A stretch of 64,000 nucleotides of DNA, taken from NCBI RefSeq assembly GCF_001017435.1, contig NZ_CP011371.1:5208001-5272000 (forward strand), in the 5' to 3' direction. Numbering within the stretch: position 1 is the first letter of the stretch; every line of letters starts with the position of its first letter. The notes beneath the pieces are model-generated. The model saw only the letters and a program-made list of their open reading frames with translations, ran no database searches and had not been told where the DNA came from. Source of the DNA: Caldimonas brevitalea (GTDB lineage Bacteria > Pseudomonadota > Gammaproteobacteria > Burkholderiales > Burkholderiaceae_C). The position numbers and the translations under genes were made by a program. Positions 1-64,000 of this stretch are shown piece by piece.

Positions 1-84
1 CGCCCACGCTGCCCTCCGCATTTCTCCTCATTTGGCCCCACCCCGTTCGAGTTGTACGATGTCTTATCTCTTTTCGGAGTCATC

Positions 85-996
85 ATGTCCCCACAGGATC
101 TCAAACTCGCCCTGTCGTCCGGCCTGCTGTCGTTCCCGTTGACCGACTTCGACACCCAGTTGCGCTTCGAGCCGGCCGGGTATGCCGCACGGCTCGAATG
201 GCTGATGCCGTACGGCGCTTCGGTGCTGTTCGCCGCCGGGGGCACCGGCGAGTTCTTCTCGCTCGAACCTGTCGAGTACTCGCAGGTGGTGAAGACCGCG
301 GTCGAGACGTGCCGCGGCCGCGTGCCCATCGTGGCCGGCGCCGGCGGCGGCACCACGCTGGCGGTGCGCTATGCGCAAGAAGCCGAGCGGATGGGCGCGC
401 AGGGCATCTTGCTACTGCCCCACTATCTGACCGAAGCCACGCAGGAGGGGCTGGTCGCGCATGTGGAGGCGGTCTGCAAGGCCGTGAAGATCGGCGTGAT
501 CGTCTACAACCGGGGCGCGTGCAAGTTGACGGCCGCATCGCTGCTCCCGCTGGCCGAACGCTGCCCCAACCTGATCGGCTTCAAGGACGGCCTGGGCGAC
601 ATCGAGCGCATCGTGCAGATCCGCCAGCGCCTGGGCGACCGTTTCGTCTACATCGGCGGCATGCCCACCCATGAGGTCTACGCGAACGCGTACCAGGCGC
701 TGGGCGTGCCGGTGTATTCGTCGGCGGTGTTCAACTTCGTGCCGCGCACCGCGATCGAGTTCTACAACGCCTATGCGGCCGGAGACGCCGCCACCACCGG
801 GCGGCTGCTCGACGAGTTCTTCCTGCCCTACCTCGAGATCCGCAACCGTGGGCAAGGTTATGCGGTGAGCATCGTGAAGGCCGGCGCCGCCGTGGTGGGC
901 CACAGCGCCGGGCCGGTCCGCCCGCCGCTGTCCGACCTGAAGCCGGCCGAGGTCGAGCAACTGCGGGCGTTGATCCAGCGCCTCGGCCCGCAATGA
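85..996 (+). CDS. kdgD: 5-dehydro-4-deoxyglucarate dehydratase
   Basis: Decarboxylating dehydratase of the DapA/NanA lyase superfamily. It converts 5-keto-4-deoxy-D-glucarate to 2-oxoglutarate semialdehyde, CO2 and water, the second step of D-glucarate catabolism. The 303-residue TIM barrel shows the Schiff-base lysine in IGFKDGLGD (K167), the catalytic tyrosine in VYNRGA (Y141) and the phosphate/carboxylate loop GGTGEFFSL. The ATG at 85 is preferred because GGAG lies 6 bases upstream; a GTG-like start at 52 would add 11 unconserved residues. The neighbours gudD and the semialdehyde dehydrogenase complete the pathway, which settles the choice over plain dihydrodipicolinate synthase. Confidence 0.92.
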
Positions 997-1033
997 GGGC
1001 GGGCACGCCCCTGCGCGGCACGGAGGTGGCCCG

Positions 1034-2359
1034 ATGAGCACCCCGGTCATCCAGGAACTGCGCGTCGTCCCCGTGGCCGGGCGCGACAGCATGCTGCTCA
1101 ACTTGTCCGGTGCGCATGCGCCGTTCTTCACCCGCAATCTCGTCATCGCGCGCGACAACGCGGGGCACACCGGCGTCGGCGAGGTGCCCGGAGGCGAGCC
1201 GATCCGCCAGACGCTCGAAGAGGCGCGTGAACTGGTCGAAGGCCGGCCGATCGGCGACCTGCAGGCCATCCTGAAGACCATGCGCGCGCGCTTCGCCGAC
1301 CGCGATCGCGCCGGCCGCGGCCTGCAGACCTTTGACCTGCGCACCACCATCCACGCCCTCACCGCGGTGGAGTCGGCGCTGCTCGACCTGCAGGGCCAGC
1401 ACCTCGGCGTGTCGGTCGCCGCACTGCTCGGCGAAGGCCAGCAACGCGACCAAGTGCGTCTGCTCGGCTACTTGTTCTATCTGGGCGACCGGCGCAAGAC
1501 CGAGCTGCCCTACGCCGCCGAGCCCGATGCCGAAGACGACTGGCTGCGACTGCGCCACGAGCCGGCCCTGACACCGGCGGCCGTCGTGCGACTGGCCGAG
1601 GCCGCCCACGCCCGCTACGGTTTTCAGGACTTCAAACTCAAGGGCGGCGTGCTGCGCGGCGAAGAAGAGATCGACACGCTGCGCGCCTTGCACGAACGCT
1701 TTCCGCAGGCCCGCATCACCGTCGACCCCAACGGCGCCTGGTCGCTGGACGAGGCGGTGCGGTTGCTGCGCGATCTACACGGCGTGCTCGCCTATGCCGA
1801 GGACCCGTGCGGCGCCGAGGACGGCTATTCGGGTCGCGAGGTGATGGCCGAGTTTCGCCGCGCGACCGGGCTGCCGACGGCGACCAACATGGTGGCGACC
1901 GACTGGCGGCAAATGGTGCATGCGCTGAGCCTGCAGGCGGTCGACATCCCGTTGGCCGACCCGCACTTCTGGACCCTGGGCGGCTCGGTGCGCGTGGCGC
2001 AGACCTGCCGCGACTGGGGCCTCACCTGGGGCTCGCACTCCAACAACCACTTCGATGTGTCGCTGGCGATGTTCACGCACGTCGCCGCGGCGGCGCCCGG
2101 GCGCGTCACGGCCATCGACACGCATTGGATCTGGCAGGACGGCCAAGGGTTGACGCGCGAGCCGCTGCAGATCCGCAACGGCTGTGTGCAAGTGCCGGCC
2201 AAGCCCGGGCTCGGTGTCGAGCTGGACCTGCAGAAGGTCGAGCAAGCCCACGCGCTGTACCGCCAGCACGGGCTCGGCTCGCGCGACGACGCCATCGCCA
2301 TGCAGTCCCTGGTGCCAGGCTGGCGCTTCGACCCGAAGCGGCCGTGCCTGGTGCGTTGA
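1034..2359 (+). CDS. gudD: Glucarate dehydratase
   Basis: Enolase-superfamily dehydratase converting D-glucarate (and L-idarate) to 5-keto-4-deoxy-D-glucarate. At 441 residues it matches the family length. The barrel has the KxK catalytic pair in FKLKGG (about residues 205-207), metal ligands in [16 protein letters not shown] and TNMVATD, and the catalytic histidine in SHSNNHFD (about residue 337). It starts 37 bases after kdgD, with GGAGGT upstream of the ATG, so the two are probably one transcript. The product feeds KdgD directly. Confidence 0.94.
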
Positions 2360-2386
2360 CGACCCCCTTTTCATCGGAACAACGTC

Positions 2387-3826
2387 ATGCACAAGAACCT
2401 GATCGGCGGCGCCTGGGTGGACGCGACCCGCGCCAGCCGCAACCTGAACCCCTCCGACACCCGAGACGTGGTGGGCGAGTACGCCCAGGCCGATGTCGAG
2501 CAGGCAGGCGAGGCGGTGGCAGCAGCGCACGCGGCGGCGCCCGCCTGGGCCCTCACCACACCACAACAGCGTTTCGATCTGCTCGATGCGGTGGGCAGCG
2601 AGATCCTCGCGCGCAAGGCCGAACTCGGTGACCTGCTGGCCCGCGAGGAAGGCAAGACCTTGCCCGAAGCCATCGGCGAAGCGGCGCGCGCCGGCTACAT
2701 CTTCAAGTTCTTCGCCGGTGAAGCCCTGCGCAGCGGTGGCGACAGCCTGGCGTCGGTGCGGCCGGGGGTGGGGGTGGAGGTGACGCGCGAGCCGCTCGGC
2801 GTGGTCGGCCTGATCACACCGTGGAATTTCCCGATCGCCATCCCGGCCTGGAAGATCGCGCCCGCGCTCGCCTTCGGCAACACCGTCGTGCTCAAGCCCG
2901 CCGAACTGGTGCCCGGCTGCGCCTGGGCGCTGGCGGACATCCTGCACCGCAACGGATTGCCGCCTGGCGTGTTCAACCTCGTGATGGGCCGCGGCACCGA
3001 CGTGGGCCAGGTGCTGCTCGACGACAGGCGGGTGCAGGCGGTCAGCTTCACCGGCAGCGTCGCCACCGGGCAGCGTGTGGCCGCGGCCTGCGCGGCGCGG
3101 CTTGCCAAGTTCCAGTTGGAGATGGGCGGCAAGAACCCGATGGTGGTGCTGGACGACGCCGACCTGGACGTGGCCGTGACGGCGGCCGTCCACAGCGGCT
3201 ACTTCTCGACCGGCCAGCGTTGCACCGCGTCGTCGCGATTGATCGTCACCGAGGGCATACACGACCGCTTCGTGGCCGCGATGGCCGAGCGCATCGCGCG
3301 GCTGACCGTCGACGATGCACGCAAGGCCGGCACCGACATCGGCCCGGTGGTCGACGACCGGCAGCTGGCGCAGGATCTCGAGTACATCGAGATCGGTCGG
3401 CGCGAAGGCGCGACATTGCTGACCGGCGGCCAGGCACTCGAACGCAACAGTGCCGGAGCCCCGGGGTACTACCTGCGACCCGCGCTGTTCACCGAAACGA
3501 CACCTCAGATGCGCATCAACCGAGAAGAAATCTTCGGCCCGGTGGTGAGCGTGCTGCGGGTGAAGGACTACGAGGAAGCGCTCGCGCTGGCCAACGACAC
3601 GCCGTTCGGGCTGGCGGCCGGCATCGCGACCACATCGCTGAAGCACGCAGCGCACTTCAAACGGCACGCGCAAGCCGGCATGGTGATGGTGAACTTGCCG
3701 ACCGCCGGGGTCGACTACCACGTGCCCTTCGGTGGCCGTAAGGCGTCGAGCCACGGGCCGCGGGAACAGGGGCGGTACGCGGCCGAGTTCTATACGGCGG
3801 TGAAGACCGCGTACACGCAGGCATGA
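2387..3826 (+). CDS. 2-oxoglutarate semialdehyde dehydrogenase (ALDH family)
   Basis: NAD(P)+-dependent aldehyde dehydrogenase of 479 residues. The catalytic cysteine lies in GQRCTASSR (about residue 279), the general base glutamate in LEMGGKNP (about residue 244), the cofactor segment in TPWNFPIAIPAWK and the family signature FGPVVSV near residue 385. In this operon it most likely oxidises 2-oxoglutarate semialdehyde made by KdgD to 2-oxoglutarate, closing the route into the TCA cycle. The sequence alone cannot exclude succinate semialdehyde as substrate. It begins 27 bases after gudD. About 170 bases without a recognisable gene separate it from the convergent Nudix regulator. Confidence 0.85.
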   Translation: MHKNLIGGAWVDATRASRNLNPSDTRDVVGEYAQADVEQAGEAVAAAHAAAPAWALTTPQQRFDLLDAVGSEILARKAELGDLLAREEGKTLPEAIGEAARAGYIFKFFAGEALRSGGDSLASVRPGVGVEVTREPLGVVGLITPWNFPIAIPAWKIAPALAFGNTVVLKPAELVPGCAWALADILHRNGLPPGVFNLVMGRGTDVGQVLLDDRRVQAVSFTGSVATGQRVAAACAARLAKFQLEMGGKNPMVVLDDADLDVAVTAAVHSGYFSTGQRCTASSRLIVTEGIHDRFVAAMAERIARLTVDDARKAGTDIGPVVDDRQLAQDLEYIEIGRREGATLLTGGQALERNSAGAPGYYLRPALFTETTPQMRINREEIFGPVVSVLRVKDYEEALALANDTPFGLAAGIATTSLKHAAHFKRHAQAGMVMVNLPTAGVDYHVPFGGRKASSHGPREQGRYAAEFYTAVKTAYTQA

Positions 3827-3999
3827 AGGCGAGTGTCTACCGTCGCGCGCGGGCTGGCGTGCGCTCTGGCGGCACCGGAGCACGACGGGTGTGCCGAGCA
3901 GACGCCACACTCGCGGCGCTTTGGCACGGGCGTCCCGTTCTTCCCGGCGCAGACACATGAGGTACCTCGCTGCGCTGGCGACGCACGCGGCGCCCCAGG

Positions 4000-4743
4000 C
4001 TATTGCCGAGGACTGAAGGTGCGAGGAAACACCACCGGCCCGGTCCGATCGCGCAGCCGATAGCCCATCGCCGGCCGGTTGGAGTGGCCGGCGACGTATC
4101 CGGCCTCCTCAAGGAAGTGCGCCGCAAGCATGCGGGTGCGAAACCCGCTCTTGTCGACGTCGCGCCCCAGCACCACCTCGTACATGCGCTGCAACTGAGG
4201 CAAGGTGAAGGGCTCTTCGAGCAGGAACGCCGGCAACGACGTGTACTCGACCTTGCTGCGCAACCGATCCACCGCCGCCCGCAGGATCTCGGCATGGTCG
4301 AACGCCAGTGCCGGCCACCCGAGCACCTCGTCGACCTCGAACCACCCCACTTCTGCGGCATTGGCGCCCTTGGCGAGCTGCAGCCCTTCGGCGGGAATCA
4401 GCGCGAAGTAGACGTGGGTCGCCGACCAGCCGCGCGGGTCGCGCCGGGCGCCGCCCCAACTGCCCAGCTGTTCGAGATAAGGGCTCACCACCGCGGTCTT
4501 CTCGAGCAGCTTGCGCCGCGCGCAGGCCTCGAGGCTGTCGTCGCGGTCGACGTCGACAAACCCGCCCGGCAGCGCCCACAGGCCCGGGCAGGGGTCGTCC
4601 TTCACATTGGGCCGCTGTACCAGCAAGACCCGCAGGCGAGCTTCGATCACGGTGAAGATCACCACGTCGACCGTGGTGAACGGCAATGGGAAGTCGGGCT
4701 TGTGCGGCCTTCCCCGGCCACCTTCGGCACTCGTTTGTTGCAT
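4000..4743 (-). CDS. NrtR-like Nudix-fold transcriptional regulator
   Basis: 247-residue protein with an N-terminal Nudix domain and a C-terminal winged-helix region (FTLPQLQRMYEVVLGRDVDK, then SNRPAMGYRLRD), the arrangement of NrtR regulators of NAD metabolism, which sense ADP-ribose-type ligands. The Nudix box is degenerate: where a hydrolase has REUxEE this protein has RKLLEK, and GGFVD is kept. That fits a ligand-binding regulator rather than an active hydrolase. The ATG at 4743 is chosen because the frame upstream is uninformative and the family-like sequence begins soon after it. It is divergent from kptA, and a perfect palindrome at 4787-4805 in the shared promoter region is the likely operator. 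NrtR-like architecture is seen; the ligand is inferred. Confidence 0.8.
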   Translation of the reverse strand: MQQTSAEGGRGRPHKPDFPLPFTTVDVVIFTVIEARLRVLLVQRPNVKDDPCPGLWALPGGFVDVDRDDSLEACARRKLLEKTAVVSPYLEQLGSWGGARRDPRGWSATHVYFALIPAEGLQLAKGANAAEVGWFEVDEVLGWPALAFDHAEILRAAVDRLRSKVEYTSLPAFLLEEPFTLPQLQRMYEVVLGRDVDKSGFRTRMLAAHFLEEAGYVAGHSNRPAMGYRLRDRTGPVVFPRTFSPRQ

Positions 4744-4786
4744 GGATGCTGCCGTGCGCACGCTGACGCTTGCGTTGTTCACATAT

Positions 4787-4805
4787 AAGTTGTAATGTAC
4801 AACTT
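4787..4805. promoter_or_regulatory. Palindromic operator candidate between the NrtR-like gene and kptA
   Basis: Perfect 8-3-8 inverted repeat AAGTTGTA-ATG-TACAACTT in an A/T-rich pocket between the divergent starts at 4743 and 4921. An approximate -35-like TTGTTC lies at 4775-4780, so the palindrome would overlap promoter elements. It is assigned to the adjacent regulator by position only. Confidence 0.5.
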
Positions 4806-4920
4806 GTTGTGAGTTGCACTGTACCACCGACGCGTTTGACCGACCCCGTGTCCCGTTCTCGCTGAAGGCACTCACTGGCTGGAGGGCCCTTTGCCCCAGC
4901 CCATGCATTAAAAGAACAAC

Positions 4921-5472
4921 ATGACAAATCCAAGCAAGCTGACGACGATCAGCAAATTCCTGAGCCTTGTGCTGCGCCACCAACCCCAGTCCATCGGCCT
5001 GCACCTCGACACGGCAGGCTGGGCCGCGATCGACGAGTTGCTGGCCCGCACCGCGGCCGCCGGCAAGCCGTTGACGCGCGACGTACTGCAGCAGGTGGTC
5101 GACACCAGCGACAAGCAACGCTTTCAAATCAGCGCCGACGGGCAACACATTCGCGCCAACCAGGGCCACTCGATCAAGGTGGACCTGGGTCTCGCCGCCG
5201 TGCCCCCGCCGGACGTGCTGTACCACGGCACCGCCGAGCGCTTTCTCGCGTCCATCCTTGCCGAAGGGCTGAGCAAGCGCGAGCGCCACCATGTACATCT
5301 CACCGAGGACCGGAAGGTGGCAGCCTCGGTCGGTCGACGCTACGGTCAACTCGTGTTGCTGCAGGTGGATGCGGCACAGATGGCGCGCGACGGCCGGCTG
5401 TTCTTCCGGTCCGACAACAACGTCTGGCTCACCGACGCGGTGCCGCCGCACTACCTGCAGGTGCTGCGATGA
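4921..5472 (+). CDS. kptA: RNA 2'-phosphotransferase, Tpt1/KptA family
   Basis: 183-residue member of the Tpt1/KptA family. These enzymes remove an internal RNA 2'-phosphate using NAD+, releasing ADP-ribose 1'',2''-cyclic phosphate; some members ADP-ribosylate nucleic acid ends. The Arg-His-Arg-Arg tetrad is visible: [23 protein letters not shown] and the region around [10 protein letters not shown]. Bacteria lack the tRNA splicing pathway that makes the usual substrate, so the cellular role is open. Its stop overlaps the next start (ATGA at 5469-5472), which implies translational coupling. Control by the divergent NrtR-like protein is inferred from layout. Confidence 0.88.
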
Positions 5473-6467
5473 ACGACGACACGGTGGTGATGTTCCGGCC
5501 CACAGGCCCCGAAGAGCTGGCGCTGGTCGCGCAATCCGGTTTCAAGCGTTGGCCGCCCCGTTTGCCCGACCAGCCGATCTTCTACCCGGTGTCGAACGAG
5601 CCCTACGCGATCGAGATCGCGCGCGACTGGAACGTGCCGGCCAGCGGCCAGGGCTACGTCACGCGCTTTCGGGTCCGCAAGTCCTTCATGGCCCGCTACC
5701 CGCTGCAGCAGGTTGGCGCCCGGCACCATACCGAGTGGTGGATACCGGCCGACGAGCTGGAGCAGTTCAACCAGCAGATCGTCGGCAGCATCGAGGTGCT
5801 GTGGCGCTTCGACACGCAGGGCGCCCACGCAACCGGCCGGCAGCTGGCGGTCGCACCCTACCTGGCACAGCAAGCCGGCTGGCCGCAGGAGGGCGAGCAG
5901 GTGATGGCACAGTACGACGCCACCTCGGTCATCGTCTACCAGGCGTACCGGCCCAGCATTGCCCGCTACGTGCTCGATCACGGCGAGTTCGGTGGCCCTG
6001 ACTTCAGCTTCTCTCGCATGAGCTGGATCAAGCCCAACTTCCTGTGGATGATGTATCGCTGCGGCTGGGGGACCCAAGAGGGCCAGGAGACGATCCTCGC
6101 CTTGCGCGTGCGCCGCGAATTTTTCGACGCGCTGCTGGAACAAGCCGTGCCGTCGTCCTTCGACGCGACCCGGTATGCCTCCAGACAGGCCTGGTCTGAC
6201 GCCGTCGCCGCTTCCGAAGTCCGCCTGCAATGGGACCCGGACCACGCGCCCAGCGGTGCAAAACTCGCGCGCCGTGCCGTTCAGCTGGGGTTGCGCGGCT
6301 CGGTGCTGGCCCGCTACGCAAAGGAGGCGCTGGTGGAGGTGGTCGACATGACCGGCTTCGTCGCCACCCAACGCCCCCATGCGGCCGACGACTCGAGCGA
6401 GCTGCTCACGCCGGTTGAAGAGGTTTATCCGGCACCCGCCACAACTACCACGGAGCCGAGCCGCTGA
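5469..6467 (+). CDS. Fusion of ADP-ribosylation/crystallin J1-like domain and DUF4291
   Basis: 332 residues in two parts. Residues 1-115 ([58 protein letters not shown]) match the small family often labelled ADP-ribosylation/crystallin J1, usually a stand-alone protein of about 110 residues. Residues 145-305 match DUF4291: [41 protein letters not shown] and VRLQWDPDH. The last 30 residues are low complexity. No function is established that I can name. Coupling to kptA and the NrtR-like regulator points to NAD+/ADP-ribose chemistry on RNA or protein, which is inference. Confidence 0.75.
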
Positions 6468-6573
6468 TGGAGGTCAGGTCCTCGCTGGCCGGTGCGTGAT
6501 AGCAAGCCCGCATGGATCGCCCCAGCCGCCTCGGCGCCGAGCGGCCCGGAGCCTGGGAACATGACCGTCATAG

Positions 6574-6595
6574 CCCCCTTCAATGGGGGTCTTTT
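6574..6595 (+). terminator. Candidate rho-independent terminator before ahpC
   Basis: Hairpin CCCCC-TTCAAT-GGGGG followed by TCTTTT, about 110 bases after the DUF4291 fusion gene. The stem is only five base pairs, so it may be a weak terminator or part of the ahpC leader. Confidence 0.45.
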
Positions 6596-6625
6596 AAACT
6601 ATTAAATCGACTTACTTAATAGTTT
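6596..6625. promoter_or_regulatory. Inverted repeat in the ahpC promoter region
   Basis: Perfect 10-base arms AAACTATTAA and TTAATAGTTT separated by 10 bases, ending 51 bases before the ahpC start. The right arm overlaps a possible -10 (TAATAG). The CTAT and ATAG half-sites are 16 bases apart, not the 7 of the canonical OxyR motif, so I do not call it an OxyR box. Confidence 0.45.
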
Positions 6626-6676
6626 TCGTACCATACGGTCTTCTGATTCCACAACCCGACCCCTCCAGGAGAAACG

Positions 6677-7240
6677 ATGTCTCTGATCAACACCCCGCTC
6701 CAGCCGTTCAAGGCCACCGCGTTCCACAACGGCAAGTTCGTCGACATCACGAACGAGTCGGTCAAGGGCAAGTGGTCCGTGTTCATCTTCATGCCGGCCG
6801 CCTTCACCTTCAACTGCCCGACCGAGGTGGAAGACGCTGCCGAGAACTATGCCGAGTTCCAGAAGCTGGGCGCCGAGGTCTACATCGTGACCACCGACAC
6901 CCACTTCGCGCACAAGGTGTGGCACGAGACCTCGCCGGCCGTCGGCAAGGCCAAGTTCCCGCTGGTGGGCGACCCCACGCACCAGCTGACCCGCGCGTTC
7001 GACGTGCACATCGATGAAGAAGGCCTGGCGCTGCGCGGCACCTTCGTCGTGAACCCCGATGGCGTGATCAAGACGCTCGAGATCCACGACAACGCGATCG
7101 CTCGCGATGTGAAGGAAACCCTGCGCAAGCTGAAGGCGGCCCAGTACGTGGCGAACAACCCGGGCCAGGTGTGCCCGGCCAAGTGGCAAGAAGGTGCTGC
7201 GACGCTGAAGCCGTCGCTGGACCTGGTCGGCAAGATCTAA
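6677..7240 (+). CDS. ahpC: Alkyl hydroperoxide reductase peroxidase subunit
   Basis: Typical 2-Cys peroxiredoxin of 187 residues reducing H2O2, organic peroxides and peroxynitrite in the cytoplasm. The peroxidatic cysteine is C47 in FTFNCPTEVED and the resolving cysteine is C166 in GQVCPAKWQ. The start has a good ribosome site (AGGAGA, 5 bases upstream). AhpF, the flavoprotein that re-reduces it, follows after a 134-base gap that holds a strong terminator hairpin. Confidence 0.97.
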   Translation: MSLINTPLQPFKATAFHNGKFVDITNESVKGKWSVFIFMPAAFTFNCPTEVEDAAENYAEFQKLGAEVYIVTTDTHFAHKVWHETSPAVGKAKFPLVGDPTHQLTRAFDVHIDEEGLALRGTFVVNPDGVIKTLEIHDNAIARDVKETLRKLKAAQYVANNPGQVCPAKWQEGAATLKPSLDLVGKI

Positions 7241-7310
7241 CCACTCTTGCTACCGCAGCCTGCGCGGCTGCTGCCATGTCCTCCCTGGCCGTCGGCAAGA
7301 CGACGGCTTC

Positions 7311-7347
7311 GGCCGCCCCTCTTCGAGGCGGGGCGGCCTTTCTTTTT
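7311..7347 (+). terminator. Rho-independent terminator between ahpC and ahpF
   Basis: Perfect 9-base-pair GC stem GGCCGCCCC / GGGGCGGCC (7311-7319 and 7330-7338) followed directly by TTTCTTTTT. It ends 27 bases before the ahpF start, so it probably limits read-through and lowers ahpF relative to ahpC. Confidence 0.85.
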
Positions 7348-7374
7348 CTGGACCCTTCCTGAGAGGTGTATTCC

Positions 7375-8934
7375 ATGCTCGACGACAGCCTGAAAGCCCA
7401 GTTGAAGTCTTACCTGGAGCGCGTGACCCAGCCGATCGAGATCGTGGCGGCGCTGGACGAGACGCCCGCCTCGCAGGAGATGCAGGGTCTGCTGCGTGAC
7501 ATCGAGTCGCTGTCCGACAAGATCACGCTGAAGCTCGACGACGACCGAAAAGACGTGCGACGCCCCTCGTTCAGCCTGCAACGTGCCGGCACCGCGATGG
7601 ACCTGCGCTTTGCCGCCATCCCGATGGGCCACGAGTTCACCTCGCTGGTGCTCGCGCTGCTGCAAGTCGGCGGCCACCCGCCCAAGGTGAGCGAGGAGCT
7701 GATCAGCCAGGTGCAGGGCCTGCAGGGCGACTTCCGCTTCGAGGTTTTCATGTCGCTGACCTGCCACAACTGCCCGGACGTGGTGCAGGCGTTGAACCTG
7801 ATGGCCGTGCTCAACCCGAACGTGCACGTCGTGACCGTCGATGGCGCGCTGTTCCGTGAGGAGGTCGAGCGCCGCGAGATCATGGCGGTGCCGATGATCT
7901 TCCTGAACGGGCAGCCATTCGGCCAGGGCCGGATGGACCTCGACGAGATCGTCTCCAAGCTCGACACGAACCGTGCGGCCCGCGACGCCGCAGCCCTGTC
8001 GGCCAAGGCGCCGTATGACGTGCTGATCGTCGGCGGCGGGCCGGCTGGCGCGGCGGCCTCGGTATATGCAGCACGCAAAGGCATCCGCACCGGCGTGGTG
8101 GCGGAGCGCTTCGGCGGCCAGGTGATGGACACGCTGGGCATCGAGAACTACATCTCGGTGCTGGCCACCGACGGGCCGAAGTTTGCGCAGGCGCTCGAAT
8201 CGCACGCGAGTGCCTATGGTGTCGAGATCATGAATCTGCAGCGCGGCGAGAAGTTGATTCCGCCGTCGCAGCCGGGCGAGCTGATCCAGGTGCAACTGGC
8301 CAACGGCGGTGTCGTGCGCGGCCGCACCGTGATCCTGTCGACCGGCGCGCGGTGGCGTAATGTCAACGTGCCCGGCGAGCAGGAGTACCGCAACAAGGGC
8401 GTGGCCTACTGCCCCCATTGCGACGGCCCGCTGTTCAAGGGCAAGAAGGTGGCCGTGATCGGCGGCGGCAACTCGGGTGTGGAAGCCGCGATCGATCTGG
8501 CCGGCATCGTCGAACACGTGACGCTGATCGAGTTCGCCGACCAGTTGAAGGCCGACGCGGTGCTGGTGAAGAAGCTGCACAGCCTGCCCAACGTGACGGT
8601 GCACACCAACGCGCAGACCACCGAGATCAATGGCGACGGCAGCAAGGTCACGGGCCTGACGTTCAAGGACCGGGCGACCGAGGAGTTGCGCCAGGTGCCG
8701 CTGGCCGGCGTGTTCGTGCAGATCGGGTTGGTGCCGAACACCGAATGGCTGAAGGGAACGATAGAGCTGTCGCGCTTCGGCGAGATCGTGGTCGATGCGA
8801 AGGGCCAGACCTCGGTGCCGGGGGTGTTCGCGGCGGGTGACGCGACGACGGTGCCATACAAGCAGATCGTCATCGCCGCCGGGGATGGGGCGAAGGCGGC
8901 GCTGAGCGCGTTTGATCATTTGATCCGCGGTTGA
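7375..8934 (+). CDS. ahpF: Alkyl hydroperoxide reductase flavoprotein subunit
   Basis: 519-residue FAD- and NAD(P)H-dependent disulfide reductase that recycles AhpC. The N-terminal tandem thioredoxin-like domain carries CHNC (C130/C133). The C-terminal thioredoxin-reductase-like part has the FAD motif GGGPAGAAA, the redox site YCPHCDG (C346/C349) and the NADH motif [10 protein letters not shown]. The ATG at 7375 has GAGAGG 8 bases upstream and fits the family N-terminus better than the in-frame GTG at 7366. Expression probably depends on read-through of the 7311-7347 hairpin or on a promoter near it. Confidence 0.96.
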
Positions 8935-9104
8935 GGCGGTGGCCGGGTTGAGCGCCTGCCTTCCGGGGCTGGTGCTGGCCGGTCTTACGCTTGAAATGAC
9001 GCCGCTACCCCCGGGATGAAGGAAGGCCGGAAGCCCCAAACTTGTCTGCGGACGTAGGACCGCGGGCACTCCACCTGTCGCTTGCCGTCGAACGACCTAC
9101 GCTT

Positions 9105-9161
9105 GCAGGTATTCGCATCAGCGACGCAGAATTCGCGCTACGATACCTGCCACAGTAGGTA
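9105..9161. promoter_or_regulatory. Inverted repeats at the hipBA promoter
   Basis: GCAGGTAT at 9105-9112 and its reverse complement ATACCTGC at 9143-9150 flank 30 bases. A second nested pair TACCT (9144-9148) and AGGTA (9157-9161) ends just before the hipB start at 9166. Spaced palindromic half-sites in this position are typical of HipB autoregulation; binding is inferred. Confidence 0.55.
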
Positions 9162-9165
9162 ACTC

Positions 9166-9504
9166 ATGCGCGTTCCCATACACAACCCTGCCGATCTGGG
9201 CGTCGTCATCCGCGCCCTGCGCAAATCCGCCGGCATACGCCAGGATGATTTGGCGGCCACGGTGGGGGTCAGCAAGCAGTTCGCGACCGACGTGGAGGGT
9301 GGCAAGCCGACCGCCCAGGTCGGCCTGCTGATGAAACTGCTGGAGGAACTGGGTGGACGGCTGGAGGTCGAGGTGGCCGACAGTGTGAAAGCCACCCTGG
9401 AGGAAGTGCAGGCCCGCTTTGTCGCGCAAGGCGGCAAGCATCAGAAGCGCCGAGGTCGAACCCCGACCGCCTTCGCCACGGCCCCTAAGGACCAGGATCG
9501 GTGA
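9166..9504 (+). CDS. hipB: HipB-like antitoxin, XRE-family DNA-binding protein
   Basis: 112 residues with a helix-turn-helix of the Cro/C1 type (LGVVIRALRKSAGIRQDDLAATVGVSKQFA region, residues 12-60) and a basic, probably disordered C-terminus. It is the expected antitoxin and autorepressor of the downstream HipA-like kinase. The genes overlap: the hipA start GTG at 9501 shares bases with the hipB stop, a common sign of toxin-antitoxin coupling. Inverted repeats upstream are probable operators. Confidence 0.85.
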   Translation: MRVPIHNPADLGVVIRALRKSAGIRQDDLAATVGVSKQFATDVEGGKPTAQVGLLMKLLEELGGRLEVEVADSVKATLEEVQARFVAQGGKHQKRRGRTPTAFATAPKDQDR

Positions 9505-10799
9505 GCCGCGCCCTGGTCGTTTATCTGAACGATCGCCGGGTCGGCCTGCTTCAGGAACACAACGACCTCTGGGCTTTCGAGTACGACCGCGAGTGGGCGT
9601 CTCACCCCACGAGCTTCGACTTGTCGCCAGCGCTGTCGCGCCAACAGACGGCGCATGCGGACGGGGCAACGCTGCGGCCCGTGCAGTGGTACTTCGACAA
9701 CCTGCTGCCCGAAGAAGGCCTGCGCGAGGCGATCTCGTCTGAGGCGAAGATCCGCGGCGACGACGCGTTCGCACTGCTCGAGTACCTGGGCGCCGAGTCG
9801 GCCGGCTCCCTGACGTTGCTGCCACCCGGACAACCGCTGCCGCCACAGACCGGCCTGCAGGCCTTGCCGGATGCCGAACTCTCCCGCCGCATCGCGCGGT
9901 TGCCGCGGTCCACGTTGACGGCCGAGGCACCCAAGCGGATGTCAATCGCAGGCGCACAGCACAAGCTACCCGTGGTGCTGCAGGATGGCCAGCTGTTCGA
10001 GCCGATTGGCGCCACACCGTCGACCCACATCCTCAAGCCGAACCACCCGTCTGCCGACTATGCGGCCTCGGCTGTCAACGAGTTCGTGACGATGCGCCTG
10101 GCGCGCGCCTTCGGCTTGAAGGTTCCCACCGTTCACCTGCGATACGTGCCCGAGGCCATCTACTTGGTCGAGCGCTTCGACCGTGTGGTGGGTCCAGGCG
10201 GCGTGCAGCGGCGTCACATCATCGACGCCTGCCAATTGTTGAACAAGGCGCGCACGTTCAAGTACACCGGCCAGTCCGTCACGGCGCTCAACGACATCGT
10301 GAGCCTCACTCGCCATCGCATCGCCACCCGACAGGCGCTGTTCCGCTGGCTCTTGTTCAACCTGGCCATCGGCAATGACGACTGCCATTTGAAGAACCTC
10401 TCCTTCCTCGTGTCCCACGAGGGCATCGATGTGGCGCCCCACTACGATTTGCTCTCCACCTGCGCGTACCGCACGCCGCTGTTCGCAGAAAGACAGAACG
10501 CCAGCTGGTCGCAGACGGCCCTGCCGTATCCGCTGGCCATCGCCCGCAGCTTCGATCAAGTCACGTGCGAGGCGGTGGAGTGGGCCGCAGACGAACTGCG
10601 CGTGGGCTCCTTCGGTCGCCGGCAGATCCACCTCCTCGCTCAACTGCCTGCGATGTTGCAAGCGCTCGCGGCGGAAGTGCACGACATCCGCGACCGGCAC
10701 CCGGACGCAGCCTTGCAGGCGGCCGGCGAGTCGAGGCTGTTGCGGGTGATCGAGCACATCGTCCTGCGCGACATGCTGACGACGCTGCGGGTACGCTGA
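9501..10799 (+). CDS. hipA: HipA-family serine/threonine kinase toxin
   Basis: 432 residues with a full HipA layout: N-terminal couple_hipA region (LVVYLNDRRVGLLQ, FDNLLPEEGLR), a glycine-rich segment SIAGAQHKLPV, HILKPNH, the catalytic loop IGNDDCHLKNLSFL (about residue 292) and the metal-binding HYDLLST. HipA of E. coli phosphorylates glutamyl-tRNA synthetase and causes persistence; the target here is not known. No truncation or frameshift is seen. Start is GTG overlapping the hipB stop. Confidence 0.88.
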   Translation: MSRALVVYLNDRRVGLLQEHNDLWAFEYDREWASHPTSFDLSPALSRQQTAHADGATLRPVQWYFDNLLPEEGLREAISSEAKIRGDDAFALLEYLGAESAGSLTLLPPGQPLPPQTGLQALPDAELSRRIARLPRSTLTAEAPKRMSIAGAQHKLPVVLQDGQLFEPIGATPSTHILKPNHPSADYAASAVNEFVTMRLARAFGLKVPTVHLRYVPEAIYLVERFDRVVGPGGVQRRHIIDACQLLNKARTFKYTGQSVTALNDIVSLTRHRIATRQALFRWLLFNLAIGNDDCHLKNLSFLVSHEGIDVAPHYDLLSTCAYRTPLFAERQNASWSQTALPYPLAIARSFDQVTCEAVEWAADELRVGSFGRRQIHLLAQLPAMLQALAAEVHDIRDRHPDAALQAAGESRLLRVIEHIVLRDMLTTLRVR

Positions 10800-11221
10800 G
10801 CCCTGTGTCCTCGCAAGGAAGCGCATTTCTTTCCAGATGCTCCTGGCCGTGAGGACATGTCACGCCGCTGCTGACTCCGTCCACTCAACTCTTGGTGCCA
10901 AGGGCTCGGCTATGACGGCGGACGAAAGAATTCTCAATCCGCTATCGGGGCTTGCCGAAGCGAAGCGTGAATTACCGCGGCATATTCCTTATGGAGTCGG
11001 CCTCACTAGCCAATGAATCAATCATCGGCGGGCAGTGCGTAATGCATTCCCAAACGTGACGCTCTGTGTTGAATAAGTCTCACGGAGCATGAAAGGAACG
11101 GAGGGCCGCTGCCCAAAGAGCCAGAACAGCACCGATGCCGGCTACACTGCCGCGCACAAAGGCGTCAGTCGCCGAGCCTCCGTCAAGAGTGGCCAGCGGC
11201 CGGGGCGGCTGTTGAACGAAT
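10800..11221. other. Gene-poor stretch after hipA
   Basis: About 420 bases without a convincing gene. It has a 7-base inverted repeat TGTCCTC/GAGGACA (10806-10812 and 10851-10857), and from about 10880 to 11090 base composition is visibly less G+C rich than the flanks, with stops in all frames. A 34-codon open frame at 10912-11016 matches nothing I know. It may be a decayed remnant of imported DNA next to the hipBA pair. Confidence 0.4.
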
Positions 11222-11572
11222 ATGAGCGAGGGACGAGGGGTGTTTTTGTTATTGCCGCTGCTGAGCGCCTATTTCATCGCCAGCGTGATTCTTTTTTGGA
11301 TCGGTACCGCCGTTTCCATGTTGATTGCGCGTTGGTTCAACGCTCAAAAGCCGATTATGTACGTCATGCCCGTCGTGCTGGGTATCTGCCTTGCACCAGC
11401 GGGTGGCGCTGCTGGCCACGGGGTTCTGATCGTCCCCTTCATACTCACTTTGCTAGTGCCCAGTGACCTCGTCGTCAAGTGGGCGCTTGTCATGGTTCCC
11501 ATTTGGACGGTTTGCTCCTACCGCACGTTCCGGTTTTTCGCGAACAAGCGGGGTATCGCAAATGAGCGGTAA
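11222..11572 (+). CDS. Small hypothetical membrane protein
   Basis: 116 residues with three or four hydrophobic segments (about residues 7-36, 45-60, 65-82 and 84-98) and a basic C-terminus RFFANKRGIANER. I do not recognise the family. The ribosome site is weak and the flanks are less G+C rich than the window average, so it may be a recent acquisition. Support is the consistent membrane-protein hydrophobicity along the whole frame. Confidence 0.5.
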   Translation: MSEGRGVFLLLPLLSAYFIASVILFWIGTAVSMLIARWFNAQKPIMYVMPVVLGICLAPAGGAAGHGVLIVPFILTLLVPSDLVVKWALVMVPIWTVCSYRTFRFFANKRGIANER

Positions 11573-11712
11573 CGGGTAGCCAGTGGCGCGACTGCCACGA
11601 CCGCCAAGCGGGTCGACCTCGCGAACAAGGTAGGCAAGACGCGCGACCGGACCACGCTGCTGCGTGGCGGTCAACGGGTAGGCCACCCGTGAAAGTCACG
11701 CAGCAGCCGCCC

Positions 11713-11752
11713 AAAAGAAAAACGCCTCAGATACCGAAGCATCTGAGGCGTT
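11713..11752 (-). terminator. Terminator of the tRNA-Arg transcript
   Basis: On the minus strand, perfect 12-base arms AACGCCTCAGAT / ATCTGAGGCGTT with an 8-base loop are followed by TTTTTCTTTT. It lies 17 bases after the tRNA 3' end and would also end a hemY read-through transcript. Confidence 0.9.
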
Positions 11753-11769
11753 CTCTAGAACCTAAATTC

Positions 11770-11846
11770 TGGTGCGGCTGGCAGGATTCGAACCCACGAC
11801 CCCTTGGTTCGTAGCCAAGTACTCTATCCAACTGAGCTACAGCCGC
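11770..11846 (-). tRNA. tRNA-Arg (anticodon ACG)
   Basis: 77-base tRNA on the minus strand. The acceptor stem GCGGCTG pairs with CAGCCGC, followed by discriminator A and encoded CCA. The anticodon stem CTTGG/CCAAG encloses loop CTACGAA, giving anticodon ACG, which after A34-to-inosine editing reads CGU, CGC and CGA. The T-arm has GGTTCGAATCC. It lies 36 bases downstream of hemY on the same strand, with its own terminator after it. Confidence 0.97.
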
Positions 11847-11882
11847 GAAGAACGCTAGTATAGCACTACTTTTTCTAGGTTG

Positions 11883-13130
11883 TCACTCCAATTCTGCGGC
11901 ACGCCGGTAACACCGGTGCATGCGCGCCTCGTCGCCTTCGCGCTCGGCCAGCTGCGCCAGCTGCCGCCATGCCGCGCGGCGTTGGGCCGCCGGCAGGCCG
12001 GTGTGGTCGGCGCAGCGCTCGAGCTGCTGCTTGGCCTTGCCCCACAGCTGCAACTCACCAAGCGCGCGGCCCAGCGTGTAGGCCAGGAACGGGTCACGCG
12101 GTTCGGCCTGCGCGGCCGCTTCGAGGCGTGGCAACCAGTCAGGGCCGAGGCCGGACATTGCGGTCACCAGCGCCTCGCCCAATTCGGCGCGCTCTTCGCC
12201 GCCCACCGTGGTCACCTGCTCCCAGAACGGCTTGAGCCACAAACGTGCGTCTTCGTGGTACCCCATGCCCGACATCGCCCGAGCCGCATGGGCGGCCACA
12301 TAAGGATCACGTCGGTCGCTCACGTCCAGCTGTTGCCACACGCGGCGCAACTGGTCGGCGTCGCGCGCCGAGTCGAGCGCCTCGATCGCCAGCGAACGCA
12401 GCAAACCGGCCGCGGCCGACTGCGAGAAGCCCTGGTGCTTGGCGAGCAAGCGCGCCGTCTTGAGCGCATCGAGCGGCCGGCGCGCCAGTCGGGCGGCCTG
12501 CAGTTTCAGGCGCAAGGCCTGCGTGCGGCGCGCCACACCGGGCGACAGTTCACCGATCAGGTCGAGGGCCCGGTCGGCGTCGCGGTCTTCCAGCGCCCAT
12601 TCGGCGGCAAGCAAACGCGCGCCCTCTTCGGCAGCGCGTGTCGCGCCTTGCGTGCGCGACGCCACCAGCGCCTGCAGCAGATGTTCGTCGCGCCGCGCGC
12701 GGTCTTGCAAGCGGTGCATGCTGCCGGCCGCCAACAGATGGGCCAGCATCGCGAACTCGGGGTCGCTCCCCAGCTCGGGCGTCTCGGACTGGATGGTCAT
12801 CGCGCGCTGCGCGGCCTTGTGGGCGCGCGTGTAGCGCGCGCCGAAGAACAGGGCCAGCGACTCGCGCAAGGCCTCCTGGGCCGACCGGTCGCGCTTGGCC
12901 ACGCGCCACTCGCGGGCCCGCTTCGGCAGGCCCACCAGCGCGTTCAAGCCCTGCAGCGACACATAGACGGTCGCCACCGTCAACAGCAGCACGACGATGA
13001 ACAGGTTGAACGACACGTCGAGCCGCCACGGCGGCCAGAACAACGTCACCAATGCATCGTTGGTGCCGAGAAAGGTGGCAGACACCACCGCAGCGGCGAA
13101 CAGCAGGATGATCCAGATGATCGTGCGCAT
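11883..13130 (-). CDS. hemY: HemY-type membrane TPR protein of the heme operon
   Basis: 415 residues with two N-terminal membrane helices (residues 3-22 and 40-62) and a cytoplasmic tetratricopeptide-like helical repeat region. This is the proteobacterial HemY of the hemCDXY operon, not the Bacillus protoporphyrinogen oxidase of the same name. Its exact role in late tetrapyrrole synthesis is not settled. It begins 12 bases after hemX and is the last protein gene of the operon. Confidence 0.9.
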   Translation of the reverse strand: MRTIIWIILLFAAAVVSATFLGTNDALVTLFWPPWRLDVSFNLFIVVLLLTVATVYVSLQGLNALVGLPKRAREWRVAKRDRSAQEALRESLALFFGARYTRAHKAAQRAMTIQSETPELGSDPEFAMLAHLLAAGSMHRLQDRARRDEHLLQALVASRTQGATRAAEEGARLLAAEWALEDRDADRALDLIGELSPGVARRTQALRLKLQAARLARRPLDALKTARLLAKHQGFSQSAAAGLLRSLAIEALDSARDADQLRRVWQQLDVSDRRDPYVAAHAARAMSGMGYHEDARLWLKPFWEQVTTVGGEERAELGEALVTAMSGLGPDWLPRLEAAAQAEPRDPFLAYTLGRALGELQLWGKAKQQLERCADHTGLPAAQRRAAWRQLAQLAEREGDEARMHRCYRRAAELE

Positions 13131-13142
13131 AGACGGGCTCGC

Positions 13143-14309
13143 TCAACGACCTGCAGCTGCAGCCGCCAGCGCGGTGAAGCTGTCGTCGGGCCGAGGCACG
13201 CTGGAGTGCACTGCCTGCGCCATGACCTGACGCACCAGTTCGTTCAGCAGCACCCAGCGGCGCGAGCCGCGCTCGAAATAGCGATCCAGCGCTTCCTGCG
13301 CGCTGTGCAGGTCCGACTGCACCGTCTCGAACTGGCGGCTCAGCAGCGCCAGGCGCGCATTCAGCAAGCGCAGCTTGAGGTTCTCCCGCAAGAAGAAGGT
13401 TTCTTCAGGCGCGATCAGCATCGCTTCGGGGCGGTCGATACGGCTCACCCGCACCAGCGTGCGCACCTCGTTCCAGGCCTTGTGGGCCGCGCGCTGCCAC
13501 CAGGGGATCACGTCGGGCTCGCGGGCCGGCGGCACCACGCCGTTGACGACGCCGTGGCCACGCGCTCCTCCGTTCGCTTTCGACCCCGGCGTGCCAGGGC
13601 CCGCCGTTTTGGTCGGCCCTGCGGCGGCTTCGGCGCCCTCGCCCACCGAGGCGAGCAGAGGCACTTCATCCACCAGGCGGGCCGCCTCGTCGAGCTTGAT
13701 CACCAGTGCCGACACGTCGGCCACGCCGACCGAGCGCACACGCTCGAGGTCGCGCGCAATCGCACGGCGCACACCTTCGAGGCGCGGCTGGTTGACACGC
13801 TGCAAACGCTCGTCGGCAGAACGCAAGGCGACCACCAGAGGTTCTGCGCTGCCGGTGATGACGGCTTGCTGCACGGCCAGTCGCAAGCCGGCGTCGATGT
13901 CGACCACCAGGTTCTCGTCACGCGAGCGCGACAACGACTGCATCAGCTCTTCGAGCTGGCCGCGCTGCAGGGCCACTTCGGCCAGCCTCGCCTCGACCAG
14001 CGCCACCTTGGCGCTCGCGTCGCGCGAGATGTCCTGAGCCTGCCGGGCAAGCGCACGCGCTTCGGTGGACTGGTCCTGGCTGTCTTGCTGGCGCCGCACC
14101 AGGTCTTGTTCGAGGCTCTGCACACGCTGCTGCGCCTGGTAGGCCAGCACCAGGCTGGCGCCGCACAGCAGCAGCAAGCCCGCGGCCGCGGTCCAGACGA
14201 GGCCGCGGCCGCCGCTTTGGTGGGGTGGCGGGCTGACGGGGGTGGGGGGCGCGGGGGCGACAGGATCGCCGGCGGCGGTATTCGGATTGACGGAGGAGGT
14301 GTCGCTCAC
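13143..14309 (-). CDS. hemX: HemX-family membrane protein of the heme operon
   Basis: 388 residues: a short cytoplasmic Pro/Ala-rich head, one membrane helix (GLVWTAAAGLLLLCG region, about residues 32-54), a coiled coil (RVQSLEQDLVRRQQDSQ onward) and the HemX domain. Older annotations call such proteins uroporphyrin-III C-methyltransferase, but no SAM-binding methyltransferase motif is visible, so that name should be avoided. The GTG at 14309 overlaps the hemD stop (GTGA), which selects this start over longer in-frame choices. Confidence 0.87.
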   Translation of the reverse strand: MSDTSSVNPNTAAGDPVAPAPPTPVSPPPHQSGGRGLVWTAAAGLLLLCGASLVLAYQAQQRVQSLEQDLVRRQQDSQDQSTEARALARQAQDISRDASAKVALVEARLAEVALQRGQLEELMQSLSRSRDENLVVDIDAGLRLAVQQAVITGSAEPLVVALRSADERLQRVNQPRLEGVRRAIARDLERVRSVGVADVSALVIKLDEAARLVDEVPLLASVGEGAEAAAGPTKTAGPGTPGSKANGGARGHGVVNGVVPPAREPDVIPWWQRAAHKAWNEVRTLVRVSRIDRPEAMLIAPEETFFLRENLKLRLLNARLALLSRQFETVQSDLHSAQEALDRYFERGSRRWVLLNELVRQVMAQAVHSSVPRPDDSFTALAAAAAGR

Positions 14310-15091
14310 AGTGCGAAGGATTGTATAGAGCGGTCGATGCCGGCTACGACGGCGTCGAGCGCAGGGCGCACCTCGATCACCGCTTGGCAGCCAAGGGCCC
14401 GCGCACGCTCTGCGATACGGGGGTGGGTCGCGAGCGCCCGGCTGTCGGCCCAACGGGTCGGCAGCGCGCGCGCAGTGCAACACGCTTCAAGATGGTCGAT
14501 GGCTTCGGAGCTGCTGAAGAACCAGAGGTGCTGCTGCGGTGCGTCCACCACCGCGGCGTGCAGCAAGCGCTCCTGCTCGGCATCGAGTTGCGGCGGTCGG
14601 CGCCGATAGGCCGACAGGAACCGCACCTCGGCGCCAGCCGACGTGAGCTGGTCGGCGAGCCAATTGCGCCCGCCCTCACCCCGCACGATCAACACGCGAG
14701 CGCCTTGCCAAGAGTGTCGACCGAGTTCGACCCACAACGATTCGGAGTCGAACTGCGGCGCATCCTCGGCCGGGCGGCAGCGGTTGGCGGCCGGCACACC
14801 GGCGGACTGCAAGGCGCCGTCCGTGCCCGGGCCCGGGGTGGCCGCGAGGACCGTATCGGGCCACTGCGCCCCCTCGGGGCGGACAGCGAAAAAATGCTCG
14901 GCGGCATTCGGGCTGACGAAGACCACGGCACGGTAGCCATGCAACTGGTGCCACGCCGCGCGCACCGCCTCGACGTCGTCGGCCGACGTGATGCCGATCA
15001 AGGGCAGCGCCACGGCGTCGACACCGCGCGCACGCAACTGCTCGACCCACTGCCGCGCCTGTGCCGCCGGTCGGGTCACGAGCACTTTCAT
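14306..15091 (-). CDS. hemD: Uroporphyrinogen-III synthase
   Basis: 261 residues. It cyclises hydroxymethylbilane with inversion of ring D. The two-domain fold is suggested by KVLVTRPAAQARQW at the N-terminus, VVFVSPNAAEHF, the hinge, VLIVRGEGGRNWLADQL and WFFSSSEAIDHL. HemD is poorly conserved, so identity rests partly on its place one base after hemC and overlapping hemX. The ATG at 15091 begins at the conserved first strand. Confidence 0.92.
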   Translation of the reverse strand: MKVLVTRPAAQARQWVEQLRARGVDAVALPLIGITSADDVEAVRAAWHQLHGYRAVVFVSPNAAEHFFAVRPEGAQWPDTVLAATPGPGTDGALQSAGVPAANRCRPAEDAPQFDSESLWVELGRHSWQGARVLIVRGEGGRNWLADQLTSAGAEVRFLSAYRRRPPQLDAEQERLLHAAVVDAPQQHLWFFSSSEAIDHLEACCTARALPTRWADSRALATHPRIAERARALGCQAVIEVRPALDAVVAGIDRSIQSFAL

Positions 15092-15092
15092 G

Positions 15093-16037
15093 TCAGAGCC
15101 GCTGCAAGATGGCCTCGGCCCCTTGCTCGCGCAGCAAGCCCGCCGCCTCGACGCCCAAGGCCTCGGCCTGTGCCGGGCTGTCGACCGCAGCACCCGCACG
15201 CGCGCGCAGCAGCGGCTGGCCGGCCTGTGCCGGGTCGCCGATGGCCGCGGTGAGTTCGAGGCGGCCGTTCTGCCACACGCCGTGCGCTGCCAGCGGCACG
15301 CTGCAGCTGCCGCCTAGCGCACGCGACACGGCACGCTCGGCCAGCGTGGCCAGCCAGGTGTCGCGGTCGATCAACGACGCCAGCTGCTCGCGCAACGCGG
15401 CCTGCCCGGTGGTCCTCACCTCGATGCCCAACGCGCCTTGTCCGGCCGCCGGGATCATCGTGTCGACCTCGAACACCTGGCGGATACGCTCGGCCAGGCC
15501 GAGCCGCTTGAGCCCGGCCGCGGCGAGCACGATGGCCTCGTACTGCCCTTCGTCGAGCTTGCGCAGCCGCGTGTCGAGGTTGCCGCGCAAGGGCTCGATG
15601 CGCAGGTCGGGCCGCAGCGCCCGCAGCTGCACCACACGGCGCAGGCTCGAGGTGCCGACGATGGCACCGTGCGGCAACGCTTCGAGGCTCGCATGGCGCG
15701 GCGACACGAAGGCATCGCGCGGGTCCTCGCGCTCGAGCACCGCCGCCAGCACGAAGCCCTCGGGCAGGTCCATCGGCACGTCCTTGAGGGAATGCACCGC
15801 CAGGTCGGCGCGGCCTTCTTCTAGCGCGGTTTCCAGTTCCTTCACGAACAGGCCCTTGCCGCCCACTTTCGAGAGCGAACGGTCAAGGATCTGGTCGCCA
15901 CGGGTGGTCATGCCGAGCAACTCGACCCGGGCGGCGAAACGTTGTTGCAGCAGGGCCTGGACATGGTGAGCCTGCCAGAGCGCGAGGCGGCTCTCGCGGG
16001 TGGCGATCACCCAGCGCGGTGTGGTGTCGGTCGTCAT
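15093..16037 (-). CDS. hemC: Porphobilinogen deaminase (hydroxymethylbilane synthase)
   Basis: 314 residues. It polymerises four porphobilinogens using a dipyrromethane cofactor bound to the cysteine in [12 protein letters not shown] (about residue 246). Other signatures are [35 protein letters not shown] and [17 protein letters not shown]. It is the first gene of hemC-hemD-hemX-hemY. The divergent ppc gene lies across a 148-base region holding a long hairpin. Confidence 0.96.
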
Positions 16038-16075
16038 GATCGGCGATGCTACCCGAGCAGCCGCCGCCAGCGAGG

Positions 16076-16120
16076 CCTAGGGCCTGTTTACACCGCAGAT
16101 GGCGGTGAACAGGCCCTAGG
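16076..16120. repeat. 45-base near-perfect palindrome between hemC and ppc
   Basis: Outer arms CCTAGGGCCTGTT (16076-16088) and AACAGGCCCTAGG (16108-16120) match perfectly, and an inner pair CACCGC/GCGGTG (16091-16096 and 16102-16107) extends the stem. Both flanking genes point away from it, and neither strand has a T tract after it, so it is not a terminator. It may be a dispersed REP-like element or a regulatory hairpin. Confidence 0.7.
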
Positions 16121-16185
16121 GGAAACGGGTGCTACCATCCCGGGCTTGTAATAAAGTTACCAACTCGACGCTTACCGAGGTACCC

Positions 16186-19035
<2,850 letters not shown>

Positions 19036-19050
19036 CCAAACCGCGCATCA

Positions 19051-20259
19051 TCAGTACAGCGGCGCGCCGGCCGTGAACCAGCGGGCGATCAGCGCCCGTT
19101 CGTCCTCGGTCATGCCGGTGGCGTTGTTCAACGGCATGCTCCGCTGCACCACGGCCTGCTGGTAGACGGCGGCCGCATGGCGGCCCAGCAACTCGTCGCT
19201 GTGCAGCGCGACGTTCTTGTTCTGCAACTGTGCGTTGTGGCAAGCCACACAACGCTGCTCGACCACGGTGCGCACCTGGGCGAGGGTGGGTGCCGCCGAG
19301 GCCGACGTTGACGAGACGGCGGCGGGACGTGGCGGCGCGGTCCACACCGCCACCGCGACCAACAGCAGCACGCCCGTCACCGCGTAATGCCAGGGCGCCC
19401 GGTGCCCGGCCACACGCGCCTTGTGACGCGCGACGAACGAATGCCGCACCAGCGCACCGGCCGCCATCACGAGCACCAGCACCCCCCAGTTGTGCACATG
19501 GCCGTACAGGTAGCCATAGTGGTTGCTGAGCATCGCAAACAGCACCGGCAGCGTGAAATAGGTGTTGTGCACGCTGCGCTGCTTGCCACGCTTGCCGTGC
19601 ACCGGGTCGACCGGCTCGCCGGCGCGCAGCTGGGCCACCACCTTGCGCTGGCCGGGAATGATCCAGAACAGCACGTTCGCGCTCATCGCGGTCGCCATCA
19701 TCGCGCCGACCAGCAGAAACGCCGCGCGCCCCGGGAACCACTGGCAGGCCAGCCAGGAGGCCCCCACCACCACGGCCGCCACCAACACCCCCACCAGCAG
19801 GTCCCCCCGCTTGCGCTGCCCGAACACACGGCACACCGCGTCGTACACCCACCAAAAGACGAGCAGAAACGCCAGCGCGGCCACCACGGCCGCCGCCGGG
19901 CTCCAGTCGTGCACGCTCTTGTCGACCAGAAAGGTACCGGCATTGAACAGATACAGCACCGTGAACAGGCCGAAGCCGGTCAGCCAGGTCGAATAGCTCT
20001 CCCAGTAGAACCAGTGCAGGTGCTCGGGCAAGCGCGGCGGCGCCACCAAATACTTCTGGGGGTGGTAGAAGCCGCCGCCATGCACCGCCCACAACTCGCC
20101 ATCGACGCCCTTCTCGCGCAGGTCGGGGTCGGTCGGCCGGGTCAGGCTGTTGTCGAGAAAGACGAAATAGAAGGATGAGCCGACCCAGGCGATCGCGGTG
20201 ACCACGTGGGCCCAGCGCAGCAGGAGGTTGGCCCAGTCGAGCAGGTAGGCGGTGTCCAT
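19051..20259 (-). CDS. puuD: Membrane-bound urate hydroxylase with cytochrome c domain
   Basis: 402 residues. The N-terminal part has about eight membrane helices and conserved histidines (RWAHVVTAIAWVGSSFY, GGGFYHPQK, HNTYFTLPVLF). The C-terminal periplasmic part is a cytochrome c domain with CVACH (about residue 338) and a distal methionine in RSMPLNN. PuuD oxidises urate to 5-hydroxyisourate and passes electrons to cytochrome rather than O2-forming peroxide. UraH, which acts next, lies 134 bases upstream on the same strand. A palindrome at 20381-20394 sits in the gap. Confidence 0.92.
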   Translation of the reverse strand: MDTAYLLDWANLLLRWAHVVTAIAWVGSSFYFVFLDNSLTRPTDPDLREKGVDGELWAVHGGGFYHPQKYLVAPPRLPEHLHWFYWESYSTWLTGFGLFTVLYLFNAGTFLVDKSVHDWSPAAAVVAALAFLLVFWWVYDAVCRVFGQRKRGDLLVGVLVAAVVVGASWLACQWFPGRAAFLLVGAMMATAMSANVLFWIIPGQRKVVAQLRAGEPVDPVHGKRGKQRSVHNTYFTLPVLFAMLSNHYGYLYGHVHNWGVLVLVMAAGALVRHSFVARHKARVAGHRAPWHYAVTGVLLLVAVAVWTAPPRPAAVSSTSASAAPTLAQVRTVVEQRCVACHNAQLQNKNVALHSDELLGRHAAAVYQQAVVQRSMPLNNATGMTEDERALIARWFTAGAPLY

Positions 20260-20380
20260 GCGTTCACGTCGGTTGAGGGCGCGCTTCGGGCGAAGCGCAC
20301 CCCATCGGCCTTACCACGGCGGGCTCTGTAAGGCACTGGCGTCGCGACCGCTGCATCGGCGGGCACCGCGGCGACGTGTC

Positions 20381-20394
20381 AGCTGTATACAGCT
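20381..20394. promoter_or_regulatory. Operator candidate upstream of puuD
   Basis: Perfect 14-base palindrome AGCTGTATACAGCT, ending in the uraH stop codon and 121 bases before the puuD start. Its core TGTATACAG recurs at 20830-20838 in front of the GntR/FCD gene, and TGTATACA-type palindromes are common targets of that regulator subfamily. Confidence 0.55.
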
Positions 20395-20747
20395 CAACTG
20401 CCCCGGTAGGTCGAATAGGCCCAGGGGCTGACGAGCAGCGGCACATGGTAGTGCTGCGCCGCATCGGCGACGCCGAACTCCACCGCCACCTCGTCGAGGA
20501 ACGCCGGCTCGGGCAACGGCACGCCCCGGCTGCGGAAATACGCCGCCACCGCGAACACCAGCCGATAGCGCCCCACCTGCAAGCCGTCGCCTTCCAGCAA
20601 GGGCCCATCGGCGCGGCCGTCCGCATTCAGCTGCAAGGCTTGGACAGGACTCGCCTGGGCGTTCCCGACGCGGACCAGCGTCACCGCCATGCCGGCCGCG
20701 GCGCAGCCGTTCATCGTGTCGAGTACATGCGTCGTCAGCTTGCCCAT
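20394..20747 (-). CDS. uraH: 5-hydroxyisourate hydrolase (transthyretin-like)
   Basis: 117 residues. It hydrolyses 5-hydroxyisourate to OHCU, the step after PuuD. Family marks are KLTTHVLDTMNGCAA at the start, with the catalytic histidine, GRYRLVF, HYHVPLLVSPWAYSTYRGS and the invariant YRGS C-terminus. The ATG at 20747 is where family similarity begins; a longer frame upstream runs into the divergent promoter. No signal peptide. Confidence 0.96.
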   Translation of the reverse strand: MGKLTTHVLDTMNGCAAAGMAVTLVRVGNAQASPVQALQLNADGRADGPLLEGDGLQVGRYRLVFAVAAYFRSRGVPLPEPAFLDEVAVEFGVADAAQHYHVPLLVSPWAYSTYRGS

Positions 20748-20829
20748 GGCACCGCCTTGAAGGTGTTCACCGGCGCGCCATGGCCGGGCCATGCCAGCGC
20801 CGCAGAACGGGTTGCGCGTGTTGGAAAAG

Positions 20830-20838
20830 TGTATACAG
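20830..20838. promoter_or_regulatory. Second TGTATACAG site, uraH/GntR divergent promoter
   Basis: TGTATACAG, identical over nine bases to the core of the palindrome at 20381-20394, between the divergent starts of uraH (20747) and the GntR/FCD regulator (20884). Position and match suggest a shared operator and autoregulation. Confidence 0.5.
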
Positions 20839-20883
20839 TTTGCCGGACAACGCAACCGTCACGCGGACCCCACGCCTACTCTC

Positions 20884-21699
20884 ATGCCGGCCCGTTCCGA
20901 CCGTCCCGCACGCAGCAGCACCGCGTCCGCCGCCGGCAAGGCGCGGGCCCGCAACGGCACGGCGCAGCGGCAGGCCAACCCCACGCAACGTATCGTCGAG
21001 TCGATCACCACCGCCATCGTCGAGCGTCGCTTGATGCCCGGCACCAAGCTGGCCGAGCAGAAGATCGCCGACGTGTTCAAGGTCTCGCGCACCCTGGTGC
21101 GGCAAGCGCTCAACCAGCTCAGCCGCGACCGGCTGGTGACGCTGGAGCCGGCGCGCGGCGCTTTCGTCGCCCGGCCCAGCGTGGCCGAAGCACGGCAGGT
21201 GTTCGAGGTGCGTCGGCTGCTCGAGGCCGAGATGATCCGTCGGCTCGCAGCCCGCATCACCCCGGCCCAGGTGAGCGGGCTGCGCGAACATCTGCAGCGC
21301 GAGCAGGCCGCGGTGCAACGCACCGACGTGCCCGGCCGCACCCGGCTGCTGGCCGACTTCCACGTGGTGCTGGCCCGTCTGCTGGGCAACGACGTGCTGG
21401 CCGAGATGCTGCAAGACTTGTTGTCGCGCAGCTCGCTGATTTCGCTGATGTACCAATCGGCCCATTCCGCCGAACACTCTTTCGACGAGCATGTGGCGGT
21501 CGTCGACGCCCTCGAACGCCGCGACGCCAACGCGGCCGTGCGCTTGATGGAGCACCATCTGCACAACGTCGAGCGCAACCTGCAGCTCGATCCCCGTGTG
21601 CCCGACCTGCAAGCAGCCCTGGCACCACAGGCCGAACCGATCGACCCGACCTTCGAGCCCGTTGCGCCCAAGCGCCACCGCCGAGCCACACCAGCATGA
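20884..21699 (+). CDS. GntR-family regulator with FCD domain
   Basis: 271 residues: winged helix (TQRIVESITTAIVERRLMP through FKVSRTLVRQALNQL, residues 35-100) and an all-helical FCD ligand domain with metal-binding-type residues (DFHVVL, H in SAHSAEHSFDEHVAVV, EHHLHNVER). It is divergent from uraH/puuD and upstream of puuE with a 7-base gap, so it probably controls urate and allantoin catabolism; the ligand may be a ureido or purine intermediate, which is inference. The N-terminal 30 residues are Ser/Ala/Arg-rich. The ATG at 20884 is preferred because an earlier start would place the 20830 operator inside the gene. Confidence 0.85.
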   Translation: MPARSDRPARSSTASAAGKARARNGTAQRQANPTQRIVESITTAIVERRLMPGTKLAEQKIADVFKVSRTLVRQALNQLSRDRLVTLEPARGAFVARPSVAEARQVFEVRRLLEAEMIRRLAARITPAQVSGLREHLQREQAAVQRTDVPGRTRLLADFHVVLARLLGNDVLAEMLQDLLSRSSLISLMYQSAHSAEHSFDEHVAVVDALERRDANAAVRLMEHHLHNVERNLQLDPRVPDLQAALAPQAEPIDPTFEPVAPKRHRRATPA

Positions 21700-21706
21700 G
21701 GTCCCG

Positions 21707-22666
21707 ATGACACCCGCTGCGATGCCCCCTTACCCGCGTGACCTGATCGGCTACGGCGAACACCCTCCCCATGCCCGCTGGCCGGGTCAGGCGCGTATCG
21801 CCGTGCAGTTCGTGCTGAACTACGAAGAAGGCGCCGAGAACTCGGTGCTGCATGGCGACGCCGGCAGCGAACAGTTCTTGTCGGAGCTGTTCAACCCCGC
21901 GGCCTATCCGGCGCGCCACCTCAGCATGGAGTCGATCTACGAATACGGCTCGCGCGCGGGGGTCTGGCGCATCCTCAAAGAGTTCGAGAAGCGCGCGTTG
22001 CCGCTGACGGTGTTCGGCGTGTCGATGGCCCTGGCCCGCCACCCGGAACTGACCCAGGCCCTGGTCGAACTGGGGCACGAAATCGCGTGCCACGGCTGGC
22101 GCTGGGTGCACTACCAGAACGTCGACGAAAGCACCGAGCGCGAGCACCTGCAGCGCGGGGTCGAGGTCCTCGAGCAGCTGACCGGCGAGCGCCCGCTCGG
22201 CTGGTACACCGGCCGCGACAGTCCCAACACCCGGCGCCTGGTGGTCGAACACGGCGGCTTCGAGTACGACAGCGATTACTACGGCGACGACCTGCCTTTC
22301 TGGTTGCAGGTCCAGACGCGGGACGGTACGCTGGCCCCGCACCTGGTCGTGCCCTATACCCTCGATGCCAACGACATGCGGTTTTCGCTGCCGCAAGGTT
22401 ATGCCCATGGCGACGACTTCTACACCTATCTGCGCGACAGCTTCGACGTGCTGTACGCCGAAGGCGACGAGGCACCCAAGATGATGTCGATCGGCATGCA
22501 CTGTCGCCTGCTCGGTCGGCCGGGCCGCTTCAAGGCGCTGCTGAAGTTTCTCGATCACGTCGAGTCGCACGACAGGGTCTGGGTCACACGGCGCATCGAC
22601 ATCGCCCGCCATTGGCGCCAGACGCACCCCTACGACCCCGCCACCGCCTTCGTCTGGAGGGCCTGA
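21707..22666 (+). CDS. puuE: Allantoinase PuuE, polysaccharide-deacetylase type
   Basis: 319 residues. This cofactor-independent allantoinase opens allantoin to allantoate and belongs to the NodB-like deacetylase fold: RIAVQFVLNYEEGAENS, GSRAGVWRILKEFEKR, HEIACHGWRWVHYQNVD, GWYTGRDSPNTRRL and YDSDYYGDDLPFW are typical. The ATG at 21707 follows the regulator stop by 7 bases with GAGG just before it. Its stop overlaps the start of the uraD-amidohydrolase fusion (TGATG). Confidence 0.93.
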   Translation: MTPAAMPPYPRDLIGYGEHPPHARWPGQARIAVQFVLNYEEGAENSVLHGDAGSEQFLSELFNPAAYPARHLSMESIYEYGSRAGVWRILKEFEKRALPLTVFGVSMALARHPELTQALVELGHEIACHGWRWVHYQNVDESTEREHLQRGVEVLEQLTGERPLGWYTGRDSPNTRRLVVEHGGFEYDSDYYGDDLPFWLQVQTRDGTLAPHLVVPYTLDANDMRFSLPQGYAHGDDFYTYLRDSFDVLYAEGDEAPKMMSIGMHCRLLGRPGRFKALLKFLDHVESHDRVWVTRRIDIARHWRQTHPYDPATAFVWRA

Positions 22667-24495
22667 TGACGACCACAACGCTCTCGCTCGCCCAGCTCAA
22701 CGCCGCCGACGAAGCCGGCTTCGTCGCGTTGCTCGACGGCATCTATGAACACTCACCGTGGGTGGCCGCGGCGGCCTGGCCACGGCGGCCGTACAGGACG
22801 CTGGCACAGCTGAAGCGGTCGCTGGTGCAGGCAGTGCGCGACGCCGGGCGCGAGCGCCAGCTGCAGCTGCTGCGGGCCCACCCCGAGCTGGCCGGCAAGG
22901 CCGCGGTGGCCGGCCAGCTGACGGCCGAATCGACCGACGAGCAGGCGCGTGCCGGCCTCGGCCACTGCAGCCCGGCCGAGTTCGGCACACTGCAGCGGCT
23001 CAACGTCGGCTACAACACCAGGTTCGGCTGGCCGTTCATCCTCGCGGTGCGCGGGCCGCGCGGCACGGGCTTGAGCCGCAGCGAGATCATCTCCACCTTC
23101 GAACGCCGGCTCGATGGCAGCGTGGAGTTCGAGTTCGCCGAGTGCTTGCGCAACGTCCACCGCATCGCCGAGTTGCGGCTGAACGAGCGTTTCGGTTTCG
23201 TGCCCGAACAGGGCAACCAGGTGTGGGACTGGGCCGAGCAGCTGGCCGTCCACAGCGACCCCGGCTATGCCGAGCACGGGCAGCTGACCGTCACCTATCT
23301 CACCGGGGCCCACCGCGCCTGCGCGGCACAGCTGTGCGAGTGGATGCGGGCTTGCGGCTTCGACGAGGTGGGCATCGATGCCGTCGGCAACGTGGTCGGG
23401 ATGTACTTCGGCACCGCAGAAACGGAGACACGCGGGCCGCGGTTGCTCACCGGGTCGCACTACGACACGGTGCGCAACGCGGGCAAGTACGACGGTCGCC
23501 TCGGCATCCTGGTGCCGATGGCCTGCGTCGCGTCACTGCGCCGGGCCGGCCGCCGTTTACCGTTCGACCTCGAGGTGATCGGCTTCGCCGAGGAGGAAGG
23601 TCAGCGCTACAAGGCCACCTTCCTCGGCTCCGGCGCCCTGGTCGGTGCCTTCGACCCCGCATGGCTCAACCAGGTCGACGCCAGCGGTGTGACGATGCAC
23701 GCCGCGATGCAGGCCGCGGGCCTCGCCATCGCCGACGTCCCCGAGCTCGAGCGCCAGCCCGAGGACTACCTGGGTTTTGTCGAAGTCCACATCGAGCAGG
23801 GCCCGGTGCTCAACGAACTCGATCTGCCGCTGGGCGTGGTCACCTCGATCAACGGCGGCGTGCGCCTGGTGTGCGAGGCGATCGGTACCGCCAGCCATGC
23901 CGGCACCACGCCGATGGACCGCCGCCGCGACGCCGCAACGGCGGTGGCCGAACTGGCGCTGTATGTCGAGCAGCGGGCAGCACGCGACGGCGATTCGGTC
24001 GGCACCATCGGCGTTTGGGACGTGCCCGGTGGCTCGATCAACGTCGTGCCCGGCCGCTGCCGCTTCAGCCTGGACCTGCGCGCGCCCACCGACCTGCAAC
24101 GCGACCGCCTGCTGGACGACGTGATCGCCGAGGCCGATCGCATCTTTGAGCGGCGGGGCATTGTCTGGCAACACGAGACCGTGATGCGGGCCGCGGCGGC
24201 CCCGAGCGACCCGGCCTGGCAGGCACGCTGGGAGGCGGCCGTCGCCGCGCTCGGCTTGCCCGTGCACCGCCTGCCCAGCGGTGCCGGCCACGACGCGATG
24301 AAGTTGCACGAGCGGATGCCGCAGGCGATGCTGTTCGTGCGGGGCGGCAACGGCGGCATCAGCCACAACCCGCTCGAAACCATCACCAACGACGACGCGC
24401 AGCTGTGCGTCGACGCCCTTGCGCAGCTGCTCGACCAGCTGGCGCTCGTGTCCTCCACCCGCCCCACCTCGGAGGCCCGGCATGCAGCCACATGA
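22666..24495 (+). CDS. Fusion of OHCU decarboxylase (UraD) and allantoate amidohydrolase (AllC-like)
   Basis: 609 residues. Residues 1-170 are UraD (RAHPELAGKAA, ESTDEQARAGL, YNTRFGWPFILAVRG), forming S-allantoin from OHCU. Residues 185-590 are an M20-type allantoate amidohydrolase: TGSHYDTVRNAGKYDGRLGI, FAEEEGQRYKATFLGS, EVHIEQGPVL and GGISHNPLE supply the metal ligands. One polypeptide therefore carries steps before and after PuuE, whose gene overlaps its start by one base. Nothing in the join suggests a sequencing frameshift: the frame is continuous, with a short linker near residue 175. Confidence 0.92.
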   Translation: MTTTTLSLAQLNAADEAGFVALLDGIYEHSPWVAAAAWPRRPYRTLAQLKRSLVQAVRDAGRERQLQLLRAHPELAGKAAVAGQLTAESTDEQARAGLGHCSPAEFGTLQRLNVGYNTRFGWPFILAVRGPRGTGLSRSEIISTFERRLDGSVEFEFAECLRNVHRIAELRLNERFGFVPEQGNQVWDWAEQLAVHSDPGYAEHGQLTVTYLTGAHRACAAQLCEWMRACGFDEVGIDAVGNVVGMYFGTAETETRGPRLLTGSHYDTVRNAGKYDGRLGILVPMACVASLRRAGRRLPFDLEVIGFAEEEGQRYKATFLGSGALVGAFDPAWLNQVDASGVTMHAAMQAAGLAIADVPELERQPEDYLGFVEVHIEQGPVLNELDLPLGVVTSINGGVRLVCEAIGTASHAGTTPMDRRRDAATAVAELALYVEQRAARDGDSVGTIGVWDVPGGSINVVPGRCRFSLDLRAPTDLQRDRLLDDVIAEADRIFERRGIVWQHETVMRAAAAPSDPAWQARWEAAVAALGLPVHRLPSGAGHDAMKLHERMPQAMLFVRGGNGGISHNPLETITNDDAQLCVDALAQLLDQLALVSSTRPTSEARHAAT

Positions 24496-25705
24496 CCAAC
24501 TCGACGCCTGGGTCGACGCGCATTTCGACGAGCAGGTGCGCTTTCTGCAAGAGGTGGTGCGTGTGCCCACCGACACCCCCCCGGGCCACAACGCCCCCCA
24601 TGCGCGGCGCACCGCCGAGTTGCTCGCGCGCATGGGCTTCGAGGCCGAACAGCATGTGGTGCCGGAAGAGCGCGTGCGCGAGGCCGGGCTCACCTCGATC
24701 ATCAACCTGGTGGTGCGCCGCCCCTACGGCGCCGGCCCCACCATCGCCCTCAACGCCCACGGCGACGTGGTACCGCCCGGCGAAGGCTGGACCCGTGACC
24801 CCTATGGCGGGCAGATCGAAGACGGCCGGCTCTATGGCCGCGCCGCCGCCGTCAGCAAGAGCGACTTCGCCACCTATACCTTCGCGGTGCGGGCGCTCGA
24901 ATCGTTGGGGCTGCCGCTGCAGGGGGGCGTCGAGCTGCATTTCACCTACGACGAAGAGTTCGGCGGCGCACTGGGCCCCGGCTGGTTGTTGAGCCACGGC
25001 ATCACGCGACCCGATCTGCTGATCGCGGCGGGTTTCAGCTACGAAATCGTCACGGCGCACAACGGTTGTCTGCAGCTCGAGGTGACCGTGCACGGCCGCA
25101 TGGCCCATGCCGCGATACCGGACACCGGTGTCGACGCATTGCAGGCCGCAGTGCAGCTGCTGGCTGCGCTCTATGCGCGCAACGCGGCCTACCGGCAGGT
25201 GGTGTCGCAGGTGCGCGGCATCGAACATCCCTCGTTGAACGTCGGACGTATCGAAGGCGGCACCAACACCAACGTCGTGCCCGGCAAGGTGGTGTTCAAG
25301 CTCGACCGGCGCATGATCCCGGAAGAAGACCCGGCCGAGGTCGAGACCGAGCTGCGACGGGTCATCGCCGACGCCACCGCGGCGATCCCCGACATCAGCG
25401 TCGAGATCCGCCGTTTGCTGCTGGCGCGCGCGCTGCAGCCGCTGCCCGGCAACGCCTCGCTGGTGCACGCCTTGCAGCGCCACGGCGAACGCATCTTCGG
25501 CGAACCGATCCCGACCATGGGCAGCCCGCTCTACACCGATGTGCGCCTCTACAGCGAGCGCGGCATCCCGGCCGTCATCTATGGCGCCGGGCCGCACACG
25601 GTGTTCGAGTCGAACGCCAAGCGGGCCGACGAACACCTGGTGCTCGAGGATCTGCGCGGTGCCACCAAGGTGGTGGCCCGTACGTTGTTCGATTTGCTGC
25701 ACTAG
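24482..25705 (+). CDS. M20-family metallopeptidase homologue, substrate unknown
   Basis: 407 residues with the M20 fold: ALNAHGDVVPPGEGWTRDP, HFTYDEEFGG and a dimerisation domain (EVTVHGRMAHAAIPDTGVDAL). Several canonical metal ligands look altered: the bridging Asp of RGAxDxK is replaced in YGRAAAVSKSDF, and the final His lies where the protein has AKRADEH. It overlaps the 3' end of the uraD-amidohydrolase gene by 14 bases, so it is in the urate operon. A role in a late ureido step is plausible but unproven. Confidence 0.75.
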   Translation: MQPHDQLDAWVDAHFDEQVRFLQEVVRVPTDTPPGHNAPHARRTAELLARMGFEAEQHVVPEERVREAGLTSIINLVVRRPYGAGPTIALNAHGDVVPPGEGWTRDPYGGQIEDGRLYGRAAAVSKSDFATYTFAVRALESLGLPLQGGVELHFTYDEEFGGALGPGWLLSHGITRPDLLIAAGFSYEIVTAHNGCLQLEVTVHGRMAHAAIPDTGVDALQAAVQLLAALYARNAAYRQVVSQVRGIEHPSLNVGRIEGGTNTNVVPGKVVFKLDRRMIPEEDPAEVETELRRVIADATAAIPDISVEIRRLLLARALQPLPGNASLVHALQRHGERIFGEPIPTMGSPLYTDVRLYSERGIPAVIYGAGPHTVFESNAKRADEHLVLEDLRGATKVVARTLFDLLH

Positions 25706-25872
25706 GGTGCGGAACGCGTCAGTGGGAACGGGCCGGCGCCGATGCCCGGCGGCGCCTTGACTCCCGCAAGGGCGTTGCCTAGATTGCTTGCTCGTCATGC
25801 GATCTTGTGTCGACAGACGCAGGACTCGCAGGAACAGGCCGGCGTCCTCCTTGTCTGGCAGCGAAGCCCCCC

Positions 25873-28476
25873 ATGCACTTCGAATCGAAGTCCGAGGCCC
25901 CTCCCGTCGGAGACCACGACCGAGCCGGTTGGCAGCGGATGAAGCGGATGCTGGGCGAGGCCCTGACGCTATCGCCTTCGCAACGCCGCGTCTTCGTTGC
26001 CCGCCTGGCGGCCCACAACTCGACGCTGGCCGAGGATCTACGTTCACTGTTGGACGCGGCGGCCGCCAGCCGCACCCTGCTCGACCAGCCCGCGGCGACG
26101 GTCGACCGGGTCGAAAACGTTCGACGCATCGGCCAGCAGCTCGGTCCATACCGCATCGTGGCGTTGATCGACCGCGGCGGCATGGGCGAGGTCTACCGTG
26201 CCGAGCGGTTCGACGGCCAGTACGAGCAGCAGGTTGCGATCAAGCTGTTGCGTGACAGCGTCGACCGTGAACATGCCGTCTCGCGCTTTCAAATCGAGCG
26301 CCAGATTCTGGCCAGCCTCGACCACCCCCATCTCGCGAAAATATTCGACGGCGGCGTCACCGAGGATGGCCAACCCTACTTCGTGATGGAGCTGGTCAAT
26401 GGCGAGCCGATCGACCTCTACGCCCAGCGTCGGAGGTTATCGATCGAGGAGCGTTTGCGACTGTTCCGAACCGTGTGCGCAGTGGTTCACCATGCGCACG
26501 GAAAAGGGGTGATACACCGAGACCTGAAGCCGAGCAACATTTTGGTGACCGACGACGGGGTGGTCAAACTGCTGGATTTCGGCATCGCCAAACGGCTTGC
26601 GCCAACCGACCATCCCAAGCGCACCAGCACCTCGACTGCGCAAGGCATCCTGACGCTGGCTTACTCCAGCCCGGAGCAAGTGCAAGGCCGGGAGGTCGGC
26701 CCGGCCAGCGACGTCTATTCGCTCGGCGTGGTGCTCTACCGGCTTTTGAGCGGCAGTTCACCCTACCTGGCAGCCCAGACCAACAGCGATTACGAGCTGG
26801 CGAAGGCCATCTGCGACGAGGAGCCGACGCGCCCTAGCAAAGCCGTCTCCGACCGTGAACTGAGAGCACGGTTGGCGGGCGACCTCGACGCGGTGGTGCT
26901 GAAGGCCTTGCGCAAGGACCCGGCGCTGCGCTATGCCAGTGCCGAGCAGTTGGCCGACGACGTTCTTCGGCATCTGGAGAAGTTGCCGGTGTACGCGCGC
27001 AGCGGCGCGTGGACCTACCGAACCGGGCGTTTCGTGCTGCGCCATCGGTTCGCGGTGGCGGCGGTGCTGATCGCCAATCTGGCGATGGTGGGCGGCCTTA
27101 CCTTTGCCACCTATCAGGCTTACGTGGCACATCGCGAGCGCGAGCGTGCAGAGCGTCATTTCGGCAGCGTGCGTGAACTGGCCAACGTGTTCATCTTCGA
27201 CATCCACGACGCCATCCGCGATCTACCCGGTGCGACTGCGGCTCGTCGCATGGTCGTGGAGAAGGCGTTGGCGTATCTGCAAAAGCTGAGGCAGGACGCG
27301 GGTGCCGACGCGAAGCTGCTGCTTGAAGTGGCCGCCGGATATCGCAGGGTCGCCGATGTGCAAAGTGCCGGCGGCGAACCGAACCAGGGCGATCCGAAGG
27401 GGGCCCTGTCCAACTACGGGAACGCGCGGGTCCTGCTCGAGTCGCTGATCGCCTCCCCTCGCGATCGCGGCGCCGACCTGCACGCGACACAGCGGGCGCT
27501 GGCGCAGGTCTGCGAGTACGAGGGCACGCTGTTGCGGGCGTTTGGCAAGTTCAACGAGGCCGATGCCATCTATCGCAAGGGCTTGTCGGTGAGCCACGAT
27601 CTGACCGACGCGGACCCTTCTCACGAGAACCAGTTACAGCTCGCGAAGCTGTATTCGAGACAAAGTTATCTCAAGTTGCTTGCAGGCGATCGCGACGCCT
27701 ACCTCACCACGTCCGACACCGCCATCCGCTTGTTTCAGGCGGCCGTCGAACGCGACCCTGCCGACGTCACCCCTGCCGCCTTCTTGGCCGGCGCTTATGC
27801 CACCCGCGGCGAGTACTTCACCGACACCCAGGCCTTTCAGGAAGCCATCGCATATCACCGCAAGAGCTTGGCCATCCTAGAGCGGTTGCATCGACTGAAC
27901 CCTGATCGTCTGAGTTTTCTCAACCAACTCGCCGTGGCGCATCTCAACTTGGGTCACGTGTTCTGGAGCTTGGGCGACGTCCGGCAAGCTTTGCACGAAA
28001 GCCGACAGGCGATCGACCTGCATGCGTCCATGCTGGCCAAAGACCCTGGCGCGGTCAACGTCCGGATCGGTCTCGCCATCGCGACCGACAACACCAGTGA
28101 ACCGCTGCTTCACCAGGGCGACGTCGCGGGCGCCATCAAGGCCGCGCGCACCGCCATCTCGCTGATCGACGACCTGCCCGAAGGCGCCCGCATGGACTTG
28201 TCCGCCCGAACGTGCAAAGTCAGCGCTCATCTCAACCTCGGCCTGGCCCTGGAGGCACGCGCTAGGAGCCCGGGCGGCAGCGCTGCGGCGGCGGATCGCG
28301 ATCACCAGGAGGCCTGCGTGAACCAGCAGGCTGCGCTCGATCTCTTGCAGGAACTCCCACACGCGGCAAGGACCAAGCCGGGACGGATGTCCTGGGAACC
28401 TCAGGTGCGTGAGGCGCTTCAGCATTGCACGGGGGGGCAGAACCGGTCCTCACCCAACCCGGCGCATGCCCCTTGA
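25873..28476 (+). CDS. Membrane Ser/Thr protein kinase with TPR sensor domain
   Basis: 867 residues. After about 90 residues lies a Hanks-type kinase: glycine loop DRGGMGEVY, VAIKLL lysine, HRDLKPSN (about residue 215), DFGIAK and YSSPEQVQG. A single membrane helix follows near residues 392-418 (VAAVLIANLAMVGGLTFA). The C-terminal half is tetratricopeptide-like helical repeats (for example AIAYHRKSLAILERL and NLGHVFWSLGDVRQALHES). Relatives often sit beside an ECF sigma factor gene; none is visible here. The start is uncertain, with no good ribosome site at 25873 and an in-frame GTG at 25807. Confidence 0.85.
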   Translation: MHFESKSEAPPVGDHDRAGWQRMKRMLGEALTLSPSQRRVFVARLAAHNSTLAEDLRSLLDAAAASRTLLDQPAATVDRVENVRRIGQQLGPYRIVALIDRGGMGEVYRAERFDGQYEQQVAIKLLRDSVDREHAVSRFQIERQILASLDHPHLAKIFDGGVTEDGQPYFVMELVNGEPIDLYAQRRRLSIEERLRLFRTVCAVVHHAHGKGVIHRDLKPSNILVTDDGVVKLLDFGIAKRLAPTDHPKRTSTSTAQGILTLAYSSPEQVQGREVGPASDVYSLGVVLYRLLSGSSPYLAAQTNSDYELAKAICDEEPTRPSKAVSDRELRARLAGDLDAVVLKALRKDPALRYASAEQLADDVLRHLEKLPVYARSGAWTYRTGRFVLRHRFAVAAVLIANLAMVGGLTFATYQAYVAHRERERAERHFGSVRELANVFIFDIHDAIRDLPGATAARRMVVEKALAYLQKLRQDAGADAKLLLEVAAGYRRVADVQSAGGEPNQGDPKGALSNYGNARVLLESLIASPRDRGADLHATQRALAQVCEYEGTLLRAFGKFNEADAIYRKGLSVSHDLTDADPSHENQLQLAKLYSRQSYLKLLAGDRDAYLTTSDTAIRLFQAAVERDPADVTPAAFLAGAYATRGEYFTDTQAFQEAIAYHRKSLAILERLHRLNPDRLSFLNQLAVAHLNLGHVFWSLGDVRQALHESRQAIDLHASMLAKDPGAVNVRIGLAIATDNTSEPLLHQGDVAGAIKAARTAISLIDDLPEGARMDLSARTCKVSAHLNLGLALEARARSPGGSAAAADRDHQEACVNQQAALDLLQELPHAARTKPGRMSWEPQVREALQHCTGGQNRSSPNPAHAP

Positions 28477-28503
28477 GGCGCCACGAGGAGCCCTCCTGCC
28501 CTG

Positions 28504-29463
28504 TCATTTGCCCAGTTCGAACCCGCCCCGACGGCCGCCCCACGCGTCATGCCCGCCGTCACCGCCAGAACCACCCGTGAGGCGCCGTGCGGGCGCCGAG
28601 CCCGGCCAGGGCGCCAGCAGCCGGGCAGCGGGCCCCCATCCAGAGTGCAGCGTCCACCACAACACGGCCAGGCCGAGTGCGAAGGCACTGACCAAGCCCA
28701 ACAGGCCGGCTGCGTCCGGGCCGATGCCGAGGTCTAGCGGCCACCAGCGCGCCACGCCTCGCACCACCACCGACGCCAGCACCGCCACGCCCAGGCAGAC
28801 GCCGAACACCGTGCCGAGCAGGGTGGCGATCAGCCGTGCCGGCGAGGGGGCGATCGAGCCGGCCTCGCGCTGACCGGCCTGCGCCCAGCGCACCATCAGA
28901 AAGAAATAGGCCGGCAGCAGGAACAGGCCACACGCCAGCAAGCTGCGGTTCACGCCGCTCCCGAGAAAGCCCAGCAGGGCCTGCAGCAGCGTCGAGGGCG
29001 TTGCGCCGGCACCTGGCGTCCAGGCGGGCGCCCCTGGCCACGCGCCGCGGTCGTACAAGAAGCGGTCGTAGCCCAGGCCGTCCCAGCCGTGCACCAGCAC
29101 GACAAACATGCCGAGGTAGCCGACCATCCAGTTCAGGTGCGTCGCCCGCGCACGACGCCGCCGAATCAACCACGCGCCCACGGCGAACCCTAGTGCGCCC
29201 TGGCTCACATTGGTGATGCCGAAGGCCAGCACGAGCAGCGGTGGCAAGGCCATGAAGCTCTCCGCCACCTGCATCGTCTCCCAGCTCGGATGCCGCAACA
29301 GCAAATACATCCCGGTCGGCGCCCACACCAGCGCGAGAAACAGCAGGGTCTGCGAGAAATAGCGGCTGTCGAGCGGGCTCGCCGTCTTTTGCAGCTGCGG
29401 CCCGGCCGCCATCGCGAGGCTGGCGCCCAGCCCCCAGGCCCAGAACACGTCTACTTGCACCAT
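28504..29463 (-). CDS. Multi-pass membrane protein of unknown function
   Basis: 319 residues with seven or eight predicted membrane helices, for example VFWAWGLGASLAMAA, TLLFLALVWAPTGMYLLL, LLVLAFGITNVSQGALGF, NWMVGYLGMFVVLVHGWDG and LLACGLFLLPAYFFLM, ending in a Gly-rich tail. I do not recognise a family. GGGAG lies about 7 bases before the ATG. It is divergent from an AraC regulator 90 bases away, which may control it, and convergent with the TPR kinase. Confidence 0.75.
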   Translation of the reverse strand: MVQVDVFWAWGLGASLAMAAGPQLQKTASPLDSRYFSQTLLFLALVWAPTGMYLLLRHPSWETMQVAESFMALPPLLVLAFGITNVSQGALGFAVGAWLIRRRRARATHLNWMVGYLGMFVVLVHGWDGLGYDRFLYDRGAWPGAPAWTPGAGATPSTLLQALLGFLGSGVNRSLLACGLFLLPAYFFLMVRWAQAGQREAGSIAPSPARLIATLLGTVFGVCLGVAVLASVVVRGVARWWPLDLGIGPDAAGLLGLVSAFALGLAVLWWTLHSGWGPAARLLAPWPGSAPARRLTGGSGGDGGHDAWGGRRGGFELGK

Positions 29464-29553
29464 CTCGAGCTCCCGGTCGTCTGTGCCGATGGCGCCGATT
29501 CTTGGGTCGCATGAGGCTGGCGCGTGAGGGGTGCGCGCGCCAGAATACTTGTC

Positions 29554-30636
29554 ATGGCAGGCCACCGTCCCTCCACCGCGCCACATTTCATGCCGCCGCC
29601 CGGGCCCGACGAGCCGAGCGTGGCGGGGGCCTACCCGGCGCTGCTTTTGGACATCGTCGCCGAGCGCGGCCACGACACCACCTCGGTGCTGGAAGCCGGC
29701 GGCCTCTCGGCCTCCGCCCTCGCGCCGCCCACCGCCCACCTGAGCGCTGCGGCCTATGCCGCTATGGTCCTGGAGGCGGCGCGCGTGACCGGCGACCCCG
29801 GCATCGGCCTCGCCCTCGGCTTGCGCCTGCATCCCAGCACCCACGGTTTTCTGGGCTATGCGCTGTTGACCTGCCGCACCTTGCGCGAGGCCATCGAGCT
29901 GGGCATGCGTTACTCGGGCCTGCGGCAACGCCACCTCGTGTTCAGCCTGCACGTCGAGGCCGATGTCGCCGCGCTGGAGGTGCGCGAGCTGGCCCCGATG
30001 GGCCCGGTCCGGCAGATCCTGCTCGAAGCCATGCTGGCCGGCGCCGCCCGCGCGCTGGGCGTGCTGCTCGGCGCGCCGTCGCCCGGGCTCGCTTTGTGGT
30101 TCCAGCATGACGAGCCACCCCACTTCGCCGCCTACCGCGAGCAGCTGCCGGCGGTGCTGTTCGGGCAATCGTCCAATCGGATGGTGTTCCCTTCCGCCTG
30201 CTTGGACGCAGCGCTGCCGCTGCACAACCGCGATGCACAAGCGCAGGCCGTCGGGCAGTGCGAGCACGAGCTGCAGTACGCGGGCGTCGGCGGTGATGCC
30301 GATCTGCCCGGCTGGGTGCAGGCGCAACTCGAACTCGAGTTGCTGCGCCCGCCCGCGCTGCCGCAGCTCGCGGCGCGCCTGCATCTGTCCGAGCGCACCC
30401 TCAAGCGCCGGCTGCAAGCCCACGGCACCAGCTTCCAGGCACTGCTCGAAAGCGCGCGGCGTCGGCGTGCGTTGCAATTGATCGCGCAACGCACCCTGAG
30501 CGTGGCCGACATCGCCGCCTTGCTCGGCTACCAGGACCCGGCCAACTTCACGCGCGCCTTTCGTCGCTGGACCGGCCGGGCCCCCAGCGAGCACCGGCTC
30601 GACAGCGGCGGCACGCTGCACCCGCCGCCGCGCTGA
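29554..30636 (+). CDS. AraC-family regulator (OruR/ArgR-like sensor domain)
   Basis: 360 residues. Residues 20-200 match the arabinose-binding-like domain of the AraC subgroup with GLALGLRLHPSTHGFLGYALLTC. The C-terminal 90 residues hold the two helix-turn-helix motifs (PALPQLAARLHLSERTLKRRL and VADIAALLGYQDPANFTRAFRRWTG). The ATG at 29554 is chosen over the in-frame GTG at 29524, which would add a basic head; neither has a strong ribosome site. The divergent membrane protein is its most likely target. Confidence 0.88.
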   Translation: MAGHRPSTAPHFMPPPGPDEPSVAGAYPALLLDIVAERGHDTTSVLEAGGLSASALAPPTAHLSAAAYAAMVLEAARVTGDPGIGLALGLRLHPSTHGFLGYALLTCRTLREAIELGMRYSGLRQRHLVFSLHVEADVAALEVRELAPMGPVRQILLEAMLAGAARALGVLLGAPSPGLALWFQHDEPPHFAAYREQLPAVLFGQSSNRMVFPSACLDAALPLHNRDAQAQAVGQCEHELQYAGVGGDADLPGWVQAQLELELLRPPALPQLAARLHLSERTLKRRLQAHGTSFQALLESARRRRALQLIAQRTLSVADIAALLGYQDPANFTRAFRRWTGRAPSEHRLDSGGTLHPPPR

Positions 30637-30720
30637 AGGTCCTCGGAAGTCAGCGCGCACAGCCGCCATGCGGACTGTCGCTCACGCGACTTCAGCCCCC
30701 TAGAACACAGGTCCCGACCT

Positions 30721-30743
30721 GCCCCCCCGCCTGCGGGGGTGGG
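30721..30743. other. GC hairpin upstream of the GNAT-asnB operon
   Basis: CCCCC-GCCTGC-GGGGG-type stem within the 270-base gap between the AraC gene and the operon that starts at 30908. There is no T tract, so it is at most a weak, factor-dependent terminator or leader structure. Nothing else recognisable lies in this gap. Confidence 0.3.
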
Positions 30744-30907
30744 CGCTGCCGCCCGCTGTACCGACTGTTACGATCGCCGGCAAAAGGAGAAGGGGTCCAC
30801 GGAGAGGGCCCGGGCAGCGCCGAGGGGGCGCACCCGGGGCGTCGGGTCGGCGTCGGCAATGCTAGGCCGGTGCCGTCGCACGGGTGCGTCCGTGGCGGTC
30901 GTCAGCC

Positions 30908-31951
30908 ATGCGCTCAACAAGATATATCGCCGAAGAATCGGCCATCGCCGGCAATGAGGCCACGCTCGCCTCGTTGTGGGCGCAGAACCTGCCGGACTAC
31001 ACGGCCGCGCTGGCGCAGGCCAAGCTGCAGCGCAGCTACCTGGGCAACCCGGCCGGCCCCGGTGCCTGCGTGCTGCTGCAGGAGCAAGCGAGTGCGCAGA
31101 CGGTCGGGGTGCAGTGTCTGCATGCGCGCGTCTTCTGGCGTGGGAGCCAGCCCTTGCACGCCGCCGGCATGGCCGACTATGTGGTGGGCCAGGCGCACCG
31201 CTCGCTCGGCCCGGCGCTGACCTTGATGCGCCGCTGCATCGCGGTGGGCAAGTCGCGCTTCGATTTCGTCTACGGTTTTCCCAACAGCAAATCCGAGCCG
31301 GTGTGCACCCGCGCTGGCATGGTCCGGGTCGGCGGCGCCACACGTTACGCCAAGCTGCTCAGCAGCGGCTTGCTGTTGCGCCAGCGCGTGCCGAAGCCGC
31401 TGCAGCCCTGGCTCGCCGCGCCGGCCGACCTGCTGCTGCGGGCGTTCGACGCCGTGCGCCAACGGCGGCACGCCAACGCCTGCAGCTGGCGCGCGGTGCG
31501 CGCCGACGACCCGGGGCTGGCCCAGCTGTGGGAACGTCGGCCGGCCGAGCTGCTGTTGTCGGAGCGGTCGCCGGCCGTGCTCGCTTGGCGTTACCCGGCG
31601 CGCGCCGGCTGGCAGCTTTCATTGGCGAGTGACGCCGACGGCCAGCCTTGCGGCTATGTGGCCTGGCGCAGCGTCGGACACGACGTGCTGATCAGCGACT
31701 TCTTCTGCGCCGACCCCGACCGTGACACGCACCGCCTGCTGGCCGGGTTCTGCCACGTGGCCCGGCGCGAGCGTGCGCATGCCGTGTTTCTCGAGTTCTA
31801 CGGACGCCCCCAGATCACCGGGGCCTTGCGGCGCGCCGGCTTTGTGCCGCGTCCGGCCCGCACGCCGATCTTCCTCGCGCATGGCGAGGAGACGGCCTGG
31901 GAAGATGCCGCGAGCCTCTACATCACCGCGTTCGACCGCGACGACGACTAG
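30908..31951 (+). CDS. GNAT-like acyltransferase, first gene of a biosynthetic operon
   Basis: 347 residues resembling GNAT/FemAB-type acyltransferases: an N-terminal part (GMADYVVGQAHRSLGPALTLMRRC, KSRFDFVYGFPNSKSEPVCTRAGM) and a C-terminal GNAT-like part ending LEFYGRPQITGALRRAGFVPRP. The acyl-CoA loop is not convincing, so activity is unproven. It is 9 bases ahead of asnB and in line with four further genes. The ATG at 30908 is preferred to 30884 because family-like sequence starts there. Confidence 0.6.
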   Translation: MRSTRYIAEESAIAGNEATLASLWAQNLPDYTAALAQAKLQRSYLGNPAGPGACVLLQEQASAQTVGVQCLHARVFWRGSQPLHAAGMADYVVGQAHRSLGPALTLMRRCIAVGKSRFDFVYGFPNSKSEPVCTRAGMVRVGGATRYAKLLSSGLLLRQRVPKPLQPWLAAPADLLLRAFDAVRQRRHANACSWRAVRADDPGLAQLWERRPAELLLSERSPAVLAWRYPARAGWQLSLASDADGQPCGYVAWRSVGHDVLISDFFCADPDRDTHRLLAGFCHVARRERAHAVFLEFYGRPQITGALRRAGFVPRPARTPIFLAHGEETAWEDAASLYITAFDRDDD

Positions 31952-31960
31952 GGCGGCGGC

Positions 31961-33898
31961 ATGTGCGGCATAGCAGGCATTTACGCCCCCCAAGCCACCC
32001 GCGGCCCCGAGCCCGAGGCGCTGCGCGCGATGATCGACCGGCTGCGGCACCGCGGCCCCGACGGCAGCGGTGTGTACACGCAGGGCCCGGTCGGCCTGGC
32101 CCATGCACGGCTGAGCATCGTCGACCCCGAGGGCGGCGCCCAGCCGCTGCACAACGAGGACCGCACGGTGTCGGTGGTCTTCAATGGCGAGATCTTCAAT
32201 CACCGCGAACTGCAGCGTGAGCTGGAGGCGCGCGGGCACCGCTTTCGCACCCGCTGCGACACCGAGGTGCTGGTGCACCTTTATGCCGAGCACGGCGAGG
32301 CCTTCGTCGAGCACTTGAACGGCCAGTTCGCGATCGCGTTGTGGGACGCGACACGCCAGCGCCTGCTGTTGGCGCGCGACCGCACCGGCATCCGCCCGCT
32401 GTTCTACACCTGGCAGCAAGGCCGGCTGCTGTTCGCCTCCGAGGTCAAGGCCTTGTTTGCCGACCCGGCCGTGCCGCGCCGCCTCGACACACGTGCGCTC
32501 GGCGAGCTGTTCACCTATTGGGCGCCGCTGGCCCCGCGTTCGGTGTTCGAGGGGGTGCTGTCGCTGCCCCCCGGCCATGTGATGACCTTCGACAGCCGCC
32601 GCCGCACGCTGCGCCGCTACTGGGACTGGCAGTTTCCGACGGCGCCGATGCAGCCTTTGGCGAGCGAGCAGGACAGCGCCGAGGCCCTGCGCGAGCTGCT
32701 GCTCGATGCGCTGCGCCTGCAGCTGCGTGCCGACGTGCCGGTGGGGGCCTACCTGAGCGGCGGGCTCGACTCGGCCATCGTCGCGGCGCTGGTGCGCGAG
32801 CACAGCAGCGCGCCCTTACGCACCTTCTCGGTCACCTTCGACGACGACGAGTTCGACGAGAGCGCCCACCAGCAGGCGCTGGTGGCGCACCTCGGCACCG
32901 ACCACACCTCGCTGCGTTGCACCCGCGCCGACATCGCCGCGGCCTTTCCGCGCGCCATCCGGCACATCGAATCGCCGGTGCTGCGGACCGCACCGGTGCC
33001 GCTGATGCTGCTGGCGGGCCAGGTGCGCCAGGCCGGCTACAAGGTGGTGCTGACCGGCGAAGGCGCGGATGAAGTGTTCGGCGGCTATGACCTGTTCAAG
33101 GAAGCCAAGGTACGCCGCTTCATGGCACGCCAGCCCGGCTCGGCCTGGCGTGCCCGCGTGCTGGACCGCCTCTATCCCTATTTGCGCCACTCGCCGACCG
33201 CGGCGCGCGGATTTGCCCAGCGCTTTTTCGCCGAGGGCCACGAGCACCTCGGGCAGCCGTTCTTCGCCCACCTGCCGCGCTGGACCACCACACAGCGCTG
33301 CTGGCAGTTCTTCTCGGCCGACCTGCAGCAGGCGCTGCAGGGCTTCGATGCACAGCAAGCGATACGCTCGGCACTGCCGCCCGAGATCGAGCACTGGGAA
33401 CCGCTGTGCCAGGACCAGTACCTGGAGGCCCACACGCTGATGTCGGGCTATCTGCTGTCGTCGCAAGGCGACCGGGTCGCGATGGCGGAGTCGGTCGAAG
33501 GCCGCTTCCCCTTCCTCGACCACCGGGTCATCGAGTTCGCCAACCGATTGCCGCCCGGCATGAAGCTGCGCGGGCTGACCGAAAAATACCTGCTCAAGCA
33601 GTCGGTGCGCGGCCTGATCCCCGAAGACATTCGCCGCCGCACCAAGCAGCCCTACCGCGCCCCCGACAGCCAGAGCTTCTTCCACGACGGCCGCCCGGTC
33701 GACTATGTCGAAGACCTGCTGAGCCCGACCCGATTGCGCGCAGCCGGCTATTTCGACCCGGTCGCCGTCGGCAAGCTGTTCGACAAATGCCGTGCCGGCC
33801 GCGCGATCGGCTTCGGCGACAACATGGCCTTCGTCGGCATCGTCTCCACCATGCTGCTGCACGAGCAGATGCTCGCGCCGGCCGCCCCATCTCTTTGA
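31961..33898 (+). CDS. asnB: Asparagine synthase-type glutamine amidotransferase
   Basis: 645 residues. The N-terminal class II glutaminase domain begins MCGIAGIYAP, so Cys2 becomes the nucleophile after Met removal; RLSIVDPEGGAQPL, NGEIFNHREL and the C-terminal PP-loop LSGGLDSAI (about residue 265) follow. The enzyme would transfer glutamine-derived ammonia to a carboxylate activated with ATP. Its length and context (ligase, acyl carrier protein) resemble the exosortase-A-associated amidotransferases more than housekeeping AsnB, so the acceptor may not be aspartate. No exosortase is in the window. Confidence 0.85.
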   Translation: MCGIAGIYAPQATRGPEPEALRAMIDRLRHRGPDGSGVYTQGPVGLAHARLSIVDPEGGAQPLHNEDRTVSVVFNGEIFNHRELQRELEARGHRFRTRCDTEVLVHLYAEHGEAFVEHLNGQFAIALWDATRQRLLLARDRTGIRPLFYTWQQGRLLFASEVKALFADPAVPRRLDTRALGELFTYWAPLAPRSVFEGVLSLPPGHVMTFDSRRRTLRRYWDWQFPTAPMQPLASEQDSAEALRELLLDALRLQLRADVPVGAYLSGGLDSAIVAALVREHSSAPLRTFSVTFDDDEFDESAHQQALVAHLGTDHTSLRCTRADIAAAFPRAIRHIESPVLRTAPVPLMLLAGQVRQAGYKVVLTGEGADEVFGGYDLFKEAKVRRFMARQPGSAWRARVLDRLYPYLRHSPTAARGFAQRFFAEGHEHLGQPFFAHLPRWTTTQRCWQFFSADLQQALQGFDAQQAIRSALPPEIEHWEPLCQDQYLEAHTLMSGYLLSSQGDRVAMAESVEGRFPFLDHRVIEFANRLPPGMKLRGLTEKYLLKQSVRGLIPEDIRRRTKQPYRAPDSQSFFHDGRPVDYVEDLLSPTRLRAAGYFDPVAVGKLFDKCRAGRAIGFGDNMAFVGIVSTMLLHEQMLAPAAPSL

Positions 33899-33918
33899 CC
33901 GCCCGGTCGCTGCCCTGC

Positions 33919-35451
33919 ATGCTGCTCCACGACGATTTCGAAGCCTCGGTGCGCCGGCACCCGAACAAGACGGCCCTGATCTGCGGCGCCGAACGCCACA
34001 GCTACGCCGACATCGACCGTCTTGCCACGACCTTCGCAGCGCAGCTGCAGCGTGCGGGCATCGAGCGCGGCGACCGCGTGGCGCTGCTGCTCGACAACCG
34101 GGTCGAAATGGTGGCCGGCGTTTATGCCGCCCTCAAGATCGGCGCGGTGTTCATGCCGGTCAACCCGCTCACCAAGGCCGACAAACTCACCTATCTGCTC
34201 AACGACGCACGGGCGTCGGCGCTGATCACGCAGGCCACGCTGGCATCGGTCTACCGTGTTGCGCTGGCCGCCAACAGCAGTGTGCGGCTGTGCGCCGTGG
34301 CCGGCAGCGTGCGTGGCGACGGCCCGAGCGACGCTCGCGAGCAAACCCTGGCCTCGGCCGATGCGGCCGTGCCACTGCCCACCGTCGCCACCATCGACCA
34401 GGACCTGGCCGCCATCGTCTACACCTCCGGCTCCACCGGCTTCCCCAAAGGGGTGATGCTCAGCCACCTTAACATGCGCACCGCCGCGGCCTCGGTCAGC
34501 AGCTACCTTGGCTTGCGGGAGGACGACGTCATCCTGTGCGCCCTGCCGCTGGCCTTCGACTACGGCCTGTACCAGGTGCTGATGGCCTTGCGCCTCGGCG
34601 CCACGGTGGTGCTCGAGCGCTCGTTCAGCTTTCCGGCCAAGGTGCTGGAGACGATGGCGCGCGAGCGCGTGACGGTGTTCCCCGGCGTGCCGACGATGTT
34701 CTCGATGCTGTTCGAGCTGCCACAGCTGCTGGCGTCGACCGACCTGTCGGCACTGCGGCTCATCACCAACACCGCGGCGGCCTTGTCGGAAGCCCACATC
34801 GCGCGGCTGCGCACGCTGTTCCCGCAGGCCACCTTGTTCTCGATGTACGGCCTGACCGAGTGCAAGCGCGTCACCTATCTGCCACCCGACCAGCTCGACT
34901 GGCGCCCCACCAGCGTCGGGCGCGGCATGCCCAACGAGGAGTTGTGGCTGGTCGACGAGCACGGGCAGCGCCTGCCGCACGGCAGCACCGGCGAGCTGGT
35001 GATCCGCGGCAGCCACGTGATGCGCGGCTACTGGGAAAAACCGGCCGAGACCGCCGAACGCCTCAAGCCAGGCCCGCTGCCGGGCGAATCCGTGCTGTAT
35101 TCGGGCGACATCTTCCGCAGTGACGCCGAAGGGTATCTCTACTTCGTCGCGCGCAAGGACGACGTGATCAAGAGCCGCGGCGAGAAGGTCAGCCCGCGCG
35201 AAGTCGAGAACGTGCTGTATGCGCTCGACGGCGTGCGCGAAGCGGCCGTGGTCGGCGTGCCCGACCCGGTGCTCGGCGAGGCGGTCAAGGCCGTGGTTGC
35301 CTTGCGGCCTGGCTGCAACCTGAGCGAACGCGACGTCATCAAACACTGTTTGGCCCACCTGGAGAGCTTCATGGCGCCGCGCTATGTCGAGTTCGTCGAC
35401 AGCCTGCCCAAGACCGACACCGGCAAGATCAAGAAGACCGGCCTCGCCTGA
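33919..35451 (+). CDS. AMP-dependent acyl/amino-acid ligase
   Basis: 510 residues of the adenylate-forming (ANL) superfamily: P-loop YTSGSTGFPKGVMLSH (about residues 167-182), A5-type YGLTECKRV, A7-type YSGDIFRSDAEGY, A8-type RKDDVIKSRGEKVSPREVE and the catalytic lysine in TDTGKIKKTGL near the C-terminus. It would adenylate a carboxylic acid and probably load it on the acyl carrier protein encoded 56 bases downstream. It resembles the acyl-CoA ligases associated with exosortase A loci. Start chosen at 33919, 20 bases after asnB. Confidence 0.88.
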   Translation: MLLHDDFEASVRRHPNKTALICGAERHSYADIDRLATTFAAQLQRAGIERGDRVALLLDNRVEMVAGVYAALKIGAVFMPVNPLTKADKLTYLLNDARASALITQATLASVYRVALAANSSVRLCAVAGSVRGDGPSDAREQTLASADAAVPLPTVATIDQDLAAIVYTSGSTGFPKGVMLSHLNMRTAAASVSSYLGLREDDVILCALPLAFDYGLYQVLMALRLGATVVLERSFSFPAKVLETMARERVTVFPGVPTMFSMLFELPQLLASTDLSALRLITNTAAALSEAHIARLRTLFPQATLFSMYGLTECKRVTYLPPDQLDWRPTSVGRGMPNEELWLVDEHGQRLPHGSTGELVIRGSHVMRGYWEKPAETAERLKPGPLPGESVLYSGDIFRSDAEGYLYFVARKDDVIKSRGEKVSPREVENVLYALDGVREAAVVGVPDPVLGEAVKAVVALRPGCNLSERDVIKHCLAHLESFMAPRYVEFVDSLPKTDTGKIKKTGLA

Positions 35452-35507
35452 GCCACCCGACATCACCACCATTTTTCCCGCCCCGTTCTTTACTTCACGA
35501 GCACCAC

Positions 35508-35765
35508 ATGCCCATCGCCATCAAGCAGCAGGTCCGCGCCTACATCCTCGACAACTTCCTGATGGGGACGCAAGGCGCCGAGTTCGCCGACAGCGACTCC
35601 TTCATGGAACACCACGTGATCGATTCGACCGGTTTTCTCGAACTGGTCACCTACCTCGAGGAGGCCTTCGGCATCCGCGTCGAAGACGAAGAGATGGTGC
35701 CGGAGAACCTGGACAGCCTCGACAACATCGAGGCCTATGTGAGCCGCAAGCTCACGCTGCACTGA
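35508..35765 (+). CDS. Acyl/peptidyl carrier protein
   Basis: 85 residues of the ACP fold. The phosphopantetheine attachment serine is S40 in HVIDSTGFLELV, followed by the usual acidic helix YLEEAFGIRVEDEEMVPENLDSLDNI. It lies between the AMP-ligase and the NAD-synthase-like gene and is the likely tether for the ligase product. It is not the fatty-acid AcpP, whose motif is DSLDTVELV. Confidence 0.9.
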   Translation: MPIAIKQQVRAYILDNFLMGTQGAEFADSDSFMEHHVIDSTGFLELVTYLEEAFGIRVEDEEMVPENLDSLDNIEAYVSRKLTLH

Positions 35766-35775
35766 GCTGGCGGCG

Positions 35776-36774
35776 ATGAGCAGCAAGACCACGGTGCGTC
35801 TGGACACCTCGGTGCTCGCGCTCGACTGCGAACGCGAGGCGCAGCGCATCGCCGACTGGCTGCGGCACGGCATCGCGCAGCGTTTGCACCGACGCGGCGC
35901 GGTGGTGGCGCTGTCGGGCGGCATCGACAGCTCGGTGTGTGCCGCGCTCGCGGTGCGGGCGTTGGGGCCCGGCAAGGTGTTCGGGCTGTTGTTGCCCGAG
36001 CTGGATTCGAGCGCGAGCAGCGCCGACCTCGGCCGCAGCGTCGCCGAGCACCTCGGCATCGCCTACGAGCTGCACGACATCGCCCCGGCGCTGCAGGCGC
36101 TCGGGTGCTACCGGCAGCGCGATGCGGCGATGCGCGCGGTGTTCCCGGCCTACACCCCGGCGTGGAAGAGCAAGCTGGCGATCGCCGGTGGCACTGCCGG
36201 GCGCATCAACTGCTTCAAGCTGGTGGTGCAATCGCCCGACGGCGAGCAGCACGAGGCCCGCTTGCCGCTGAGGGAGTATCTGCAGATCGTCGCCGCGACC
36301 AACTACAAGCAGCGCATCCGCAAGACCGTCGAGTACTGCCATGCCGACCGGCTCCACTACGCGGTGATCGGCACGCCCAACCGGCTCGAGTACGACCAGG
36401 GCTTTTTCGTCAAGAACGGTGACGGCGCCGCCGACCTGAAACCCATCGCCCATCTGTACAAGACCCAGGTCTATGCGATGGCGCGCCATCTAGGCCTGCC
36501 CGAGGGCGTCTGCCAGGCCCAGCCCACCACCGACACCTACAGCCTGCAGCAGGGGCAGGACGAGTTCTATTTCGCGCTGCCCTACGCGCAGATGGACCTC
36601 GCCTTGTGGGCCCACCGTCACCAGGTGCCGCCCGAAGATCTGGCCGAGGCGCTCGCGCTCGACCTCGACACGGTGCAGTTCATCTACCGCGACATCGAAG
36701 CCAAGCGCCGCAGCACCGCGTATCTGCATGCGCGGCCGATGCTGGTGGAGACGGTCGACGAGGTGTGCGCATGA
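35776..36774 (+). CDS. NAD-synthase-like PP-loop amidoligase
   Basis: 332 residues close to ammonia-dependent NadE: ATP motif ALSGGIDSSV (residues 45-54), NYKQRIRKTVEYCHA, IGTPNRLEYDQGFFVKNGDGAADLKPI and LYKTQVYAMARHLG. NadE makes NAD+ from deamido-NAD+. An insertion-like stretch (INCFKLVVQSPDGEQHEARLP, about residues 145-165) is not seen in typical short NadE. Position inside a carrier-protein operon suggests either a supply role or a reassigned amidation step. It starts 10 bases after the ACP and overlaps the methyltransferase gene by four bases. Confidence 0.8.
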   Translation: MSSKTTVRLDTSVLALDCEREAQRIADWLRHGIAQRLHRRGAVVALSGGIDSSVCAALAVRALGPGKVFGLLLPELDSSASSADLGRSVAEHLGIAYELHDIAPALQALGCYRQRDAAMRAVFPAYTPAWKSKLAIAGGTAGRINCFKLVVQSPDGEQHEARLPLREYLQIVAATNYKQRIRKTVEYCHADRLHYAVIGTPNRLEYDQGFFVKNGDGAADLKPIAHLYKTQVYAMARHLGLPEGVCQAQPTTDTYSLQQGQDEFYFALPYAQMDLALWAHRHQVPPEDLAEALALDLDTVQFIYRDIEAKRRSTAYLHARPMLVETVDEVCA

Positions 36775-37715
36775 CCGGGCCGGCCTTGCGACAGCCTGCC
36801 GACACGCACGCGCTCGGCGAGGCGGCCGAAGGCCTGTTCGCGCAGTTGTCGCAGGCGCTGCAGCAAGGCCTGCAGCAGCAGCCCGACAAGCCTGAAGAAA
36901 CGCCGGCCAACACGCTGCGCGCCTTGTGGCACCTGGCCGCCGGCCGGCCGTTGTCGGCCCAGGCCGCAGCGGCCGCCGCGCTGCCGCCGCTCACGGCCCC
37001 GCAGCGCGAACGGCTGCACGCCCTGGTCGGCGAGCGCCTGGCCGGCCGCCCGCTCGCCCACCTGACCGGCCGGCAGCACTTCATGGCGATGGAACTGCTC
37101 GCCGGCCCCGAAGCGCTGATCCCGCGCCGCGAGACCGAGTTGCTCGGGCGCACGGCCTGCGCACTGCTCGGCGAGTTGGTGCACAGCCGCGCGGCGCCCG
37201 TCGCGATCGACGTCTGCACCGGGTCGGGCAACCTGGCGCTCGCGCTGGCCGGCACCGCCGCCGCAGCCCGCGTCTACGGCGCCGACCTGTCGCCCGAAGC
37301 GCTCGACCTGGCGCGCCGCAACGCCGACCACCTCGGCCTGTCCTCGCGTATCGATTGGCGCTGCTGTGACCTGCTCGACGGCTTCGACCCCGAGTTGCTC
37401 GGCGAGGTCGACCTGCTGGTCTGCAACCCGCCCTACATCTCGAGCGGCCGGCTGGCCGCGATGCCCGGCGAGATCGCCGGCCATGAGCCGCGCCTGGCCT
37501 TCGACGGCGGGCCGCTGGGCATCGCGCTGCTGAACCGGCTGGTGCGCGAGGCACCGCGCTTCCTGCGCGCAGGGGGATGGCTGGCCGTGGAGGTGGGCCT
37601 GGGACAGGGCCGCGCGATGCAGCAACGACTGGAGGCGCAGCGCCGCTTCCGCCCCGTGCGCCCGGTCCAGGACGAGGCCGGCGAGACCCGCGTGCTCGCC
37701 GCACAGCTGGCATGA
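36771..37715 (+). CDS. PrmC/HemK-like methyltransferase
   Basis: 314 residues. The SAM-binding Rossmann domain has AIDVCTGSGNLALALA, VYGADLSPEALDLARRN and the N5-glutamine methyltransferase signature VCNPPYIS (NPPY at about residues 218-221). The N-terminal helical part (LRALWHLAAGRPLS, LTGRQHFMAMEL, IPRRETELL) follows the PrmC plan. PrmC genes usually sit next to prfA; this one is last in the biosynthetic operon, so it probably methylates an amide, acid or amine of the operon's product. Start overlaps the previous stop (ATGA). Confidence 0.8.
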   Translation: MTGPALRQPADTHALGEAAEGLFAQLSQALQQGLQQQPDKPEETPANTLRALWHLAAGRPLSAQAAAAAALPPLTAPQRERLHALVGERLAGRPLAHLTGRQHFMAMELLAGPEALIPRRETELLGRTACALLGELVHSRAAPVAIDVCTGSGNLALALAGTAAAARVYGADLSPEALDLARRNADHLGLSSRIDWRCCDLLDGFDPELLGEVDLLVCNPPYISSGRLAAMPGEIAGHEPRLAFDGGPLGIALLNRLVREAPRFLRAGGWLAVEVGLGQGRAMQQRLEAQRRFRPVRPVQDEAGETRVLAAQLA

Positions 37716-37735
37716 ACGTGAGGGACAATGGACCG

Positions 37736-38455
37736 ATGTCCCTTCGCGGCTTGCATTTCGCCGCCTTGACCCCCATGACCCGCTTGACCGACATGCTCCG
37801 CAGCTCCGGCTGGGGGCGCAATCTGACGCCCAGTGAATTCGACCGCGTGGCCCGCGACGCGCAAGAGGTGACAGTGCCGGCGGGCGGCTATGTGGCCCGC
37901 AACGGTGAACCGGCCGAGCACTGGCTCGGCATCCTCCACGGCTTGGCCAAGATGTCGGTCACCTCGCCCGAAGGCCGCACCTCGACGCTCACCGGCGCCC
38001 GCACCGGCGCCTGGTTCGGCGAAGGCTCACTGCTGAAGAAGGAATTGCGGCGCTACGACGTGATCGCGATCCGCGACACCCGCGTGGCCCTGGTGCCGGC
38101 GGCCAGCTTCGAATGGCTGCGCGCCACCAGCCTGCCGTTCAACCACTACCTGCAAAACCTGCTCAACGCGCGGCTCGGCTTGTTCATCGGGCTGCTCGAA
38201 TACGACCGTTTGCTGGGGCCCGATGCGCGCGTGGCCCGCTGTGTCGCCAGCCTGTTCAACCCCGACCTCTACCCGGAGCCCGGGCCGTATGTCGATCTGC
38301 TGCAGGCCGAGGTGGGGCTGCTGTCGGGCGTCTCGCGCCAACGCGCCAACGTCGCGTTGCAGCGATTGCAGCAAGCCGGGTTGATCCGCATCGAGAACCG
38401 CGGCCTGACGGTGCTTGACCTGGGCGGGCTGAGGCGGTTCGCCGGCGGCGGCTGA
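37736..38455 (+). CDS. Crp/Fnr-family transcriptional regulator
   Basis: 239 residues: cyclic-nucleotide-binding-like beta roll (VPAGGYVARNGEPAEHWLGIL, GAWFGEGSLL) and a C-terminal winged helix (QAEVGLLSGVSRQRANVALQRLQQAGLI). No Fnr cysteine cluster is seen. GAGGGAC 9 bases before the ATG at 37736 decides this start over 37712 and 37775. It lies 20 bases after the methyltransferase and 59 bases before ureD, so it may govern either system. Confidence 0.85.
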   Translation: MSLRGLHFAALTPMTRLTDMLRSSGWGRNLTPSEFDRVARDAQEVTVPAGGYVARNGEPAEHWLGILHGLAKMSVTSPEGRTSTLTGARTGAWFGEGSLLKKELRRYDVIAIRDTRVALVPAASFEWLRATSLPFNHYLQNLLNARLGLFIGLLEYDRLLGPDARVARCVASLFNPDLYPEPGPYVDLLQAEVGLLSGVSRQRANVALQRLQQAGLIRIENRGLTVLDLGGLRRFAGGG

Positions 38456-38514
38456 ACATCCGGCTCACCTACACTGACGGCTTCACCTTGCGCGGCCGTG
38501 TGCCGAGACCTTGC

Positions 38515-39354
38515 ATGGGCTGGCACGGCCACCTCGATCTTCACTACCGCTACGACGGTCAACGCACCACCGCCCTCGACCGGCACGAGGGCCCACTGCG
38601 GGTCCTGGCCGGCCTTCATCCCGAAGGCCCGCAGATCTGCCATCACGTGCTGGTGCACGCCCCCGGCGGCATCGTCGGCGGCGACACGCTGGACCTGCAG
38701 GTGCGCGTCGATGCCGGCGCCCATGGCCTGGTCACCACACCCGGCGCCACGCGCTTCTACCGCAGTGCCGGCGACGAGGCCCGGCAGTCGCTGACGGCAC
38801 AGGTGGCCGAGGGCGGCCGCCTCGAATGGCTGCCGCTGGAGACCATCGCCTACGACGGTTGCCGCGCGGTGAACCGGCTGCAGTTCGAACTGGCGCCCGG
38901 TGGCCAGATGATCGGCTGGGACGTGCTCGCGCTGGGCCTGCCGGCCGCGGGCAAGCCCTATCTGCACGGGCGTTTCGAGCAGCACCTGGAATGGCCCGGC
39001 GTGTGGCTGGAACGTGGTGTGATCGACACCGACGAGCCCGGCTGGGAACGCCTGCTGGACAGCCCGCTGGGCTGGGACGGCCAGACCGCACTGGCGACGA
39101 TGTGGTGTGCGAGCGGCAACGCCTGGCAGCGCACCGAGCTCGAAGCGCTGGTCGACGCGGCGCGCGAAGACCTGGGCGGCGACTCCCCGGTGCCGCGCGC
39201 CGGCGTCACCTCACTCGACGCGCGGCTGGTGGTGCTGCGCGCGCTGGCCGGCCGCACCGAGCCGTTGTGGGCACTGCTGCAGGCGGTGCGCCGGCGCTGG
39301 CGCCGGCTGCTGTGGAACGCGGGCGACGTCGAACCGCGGGTGTGGCGGACCTGA
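38515..39354 (+). CDS. ureD: Urease accessory protein UreD
   Basis: 279 residues. UreD is the scaffold that with UreF and UreG delivers nickel and CO2 to apo-urease. Signatures: VLVHAPGGIVGGDTLDLQV, TTPGATRFYRSAG, LPLETIAYDGC and FYRS-like spacing. The ATG at 38515 starts at family similarity; a TTG at 38488 is possible. It is separated from the other urease genes by the whole urt operon and two regulators on the other strand, a distance of 10.4 kb to ureA. Confidence 0.9.
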   Translation: MGWHGHLDLHYRYDGQRTTALDRHEGPLRVLAGLHPEGPQICHHVLVHAPGGIVGGDTLDLQVRVDAGAHGLVTTPGATRFYRSAGDEARQSLTAQVAEGGRLEWLPLETIAYDGCRAVNRLQFELAPGGQMIGWDVLALGLPAAGKPYLHGRFEQHLEWPGVWLERGVIDTDEPGWERLLDSPLGWDGQTALATMWCASGNAWQRTELEALVDAAREDLGGDSPVPRAGVTSLDARLVVLRALAGRTEPLWALLQAVRRRWRRLLWNAGDVEPRVWRT

Positions 39355-39365
39355 GGGCAGAGACG

Positions 39366-40058
39366 TCAGATCGACATCAGCTGCCGCACCCCGTCGGCCG
39401 CCATGTCGCGCCCGGCGCCTTGGCGCAACACCTCGCCCCGCTCCATCACCAGGTAGCGGTCGGCCAGTTCGGCGGCGAAATCGTAGTACTGCTCGACCAG
39501 CACGATGGCCATGTCGCCGCGCTCGGCCAGCTGGCGGATCACGCGGCCGATGTCCTTGATGATGGACGGCTGGATGCCCTCGGTGGGCTCGTCGAGGATC
39601 AGCAGCTTCGGGCCCGGCGCGAGGGCGCGGGCGATCGCGAGTTGCTGCTGCTGGCCGCCCGAGAGGTCGCCGCCGCGGCGCTGCAGCATCTGCTTGAGCA
39701 CCGGGAACAGCTCGAACAGTTCGGCCGGCACGCCGCTGCGCCCGGGCTTGCTCGCCAGGCCCATGCGCAGGTTCTCTTCGACCGTGAGCCGGCCGAAGAT
39801 TTCGCGCCCCTGCGGCACATAGCCCATGCCCTTGCGAACCCGCTCGTAAGGGCTGTCGCGGGTGACGTCGTGGCCGTCCAGCACCACACTGCCGCTCTTC
39901 ACCGGCACCAGGCCCATCAGGCTCTTCAGCAAGGTGGTCTTGCCGACACCGTTGCGCCCGAGCACCACGGTGACCTCACCGGCCCGGGCTTCGAAACCGA
40001 CGTTGCGCAGGATGTGCGAGCCGCCGTAGTACTGATGGATGGATTCGACTTTTAGCAT
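39366..40058 (-). CDS. urtE: Urea ABC transporter ATP-binding protein UrtE
   Basis: 230 residues of the LivF type: Walker A LGRNGVGKTTLLKSL, Q-loop MGYVPQGREIFGRLTVEENL, signature LSGGQQQQLAIARAL and Walker B LLILDEPTEG. The family mark of UrtE, LKVESIHQYYGGSHILRNV, starts the protein. It powers urea import with UrtD. It abuts urtD end to start and converges on ureD 11 bases away. Confidence 0.95.
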   Translation of the reverse strand: MLKVESIHQYYGGSHILRNVGFEARAGEVTVVLGRNGVGKTTLLKSLMGLVPVKSGSVVLDGHDVTRDSPYERVRKGMGYVPQGREIFGRLTVEENLRMGLASKPGRSGVPAELFELFPVLKQMLQRRGGDLSGGQQQQLAIARALAPGPKLLILDEPTEGIQPSIIKDIGRVIRQLAERGDMAIVLVEQYYDFAAELADRYLVMERGEVLRQGAGRDMAADGVRQLMSI

Positions 40059-40933
<875 letters not shown>

Positions 40934-40937
<4 letters not shown>

Positions 40938-42064
40938 GAGCGCACCTCCGGGTCGTCGCGGCGTCGGCCTTTGAACAGACCGACGATGCCCTGCGGCAGG
41001 AACAGCGTCACCGCGATGAACAGCGCACCGAGGAAATACAGCCAGAACTCGGGGAAGGCGACGGTGAACCAACTCTTCGCGCCGTTGACAAAAAACGCGC
41101 CGACGATGGGGCCGATCAGCGTGGCCCGCCCGCCGACTGCCGCCCACACCGCCATCTCGATGCTGGCAGCCGTCGACATCTCGCCCGGGTTGATGATGCC
41201 CACCTGGGGCACGTACAGGGCACCGGCCACACCACACATCACCGCCGACAGCACCCAGATGCTGAGCTTGTACCAGAGCGGGTCGTAGCCCGAGAAGCGC
41301 ACCCGGGTCTCGGCATCACGGATGGCCTGCAAGACCCGGCCGTATTTGCTGCCGACGATCCAGCGCGCCAACAGATAGCAGCCGATCAGCGTCAGCCCGG
41401 TCGTGACGAACAGGCCGATGCGCATGCCGGGCGTGGCCAGCGGCATGCCCAGCAAACGCTTGAAGTCGGTGAAGCCGTTGTTGCCGCCGAAGCCGGTTTC
41501 GTTGCGGAAGAACAGCAGCATCGCGGCGTAGGTCAGCGCCTGGGTGATGATCGAGAAATACACCCCCTTGATGCGCGAGCGGAAGGCGAAGTAGCCGAAC
41601 ACGAAGGCGAGCGCGCCGGGCACCAGCACCACCAGCAGCGCCTGCGCGAGGAACGACTCGCTGAAGGTCCAGTGCCACGGCAACGTCTTCCAGTCGAGGA
41701 ACACCATGAAGTCGGGCAGATCGGCCGCATAGTTGCCGTCGCGGCCGATCTGGCGCATCAGATACATGCCCATCGCATAGCCGCCGAGCGCGAAGAACAC
41801 GCCATGGCCGAGCGACAAGATGCCGGTGTAGCCCCAGATCAGGTCGATCGCGAGGGCGCAGATCGCGTAGCACATGATCTTGCCGATCAGGCTGACGTGG
41901 TAGTCGCTCAAGTGCAAGGCATGCCCGGGCGGCAGCGCGAGGTGCAGCAGCGGTGCGACCAGCACCACCGCCACCACCGCGGCGAGCACGCCTGACCAGG
42001 CGCGCCGGCCGAGCAGGAAGCCGGGCGAGGGCCTGAAGGCAGGGGTGGAAAGAACAGCGCTCAT
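40934..42064 (-). CDS. urtC: Urea ABC transporter permease UrtC
   Basis: 376 residues of the LivM type, with about ten membrane helices. Typical stretches are IGKIMCYAICALAIDLIWGYTGILSLGHGVFFALGGYAMGM and VRFSGYDPLWYKLSIWVLSAVMCGVAGALYVPQVGIINPGEM. It forms the inner-membrane channel with UrtB. 43 bases separate it from urtB. Confidence 0.95.
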
Positions 42065-42107
42065 CTACAAGCTCCGGCGTGGGGTCGGGGAAGAAGAACG
42101 GGATGTC

Positions 42108-43721
42108 TCATGCCTCGGCACTCCTGCCCTTGACCGCGAACAGGCCTTGCGGGCGCTTCTGGATGAACACGACGATGAACACCAGCACCAGGATCTTGGC
42201 CAGCACGGCGCCGGCCCAGCCTTCGATGAACTTGTTCAGGATGCCGAGGCCGAGCGCCGCATACACCGCGCCGGCGATCTGGCCGACACCGCCGAGCACC
42301 ACCACCATGAACGAGTCGACGATATAGCTCTGCCCCAGGTCCGGCCCGACGTTGCCGACCTGCGACAGCGCGCAGCCCGCCAGCCCGGCGATGCCGGCAC
42401 CGAGCGAAAACGCATAGGTGTCGACGCGCGCGGTGTTGACACCGACACACGAGGCCATCGGTCGGTTCTGCGTGACCCCGCGCACGAACAGCCCGAGCCG
42501 GGTGCGCGAGATCAGCAAGCTCATGCCCAGCAGCACCAGGCCCGCGAAGGCCAGGATGGCGAGCCGGTTGTACGGCAAGGTGAGGTTGCTCATCACGCTC
42601 AGCCCGCCGCTCATCCAGGCCGGGTTCTCGACCTGCACGTTCTGCGCGCCGAACAGCGAGCGCACCGCCTGCATCAACACCAGGCTGATACCCCAGGTGG
42701 CCAGCAGCGTTTCGAGCGGACGGCCGTAGAGCCAGCGGATCACGCCGCGTTCGAGCACGGCGCCCACCAAGGCGGAGCACAGGAAGGCCGCCGGGATGGC
42801 CGCCAGCAAATACCAGTCGAACAGACCCGGCATCCAGCTGCGAAACAGGTACTGCACGACATAGGTCGCGTAGGCGCCGATCATCATCAACTCGCCATGG
42901 GCCATGTTGATGACGCCCATCAGGCCGTAGGTGATGGCCAGGCCCAAAGCCACCAGCAGCAGGATGCTGCCCAGGCTGACCCCGGAGAACAGCACCCCCA
43001 GCCGCTCGCCCCAGGCGAGCCGGTCTTCGACCTGGCGCAAGGCCGATTGCAGGGCGGCACGCACCTCCGCATCGGGCTCGACCAAGCTGTCGCCCTCCTT
43101 CTCCAGCCGGCCCAGCAACAGCGTCCGGGTCGCGGCCTGGCCGCTGTCAGCGAGGGCCTGGGCGGCTTCGAGCCGTTTGCCTTTGTCGTCGGAGGTGATC
43201 AGCACGGTGGCACGCATGCGTTGCAGGCGCGCTTTCAGGTCTTCGTCGGTCTCGGCGGCGGCGGCCTTGTCCAGCAGGGGCAGCAAGGCTTCGTCCACCT
43301 TGTCCTGCAGTTCGTCGACCGCTTGCGCGCGGCGCGACACGTCGGGCGAAAACAGCTTGAGCGCCGCCAGCGCGCCTTCGAGCGCCCGCCGCATGCGGTT
43401 GGAATTGACGACGTCCTCGGCCTCGGCCGGCAGCTGGGCGGGCGCCCCGGTCGCCGCGTCGCGTGCGCTGCCGTCCTGCACGATGTACACCTGCTCGCCA
43501 GCGAGCTTGACCTCGTCGCGCAGCAGCGCCTCGACGAAGGTCTGCAAGGCCGGGTCGCCACTGGCAGCCGCCTGGTTGAGCGCCTCGATACGCTCGTCGT
43601 TGTCGCCGCCCGCCAAAGCGCGCAGCTGCTGCGGCGTCAGTGCGGCGGCGCTGCCGGCGGCCAGCAGGGCCGCCCAGGCGCAAGCCCGCAGCAGGCGCGC
43701 GGCACAGTTCAACACGATCAC
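42108..43721 (-). CDS. urtB: Urea ABC transporter permease UrtB
   Basis: 537 residues. Unlike amino-acid LivH, UrtB has a long N-terminal extension: a signal-like helix (residues 6-24), about 200 soluble helical residues, and then the LivH permease domain (GVSLGSILLLVALGLAITYGLMGVINMAHGELMMIGAYATY). The GTG at 43721 has GGAGGG about 8 bases upstream, which decides this start over a longer frame. It is 106 bases from urtA. Confidence 0.93.
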   Translation of the reverse strand: MIVLNCAARLLRACAWAALLAAGSAAALTPQQLRALAGGDNDERIEALNQAAASGDPALQTFVEALLRDEVKLAGEQVYIVQDGSARDAATGAPAQLPAEAEDVVNSNRMRRALEGALAALKLFSPDVSRRAQAVDELQDKVDEALLPLLDKAAAAETDEDLKARLQRMRATVLITSDDKGKRLEAAQALADSGQAATRTLLLGRLEKEGDSLVEPDAEVRAALQSALRQVEDRLAWGERLGVLFSGVSLGSILLLVALGLAITYGLMGVINMAHGELMMIGAYATYVVQYLFRSWMPGLFDWYLLAAIPAAFLCSALVGAVLERGVIRWLYGRPLETLLATWGISLVLMQAVRSLFGAQNVQVENPAWMSGGLSVMSNLTLPYNRLAILAFAGLVLLGMSLLISRTRLGLFVRGVTQNRPMASCVGVNTARVDTYAFSLGAGIAGLAGCALSQVGNVGPDLGQSYIVDSFMVVVLGGVGQIAGAVYAALGLGILNKFIEGWAGAVLAKILVLVFIVVFIQKRPQGLFAVKGRSAEA

Positions 43722-43827
43722 TCGCCGTCCCTCCGGTCGGTGCGCACCGCGGTGCGCCTCTGCCTTGGTTCTGGTGCGCAGCGGGTGGCAGCAGCGCTCG
43801 CCGCTGCCACCCTGCATCACGCTGCGC

Positions 43828-45102
43828 TTACATCTTTTCGGGCTCGTCCTTCTTCTTGTCGTTGCCGGCGATGTAGGGGCTCCACGGGTTGGCCCGCACC
43901 GGGCCCTTGGTCTTCCACACCACGTTGAACTGGCCGTCGGCCTTGACCTCGCCGATCAGCACCGGCTTGTGCAGGTGGTGGTTCTTCTCGTCCATCTTGG
44001 CAACGAAGCCCGACGGCGCCTTGAAGGTCTGCCCGGCCATCGCGGCGATGACCTTGTCGGTGTCGGTGCTCTTGGCCTTCTCGACCGCCTGCTTCCACAT
44101 GTAGATGCCGATGTAGGTGGCTTCCATCGGGTCGTTGGTGAGCGGTTTGTCCTTGTGGCCGGCGATGTTCTTGGCCTTGGCGTAGGCCGCCCACTTCTTC
44201 ATGAACTCGTCGTTGGTCGGGTTCTTCACGCTCATGAAGTAGTTCCAGGCCGCCAGGTGGCCGACCAGCGGCTTGGTGTCGACACCGCGCAGTTCCTCTT
44301 CGCCGACCGAGAAGGCCACCACCGGCACATCGGTCGCCTTCAGGCCCTGGTTGCCCAGCTCCTTGTAGAAGGGCACGTTGGAGTCACCGTTGATGGTCGA
44401 CACGACGGCCGTCTTCTTGCCCTCGGACGAGAACTTCTTGATCTTGGCAATGATGGTCTGGTAGTCGCTGTGGCCGAAGGGGGTGTACTCCTCCAGGATG
44501 TCGGCATCGGCCACACCCTTGGACTTCAGGTAGGCGCGCAGGATTTTGTTGGTGGTGCGCGGGTAGACGTAATCGGTGCCGAGCAGCACAAAACGCTTGG
44601 CCGAACCACCGTCCTTGCTCATCAGGTATTCGACCGCCGGGATGGCCTGCTGGTTGGGGGCGGCGCCGGTGTAGAAGACGTTCTTCGACAGCTCTTCACC
44701 CTCGTACTGCACCGGATAGAACAGCAAGCCGTTTTGCTGTTCGAACACCGGCAACACCGACTTGCGCGACACCGAGGTCCAGCAGCCGAACACCGCGGCC
44801 ACCTTGTCCTGGCCCAGCAGCTGCTTGGCCTTCTCGGCGAACAGCGGCCAGTTGGAGGCCGGGTCGACCACCACCGGCTCGATCTTCTTGCCGAGCACAC
44901 CGCCTTGTGCGTTGATCTCGTCGATGGCCATCAGGGCCACGTCCTTCAGCACGGTCTCGGAGATCGCCATCGTGCCCGACAGCGAATGCAGCACGCCGAC
45001 CTTGATGGTCTCGGCCGCGTGTGCCGCCGGCAGTCCGAAGGCGGCGACGCCGAGCGCCACGGCGGACAAGGTCTTGACGAGGTGACGACGAGAGGATTTC
45101 AT
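43828..45102 (-). CDS. urtA: Urea ABC transporter substrate-binding protein UrtA
   Basis: 424 residues. A signal peptide (KSSRRHLVKTLSAVALGV, cleaved near AHAAE at residue 30) precedes a periplasmic type I binding protein. UrtA marks include IKVGVLHSLSGTMAISETVLKD, DPASNWPLFAEKAKQLL, GCWTSVSRKSVLPVFE and NGLLFYPVQYEGEE. It binds urea for UrtBCDE. It is first in the leftward operon; the region upstream carries an 18-base palindrome at 45192-45209. Confidence 0.96.
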   Translation of the reverse strand: MKSSRRHLVKTLSAVALGVAAFGLPAAHAAETIKVGVLHSLSGTMAISETVLKDVALMAIDEINAQGGVLGKKIEPVVVDPASNWPLFAEKAKQLLGQDKVAAVFGCWTSVSRKSVLPVFEQQNGLLFYPVQYEGEELSKNVFYTGAAPNQQAIPAVEYLMSKDGGSAKRFVLLGTDYVYPRTTNKILRAYLKSKGVADADILEEYTPFGHSDYQTIIAKIKKFSSEGKKTAVVSTINGDSNVPFYKELGNQGLKATDVPVVAFSVGEEELRGVDTKPLVGHLAAWNYFMSVKNPTNDEFMKKWAAYAKAKNIAGHKDKPLTNDPMEATYIGIYMWKQAVEKAKSTDTDKVIAAMAGQTFKAPSGFVAKMDEKNHHLHKPVLIGEVKADGQFNVVWKTKGPVRANPWSPYIAGNDKKKDEPEKM

Positions 45103-45191
45103 AAGGAACGCTCCAGGTCTGCGAACACGGCTCCGACAAGGCCCTCCCTCATCGGATGAACGCAGCTTAGGCAGCGGGGGTGCCGGCCGGA

Positions 45192-45209
45192 ATACGCCAA
45201 GTGGCGTAT
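45192..45209. promoter_or_regulatory. Palindromic operator candidate upstream of urtA
   Basis: Perfect 8-2-8 palindrome ATACGCCA-AG-TGGCGTAT in the 141-base gap between the LuxR-type response regulator gene and urtA, 90 bases before the urtA start. It is a plausible target of the adjacent response regulator. I found no second copy at the ureA or ureD promoters by eye. Confidence 0.55.
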
Positions 45210-45243
45210 GCCGTCGCGCGTGCGCCTCGGATCGGGCCGCGGG

Positions 45244-46197
45244 TCAACGCTGCCCGAGCAAGCCGACCCGACCGATCGCGACGCTCGCCGCCGCGGTGCG
45301 CGTCTCGACGCCGAGCTTCTCGTAGACATGCTCCAGGTGTTTCTTCACCGTGGCCGGGCTGCTGCCCAGGATGTCGCCGATGTCGCGGTTGGTCTTGCCC
45401 TTCACCACCCAGTAGAGCACCTCGGCTTCGCGCAGCGTGAGCTTGAAGCCGAGCGTCAGGGCTTCGATGGCCGCGGCGTCCGACGCCTCGTGCATCACCA
45501 GCAACCATTCGTCGTCGCCGGTCTGCCGGTGCAACGCGAAGACCAGGCGCCGAGGACCTTGCGTGACGGTGCGGGTGACCGGCTCGCGGGGGTTGAGCGG
45601 TGCCGCGGCCTGGCTCGCGACCCAGGCCAGCAGGTCGGCCGGCAACACCGCATCGCGGCAGCCCAGATAGTCTTGCAGGAACTTGCGCGCCAGCGGCGTC
45701 TGCCACACGACACGGCCGTCGCTCAGACGCACCGACAGCGTCGCATGGCCGAAGGCGTCGAGGGCGTTGCGGGCCTGCCGGGCCAATCGAGCACCCTGCA
45801 CATGCGTGACGATCCGCGCCACCACCTCTTGCGGGCGGATCGGCTTGGTCACGTAGTCGACACCGCCGGCCTGGAACGCCGCCACCACGTGTTCGGTCTC
45901 GGTCAACCCGGTCATGAAGATGATGGGCACGTGCGCCGTTTCGGGCTGCGCCTTGAGGCGGCGCGCCACCTCGAAGCCGTCCAGGCCGGGCATCACCGCG
46001 TCGAGCAGGATCACGTCGGGCACCGCCTGGGCGGCGCGCGACAAGGCGCTGGCGCCATCGGTGGCCACCAGCACGGTATAGCCCGACTCGTCGAGCGCGT
46101 CGTGCAGCACCGCGAGGTTGTCGGGCACGTCGTCGACGATCAGCACGACGTCGGACTCGCTGCGGTCGATCGGAAGGTCAGGCGGCGGAAGACTCAT
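45244..46197 (-). CDS. Response regulator, receiver + LuxR-type HTH
   Basis: 317 residues. Residues 16-130 are a receiver domain (LIVDDVPDNLAVL, phospho-acceptor D66 in VILLDAVMPGLDG, threonine in IIFMTG, lysine in YVTKPI). A middle PAS-like segment follows, and the C-terminus is a LuxR-type helix-turn-helix (LTLREAEVLYWVVKGKTNRDIGDIL, SSPATVKKHLEHVYEKLGV). Its start overlaps the 3' end of the NCS1-kinase gene by 20 bases, so the two form a cognate pair. Placed directly upstream of urtA, it probably activates urea uptake or urease genes. Confidence 0.9.
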   Translation of the reverse strand: MSLPPPDLPIDRSESDVVLIVDDVPDNLAVLHDALDESGYTVLVATDGASALSRAAQAVPDVILLDAVMPGLDGFEVARRLKAQPETAHVPIIFMTGLTETEHVVAAFQAGGVDYVTKPIRPQEVVARIVTHVQGARLARQARNALDAFGHATLSVRLSDGRVVWQTPLARKFLQDYLGCRDAVLPADLLAWVASQAAAPLNPREPVTRTVTQGPRRLVFALHRQTGDDEWLLVMHEASDAAAIEALTLGFKLTLREAEVLYWVVKGKTNRDIGDILGSSPATVKKHLEHVYEKLGVETRTAAASVAIGRVGLLGQR

Positions 46198-49100
46198 GGC
46201 GGGCCTTGTGGAGCAAACGCGACATCGCGTCCAACTGGAACTGACGGGCCAGCTCGCGCATGCTGGTGACGAATGCGGCATGCCGCTCGCCGTCGGCCTC
46301 GATCTCGTCGAGCAGCCGCATGATGCCGCGGTGGTAGCCGAGGTCGACCAGCTGCTGCAGCGCTTGCAGCCGTGCCGGCGAGGGCGGCACCCAGGCGGCG
46401 GCAGGCGTCTCGGCCGTGGCCCGGGCGGCCTCGATCCATTCGAGCTGCAAGCGCCGGCCCAGCCAATCGAGCAGCTCGCCGAGCCGCACCGGCTTGACCA
46501 GAAAGTCGGCTGCGGAGATGCCGACGTCGTTGTCCAGCCCCTGGTCGAACGCATTGGCCGAGACGATCGCCACATGGGCCTGCGGGCACAGGCCCTCGGC
46601 CCGCAACGCCCGCAAGGTCTGCCAACCGTCCAGCCCCGGCATCGCCAGGTCCATGAAAATGGCGTCGGGCTCGAAGTCGCGCACCGGTTGCCGCAACAGT
46701 GCCAAACACTCGTCGCCCGACGCCGCCTGGCGCAACTCGAAGCCGAGCGGGGCCAGCAAACTCACCAGCAAGCCGCGGTCGTCTTCCTGGTTGTCGACCA
46801 CCAGGATGTGCCGGCGCGGCCCGCGGTAGCCGGTACGTGGCCGCGGCGGCGTGCGCTCGGCGAGGGCCATGCGGGCCTGGGGCAGAAACAGCCGGATGCG
46901 AAACAGCGTGCCGACACCGACGGTGCTGCTCACGGTCATCTCGCCGCCCATCAACTCGGTCAGCATCTTGCTGATGGTCAGCCCCAAGCCGGTGCCGCTG
47001 CCAGGCTCGGACGCGGCGGCGCCACCGCGGGCGTAAGGCTCGAAGATGCGCTCGATTTCCTCGGGCGCAATGCCGGGGCCGCTGTCTTCGACCTCGAACA
47101 ATGCGATCTCGCGGGCATAGCGCAGCCGGAAACAGACCCGGCCGTGCGCCGTGAACTTGACGGCGTTGCCCAGCACATTGATGAGTATCTGGCGCAAGCG
47201 CTTGCCGTCGGCCCGCACCACCTCGGGCACGCTGCCCTGCACTTCGTAGGTGAAGGCCAGGCCCTTGGCAGCCGCCTGCAGCTCGAACAGCCGCACCATC
47301 TCGCGCAGCACCTCGGCAAACCGCATCGGCGTCGGCTCCAGCGTGAGCTTGCCGCTTTCGATGCGGGCGATGTCGAGGGTGCCTTCGATCAGCGACAGCA
47401 GATGGTCGCCGCCCCGCCGGATCACCGACACCGCCTGGCGGCGGTGCGGCGGCACGTCCTCGTCTTCGTCGAGCAGCTGGGCATAGCCGAGGATGCTGTT
47501 CAAGGGCGTGCGCAGCTCGTGGCTGATGGCCGACAGGTAGCGGCTCTTGGCCTGGTTGGCCTGCTCGGCAGCCCGCTTGGCCTGCTGCAACTGTTCATCG
47601 GTGCGGCGGTGCGACTCGATTTCGCGCACCAGCAAATGCGTCTGACGGTTCGACTCCTCCTGGGCGACCTGACGGCTCTTGTGCGCCAGCACCAGCCACC
47701 AGGCGACCACACCGCCGACCACCACCAGCGACGCGTAGAGCTTGACGAGCGCGAGCCGCAGCGCCGGTCGCAGTTCGGCCGCGTGCGGCCCCATCGAGGC
47801 CAACTCCTGGTGATAGACCAGCGCGAACACGACGCCCAGCAGCGGCACGCTGACGCCCATCAGCAGCAGGAAGTGGCCCAGCTCGGTGTTCATACGCTGC
47901 CACAGCGGCGCCGGCAGCAGGGCCTTCGACACCGACGCCCATTGCGCCGACAGGCGCGCGTGCGGCTTGCACAGGTCGTGGCAACGGGCGTCGAGCGAAC
48001 AGCACAGCGAGCAGATCATGCCCTGGTAAGCCGGGCAGTGGGTGCTGTCTTCCCGTTCGTATTCGCCGTGGCACACGGTGCAGCGATAGGCGCGCGGGGG
48101 GCTTGCCGTGTCGACCGGCGCCGGCGTTGCGGGCCGCGCCAGGTAATAGCGCCCGCGAGTGGCCCAGGCAATCGCCGGCGCCGCAACGAAGGCCGTCACC
48201 AGCGCGATCAGCGCCGAGAACGCCTGCGCCGTGGCACCGAGCAACCCGAGGTGAGCGATCACCGACAACACCGAGGCGATGCCCATCGCCCCCACCCCCA
48301 CCGGGTTGATGTCGTACAGATGGGCGCGCTTGAACTCGATGCCCGGCGGCGACAGCTTGAGCGGCTTGTTGATCACCAGGTCGGCCACCACCGCCATCAT
48401 CCAGGCGATCGCGATGTTGGCGTACAGCCCGAGCACCTTGCCGAGCGCCTGGAACACGTCCAGCTCCATCAGCAGCAGCGCGATCAGCGTGTTGAACACC
48501 ACCCAGACGACACGGCCCGGGTGGCTGTGCGTCAAACGGGCAAAGAAGTTGGACCAGGCGAGCGAGCCGGCATAGGCATTCGTGACGTTGATCTTGAGCT
48601 GCGAGATCACGACGAAGGCCGCCGTCGCCGCCACGGCCCAGCCCACATGCGAGAACACATAACCGTAGGCGACCAAATACATCTGGTTGGGGTCGACGGC
48701 CCGGTCGGCCGACACCGAGTGGCTGATGGCGAGGTAGGCCAGCAAGGCGCCGCCCAACATCTTCACGACGCCCAACACCACCCAGCCCGGCCCGCCGATC
48801 AGCACACCGGCCCACCAGCGCCAACGCCGCCCAGGCCGCTGCTCGGGCATGAAACGCAGGTAGTCGGCCTGCTCACCCATCTGCGTGACGAGCGCGATGC
48901 CGACCGTGGTGGCGGCGCCGAAATGCAGCAGCTCGAAGCGGGGCCCGGCCTGGCCCTCGCCACCCTCGCCACCGTACCCCAGCAGCCCGCGCAGCACACC
49001 GGGGTTCTCGGCGAACACATAGATGAACGGCAGCACCAGCATCAACAGCCAGATCGGCTGGGTATAAACCTGCAAACGGCTGATCGCGGTGACACCGTGG

Positions 49101-49672
49101 GTCACCAGCGGGATCACCACCAGCGCGCAGATCAGATAGCCCCAGCCGGGCGGGATGTCGAAGGCCAGGTCGAGGGCGTAGGCCATGATGGCCGCTTCGA
49201 GCGCGAAGAAGATGAAGGTGAACGAGGCGTAGATCAGCGAGGTGATGGTCGAGCCGATGTAGCCGAAGCCGGCACCGCGGGTCAGCAGGTCCATGTCGAC
49301 GCCGTAGCGCGCCGCGTAGACGCTGATCGGCAAGCCGGCCAGGAAGATCACCAGGCCGGTCGCGACGATGGCCCAGAAGGCGTTGACGACGCCGTGTTCG
49401 ACCAGCAGCGTGGCGCCGACCGCTTCGAGCACCAGAAAGGACGCGGCGCCGAACGCAGTGTTGGCGACCCGCAGCTCCGACCACTTGCGAAACGTGCGCG
49501 GGGTGAAGCGCAGCGCGTAGTCTTCCAGCGTCTCGCTGGCGACCCAGCGGTTGTAGTCGCGGCGCACCTTGATCACCCGCTGCAAGGCCTCGCCGCCGCC
49601 GGTGGGCGTGGGGGCGGGCGAGACCGCCGCTCGGCTCGGGTCCGTCTCTTGCATTGGTGGGCGCTCCGTCAT
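46178..49672 (-). CDS. NCS1 permease fused to a hybrid histidine kinase
   Basis: 1164 residues. Residues about 30-500 are a purine-cytosine (NCS1) permease with 12 helices ([38 protein letters not shown]). A cysteine-rich segment follows ([26 protein letters not shown]), then two helices, a kinase core with H718 in [16 protein letters not shown], the ATPase site [13 protein letters not shown], and a receiver with D1008 in [12 protein letters not shown]. The C-terminal helical tail lacks an evident HPt histidine. Divergent from ureA by 65 bases, it likely senses urea or a related nitrogen compound through the permease-like part, which is inference. The start could also be 49654. Confidence 0.88.
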
Positions 49673-49737
49673 GTTGTCACGGCGAGCGCCTGCCGCAAGT
49701 TCGATGCCTTGCCGCCGGTCGCCGCCCACGCCCCACC

Positions 49738-50040
49738 ATGGAACTGACCCCGCGCGAGAAAGACAAGCTTTTGATCTTCACGGCCGCCCTGCTGGCCGAG
49801 CGTCGCAAGGCGCGGGGTCTCAAGCTCAACTACCCCGAAGCGGTGGCCCTGATCAGTGCCGCCATCCTCGAAGGCGCCCGCGACGGCAAGTCGGTGGCGC
49901 AGCTGATGAGCGAGGGCAAGACGGTGCTGGGCCGCGCCGATGTGATGGACGGCGTGGCCGAGATGATTCCCGACATCCAGGTCGAGGCCACCTTCCCCGA
50001 TGGCACCAAATTGGTGACGGTGCACCAACCGATTGCGTGA
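49738..50040 (+). CDS. ureA: Urease gamma subunit
   Basis: 100 residues, the usual length: [70 protein letters not shown]. It is the smallest structural subunit of the Ni urease. It is the first rightward gene of the urease operon, facing the sensor kinase gene across 65 bases that must hold both promoters. The long overlapping frame on the other strand within the kinase is only a mirror frame. Confidence 0.97.
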
Positions 50041-50083
50041 ACGACACACGCAGTTGGTGCAGATCTACTCCCCACGCCCCTGA

Positions 50084-50707
50084 ATGATGCCCATGACCCG
50101 ATCTTTGCCCTGTTCGCTGCTCCGAGCCGGCCTGGCCGCCCTGTCGCTGTGCGTCACGTCGCTGCCGGCGCTCGCCCATGCGGGCGCCGACGCCGGCGGT
50201 CACCACGGCTTCTGGGCCGGTGTGTCGCACCCTTTGCTCGGATGGGACCACCTGGCCGCGATGTTGGCGGTCGGGTTCCAGGCCGGCACGGCTGCCGGCC
50301 ACGACCCGGCGCGGCGGTGGGTCGGACCGCTGGCCTTTTGCGCACTGCTGCTGGCGGGCGCGCTGGCGGCTCGCGGCGGTTGGCTGCCCGGCGGCTTGGA
50401 AGTGACGCTCGCGGTGTCGCTGCTGGTGTTCGGGCTGCTGGCCGCCAGCGGTCGGCGGTGGCCGCCCGCGGGGGTCGCTGCCCTGGTCGGCGGCTTTGCG
50501 CTGTTCCACGGTGCGGCGCACGGCCACGAGCTGGCCGGCGCGGCGGCACTCGCCGGCATGCTGCTCGCCACGGCCCTGCTGCATGCCGCCGGCATCGCGC
50601 TGGGGACGGCGGCGCGAGCGCGTGGCGCGCTCTGGCGACGACTGCCCGGTGCGCTCGTCGCCGGCCTCGGCGCCTGGGCCGTGGCACCGCTGTGGATGGC
50701 GGCTTGA
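50084..50707 (+). CDS. ureJ: HupE/UreJ family nickel-related membrane protein
   Basis: 207 residues. A signal peptide ([23 protein letters not shown]) is followed by the HupE/UreJ signature [19 protein letters not shown] and several membrane helices; the histidines in GGHHGF and [14 protein letters not shown] are typical metal-handling sites. It probably admits nickel or cobalt to serve urease. It lies between ureA and ureB, 43 bases after ureA. Two adjacent ATGs (50084 and 50087) make the exact start ambiguous. Confidence 0.88.
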
Positions 50708-50727
50708 GACGGGAAGGAGCACGCCAG

Positions 50728-51033
50728 ATGATCCCCGGAGAACTCTTCACCGACGGCCCCGACCATGCCCTCAACCCCGGGCGCCGCACGCTGGGCCTGG
50801 TGGTGCAGAACAGCGGCGACCGGCCGATCCAGGTCGGCTCGCACTACCACTTCGCCGAAACCAACCCGGCACTGCAGTTCGACCGCGAGGCAGCCCGCGG
50901 CATGCGGCTCAACATCGCCTCCGGCACGGCGGTGCGCTTCGAGCCCGGGCAGCAACGCACGGTGGAACTGGTGGACTATGCCGGCGAGCGGGTGGTCTAC
51001 GGTTTCCGCGCCGCGGTGCAAGGCGCCTTGTGA
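50728..51033 (+). CDS. ureB: Urease beta subunit
   Basis: 101 residues: [74 protein letters not shown] lies 8 bases before the ATG. It forms the (alpha-beta-gamma)3 urease with UreA and UreC. Spacing to ureJ is 20 bases and to ureC 86 bases. Confidence 0.97.
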
Positions 51034-51119
51034 ACGCCTGCTGCCACCGCCCGGGCGTCGTGCCCGGCGCCGCCTTGTCCCCGCATGCCTGCTGATCCGA
51101 TTGCCCCACAAGGAAGCCC

Positions 51120-52844
<1,725 letters not shown>

Positions 52845-52863
52845 AGCCTGAATCGAGCCGCCC

Positions 52864-53526
52864 ATGGACCTACCGATGCTGCTGCTGCCCCCGACCGGCC
52901 ATTTGATCGCGTTTGCCGGTGCCAGCCTGCTGCTGGCGGTGACGCCCGGGCCGGCCGTCATCTACATCATCACCCGCACGCTCGCGCAGGGGCGCCGCTC
53001 GGGCCTGGCCTCGGTGCTGGGCGTGGCGCTCGGCAACCTCGGCAACGCGTTGGGCGCGTCGCTGGGCCTCGCGGCCTTGTTCGCGGTGTCGTCAGCGGCC
53101 TTCACGCTGGTGAAATGGGCCGGCGCCGCCTACCTGATCTACCTCGGCGTGCAGGCGCTGCGGGCGGCCACGCCGCTCGACACGACCGGGGCCGCCGCAC
53201 CACGGCCGGTGGCCAAGGCGCGTTTGTTCGCCGACGGCTTTCTGGTCGCGCTGCTCAACCCCAAGACCACGCTTTTCTTTGCGGCCTTCTTGCCGCAGTT
53301 CATGGCGCCGAACGCGCCGGTGATGCCCCAGGCCGTGCTGCTGGGCAGCCTGTTCGTGCTGATCGCGGCGAGCAGCGACGCCGTCTATGTCTGGCTGGCC
53401 GGGGCACTCGGTCCCTGGTTGCGCTCGCGCACGGCGCCGCCGCGCTGGAGCCGCTACCTGGCCGGTGGCAGCTACATCGGGCTGGGGGTGCTGACGGCGC
53501 TGAGCAGCCGCTCGACGTCGCGCTGA
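52864..53526 (+). CDS. LysE/RhtB-family exporter inside the urease operon
   Basis: 220 residues with six membrane helices and the family signature FAGASLLLAVTPGPAVIYIITRTLAQGRRSGLASVLGVALGN, here quoted in part: AVTPGPAVIYIITR, WAGAAYLIYLGVQALR, LLNPKTTLFFAAFLPQF. LysE/RhtB proteins export amino acids or related small molecules. It lies 19 bases after ureC and 62 before ureE, an unusual insertion; substrate unknown. Confidence 0.9.
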   Translation: MDLPMLLLPPTGHLIAFAGASLLLAVTPGPAVIYIITRTLAQGRRSGLASVLGVALGNLGNALGASLGLAALFAVSSAAFTLVKWAGAAYLIYLGVQALRAATPLDTTGAAAPRPVAKARLFADGFLVALLNPKTTLFFAAFLPQFMAPNAPVMPQAVLLGSLFVLIAASSDAVYVWLAGALGPWLRSRTAPPRWSRYLAGGSYIGLGVLTALSSRSTSR

Positions 53527-53588
53527 CGGTACGGCGGCCGCTTCGCTATGCTGTCCAGCTTCCAAGATCTCGCTGACTGAGAGACGCC

Positions 53589-54260
53589 ATGCTGACCGTC
53601 AACAAACTCCTGCCCCAAGGCCGCGGCCTGGCCCCGGTGCTGCTCAAGCGCGCCGCCAGCGTCGAACTCGATTGGGACGTGCGCCAGAAAAGCCGCTTCG
53701 ACGCCACCGACAGCACCGGCCGGGCGCTGGCCGTGTTCCTGCCCCGCGGCACGTCGGTGCGGGGCGGTGACGTGCTGGTGGCCGAAGACGGCTCGCTGGT
53801 GCGCGTCACCGCGGCGCCACAGGACGTGATGGTGGTGACCACCTGCGCCGAGCACGGCAGTCGCTTCGACTTGCTGCGCGCTGCCTATCACCTGGGCAAC
53901 CGCCATGTGCAGCTCGAGCTGCAGCCCGACCGCCTGCTGCTCGAGCCCGACCATGTGCTCGCCGACATGCTGCGCAAGATGCACCTGGTCGTCACGCCAA
54001 CACAAGCCGCCTTCGAGCCCGAAGGCGGGGCTTACGCGGCGGGCGGGCATGCGCACGGGCACGGCCACAGTCACGGACATGACCACGACCATGGGCACGG
54101 CAACGCCTCTGCCGCAACGACAGAGCCCGGGCACGGGCCGCACTGCGACCACGAGCATCACGGACACGAACACGGGCACGGGCACGGCGATCCCAAGCCG
54201 GACGCGGCGGCGTCAGGGCACGTGCACGGCCCGCATTGCCGGCACGGCCACTCGCATTGA
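53589..54260 (+). CDS. ureE: Urease accessory metallochaperone UreE
   Basis: 223 residues. The N-terminal domain ([21 protein letters not shown]) and the Ni-binding domain ([27 protein letters not shown]) are standard. The C-terminus from about residue 152 is extremely rich in histidine (runs such as [18 protein letters not shown]), giving high nickel storage capacity. Its stop is part of the ureF start (TGATG at 54258). Confidence 0.96.
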
Positions 54261-54969
54261 TGCCGCGTGTGCTCGACCGGCGGGCCCCGGCCGCGCCCAA
54301 CCCGCACACCCTGCTGCAGCTGATGTGGCTGGCGTCGCCGGCCTTGCCGGTCGGCGGCTTCAGCTATTCCGAGGGCCTGGAAGCCGCGATCGAGAGCGGG
54401 CGCGTCACCAACGAGACGCAGGCCGGTGACTGGTTGCTCGATCAGCTGCAGCTGTGTCTGATGCGCAACGAGCTGGCGGTGCTGGCGCAATCGCTGCGCG
54501 CCTGGCGACGTGGCGACGCCGAGCGGGTGGCCGAACTGAACCAGTGGGTGTTGACGACCCGCGAGTCGGCCGAGTTGCGGCAGCAGACCGAGCAGATGGG
54601 CCGCTCATTGGCGCAGTGGCTGCGCCTGCGTGCCGAAGACCCGCGCCTGGCCGTGCTGGAAGCGCTGCAGCCGGCGCCGACCTATCCGGTGGCCTTCGCC
54701 CTGGCGGCGGCACAGACCGGCGCCGCTCCCCGGGAGGTGCTGCTGTGTTTCGCCTTCGGTTGGTCCGAAAACATGGTGCAGGCGGCGATCAAGGCTGTCC
54801 CGCTCGGCCAGAGTGCCGGCCAACGTATGCTGGCCCGTTTGGCCGACGCCATTCCGCCCGCGGTCGAGCAGGCGTTGCAACTGCGTGACGCGCAGCGCCA
54901 GGCCTTTGCACCGATGCTCGCGATTCTGTCGTCTGTCCACGAAACCCAATATTCAAGGCTGTTCCGCTC

Positions 54970-54973
<4 letters not shown>
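54260..54973 (+). CDS. ureF: Urease accessory protein UreF
   Basis: 237 residues, all helical: [69 protein letters not shown]. UreF bridges UreD and UreG and gates GTP hydrolysis. The ATG at 54260 overlaps the ureE stop by one base, and its own stop overlaps ureG (ATGA), which fixes both boundaries. Confidence 0.95.
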
Positions 54974-55620
<647 letters not shown>

Positions 55621-55815
55621 GCGCCTGCGGCCCTGCTGGGCCGCGCCCGGGAGAGCGCGGCACCGCACCTTGCGCGTGCACCCGGTCGAAGGCGGCACCG
55701 TTGCTCCATCGGCGGTGACCGTTGTTCGCCAACGGCGTCGGCAGATCTTGACGCAGCCCGGCCTCGCAGTAGGGTGGCGGTTTCGTCTGCCCGGCCGACC
55801 CGGCCCTCTCGCTGC

Positions 55816-56175
55816 ATGCAAGCCCTGCTCGTGACCTCAGCCGCCGTCTGTGCCTTCGTGGTCGCCGGCTGTAGCGCGCAGCCGTCCGGGTCCGCAGCCA
55901 GCCCGGAAGGGTTGGCGCGTGTCGAGCAGGCCTGCGTCGATGCGATGGTGAAGAGCCGCTGCAGTGTCATGGCCGGGCCCTCGGCCGCTGAAGGCGCCAG
56001 CACGGTCTTCATCGCCGGCGTCGGGGCTGTGGACGTGCAGGCCTACCGCGCGTTGCGTGCCAGCGGCGAGGCGATGTGCGAGGTGGTCCGTCGCAGCTGT
56101 GAGCAAGACTGGAACGGACAGCAGTGCGTCACCGCGCGTCACCTGTGGACCGCCGCCAACACGGCGGCCCCATGA
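55816..56175 (+). CDS. Small predicted lipoprotein, unknown function
   Basis: 119 residues. A signal sequence with lipobox (LVTSAAVCAFVVAGC, lipidated Cys at residue 18) precedes a helical domain with four further cysteines (ACVDAMVKSRCSV, MCEVVRRSCEQDW, QQCVTA) that could form two disulfides. I do not recognise the family. The ATG at 55816 is chosen because the lipobox then lies at the right distance. It follows ureG by 195 bases that hold nothing recognisable. Confidence 0.6.
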   Translation: MQALLVTSAAVCAFVVAGCSAQPSGSAASPEGLARVEQACVDAMVKSRCSVMAGPSAAEGASTVFIAGVGAVDVQAYRALRASGEAMCEVVRRSCEQDWNGQQCVTARHLWTAANTAAP

Positions 56176-56425
56176 CGTCCTGCCGAGAGGGGGCCGCGGA
56201 GCAGCCACTCCTGTCGCACACGTCTGTTGCGCAGACCACCGCAATGCCTCGCCAACCTTTACATGCGGTTGCGCACCCCCCGGTTGACGCTGCACGTCCT
56301 GACAGCTGCAATCGCCTCCAACTCAAACACCGGGTCGCCGCGCGCTTGGCGGGCGAACGACCTCATCTGCGCAGTGTTGTGGCTGTGTCATGCCATCCGC
56401 CGTGCGGCGGCCGAGAGAGGGCACC

Positions 56426-59173
56426 ATGATTCCTGCGGACGCACCGCGCCAGTTGTCCCCCGTTGCCGCCGCGCGCGCGGCGATCTTCGTCGCCACTTTG
56501 CTGCTGGCGTCGTGTGGTGGCGGCGATGAGAAGTCGAGCGGTGCGCCTGCGGGCGCCCCTGAGTCGGCATCGCAACCTGAACCTGAACGACGGCCGGCCG
56601 TCGAAGACCACGCGCTGGCGTGGTCCCAGCCCAGCACCTGGGGCGGGCAGCTGCCGACGGCCGGTGTCGAAGTGGTGATCCCGGCCGGCAAGATCATCAC
56701 GCTCGACACCGACACGCCCCCGCTGGCCGGCCTGCGCATCGAAGGTACGCTGCGTTTTGCGCGCCGCAACGTCGCGCTGACGGCCGGCTACATCGACGTC
56801 ACCGGCGCCTTGGAGATCGGCACGGCCGATGAGCCCTACACCCAGCAGGCCGTCATCACCTTGACCGGCGCGCCCAGGACACCGAACGACGGTGTCTCCC
56901 GCGGTCTCAACGTGCGCGGGGGCCGACTCGAGATCCACGGCGCGGCGCCGCAGCCCGTGTGGACCCGGCTGGCTGCGCATGCGACGGCCGGCACCACGAG
57001 CTTGCAGCTGAACGACACGACGACCGGCTGGCGCGCCGGCGACCGCGTGGCGATTGCGCCGACCGACTTCTATGGCGCCACCGCCACCGAACGCCTGACC
57101 TTGTCGGCGGCCGGCGGGACGCAACTGACCCTGAGCACGCCGTTGGCCAAGTTCCGCTGGGGCCGGCTGCAATACGTGACCGACCACGGCATGAGCCTGA
57201 CCGAAGACCCGAGCTTCGTGCCGCCGGCCAGCCCCGCTCCCACCGTGTTGGACGAGCGCGCGGCGGTCGGCAACCTCAGCCGCAACATCGTCCTCCAGGC
57301 GCCCGACGACGAAGCCTGGCGCAACAGCGGCTTCGGCGTGCACGTGATGATCATGAACCTGGCGTCCAAGGTGGTGGTCGACGGCGTCGAGATCCGGCGC
57401 GCGGGCCAGGCCGGCGTGGTGGGCCGCTACCCGTTCCACTGGCACATGCTGAGCTACGACGAGCAGGGCCAGCTGCGCGGCGACGCGGCGGGCCACGTGA
57501 TCCGCAACAGCAGCGTGTGGGACTCCTCACAACGCTGCATCGTCGTCCACGGCACCAACGGCGTGCAGGTGCTGCACAACATCTGCCACGACATCGCCGG
57601 CCACGCCTTCTTCCTGGAAGACGCGGTGGAACGCCGCAACGTGTTCGAAGGCAACCTGGCGCTCAAGATGCGGGCCCCGCCGCCCGAGCGGCGCCTGCAG
57701 GTGCACGAGGGTGAGATCCACGAAGCCGGCCCGTCCGGGTTCTGGTTGACCAACCCCGACAACATCGTGCGCCACAACCTGGCGGGTGACACCGCCGGCA
57801 ACGGCTTCTGGCTGGCCTTCCCGCCCAAGCCGCTGGGGCTGTCGGCCCGCGTGCCGCTGCGGCCCGACCGCATGGCCCACGGTGTGTTCGAGCACAACAC
57901 CGGCCACAGTGCACGCGCCTCGGGCATCTTGCTCGAGCACGTGCCGATCGACGCTGCAGGCAACACGGTGGGCAACTACTACATCCCGACCGCCGACGGC
58001 ACCGACGGGGGCCCGCGCCTGAAGTTCACGCTCAAGCGCATCACCTCGTACAAGAACAACGGCGGCGCCTACCGCAACCGGGCGGTCAACCCGCAGTATG
58101 TCGAGTGGGTCACGGCCGACAACGTCGGCACGCACTTCGCCGGCGCGGTGCAGGTCGGCGAGTTGACCCGGGCGCTGGTGATCGGCACCAGCCTCAACCA
58201 GCAGACGCTGCCTCCGTCGGACGAGCCGCCGGTGGCCTTCGCCAGCTACCACTCGGCGCTCGACATGCACCACAACACCGTAGTGAGCTTCCCGTTCGTC
58301 GCCGGCAAGTCGAGCGGCGTGTTCAAGACCGATGACTACTACCTGATGGGCGTCGACAAGGGGCCGGTGCGCAATGCCAACAATCGGCTGATCCAGAGTT
58401 CGCCGGGCTACCGCACCCTGCCGCCCCACATGGACGGACAGCCGCTGAACCGGCGCCACTGGACCTTTGCCGGTGCGTTGTGGGACCCGCACGGCTATTG
58501 GGGCCCCAAGGGCAATTACTGGGTCTACGACGTGCCCTTCCTGACCAGCGGCGCCCAGTGCGCGGCGGCGGCGCCCGCGGGCCAGAACGGCAGGAGCTGC
58601 GACGGCGAGTACTACGGCGTGCAGAGCTACAAGACCGATTTCGACCCGAGCGACTACTCGTTCACGTCCCCCGTCGAAGTGACCCGACAAGACGCTACCG
58701 GCAACACCATCGGCACCTGGTCGGTGGCCGACGGGACCGTTTCGACGATGCTGGGCCACATGCGCCACTTCGCGGCCCGCAACGGCGGCCGCTACGTGCT
58801 GAGGTTCCCCGGCCGGCCGCTGCCGCGCTCCATCGAGCTCAGCATCACCAACGTCTACCGCAGCTCCGATGCCTTCATCCTGGCGGTGAGCTTCGACGGT
58901 TCGCTCGACGCCACCGGCTACCTCACCTCGTGGCACAACCGCGCCGAGCCGAAGTCGTGGAGCCCCGACACTCGGCCCGACCATGTGCGCCGTTTCACGC
59001 CGGCCAACAGCTATGCGGAGGTGCTGAACGGCAACGGCAACCTGGTCTGGCAGGACCGGGCCAACCACTTGGTATGGGTCAAGGTGCAAGGTGGGCTGAC
59101 ACCGCAAACCGGGCCGGTCAACTCCGACCAGGACCTGTACCGCACCTACGGGCTGTTGCTCTACCCTCGATAA
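56426..59173 (+). CDS. G8-domain, right-handed beta-helix lipoprotein
   Basis: 915 residues. A lipobox at LLLASC (Cys30) is followed by a Ser/Pro-rich linker, then a G8-like domain (about residues 60-180: WSQPSTWGGQLPTAGVEVVIPAGKI) and repeated beta-helix turns (NSSVWDSSQRCIVVHGTNGVQVLHNICHDIAGHAFFLED, given in part). YPFHWHML and WKF-like aromatic runs recall the CEMIP/PKHD1 group, whose members bind or cut hyaluronan. Function in bacteria is not known to me. GAGAGGG lies before the ATG at 56426. No partner gene is adjacent on the same strand. Confidence 0.78.
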   Translation: MIPADAPRQLSPVAAARAAIFVATLLLASCGGGDEKSSGAPAGAPESASQPEPERRPAVEDHALAWSQPSTWGGQLPTAGVEVVIPAGKIITLDTDTPPLAGLRIEGTLRFARRNVALTAGYIDVTGALEIGTADEPYTQQAVITLTGAPRTPNDGVSRGLNVRGGRLEIHGAAPQPVWTRLAAHATAGTTSLQLNDTTTGWRAGDRVAIAPTDFYGATATERLTLSAAGGTQLTLSTPLAKFRWGRLQYVTDHGMSLTEDPSFVPPASPAPTVLDERAAVGNLSRNIVLQAPDDEAWRNSGFGVHVMIMNLASKVVVDGVEIRRAGQAGVVGRYPFHWHMLSYDEQGQLRGDAAGHVIRNSSVWDSSQRCIVVHGTNGVQVLHNICHDIAGHAFFLEDAVERRNVFEGNLALKMRAPPPERRLQVHEGEIHEAGPSGFWLTNPDNIVRHNLAGDTAGNGFWLAFPPKPLGLSARVPLRPDRMAHGVFEHNTGHSARASGILLEHVPIDAAGNTVGNYYIPTADGTDGGPRLKFTLKRITSYKNNGGAYRNRAVNPQYVEWVTADNVGTHFAGAVQVGELTRALVIGTSLNQQTLPPSDEPPVAFASYHSALDMHHNTVVSFPFVAGKSSGVFKTDDYYLMGVDKGPVRNANNRLIQSSPGYRTLPPHMDGQPLNRRHWTFAGALWDPHGYWGPKGNYWVYDVPFLTSGAQCAAAAPAGQNGRSCDGEYYGVQSYKTDFDPSDYSFTSPVEVTRQDATGNTIGTWSVADGTVSTMLGHMRHFAARNGGRYVLRFPGRPLPRSIELSITNVYRSSDAFILAVSFDGSLDATGYLTSWHNRAEPKSWSPDTRPDHVRRFTPANSYAEVLNGNGNLVWQDRANHLVWVKVQGGLTPQTGPVNSDQDLYRTYGLLLYPR

Positions 59174-59310
59174 AGGCGGACGCCAGGGTCCGGGCGGGTT
59201 GAGTTGCATCGACCCGCCTCGGGCCTCCTGCGCACCCCGGCCCCGCCGGCCATCGCCGGCTGACACGGCACTCGGCGGGGGGGCCCTGCCGGGCCGGCGA
59301 CGGAATCCAC

Positions 59311-59369
59311 ATTCCCTCGGAAAAAGCGGGAATATCAAGGGAATTTCCCCCCTTTTGGGCCATCCCAAA
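59311..59369 (+). promoter_or_regulatory. Cluster of GGGAAT inverted repeats upstream of the binding-protein gene
   Basis: ATTCCC (59311-59316) pairs with GGGAAT (59328-59333), the palindrome GGGAATTTCCC follows at 59339-59349, and TTTGGG/CCCAAA (59354-59359 and 59364-59369) forms a small hairpin. The three elements crowd the 240-base gap and may be operator sites. Confidence 0.4.
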
Positions 59370-59413
59370 GGAGATACAAGCACTCACAATCGTGGGTTCG
59401 CATTGGAGGAACG

Positions 59414-60565
59414 ATGTCCCAGGAATTCTCGAACCCGATCGCCCGACGTGCTTTGCTGAAGGCCGCGGGTGCCGCGGCGGCCGCGATCGCCCTGCCCACG
59501 ACGGTGCGTGCCCAAGAGCAAGCCTTTGTGATCGGCCAGACGGCATCTCTCACCGGCCCGCAGGCCTACCCCTATGTGGAAATGAACCGGGGCATCAAGG
59601 CGGCGTTCGACGAAATCAACGAGCGTGGCGGGGTCGAAGGGCACCGTCTCGAGTTCCGCAGCCTGGACGACGCCGGCATGCCGGAGAAAGCCACCGAAAA
59701 CGCGAAACAGCTGATCGAGCGCGACAAGATCGTCACCTTCTTCGCCTGCGGCGGCACCACCAGCGTGTTGGGCCTGCTGCCGGTCGCGCAACAGGCCAGG
59801 GTGCCCCTGATCGCGCCGGCCACCGGAAGTGACGCGCTGCGTGTCCACAATCCGCTGGTGATCCACACGCGCACGAGCTATTCGGGCGAGCTGAACAAGA
59901 TCGCCCAGCAGCTGAGCACCACCAGCTTGCAGAAGTGCGCCGTGATCTACGGCAACGACCCCTTCGGCAAGGCCACGCTGGCGGCCTTCGAAGCGGCCGC
60001 GAAGCGCCACAACAATACCGAGTGGAAGGCATTTCTGCTCGCGGGCGACAGTGCCGAAGAGGTCCAGAAGACCGTCGCCGAGGTGGTGGCCTTCCAACCA
60101 TCGTCGCTGCTGTCGCTGGCGATCGGGACCGGGAGCATCCTCTCCTGGCGTTCCTTGCGCCAGAAGCTGCCCATGGCCGCACCGTTCCTGATCTCGTTCT
60201 TCGGCGTGAAACCGCTGCTGGACATGCTCGGCGACAGCGCCAAGGGGGTCACGGTGGCCCAGGTGGTGCCGAACCCGGACAGCGGCACGATCGCCGTGGT
60301 GCGGGCCTACCAGGCCGCGCTGAAGAAGGCCGGCAACCCGACCACCTCGTACCCGTCGCTCGAGGGCTACATCAGTGCGCGCATCCTGGCCGAGGGCCTG
60401 CGCCGCGCCGGCCGCGGCGCCAGCAGAGACAGGCTGGTGGCCGCCTTCGAGACCATGCGCCCGTTCGACCTGGGCGGCTACGAAGTGAGCTACGGCCCGC
60501 GTGACCACGAAGGCTCGAGCTTCGTGGAACTGACCTATTACAACGGCGAGCGGTTCCGCCGTTGA
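59414..60565 (+). CDS. Orphan branched-chain-type ABC substrate-binding protein
   Basis: 383 residues. The N-terminus ARRALLKAAGAAAAAIALPTT resembles a twin-arginine or Sec signal with cleavage near VRAQEQ. The mature part is a LivJ-like periplasmic binding protein (VIGQTASLTGPQA, GIKAAFDEINERGGVEGHRLE, CAVIYGNDPFGKATL). No permease or ATPase genes are nearby, so it either serves a transporter elsewhere or a receptor. TTGGAGGAACG before the ATG is a good ribosome site. Confidence 0.88.
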   Translation: MSQEFSNPIARRALLKAAGAAAAAIALPTTVRAQEQAFVIGQTASLTGPQAYPYVEMNRGIKAAFDEINERGGVEGHRLEFRSLDDAGMPEKATENAKQLIERDKIVTFFACGGTTSVLGLLPVAQQARVPLIAPATGSDALRVHNPLVIHTRTSYSGELNKIAQQLSTTSLQKCAVIYGNDPFGKATLAAFEAAAKRHNNTEWKAFLLAGDSAEEVQKTVAEVVAFQPSSLLSLAIGTGSILSWRSLRQKLPMAAPFLISFFGVKPLLDMLGDSAKGVTVAQVVPNPDSGTIAVVRAYQAALKKAGNPTTSYPSLEGYISARILAEGLRRAGRGASRDRLVAAFETMRPFDLGGYEVSYGPRDHEGSSFVELTYYNGERFRR

Positions 60566-60588
60566 ACGAACGAACCCGGTCACGACGA

Positions 60589-60615
60589 GGGGCCCCGACG
60601 GGGCCCCTTTTGTTT
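60589..60615 (+). terminator. Rho-independent terminator after the binding-protein gene
   Basis: GGGGCCCC-GAC-GGGGCCCC hairpin (60589-60607) followed by TTTTGTTT, 23 bases after the stop codon at 60565. The minus strand lacks a T tract, so it serves the rightward gene only. Confidence 0.9.
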
Positions 60616-60671
60616 GTGTCGCGCGCAAGGCCCGGCGGGCGGGCCCCTGTGCTTCTGTGCGCCAGCGCCTC

Positions 60672-61676
60672 TCAGCGCAGCGAGCCGGCGCTGCGCAGGG
60701 CCTGCACCGCGCCGCTGCCGATCGCCGCGCCGAAGCGCTTGACCAGCCGTTCCGCGACGTTCTCGCGCGGCGTGTAGTCGATCACCTCTTCGGCCTTGAC
60801 CACCTCGCGCGCGACGTAATCGAGCGTGCCGAAGTGGTCGACCAGCCCCAGCGCCACCGCTTGTTCGCCGTTCCAGAACAGGCCCGAGAACAGCTGCGGC
60901 TCGGGCTTGAGCCGGTTGCCGCGGCCTTCTTTCACGACGCTGATGAACTGCTGGTGGATCTGGTCGAGCATGGCCTTGGCATAGGCCTTCTCTGTTTCCG
61001 ACTGGGGCGAGAACGGGTCGAGAAAACCCTTGTGCTCGCCGGCCGTCAGCAAGCGCCGCTCGATGCCGAGCTTGTCCATCAGCCCGGTGAAGCCGAAGCT
61101 GTCCATCAACACACCGATCGAGCCGACGATGGACGCCTTGTCGACATAGATCTCGTCGGCCGCCACCGCGATGTAGTACGCGCCCGACGCGCACACTTCC
61201 TCGACCACCGCGTACACCTTCTTCTTGTGCAGCTCTTTCAGCCGGCGGATCTCTTCGTTGATGATGCCGGCCTGCACCGGGCTGCCGCCCGGCGAGTTGA
61301 TGCGCAGCACGACGGCCTGGGCGCCGGCGTCTTCGAAGGCGTTGCGCAAAGCCGACAGCAGGTTCTCGGCGCTGGCCTCGGCGTCGACGGCGATTTCGCC
61401 GCGCACGTCGATCAGCGCGGTATGCGGCCCGGTTTGTGCGTTGGTCGCCGCACGCTGGCTGTAGCCCAGCGCCAGGACGGTCAAGGCCACCAGCAACCAT
61501 GCCAGGCGGAAGAAGATGCGCCAGCGCCGCTCGCGACGCCGGTCGTCGAGGTAGGCGCGTGCCAGTTGCGCCACCAGCGCGGTGTCGCTGGGCGCCGCGG
61601 GAGCCGACGCGGCCGCCGGGGCCCGGACCGGCTCGGCTTGCACATCGGGCAGGTCGCCGGGATCGTTCGAATTCAT
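60672..61676 (-). CDS. sppA: Signal peptide peptidase SppA (36K type)
   Basis: 334 residues. One membrane helix (IFFRLAWLLVALTVLALGY, about residues 53-73) anchors a periplasmic S49 protease. The nucleophile is the serine in EEVCASGAYYIA (about residue 164) and the general-base lysine is 52 residues later in TAGEHKGFLDPF, the spacing of the short SppA type. It degrades cleaved signal peptides. AGGGACACC precedes the ATG. It is downstream of the Rieske gene by 82 bases. Confidence 0.93.
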   Translation of the reverse strand: MNSNDPGDLPDVQAEPVRAPAAASAPAAPSDTALVAQLARAYLDDRRRERRWRIFFRLAWLLVALTVLALGYSQRAATNAQTGPHTALIDVRGEIAVDAEASAENLLSALRNAFEDAGAQAVVLRINSPGGSPVQAGIINEEIRRLKELHKKKVYAVVEEVCASGAYYIAVAADEIYVDKASIVGSIGVLMDSFGFTGLMDKLGIERRLLTAGEHKGFLDPFSPQSETEKAYAKAMLDQIHQQFISVVKEGRGNRLKPEPQLFSGLFWNGEQAVALGLVDHFGTLDYVAREVVKAEEVIDYTPRENVAERLVKRFGAAIGSGAVQALRSAGSLR

Positions 61677-61758
61677 GGTGTCCCTGAAAAAACGAAGTGG
61701 AGAGTACAACCGCCGACCAGGGCCGGCGGGCTGCCCCGAGCCTCGAGGCGTGCCGGCT

Positions 61759-62145
61759 TCAGTCGGTGAAGGCGGGCTGAATATCGCCAGAAGGATACCA
61801 ATAGACCTTGCCGTCGCGCTCATCAACCTCAACGCGGATCAAGCCCTCGCCACGACACGGGCCGCCGACGCAGTGCCCATCCCGCGGGTCATACAAGGCC
61901 CCGTGGATCGAACAGATGATCCAGTCCCCGCTGTCGTCCAGGAACTGGTTGGGCTGCCAGTCCATCTCGACCGGCACATGGGCACAGCGGTTCACATAGG
62001 CCACCGGGCGGCCATCGAAGCGCAGCGCAAAGGCGCGTGCCCCCTGGCTCCACAACACGATGTCGAAGGGCACGGCGGGCCCGCGCTCGACCAGGGCGTC
62101 CGCCTCGCACAACTCGACTTCCGTAGGCTTCAAAACTTCACTCAT
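61759..62145 (-). CDS. Rieske [2Fe-2S] protein
   Basis: 128 residues, a stand-alone Rieske ferredoxin-like domain. The two ligand boxes are CAHVPVEMDW (Cys-x-His) and CSIHGALYDP (Cys-x2-His), with GPCRGEGLIRVEV completing the fold. It probably acts as an electron carrier; its partner is not identifiable here. AGGAAG sits 7 bases before the ATG at 62145, preferred over the adjacent GTG at 62148. It lies between a Gph-like phosphatase and sppA. Confidence 0.92.
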   Translation of the reverse strand: MSEVLKPTEVELCEADALVERGPAVPFDIVLWSQGARAFALRFDGRPVAYVNRCAHVPVEMDWQPNQFLDDSGDWIICSIHGALYDPRDGHCVGGPCRGEGLIRVEVDERDGKVYWYPSGDIQPAFTD

Positions 62146-62180
62146 CACGACTTCCTACCGATCACAACATCCACGCGCCC

Positions 62181-62858
62181 TCAGGCGTTTGCATCCAGCC
62201 ATTGCTGCAGCTCGCGCACCGAGTGGGCGACGAAGCGCGGCCCGTAGTCCTGGAAGAACGTGGGCTCGTGCGCGCCGTAGCTCACCGCGACGCTCGCCGT
62301 GCGCGCGTTCACGGCCAGCTGCAGGTCGTGTGTGGTGTCGCCGATCATCAGGGTGCGTTCCGGCTCGACGCCGAACTCCGCCATCAGCTCTTCGAGCATG
62401 CGCGGGTGCGGTTTCGGCAAGGTTTCATCGGCCGTGCGGGTGGCGTCGAACACGCCCCGCAGCAGCACCGTCTTGAGCGCTTCGTCGAGCCCGCGGCGCG
62501 ACTTGCCGGTGGCCACCGCCAGCCAGTGGTGGCGCTGCTTCAAGGCCTGCAGCATGCCCAGCACGCCCTCGAACAGCGTCAGCTCGTGCTGGCGCTTGAA
62601 ATAGTGCTGACGGTAGCGTTGCGTCAGTTCGGGGTAGAGATGCGGCGCCAGGCCCGGTGCGGCGTGCTCGAAGGCTTCCTGCAAGCCCATGCCGATCACA
62701 TAGGCGGCGCGGCTGTCGTCGGGCACGGGCACCTTCAGATCGGCGCAGGCGGCCTGGATGCTGCGCACGATCAGCGCGGTGGAATCGAACAAGGTGCCAT
62801 CCCAGTCGAACACGATCAGGTCGTACTGGCGCGGGCGGTGAAGACGGTGGTCGTTCAT
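62181..62858 (-). CDS. HAD-family hydrolase, phosphoglycolate-phosphatase-like
   Basis: 225 residues. HAD motif I is LIVFDWDGTLFDST (nucleophile Asp and acid Asp), motif II VATGKS, motif III lysine in LPKPHP and motif IV IGDTTHDLQLAVNA. Gph acts on 2-phosphoglycolate, but HAD specificity cannot be read from this sequence. Its start overlaps the rluC stop (ATGA), so the two are co-translated, and it is upstream of the Rieske gene by 35 bases. Confidence 0.9.
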   Translation of the reverse strand: MNDHRLHRPRQYDLIVFDWDGTLFDSTALIVRSIQAACADLKVPVPDDSRAAYVIGMGLQEAFEHAAPGLAPHLYPELTQRYRQHYFKRQHELTLFEGVLGMLQALKQRHHWLAVATGKSRRGLDEALKTVLLRGVFDATRTADETLPKPHPRMLEELMAEFGVEPERTLMIGDTTHDLQLAVNARTASVAVSYGAHEPTFFQDYGPRFVAHSVRELQQWLDANA

Positions 62859-63952
62859 GGATGGGCCGGCAGCACCGGCAGGGCAGACAACAATTCGGTG
62901 CACTCGGACGGCAGCGGCGCTTCCAGCTGGATGGTCTCGCCGTTCGCCGGATGTTCGAAACGCAGCCGACGGGCGTGCAAAAACATGCGGTCGAAACGGC
63001 ACCCGGGCACGGCCTCGCCGCGGGCGAGTGCCTTGTTCAGCGCGAAATCGCCGTATTTCTCGTCGCCGGCGATCGGATGGCCTTCGTGCAGCAGATGCAC
63101 GCGGATCTGGTGGGTGCGGCCGGTCTTGATGGTGACATCGAGCAAGGTGAAGCCGGCATAGGTTTCGGCGATGCGCACCAGCGTGATCGAGCGGCGGCCA
63201 TCGTCGTCGGCCGGCGACACCGCGCGCACGCGCCGTTCGCCCTCGCCGGTGAGGTATTTGTGCAGCGGGACGTCGATCACCTTGCGGTTCGCCGGCCAGG
63301 CGCCGACCACCAGCGCCGCATAGGTCTTGCCGGTCTCGCGCTGGCGGAACTGGTCCTGCAGCAGGGTCAGCGCGCTGCGCTTTTTCGCCAGCAACAGCAC
63401 CCCCGAGGTCTCCTTGTCGAGCCGGTGCACCAGTTCGAGGAAGCGGGCCTGCGGGCGGGAGCGGCGCAATTGCTCGATCACGCCGAAGCTCACACCGCTG
63501 CCGCCATGCACCGCGACGCCGGCGGGCTTGTTGACCGCGAGCAGATGGTCGTCCTCGAACAACACCGGGAACTCGCGCGCCGGCGCCGGCGGGGCGGAGG
63601 CGCGCTCGGCCTGACGCACCGGCGGCACGCGGACCTCGTCGCCCAGGGCCAACCGCGTGTCGGCGGCCGCCCGGCCCTTGTTGACCCGCACCTCGCCGCT
63701 GCGCACGATACGGTAGACGTGGGTCTTCGGCACGCCCTTGAGCGTCTTCAGCAGGAAGTTGTCGAGCCGTTGACCCGCGGAGCCTTCGTCGATCACCAGG
63801 CGCTGCACGGCCGGTGCGCGCGCCTCGGGCCCGGCGCTGGGGACCACAGCCTGTTTCGGGGCCGCTGGCCGCGACCCGCGTGGGGCGCGGCCAGCGGTTT
63901 CAGCAGGTTCCACCTGCCTTGGCCGTTTCGCCCCTATAATCCGTTGCACCAC
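62855..63952 (-). CDS. rluC: 23S rRNA pseudouridine synthase RluC
   Basis: 365 residues. A basic Pro/Ala-rich head (residues 1-48), an S4 RNA-binding domain (GQRLDNFLLKTLKGVPKTHVYRIVRSG) and the RluA-type catalytic domain with Asp in LVHRLDKETSG (about residue 178). RluC modifies 23S rRNA U955, U2504 and U2580 in E. coli. Start is a GTG (two in tandem at 63952 and 63949). Divergent from the gene beyond the right edge. Confidence 0.92.
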   Translation of the reverse strand: MVQRIIGAKRPRQVEPAETAGRAPRGSRPAAPKQAVVPSAGPEARAPAVQRLVIDEGSAGQRLDNFLLKTLKGVPKTHVYRIVRSGEVRVNKGRAAADTRLALGDEVRVPPVRQAERASAPPAPAREFPVLFEDDHLLAVNKPAGVAVHGGSGVSFGVIEQLRRSRPQARFLELVHRLDKETSGVLLLAKKRSALTLLQDQFRQRETGKTYAALVVGAWPANRKVIDVPLHKYLTGEGERRVRAVSPADDDGRRSITLVRIAETYAGFTLLDVTIKTGRTHQIRVHLLHEGHPIAGDEKYGDFALNKALARGEAVPGCRFDRMFLHARRLRFEHPANGETIQLEAPLPSECTELLSALPVLPAHP

Positions 63953-64000
63953 GTTTGCGTTGTAAGTGTTTGATTTTCAAGAGTTTACCCGCCACTCTGC
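63935..64000 (+). promoter_or_regulatory. Probable promoter and leader of the rightward gene beyond the window
   Basis: A perfect -10 hexamer TATAAT (63935-63940) lies in the 5' end of rluC, pointing right, followed by an A/T-rich leader to the window edge. In related bacteria rne (RNase E) is divergent from rluC, so this is probably the rne leader; no -35 is convincing. Confidence 0.4.

Follow-up and report, generated by a model that had tools for sequence, protein, structure and literature searches.

In D-alanylation (Dlt) and similar systems an acid is activated, held on a small carrier and passed to a surface polymer, and glutarimide polyketides start from malonamyl-ACP units, for which an AsnB-type amidotransferase acts with a stand-alone ACP. 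The operon described here, six forward-strand genes at positions 30908 to 37715 of a 64-kb window (the whole stretch of Caldimonas brevitalea DNA that was analysed), shares the ligase-carrier-acyltransferase logic of the Dlt-type systems, but it has amidating enzymes and none of its six genes is a DltB-type acyltransferase. It differs from the glutarimide systems in having no PKS and in having its own AMP-ligase together with NadE-like and PrmC-like partners. The XrtA/PEP-CTERM (exosortase A) loci are related in that their family TIGR03098 is the best NCBIfam match of the ligase and TIGR03108 the second best match of AsnB, after TIGR01536, and in that relatives of the module often lie among such EPS genes. 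The resemblance drawn in the initial annotation thus holds for kinship and for the setting of the relatives but not for family membership, since both proteins score far below the curated cut-offs (468.5 bits against 592.35 for the ligase and 469.8 against 816.9 for AsnB). Unlike those loci, moreover, the operon adds a NadE-like gene and, as the initial annotation had it, the window contains no exosortase gene; the genome has a single one, at 1.38 Mb, and the operon is at 5.24 Mb. Our best reading is that the operon is a variant of carrier-protein tailoring modules and not an exosortase locus. The gene set is apparently undescribed, and a narrow search of the open-access literature found no publication that connects NadE-like genes with loci of the exosortase/ACP/AsnB kind.

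The six genes are as tightly packed as first described, with gaps of 9, 20, 56 and 10 bases followed by a 4-base overlap. The first (30908..31951, 347 aa) encodes a GNAT-like protein that has no Pfam or NCBIfam match at 0.001, but whose predicted structure is a confident tandem GNAT (N-myristoyltransferase/Eis-like fold), making it a candidate acyltransferase. The AsnB-type glutamine amidotransferase (31961..33898, 645 aa; PF00733, E 5.1e-97, and GATase_7) scores as a glutamine-hydrolysing asparagine synthase (TIGR01536, 520.7 bits, cut-off 267.1), and its catalytic residues are intact across the alignment (C2 in 71/71, SGGLDS in 74/74 and R342 in 74/74). No other AsnB was found in the genome, where the sole other PF00733 match is the NadE-like gene. 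The discrete ACP (35508..35765, 85 aa) is a carrier protein by PF00550 (PP-binding; 22.3 bits, cut-off 20.8), and its phosphopantetheine Ser40 sits in a DSTGF motif of which D39 and S40 are kept in 89/89 sequences. Between AsnB and the ACP lies the AMP-forming ligase (33919..35451, 510 aa; AMP-binding, E 8.3e-98), in which D214, Y215, Y218, P255, I282, N284, M309, R317, V318 and K503 are the putative pocket residues, assigned by numbering and not computed from a structure. M309 and R317 are unchanged in 89/89 rows and in 11/11 new rows. Position 214, which by the same numbering would bind an alpha-amino group, is Asp here; relatives can have S, A, G, N, T or C instead.

The NadE-like ATP-pyrophosphatase (35776..36774, 332 aa; NAD_synthase, E 9.3e-46) is by score a member of NF002048 (PRK00876), the family named "NAD(+) synthase" (493.2 bits, cut-off 313), and it has the PP-loop SGGxDS and a predicted NadE fold. 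In contrast to an ordinary NAD synthase, it is the third NadE-type gene of its genome, the two others (PF02540, frames of 572 and 612 aa) scoring better, and it carries an insert of about 50 residues (approximately residues 110-165) that is conserved among relatives. Its substrate region is not the ordinary one free of a large insert, residues 108-175 aligning opposite chain positions 89-104 of 2e18. Members of this family nearly always lie beside an ACP and a ligase where flanking sequence is available, whereas 15 kb around each of the two other NadE genes of the genome, taken as a control, contained no ACP, ligase, AsnB or PrmC. The family name NAD(+) synthase is probably wrong for these members of NF002048.

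The generality of this arrangement was examined in 94 related loci, 66 of which had at least 6 kb before and at least 2.5 kb after the NadE-like gene. Within 7 kb in these 66 loci an ACP was present in all, an AMP-ligase in 65 (L062 lacks it) and AsnB in 57, being missing from the other nine. The initial annotation's pairing of the NadE-like gene with the ACP is therefore sustained wherever the flank suffices and in 14 of the 15 non-duplicate loci of a later sample. A ligase was found in 11 of these 15 and was not detectable in L148, L150, L155 and L158, the last of which also had no ACP or AsnB on its 9-kb upstream side (the other side is a contig end). The expectations that a PrmC-like gene always accompanies the ACP and that the GNAT-like gene is a constant member failed, since these genes occur in only 23/66 and 20/66 loci, respectively; both are optional, and all six genes occur together in only 3/94 loci. 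A less biased sample is given by the phylum, in which NF002048 was found in 15/398 sampled genomes (~4%, the window's own counted), and the other 14 all had ACP and ligase nearby. The occurrence is scattered (within the order, 2 of the 399 sampled genomes, the window's own being one), and the module turns up again across Proteobacteria as well as in some MAGs that carry the label of another phylum, so that the objection of a set restricted to one lineage, which the initial annotation had raised against itself, falls away. The six genes represent, at full length, a portable module built on a core of AMP-ligase, discrete ACP and NadE-like gene, which AsnB usually accompanies. An apparent NadE fusion in one genome (G167, a 1581-aa open frame) was dropped because the genes are separate, with shadow frames.

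The last gene (36771..37715, 314 aa) encodes a PrmC/HemK-like SAM methyltransferase paralogue with methyltransferase domains. It resembles the PrmC/HemK glutamine N-methyltransferases in sequence (E 2e-25) and in its NPPY motif, of which P220, P221 and Y222 are kept in 32/32, and it is also similar to PDB 23lq, named as an apramycin N-methyltransferase (E 1e-7). Unlike release-factor PrmC, however, it falls narrowly below both defining cut-offs (195.5 bits against 199.1 for TIGR03534 and 22.1 against 23.4 for PrmC_N, PF17827), and the genome has a better PrmC at 5,420,102 (269.7 bits). The Legionella operon for legionaminic-acid N-methylation (ORF 8-12), considered as a similar system, is not the same set, since ORF 8 is described as a methyltransferase and ORF 9 as a NeuB-type synthase (PMC3766260, PMC13306086).

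Where PrmC is present, the ligase has Asp214 in 34/34 loci (32/32 in a first set and 2/2 in a new one), and where the NadE-side ligase lacks this Asp, PrmC is present in 0/61 loci (0/54 and 0/7), counts that are inflated by near kin (nine Thiomonas-like rows) and that stem from a link spotted post hoc in the first set; among the new loci just two have PrmC. For example, C. mangrovi (L003) has the operon with Ser in place of Asp, no PrmC and the same downstream neighbours. Five NadE-side ligases have Asp without an adjacent PrmC (L065, L079, L117, L156 and L157). In the genome of L117 the PrmC-like methyltransferase gene lies some 20 kb away, past the ACP, the best methyltransferase match in that of L157 (G830) reaches only 75.6 bits, and that of L156 (G723) gave no match at 1e-35 in a search of 369 genomes that presumably included it. 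A second, Asp-type ligase without PrmC occurs at L011, L144 and L057, and an extra Asp-type ligase also at L043. A PrmC relative (175 bits) was seen in G593, a genome absent from the NF002048 matches, on a 4.8-kb contig without any other module gene.

What the sequences show is the gene set and its conservation, catalytic motifs that are intact, a NadE-type gene that is the third in its genome, two predicted folds and the Asp214-PrmC association. On this basis we infer a pathway in which an acid is loaded on the ACP, amidated, sometimes N-methylated and passed on by the GNAT, a scheme to which we give even chances as a whole. Specifically, the ligase would activate a small acid and load it on the ACP; the invariant Arg317 of the pocket points to an acid with a second acidic group, and Asp214 would indicate that it bears an amino group. 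The NadE-like enzyme, with its substrate pocket probably reshaped by the conserved extra segment, would turn a free carboxylate of the acid into a carboxamide, while AsnB may supply the ammonia or form a second amide. The PrmC-like enzyme, where present, would N-methylate the amine or the new amide, and the tandem GNAT would transfer the completed acyl group off the ACP onto an amine or hydroxyl. The acceptor is probably a surface polysaccharide in many relatives, and in this strain it would have to come from genes outside the locus or else be a metabolite in free form. Hence, the metabolite pathway of the initial annotation becomes one option, and the location of the module among exopolysaccharide genes in many relatives adds polysaccharide decoration as another. 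More broadly, and only tentatively, we suggest that this NAD(+)-synthase subfamily makes amides on carrier-bound acids, perhaps as the first NadE-type enzymes so dedicated, in a mobile core with ligase and ACP. The ligase Asp would tell whether PrmC-derived N-methylation is possible, and bacterial glycans would carry the product as a new class of acyl group, amidated and in some cases N-methylated; alternatively the product would be a small molecule, in which case the genes probably lie outside the 17 predicted clusters of the strain. If this holds, a protein family present in ~4% of the sampled phylum genomes (15/398) would need a new label, the ligase Asp would become a sequence rule for one tailoring step, and an unexplored bacterial route for putting amides on carrier-bound acids would come into view. 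Should the strain be DSM 7029, it is already in use as a laboratory chassis for which recombineering has been published (PMC8302735).

Four other readings, which are not mutually exclusive, bear on this proposal. The operon could decorate an exopolysaccharide, serving in trans an export locus elsewhere in the genome, and we regard this as only a little less probable than not. At least two glycan families occur in 29/71 loci of at least 14 kb, and at least one in 37/71; the genome itself contains a Wzz/export/PgtA locus (3.79 Mb) as well as an export gene 3 kb away from the single exosortase gene (1.38 Mb); and it has no second AsnB. Yet in 33 of the 71 loci there are fewer than two glycan families and also fewer than two of the KASIII set, and nothing connects the operon to either export locus. 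The neighbours of the module are of three kinds, exopolysaccharide genes, KASIII/FabZ-like genes or, as here, nothing telling: the window gave no match to 11 glycan-related cluster representatives, which include two but not all glycosyltransferase families, in a phmmer search whose use of single sequences limits its sensitivity. By contrast, it is very improbable that the operon simply makes asparagine and NAD with the other genes as unrelated passengers. The only AsnB of the genome and a NadE-like protein both pass their housekeeping families, but two further NadE genes, the linkage to ACP (66/66) and ligase (65/66) and the scattered occurrence within the order all speak against it.

The association of Asp214 with PrmC might reflect mere shared ancestry of ligase and methyltransferase with no common substrate, which we consider possible but rather doubtful. 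The independent changes are few, phylogenetic pairing giving four pairs on the ligase tree (median p 0.25) and four on the NadE tree (median p 0.5), neither sign test being significant, and the ligases with Asp but no PrmC described above fit such an explanation. On the other side, the ligase tree has three separate losses of Asp, all without PrmC, PrmC changes nine times on the best NadE tree (supported branches force only three of these), and PrmC lies beside a non-Asp NadE-side ligase in 0/61 loci. It is unlikely, finally, that the two ATP-pyrophosphatases act in sequence, AsnB making the carboxamide and the NadE-like enzyme activating this amide to a nitrile or amidine, in the manner of QueC or the acetamidino-forming PP-loop enzymes, with possible methylation by PrmC.

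As to the limits of the operon, a promoter scan found no sigma-70-like site, an Rfam search gave no matches, and six terminator-like sites were counted against 3.8 +/- 2.3 in shuffled sequence. An AraC gene upstream (29524-30636) was not counted as part of the module, since 0/94 loci passed 1e-30 for it, including L116, which also has an AraC-type ORF upstream (71 bits); for the first 80 loci the AraC neighbours listed were those above 150 bits. Loci of the Thiomonas type also have MoCF and histidine-kinase genes, which seem to be neighbours on the chromosome. A second ATGA overlap joins the end of the PrmC-like gene to the start of a Crp/Fnr-family regulator gene (37712..38455, forward strand; PF00027, E 3.5e-16), so the putative transcription unit may extend past 37715. 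The regulator is probably a chromosomal neighbour and not a pathway member; in C. mangrovi the gene for a close relative of it (529 bits) is 2.3 kb further on from NadE.

The core of the module, an AMP-ligase, a discrete ACP and a NadE-like protein of family NF002048, usually accompanied by AsnB, recurs in related loci with far greater regularity than the remaining genes of the operon. The first set of loci comprised the best 80 of 555 confirmed loci and is biased toward close kin; a second set added 14 loci from an even phylum sample in which 15 of 398 genomes were NF002048 positive, the window's own counted. Within 7 kb of the NadE-like gene, these 94 loci hold ACP in 88 cases, the ligase in 88, both in 87 and AsnB in 74, with PrmC-like genes in 33, GNAT-like genes in 22 and all six in 3. 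Seven of the loci show no ACP or no ligase: in six of them, under 3.7 kb of sequence precedes the NadE-like gene, and at L062 the ligase is absent outright; where the flank suffices, the counts are ACP 66/66, ligase 65/66, AsnB 57/66, PrmC 23/66 and GNAT 20/66. All 14 less biased loci have ACP and ligase, and 13 have AsnB. Later samples gave positives in 17 of 369 genomes (class), 3 of 385 (class of genome G274) and 2 of 399 (order), each count including already known genomes, and their 15 new non-duplicate loci contain ACP (14), ligase (11), AsnB (12) and PrmC (2). The linkage of ligase to module is strong, not absolute, because no ligase was detectable at L148 and L150 (one genus, AsnB-ACP-NadE) or at L155 (ACP-NadE alone), and L158, with NadE at a contig end, has no core gene in 9 kb on its sole visible side. 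Neither of the two other NadE loci of the window's genome has such neighbours. 'NAD(+) synthase' is probably the wrong name for most members of NCBIfam NF002048, which also matches in Methanosarcina acetivorans, one of the control genomes.

We compared the pockets of 89 ligases, each the nearest to its NadE-like gene. M309 and R317 are identical in 89/89, spanning two deep clades, although the other positions of the pocket are variable. At position 214, which we take to match the amino-group binding site of amino-acid-activating enzymes, 35 of the ligases have Asp and the remaining 54 have a different residue. The core has a PrmC-like methyltransferase gene no more than 4 kb away at 32/35 Asp loci versus 0/54 non-Asp loci (Fisher p 4e-21, kinship ignored), and 11 new loci comprised two Asp with PrmC, two Asp without, seven non-Asp without and no non-Asp with PrmC. 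At one Asp exception, L117, the methyltransferase lies ~20 kb beyond ACP, separated from it by a region that includes PgtA and GT4 matches; genomes G830 and G723 seem to have no methyltransferase of this type. The extra ligases at L011, L144 and L057 are Asp-type and without PrmC. Given these counts and PrmC-less Asp ligases, PrmC seems to require an Asp-type ligase, and the converse is false. One module with two ligases, of Asp and Ser pocket types, occurs at both L011 (6457-9605) and L144 (3161-6640), and L159 (G593:C28) carries a PrmC relative of module type (291 bits) in a genome absent from the NF002048 matches.

On a ligase tree computed without the position-214 column, Asp changes four times, and three losses of it are matched by a missing PrmC, but there are only four independent pairs (sign test median p 0.25). 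The NadE tree gives a median p of 0.5, with nine PrmC changes on the best tree and three on supported branches. In the window and in C. mangrovi (L003), the operon is followed downstream by a related crp gene and then a similar ORF, and the NadE-like proteins are near relatives (78%), yet the ligases fall in different clades and Asp and PrmC occur in the window only.

The simplest chemistry that fits would be loading of an acid on the carrier, amidation while on the carrier, optional N-methylation and transfer of the group. The product may end up on a glycan or may be a free metabolite, and the rival readings of the module overlap. Among the 71 loci that reach 14 kb in length, with neighbour families named from representatives by Pfam and NCBIfam, 29 have at least two of 11 glycan-related families, 9 have two or more members of the trio KASIII, ACP-like ORF (c26) and Acet1, and 33 have neither; none of these families was seen in the window. 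KASIII, a second ACP-like ORF and FabZ- and FabG-like genes adjoin the module at L013 (3731-6264), L034, L069 and L005, the full set having been checked in L013 only, where the additional FabZ- and FabG-like genes score under curated cut-offs; these neighbours are possibly a short-chain acyl pathway that feeds or extends the module's product. L116 encodes AraC, AsnB, ACP, ligase, NadE, an ORF weakly matching a stretch of Pks13 (E 4.6e-5), another ORF and PrmC. The novelty of the gene set rests on narrow full-text searches of the open-access literature, which found no such set.

The analysis bears out the six genes and spacing described in the initial annotation (window 30908..37715), which correspond to 5,238,908-5,245,715 of a single contig of 6,476,147 bases. 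Strain and coordinate numbering very probably agree with those of PMC8302735, because the glidobactin deletion interval given there for Schlegelella brevitalea DSM 7029 (2,677,295-2,694,602) covers an AMP-binding gene at 2,677,631. The operon then lies outside all regions deleted in Table 1 of that paper and between its BGC16 (5.02 Mb) and BGC17 (6.07 Mb); as the cluster numbers given in this table increase with genome position, the operon probably does not belong to any of the 17 predicted clusters. The strain's single exosortase gene is at 1,379,975, and a separate Wzz/export/PgtA locus is at 3.79 Mb. Directly upstream of the operon, on the same strand, lies an AraC-family regulator (29524-30636), and L116 likewise has an AraC-type ORF upstream. 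Among the 28 matches listed from 8000 candidates scored, the nearest named relatives of the GNAT-like protein (30908-31951) come from Eleftheria terrae (66%) and Aquabacterium sp. A7-Y (64%) and are hypothetical proteins.
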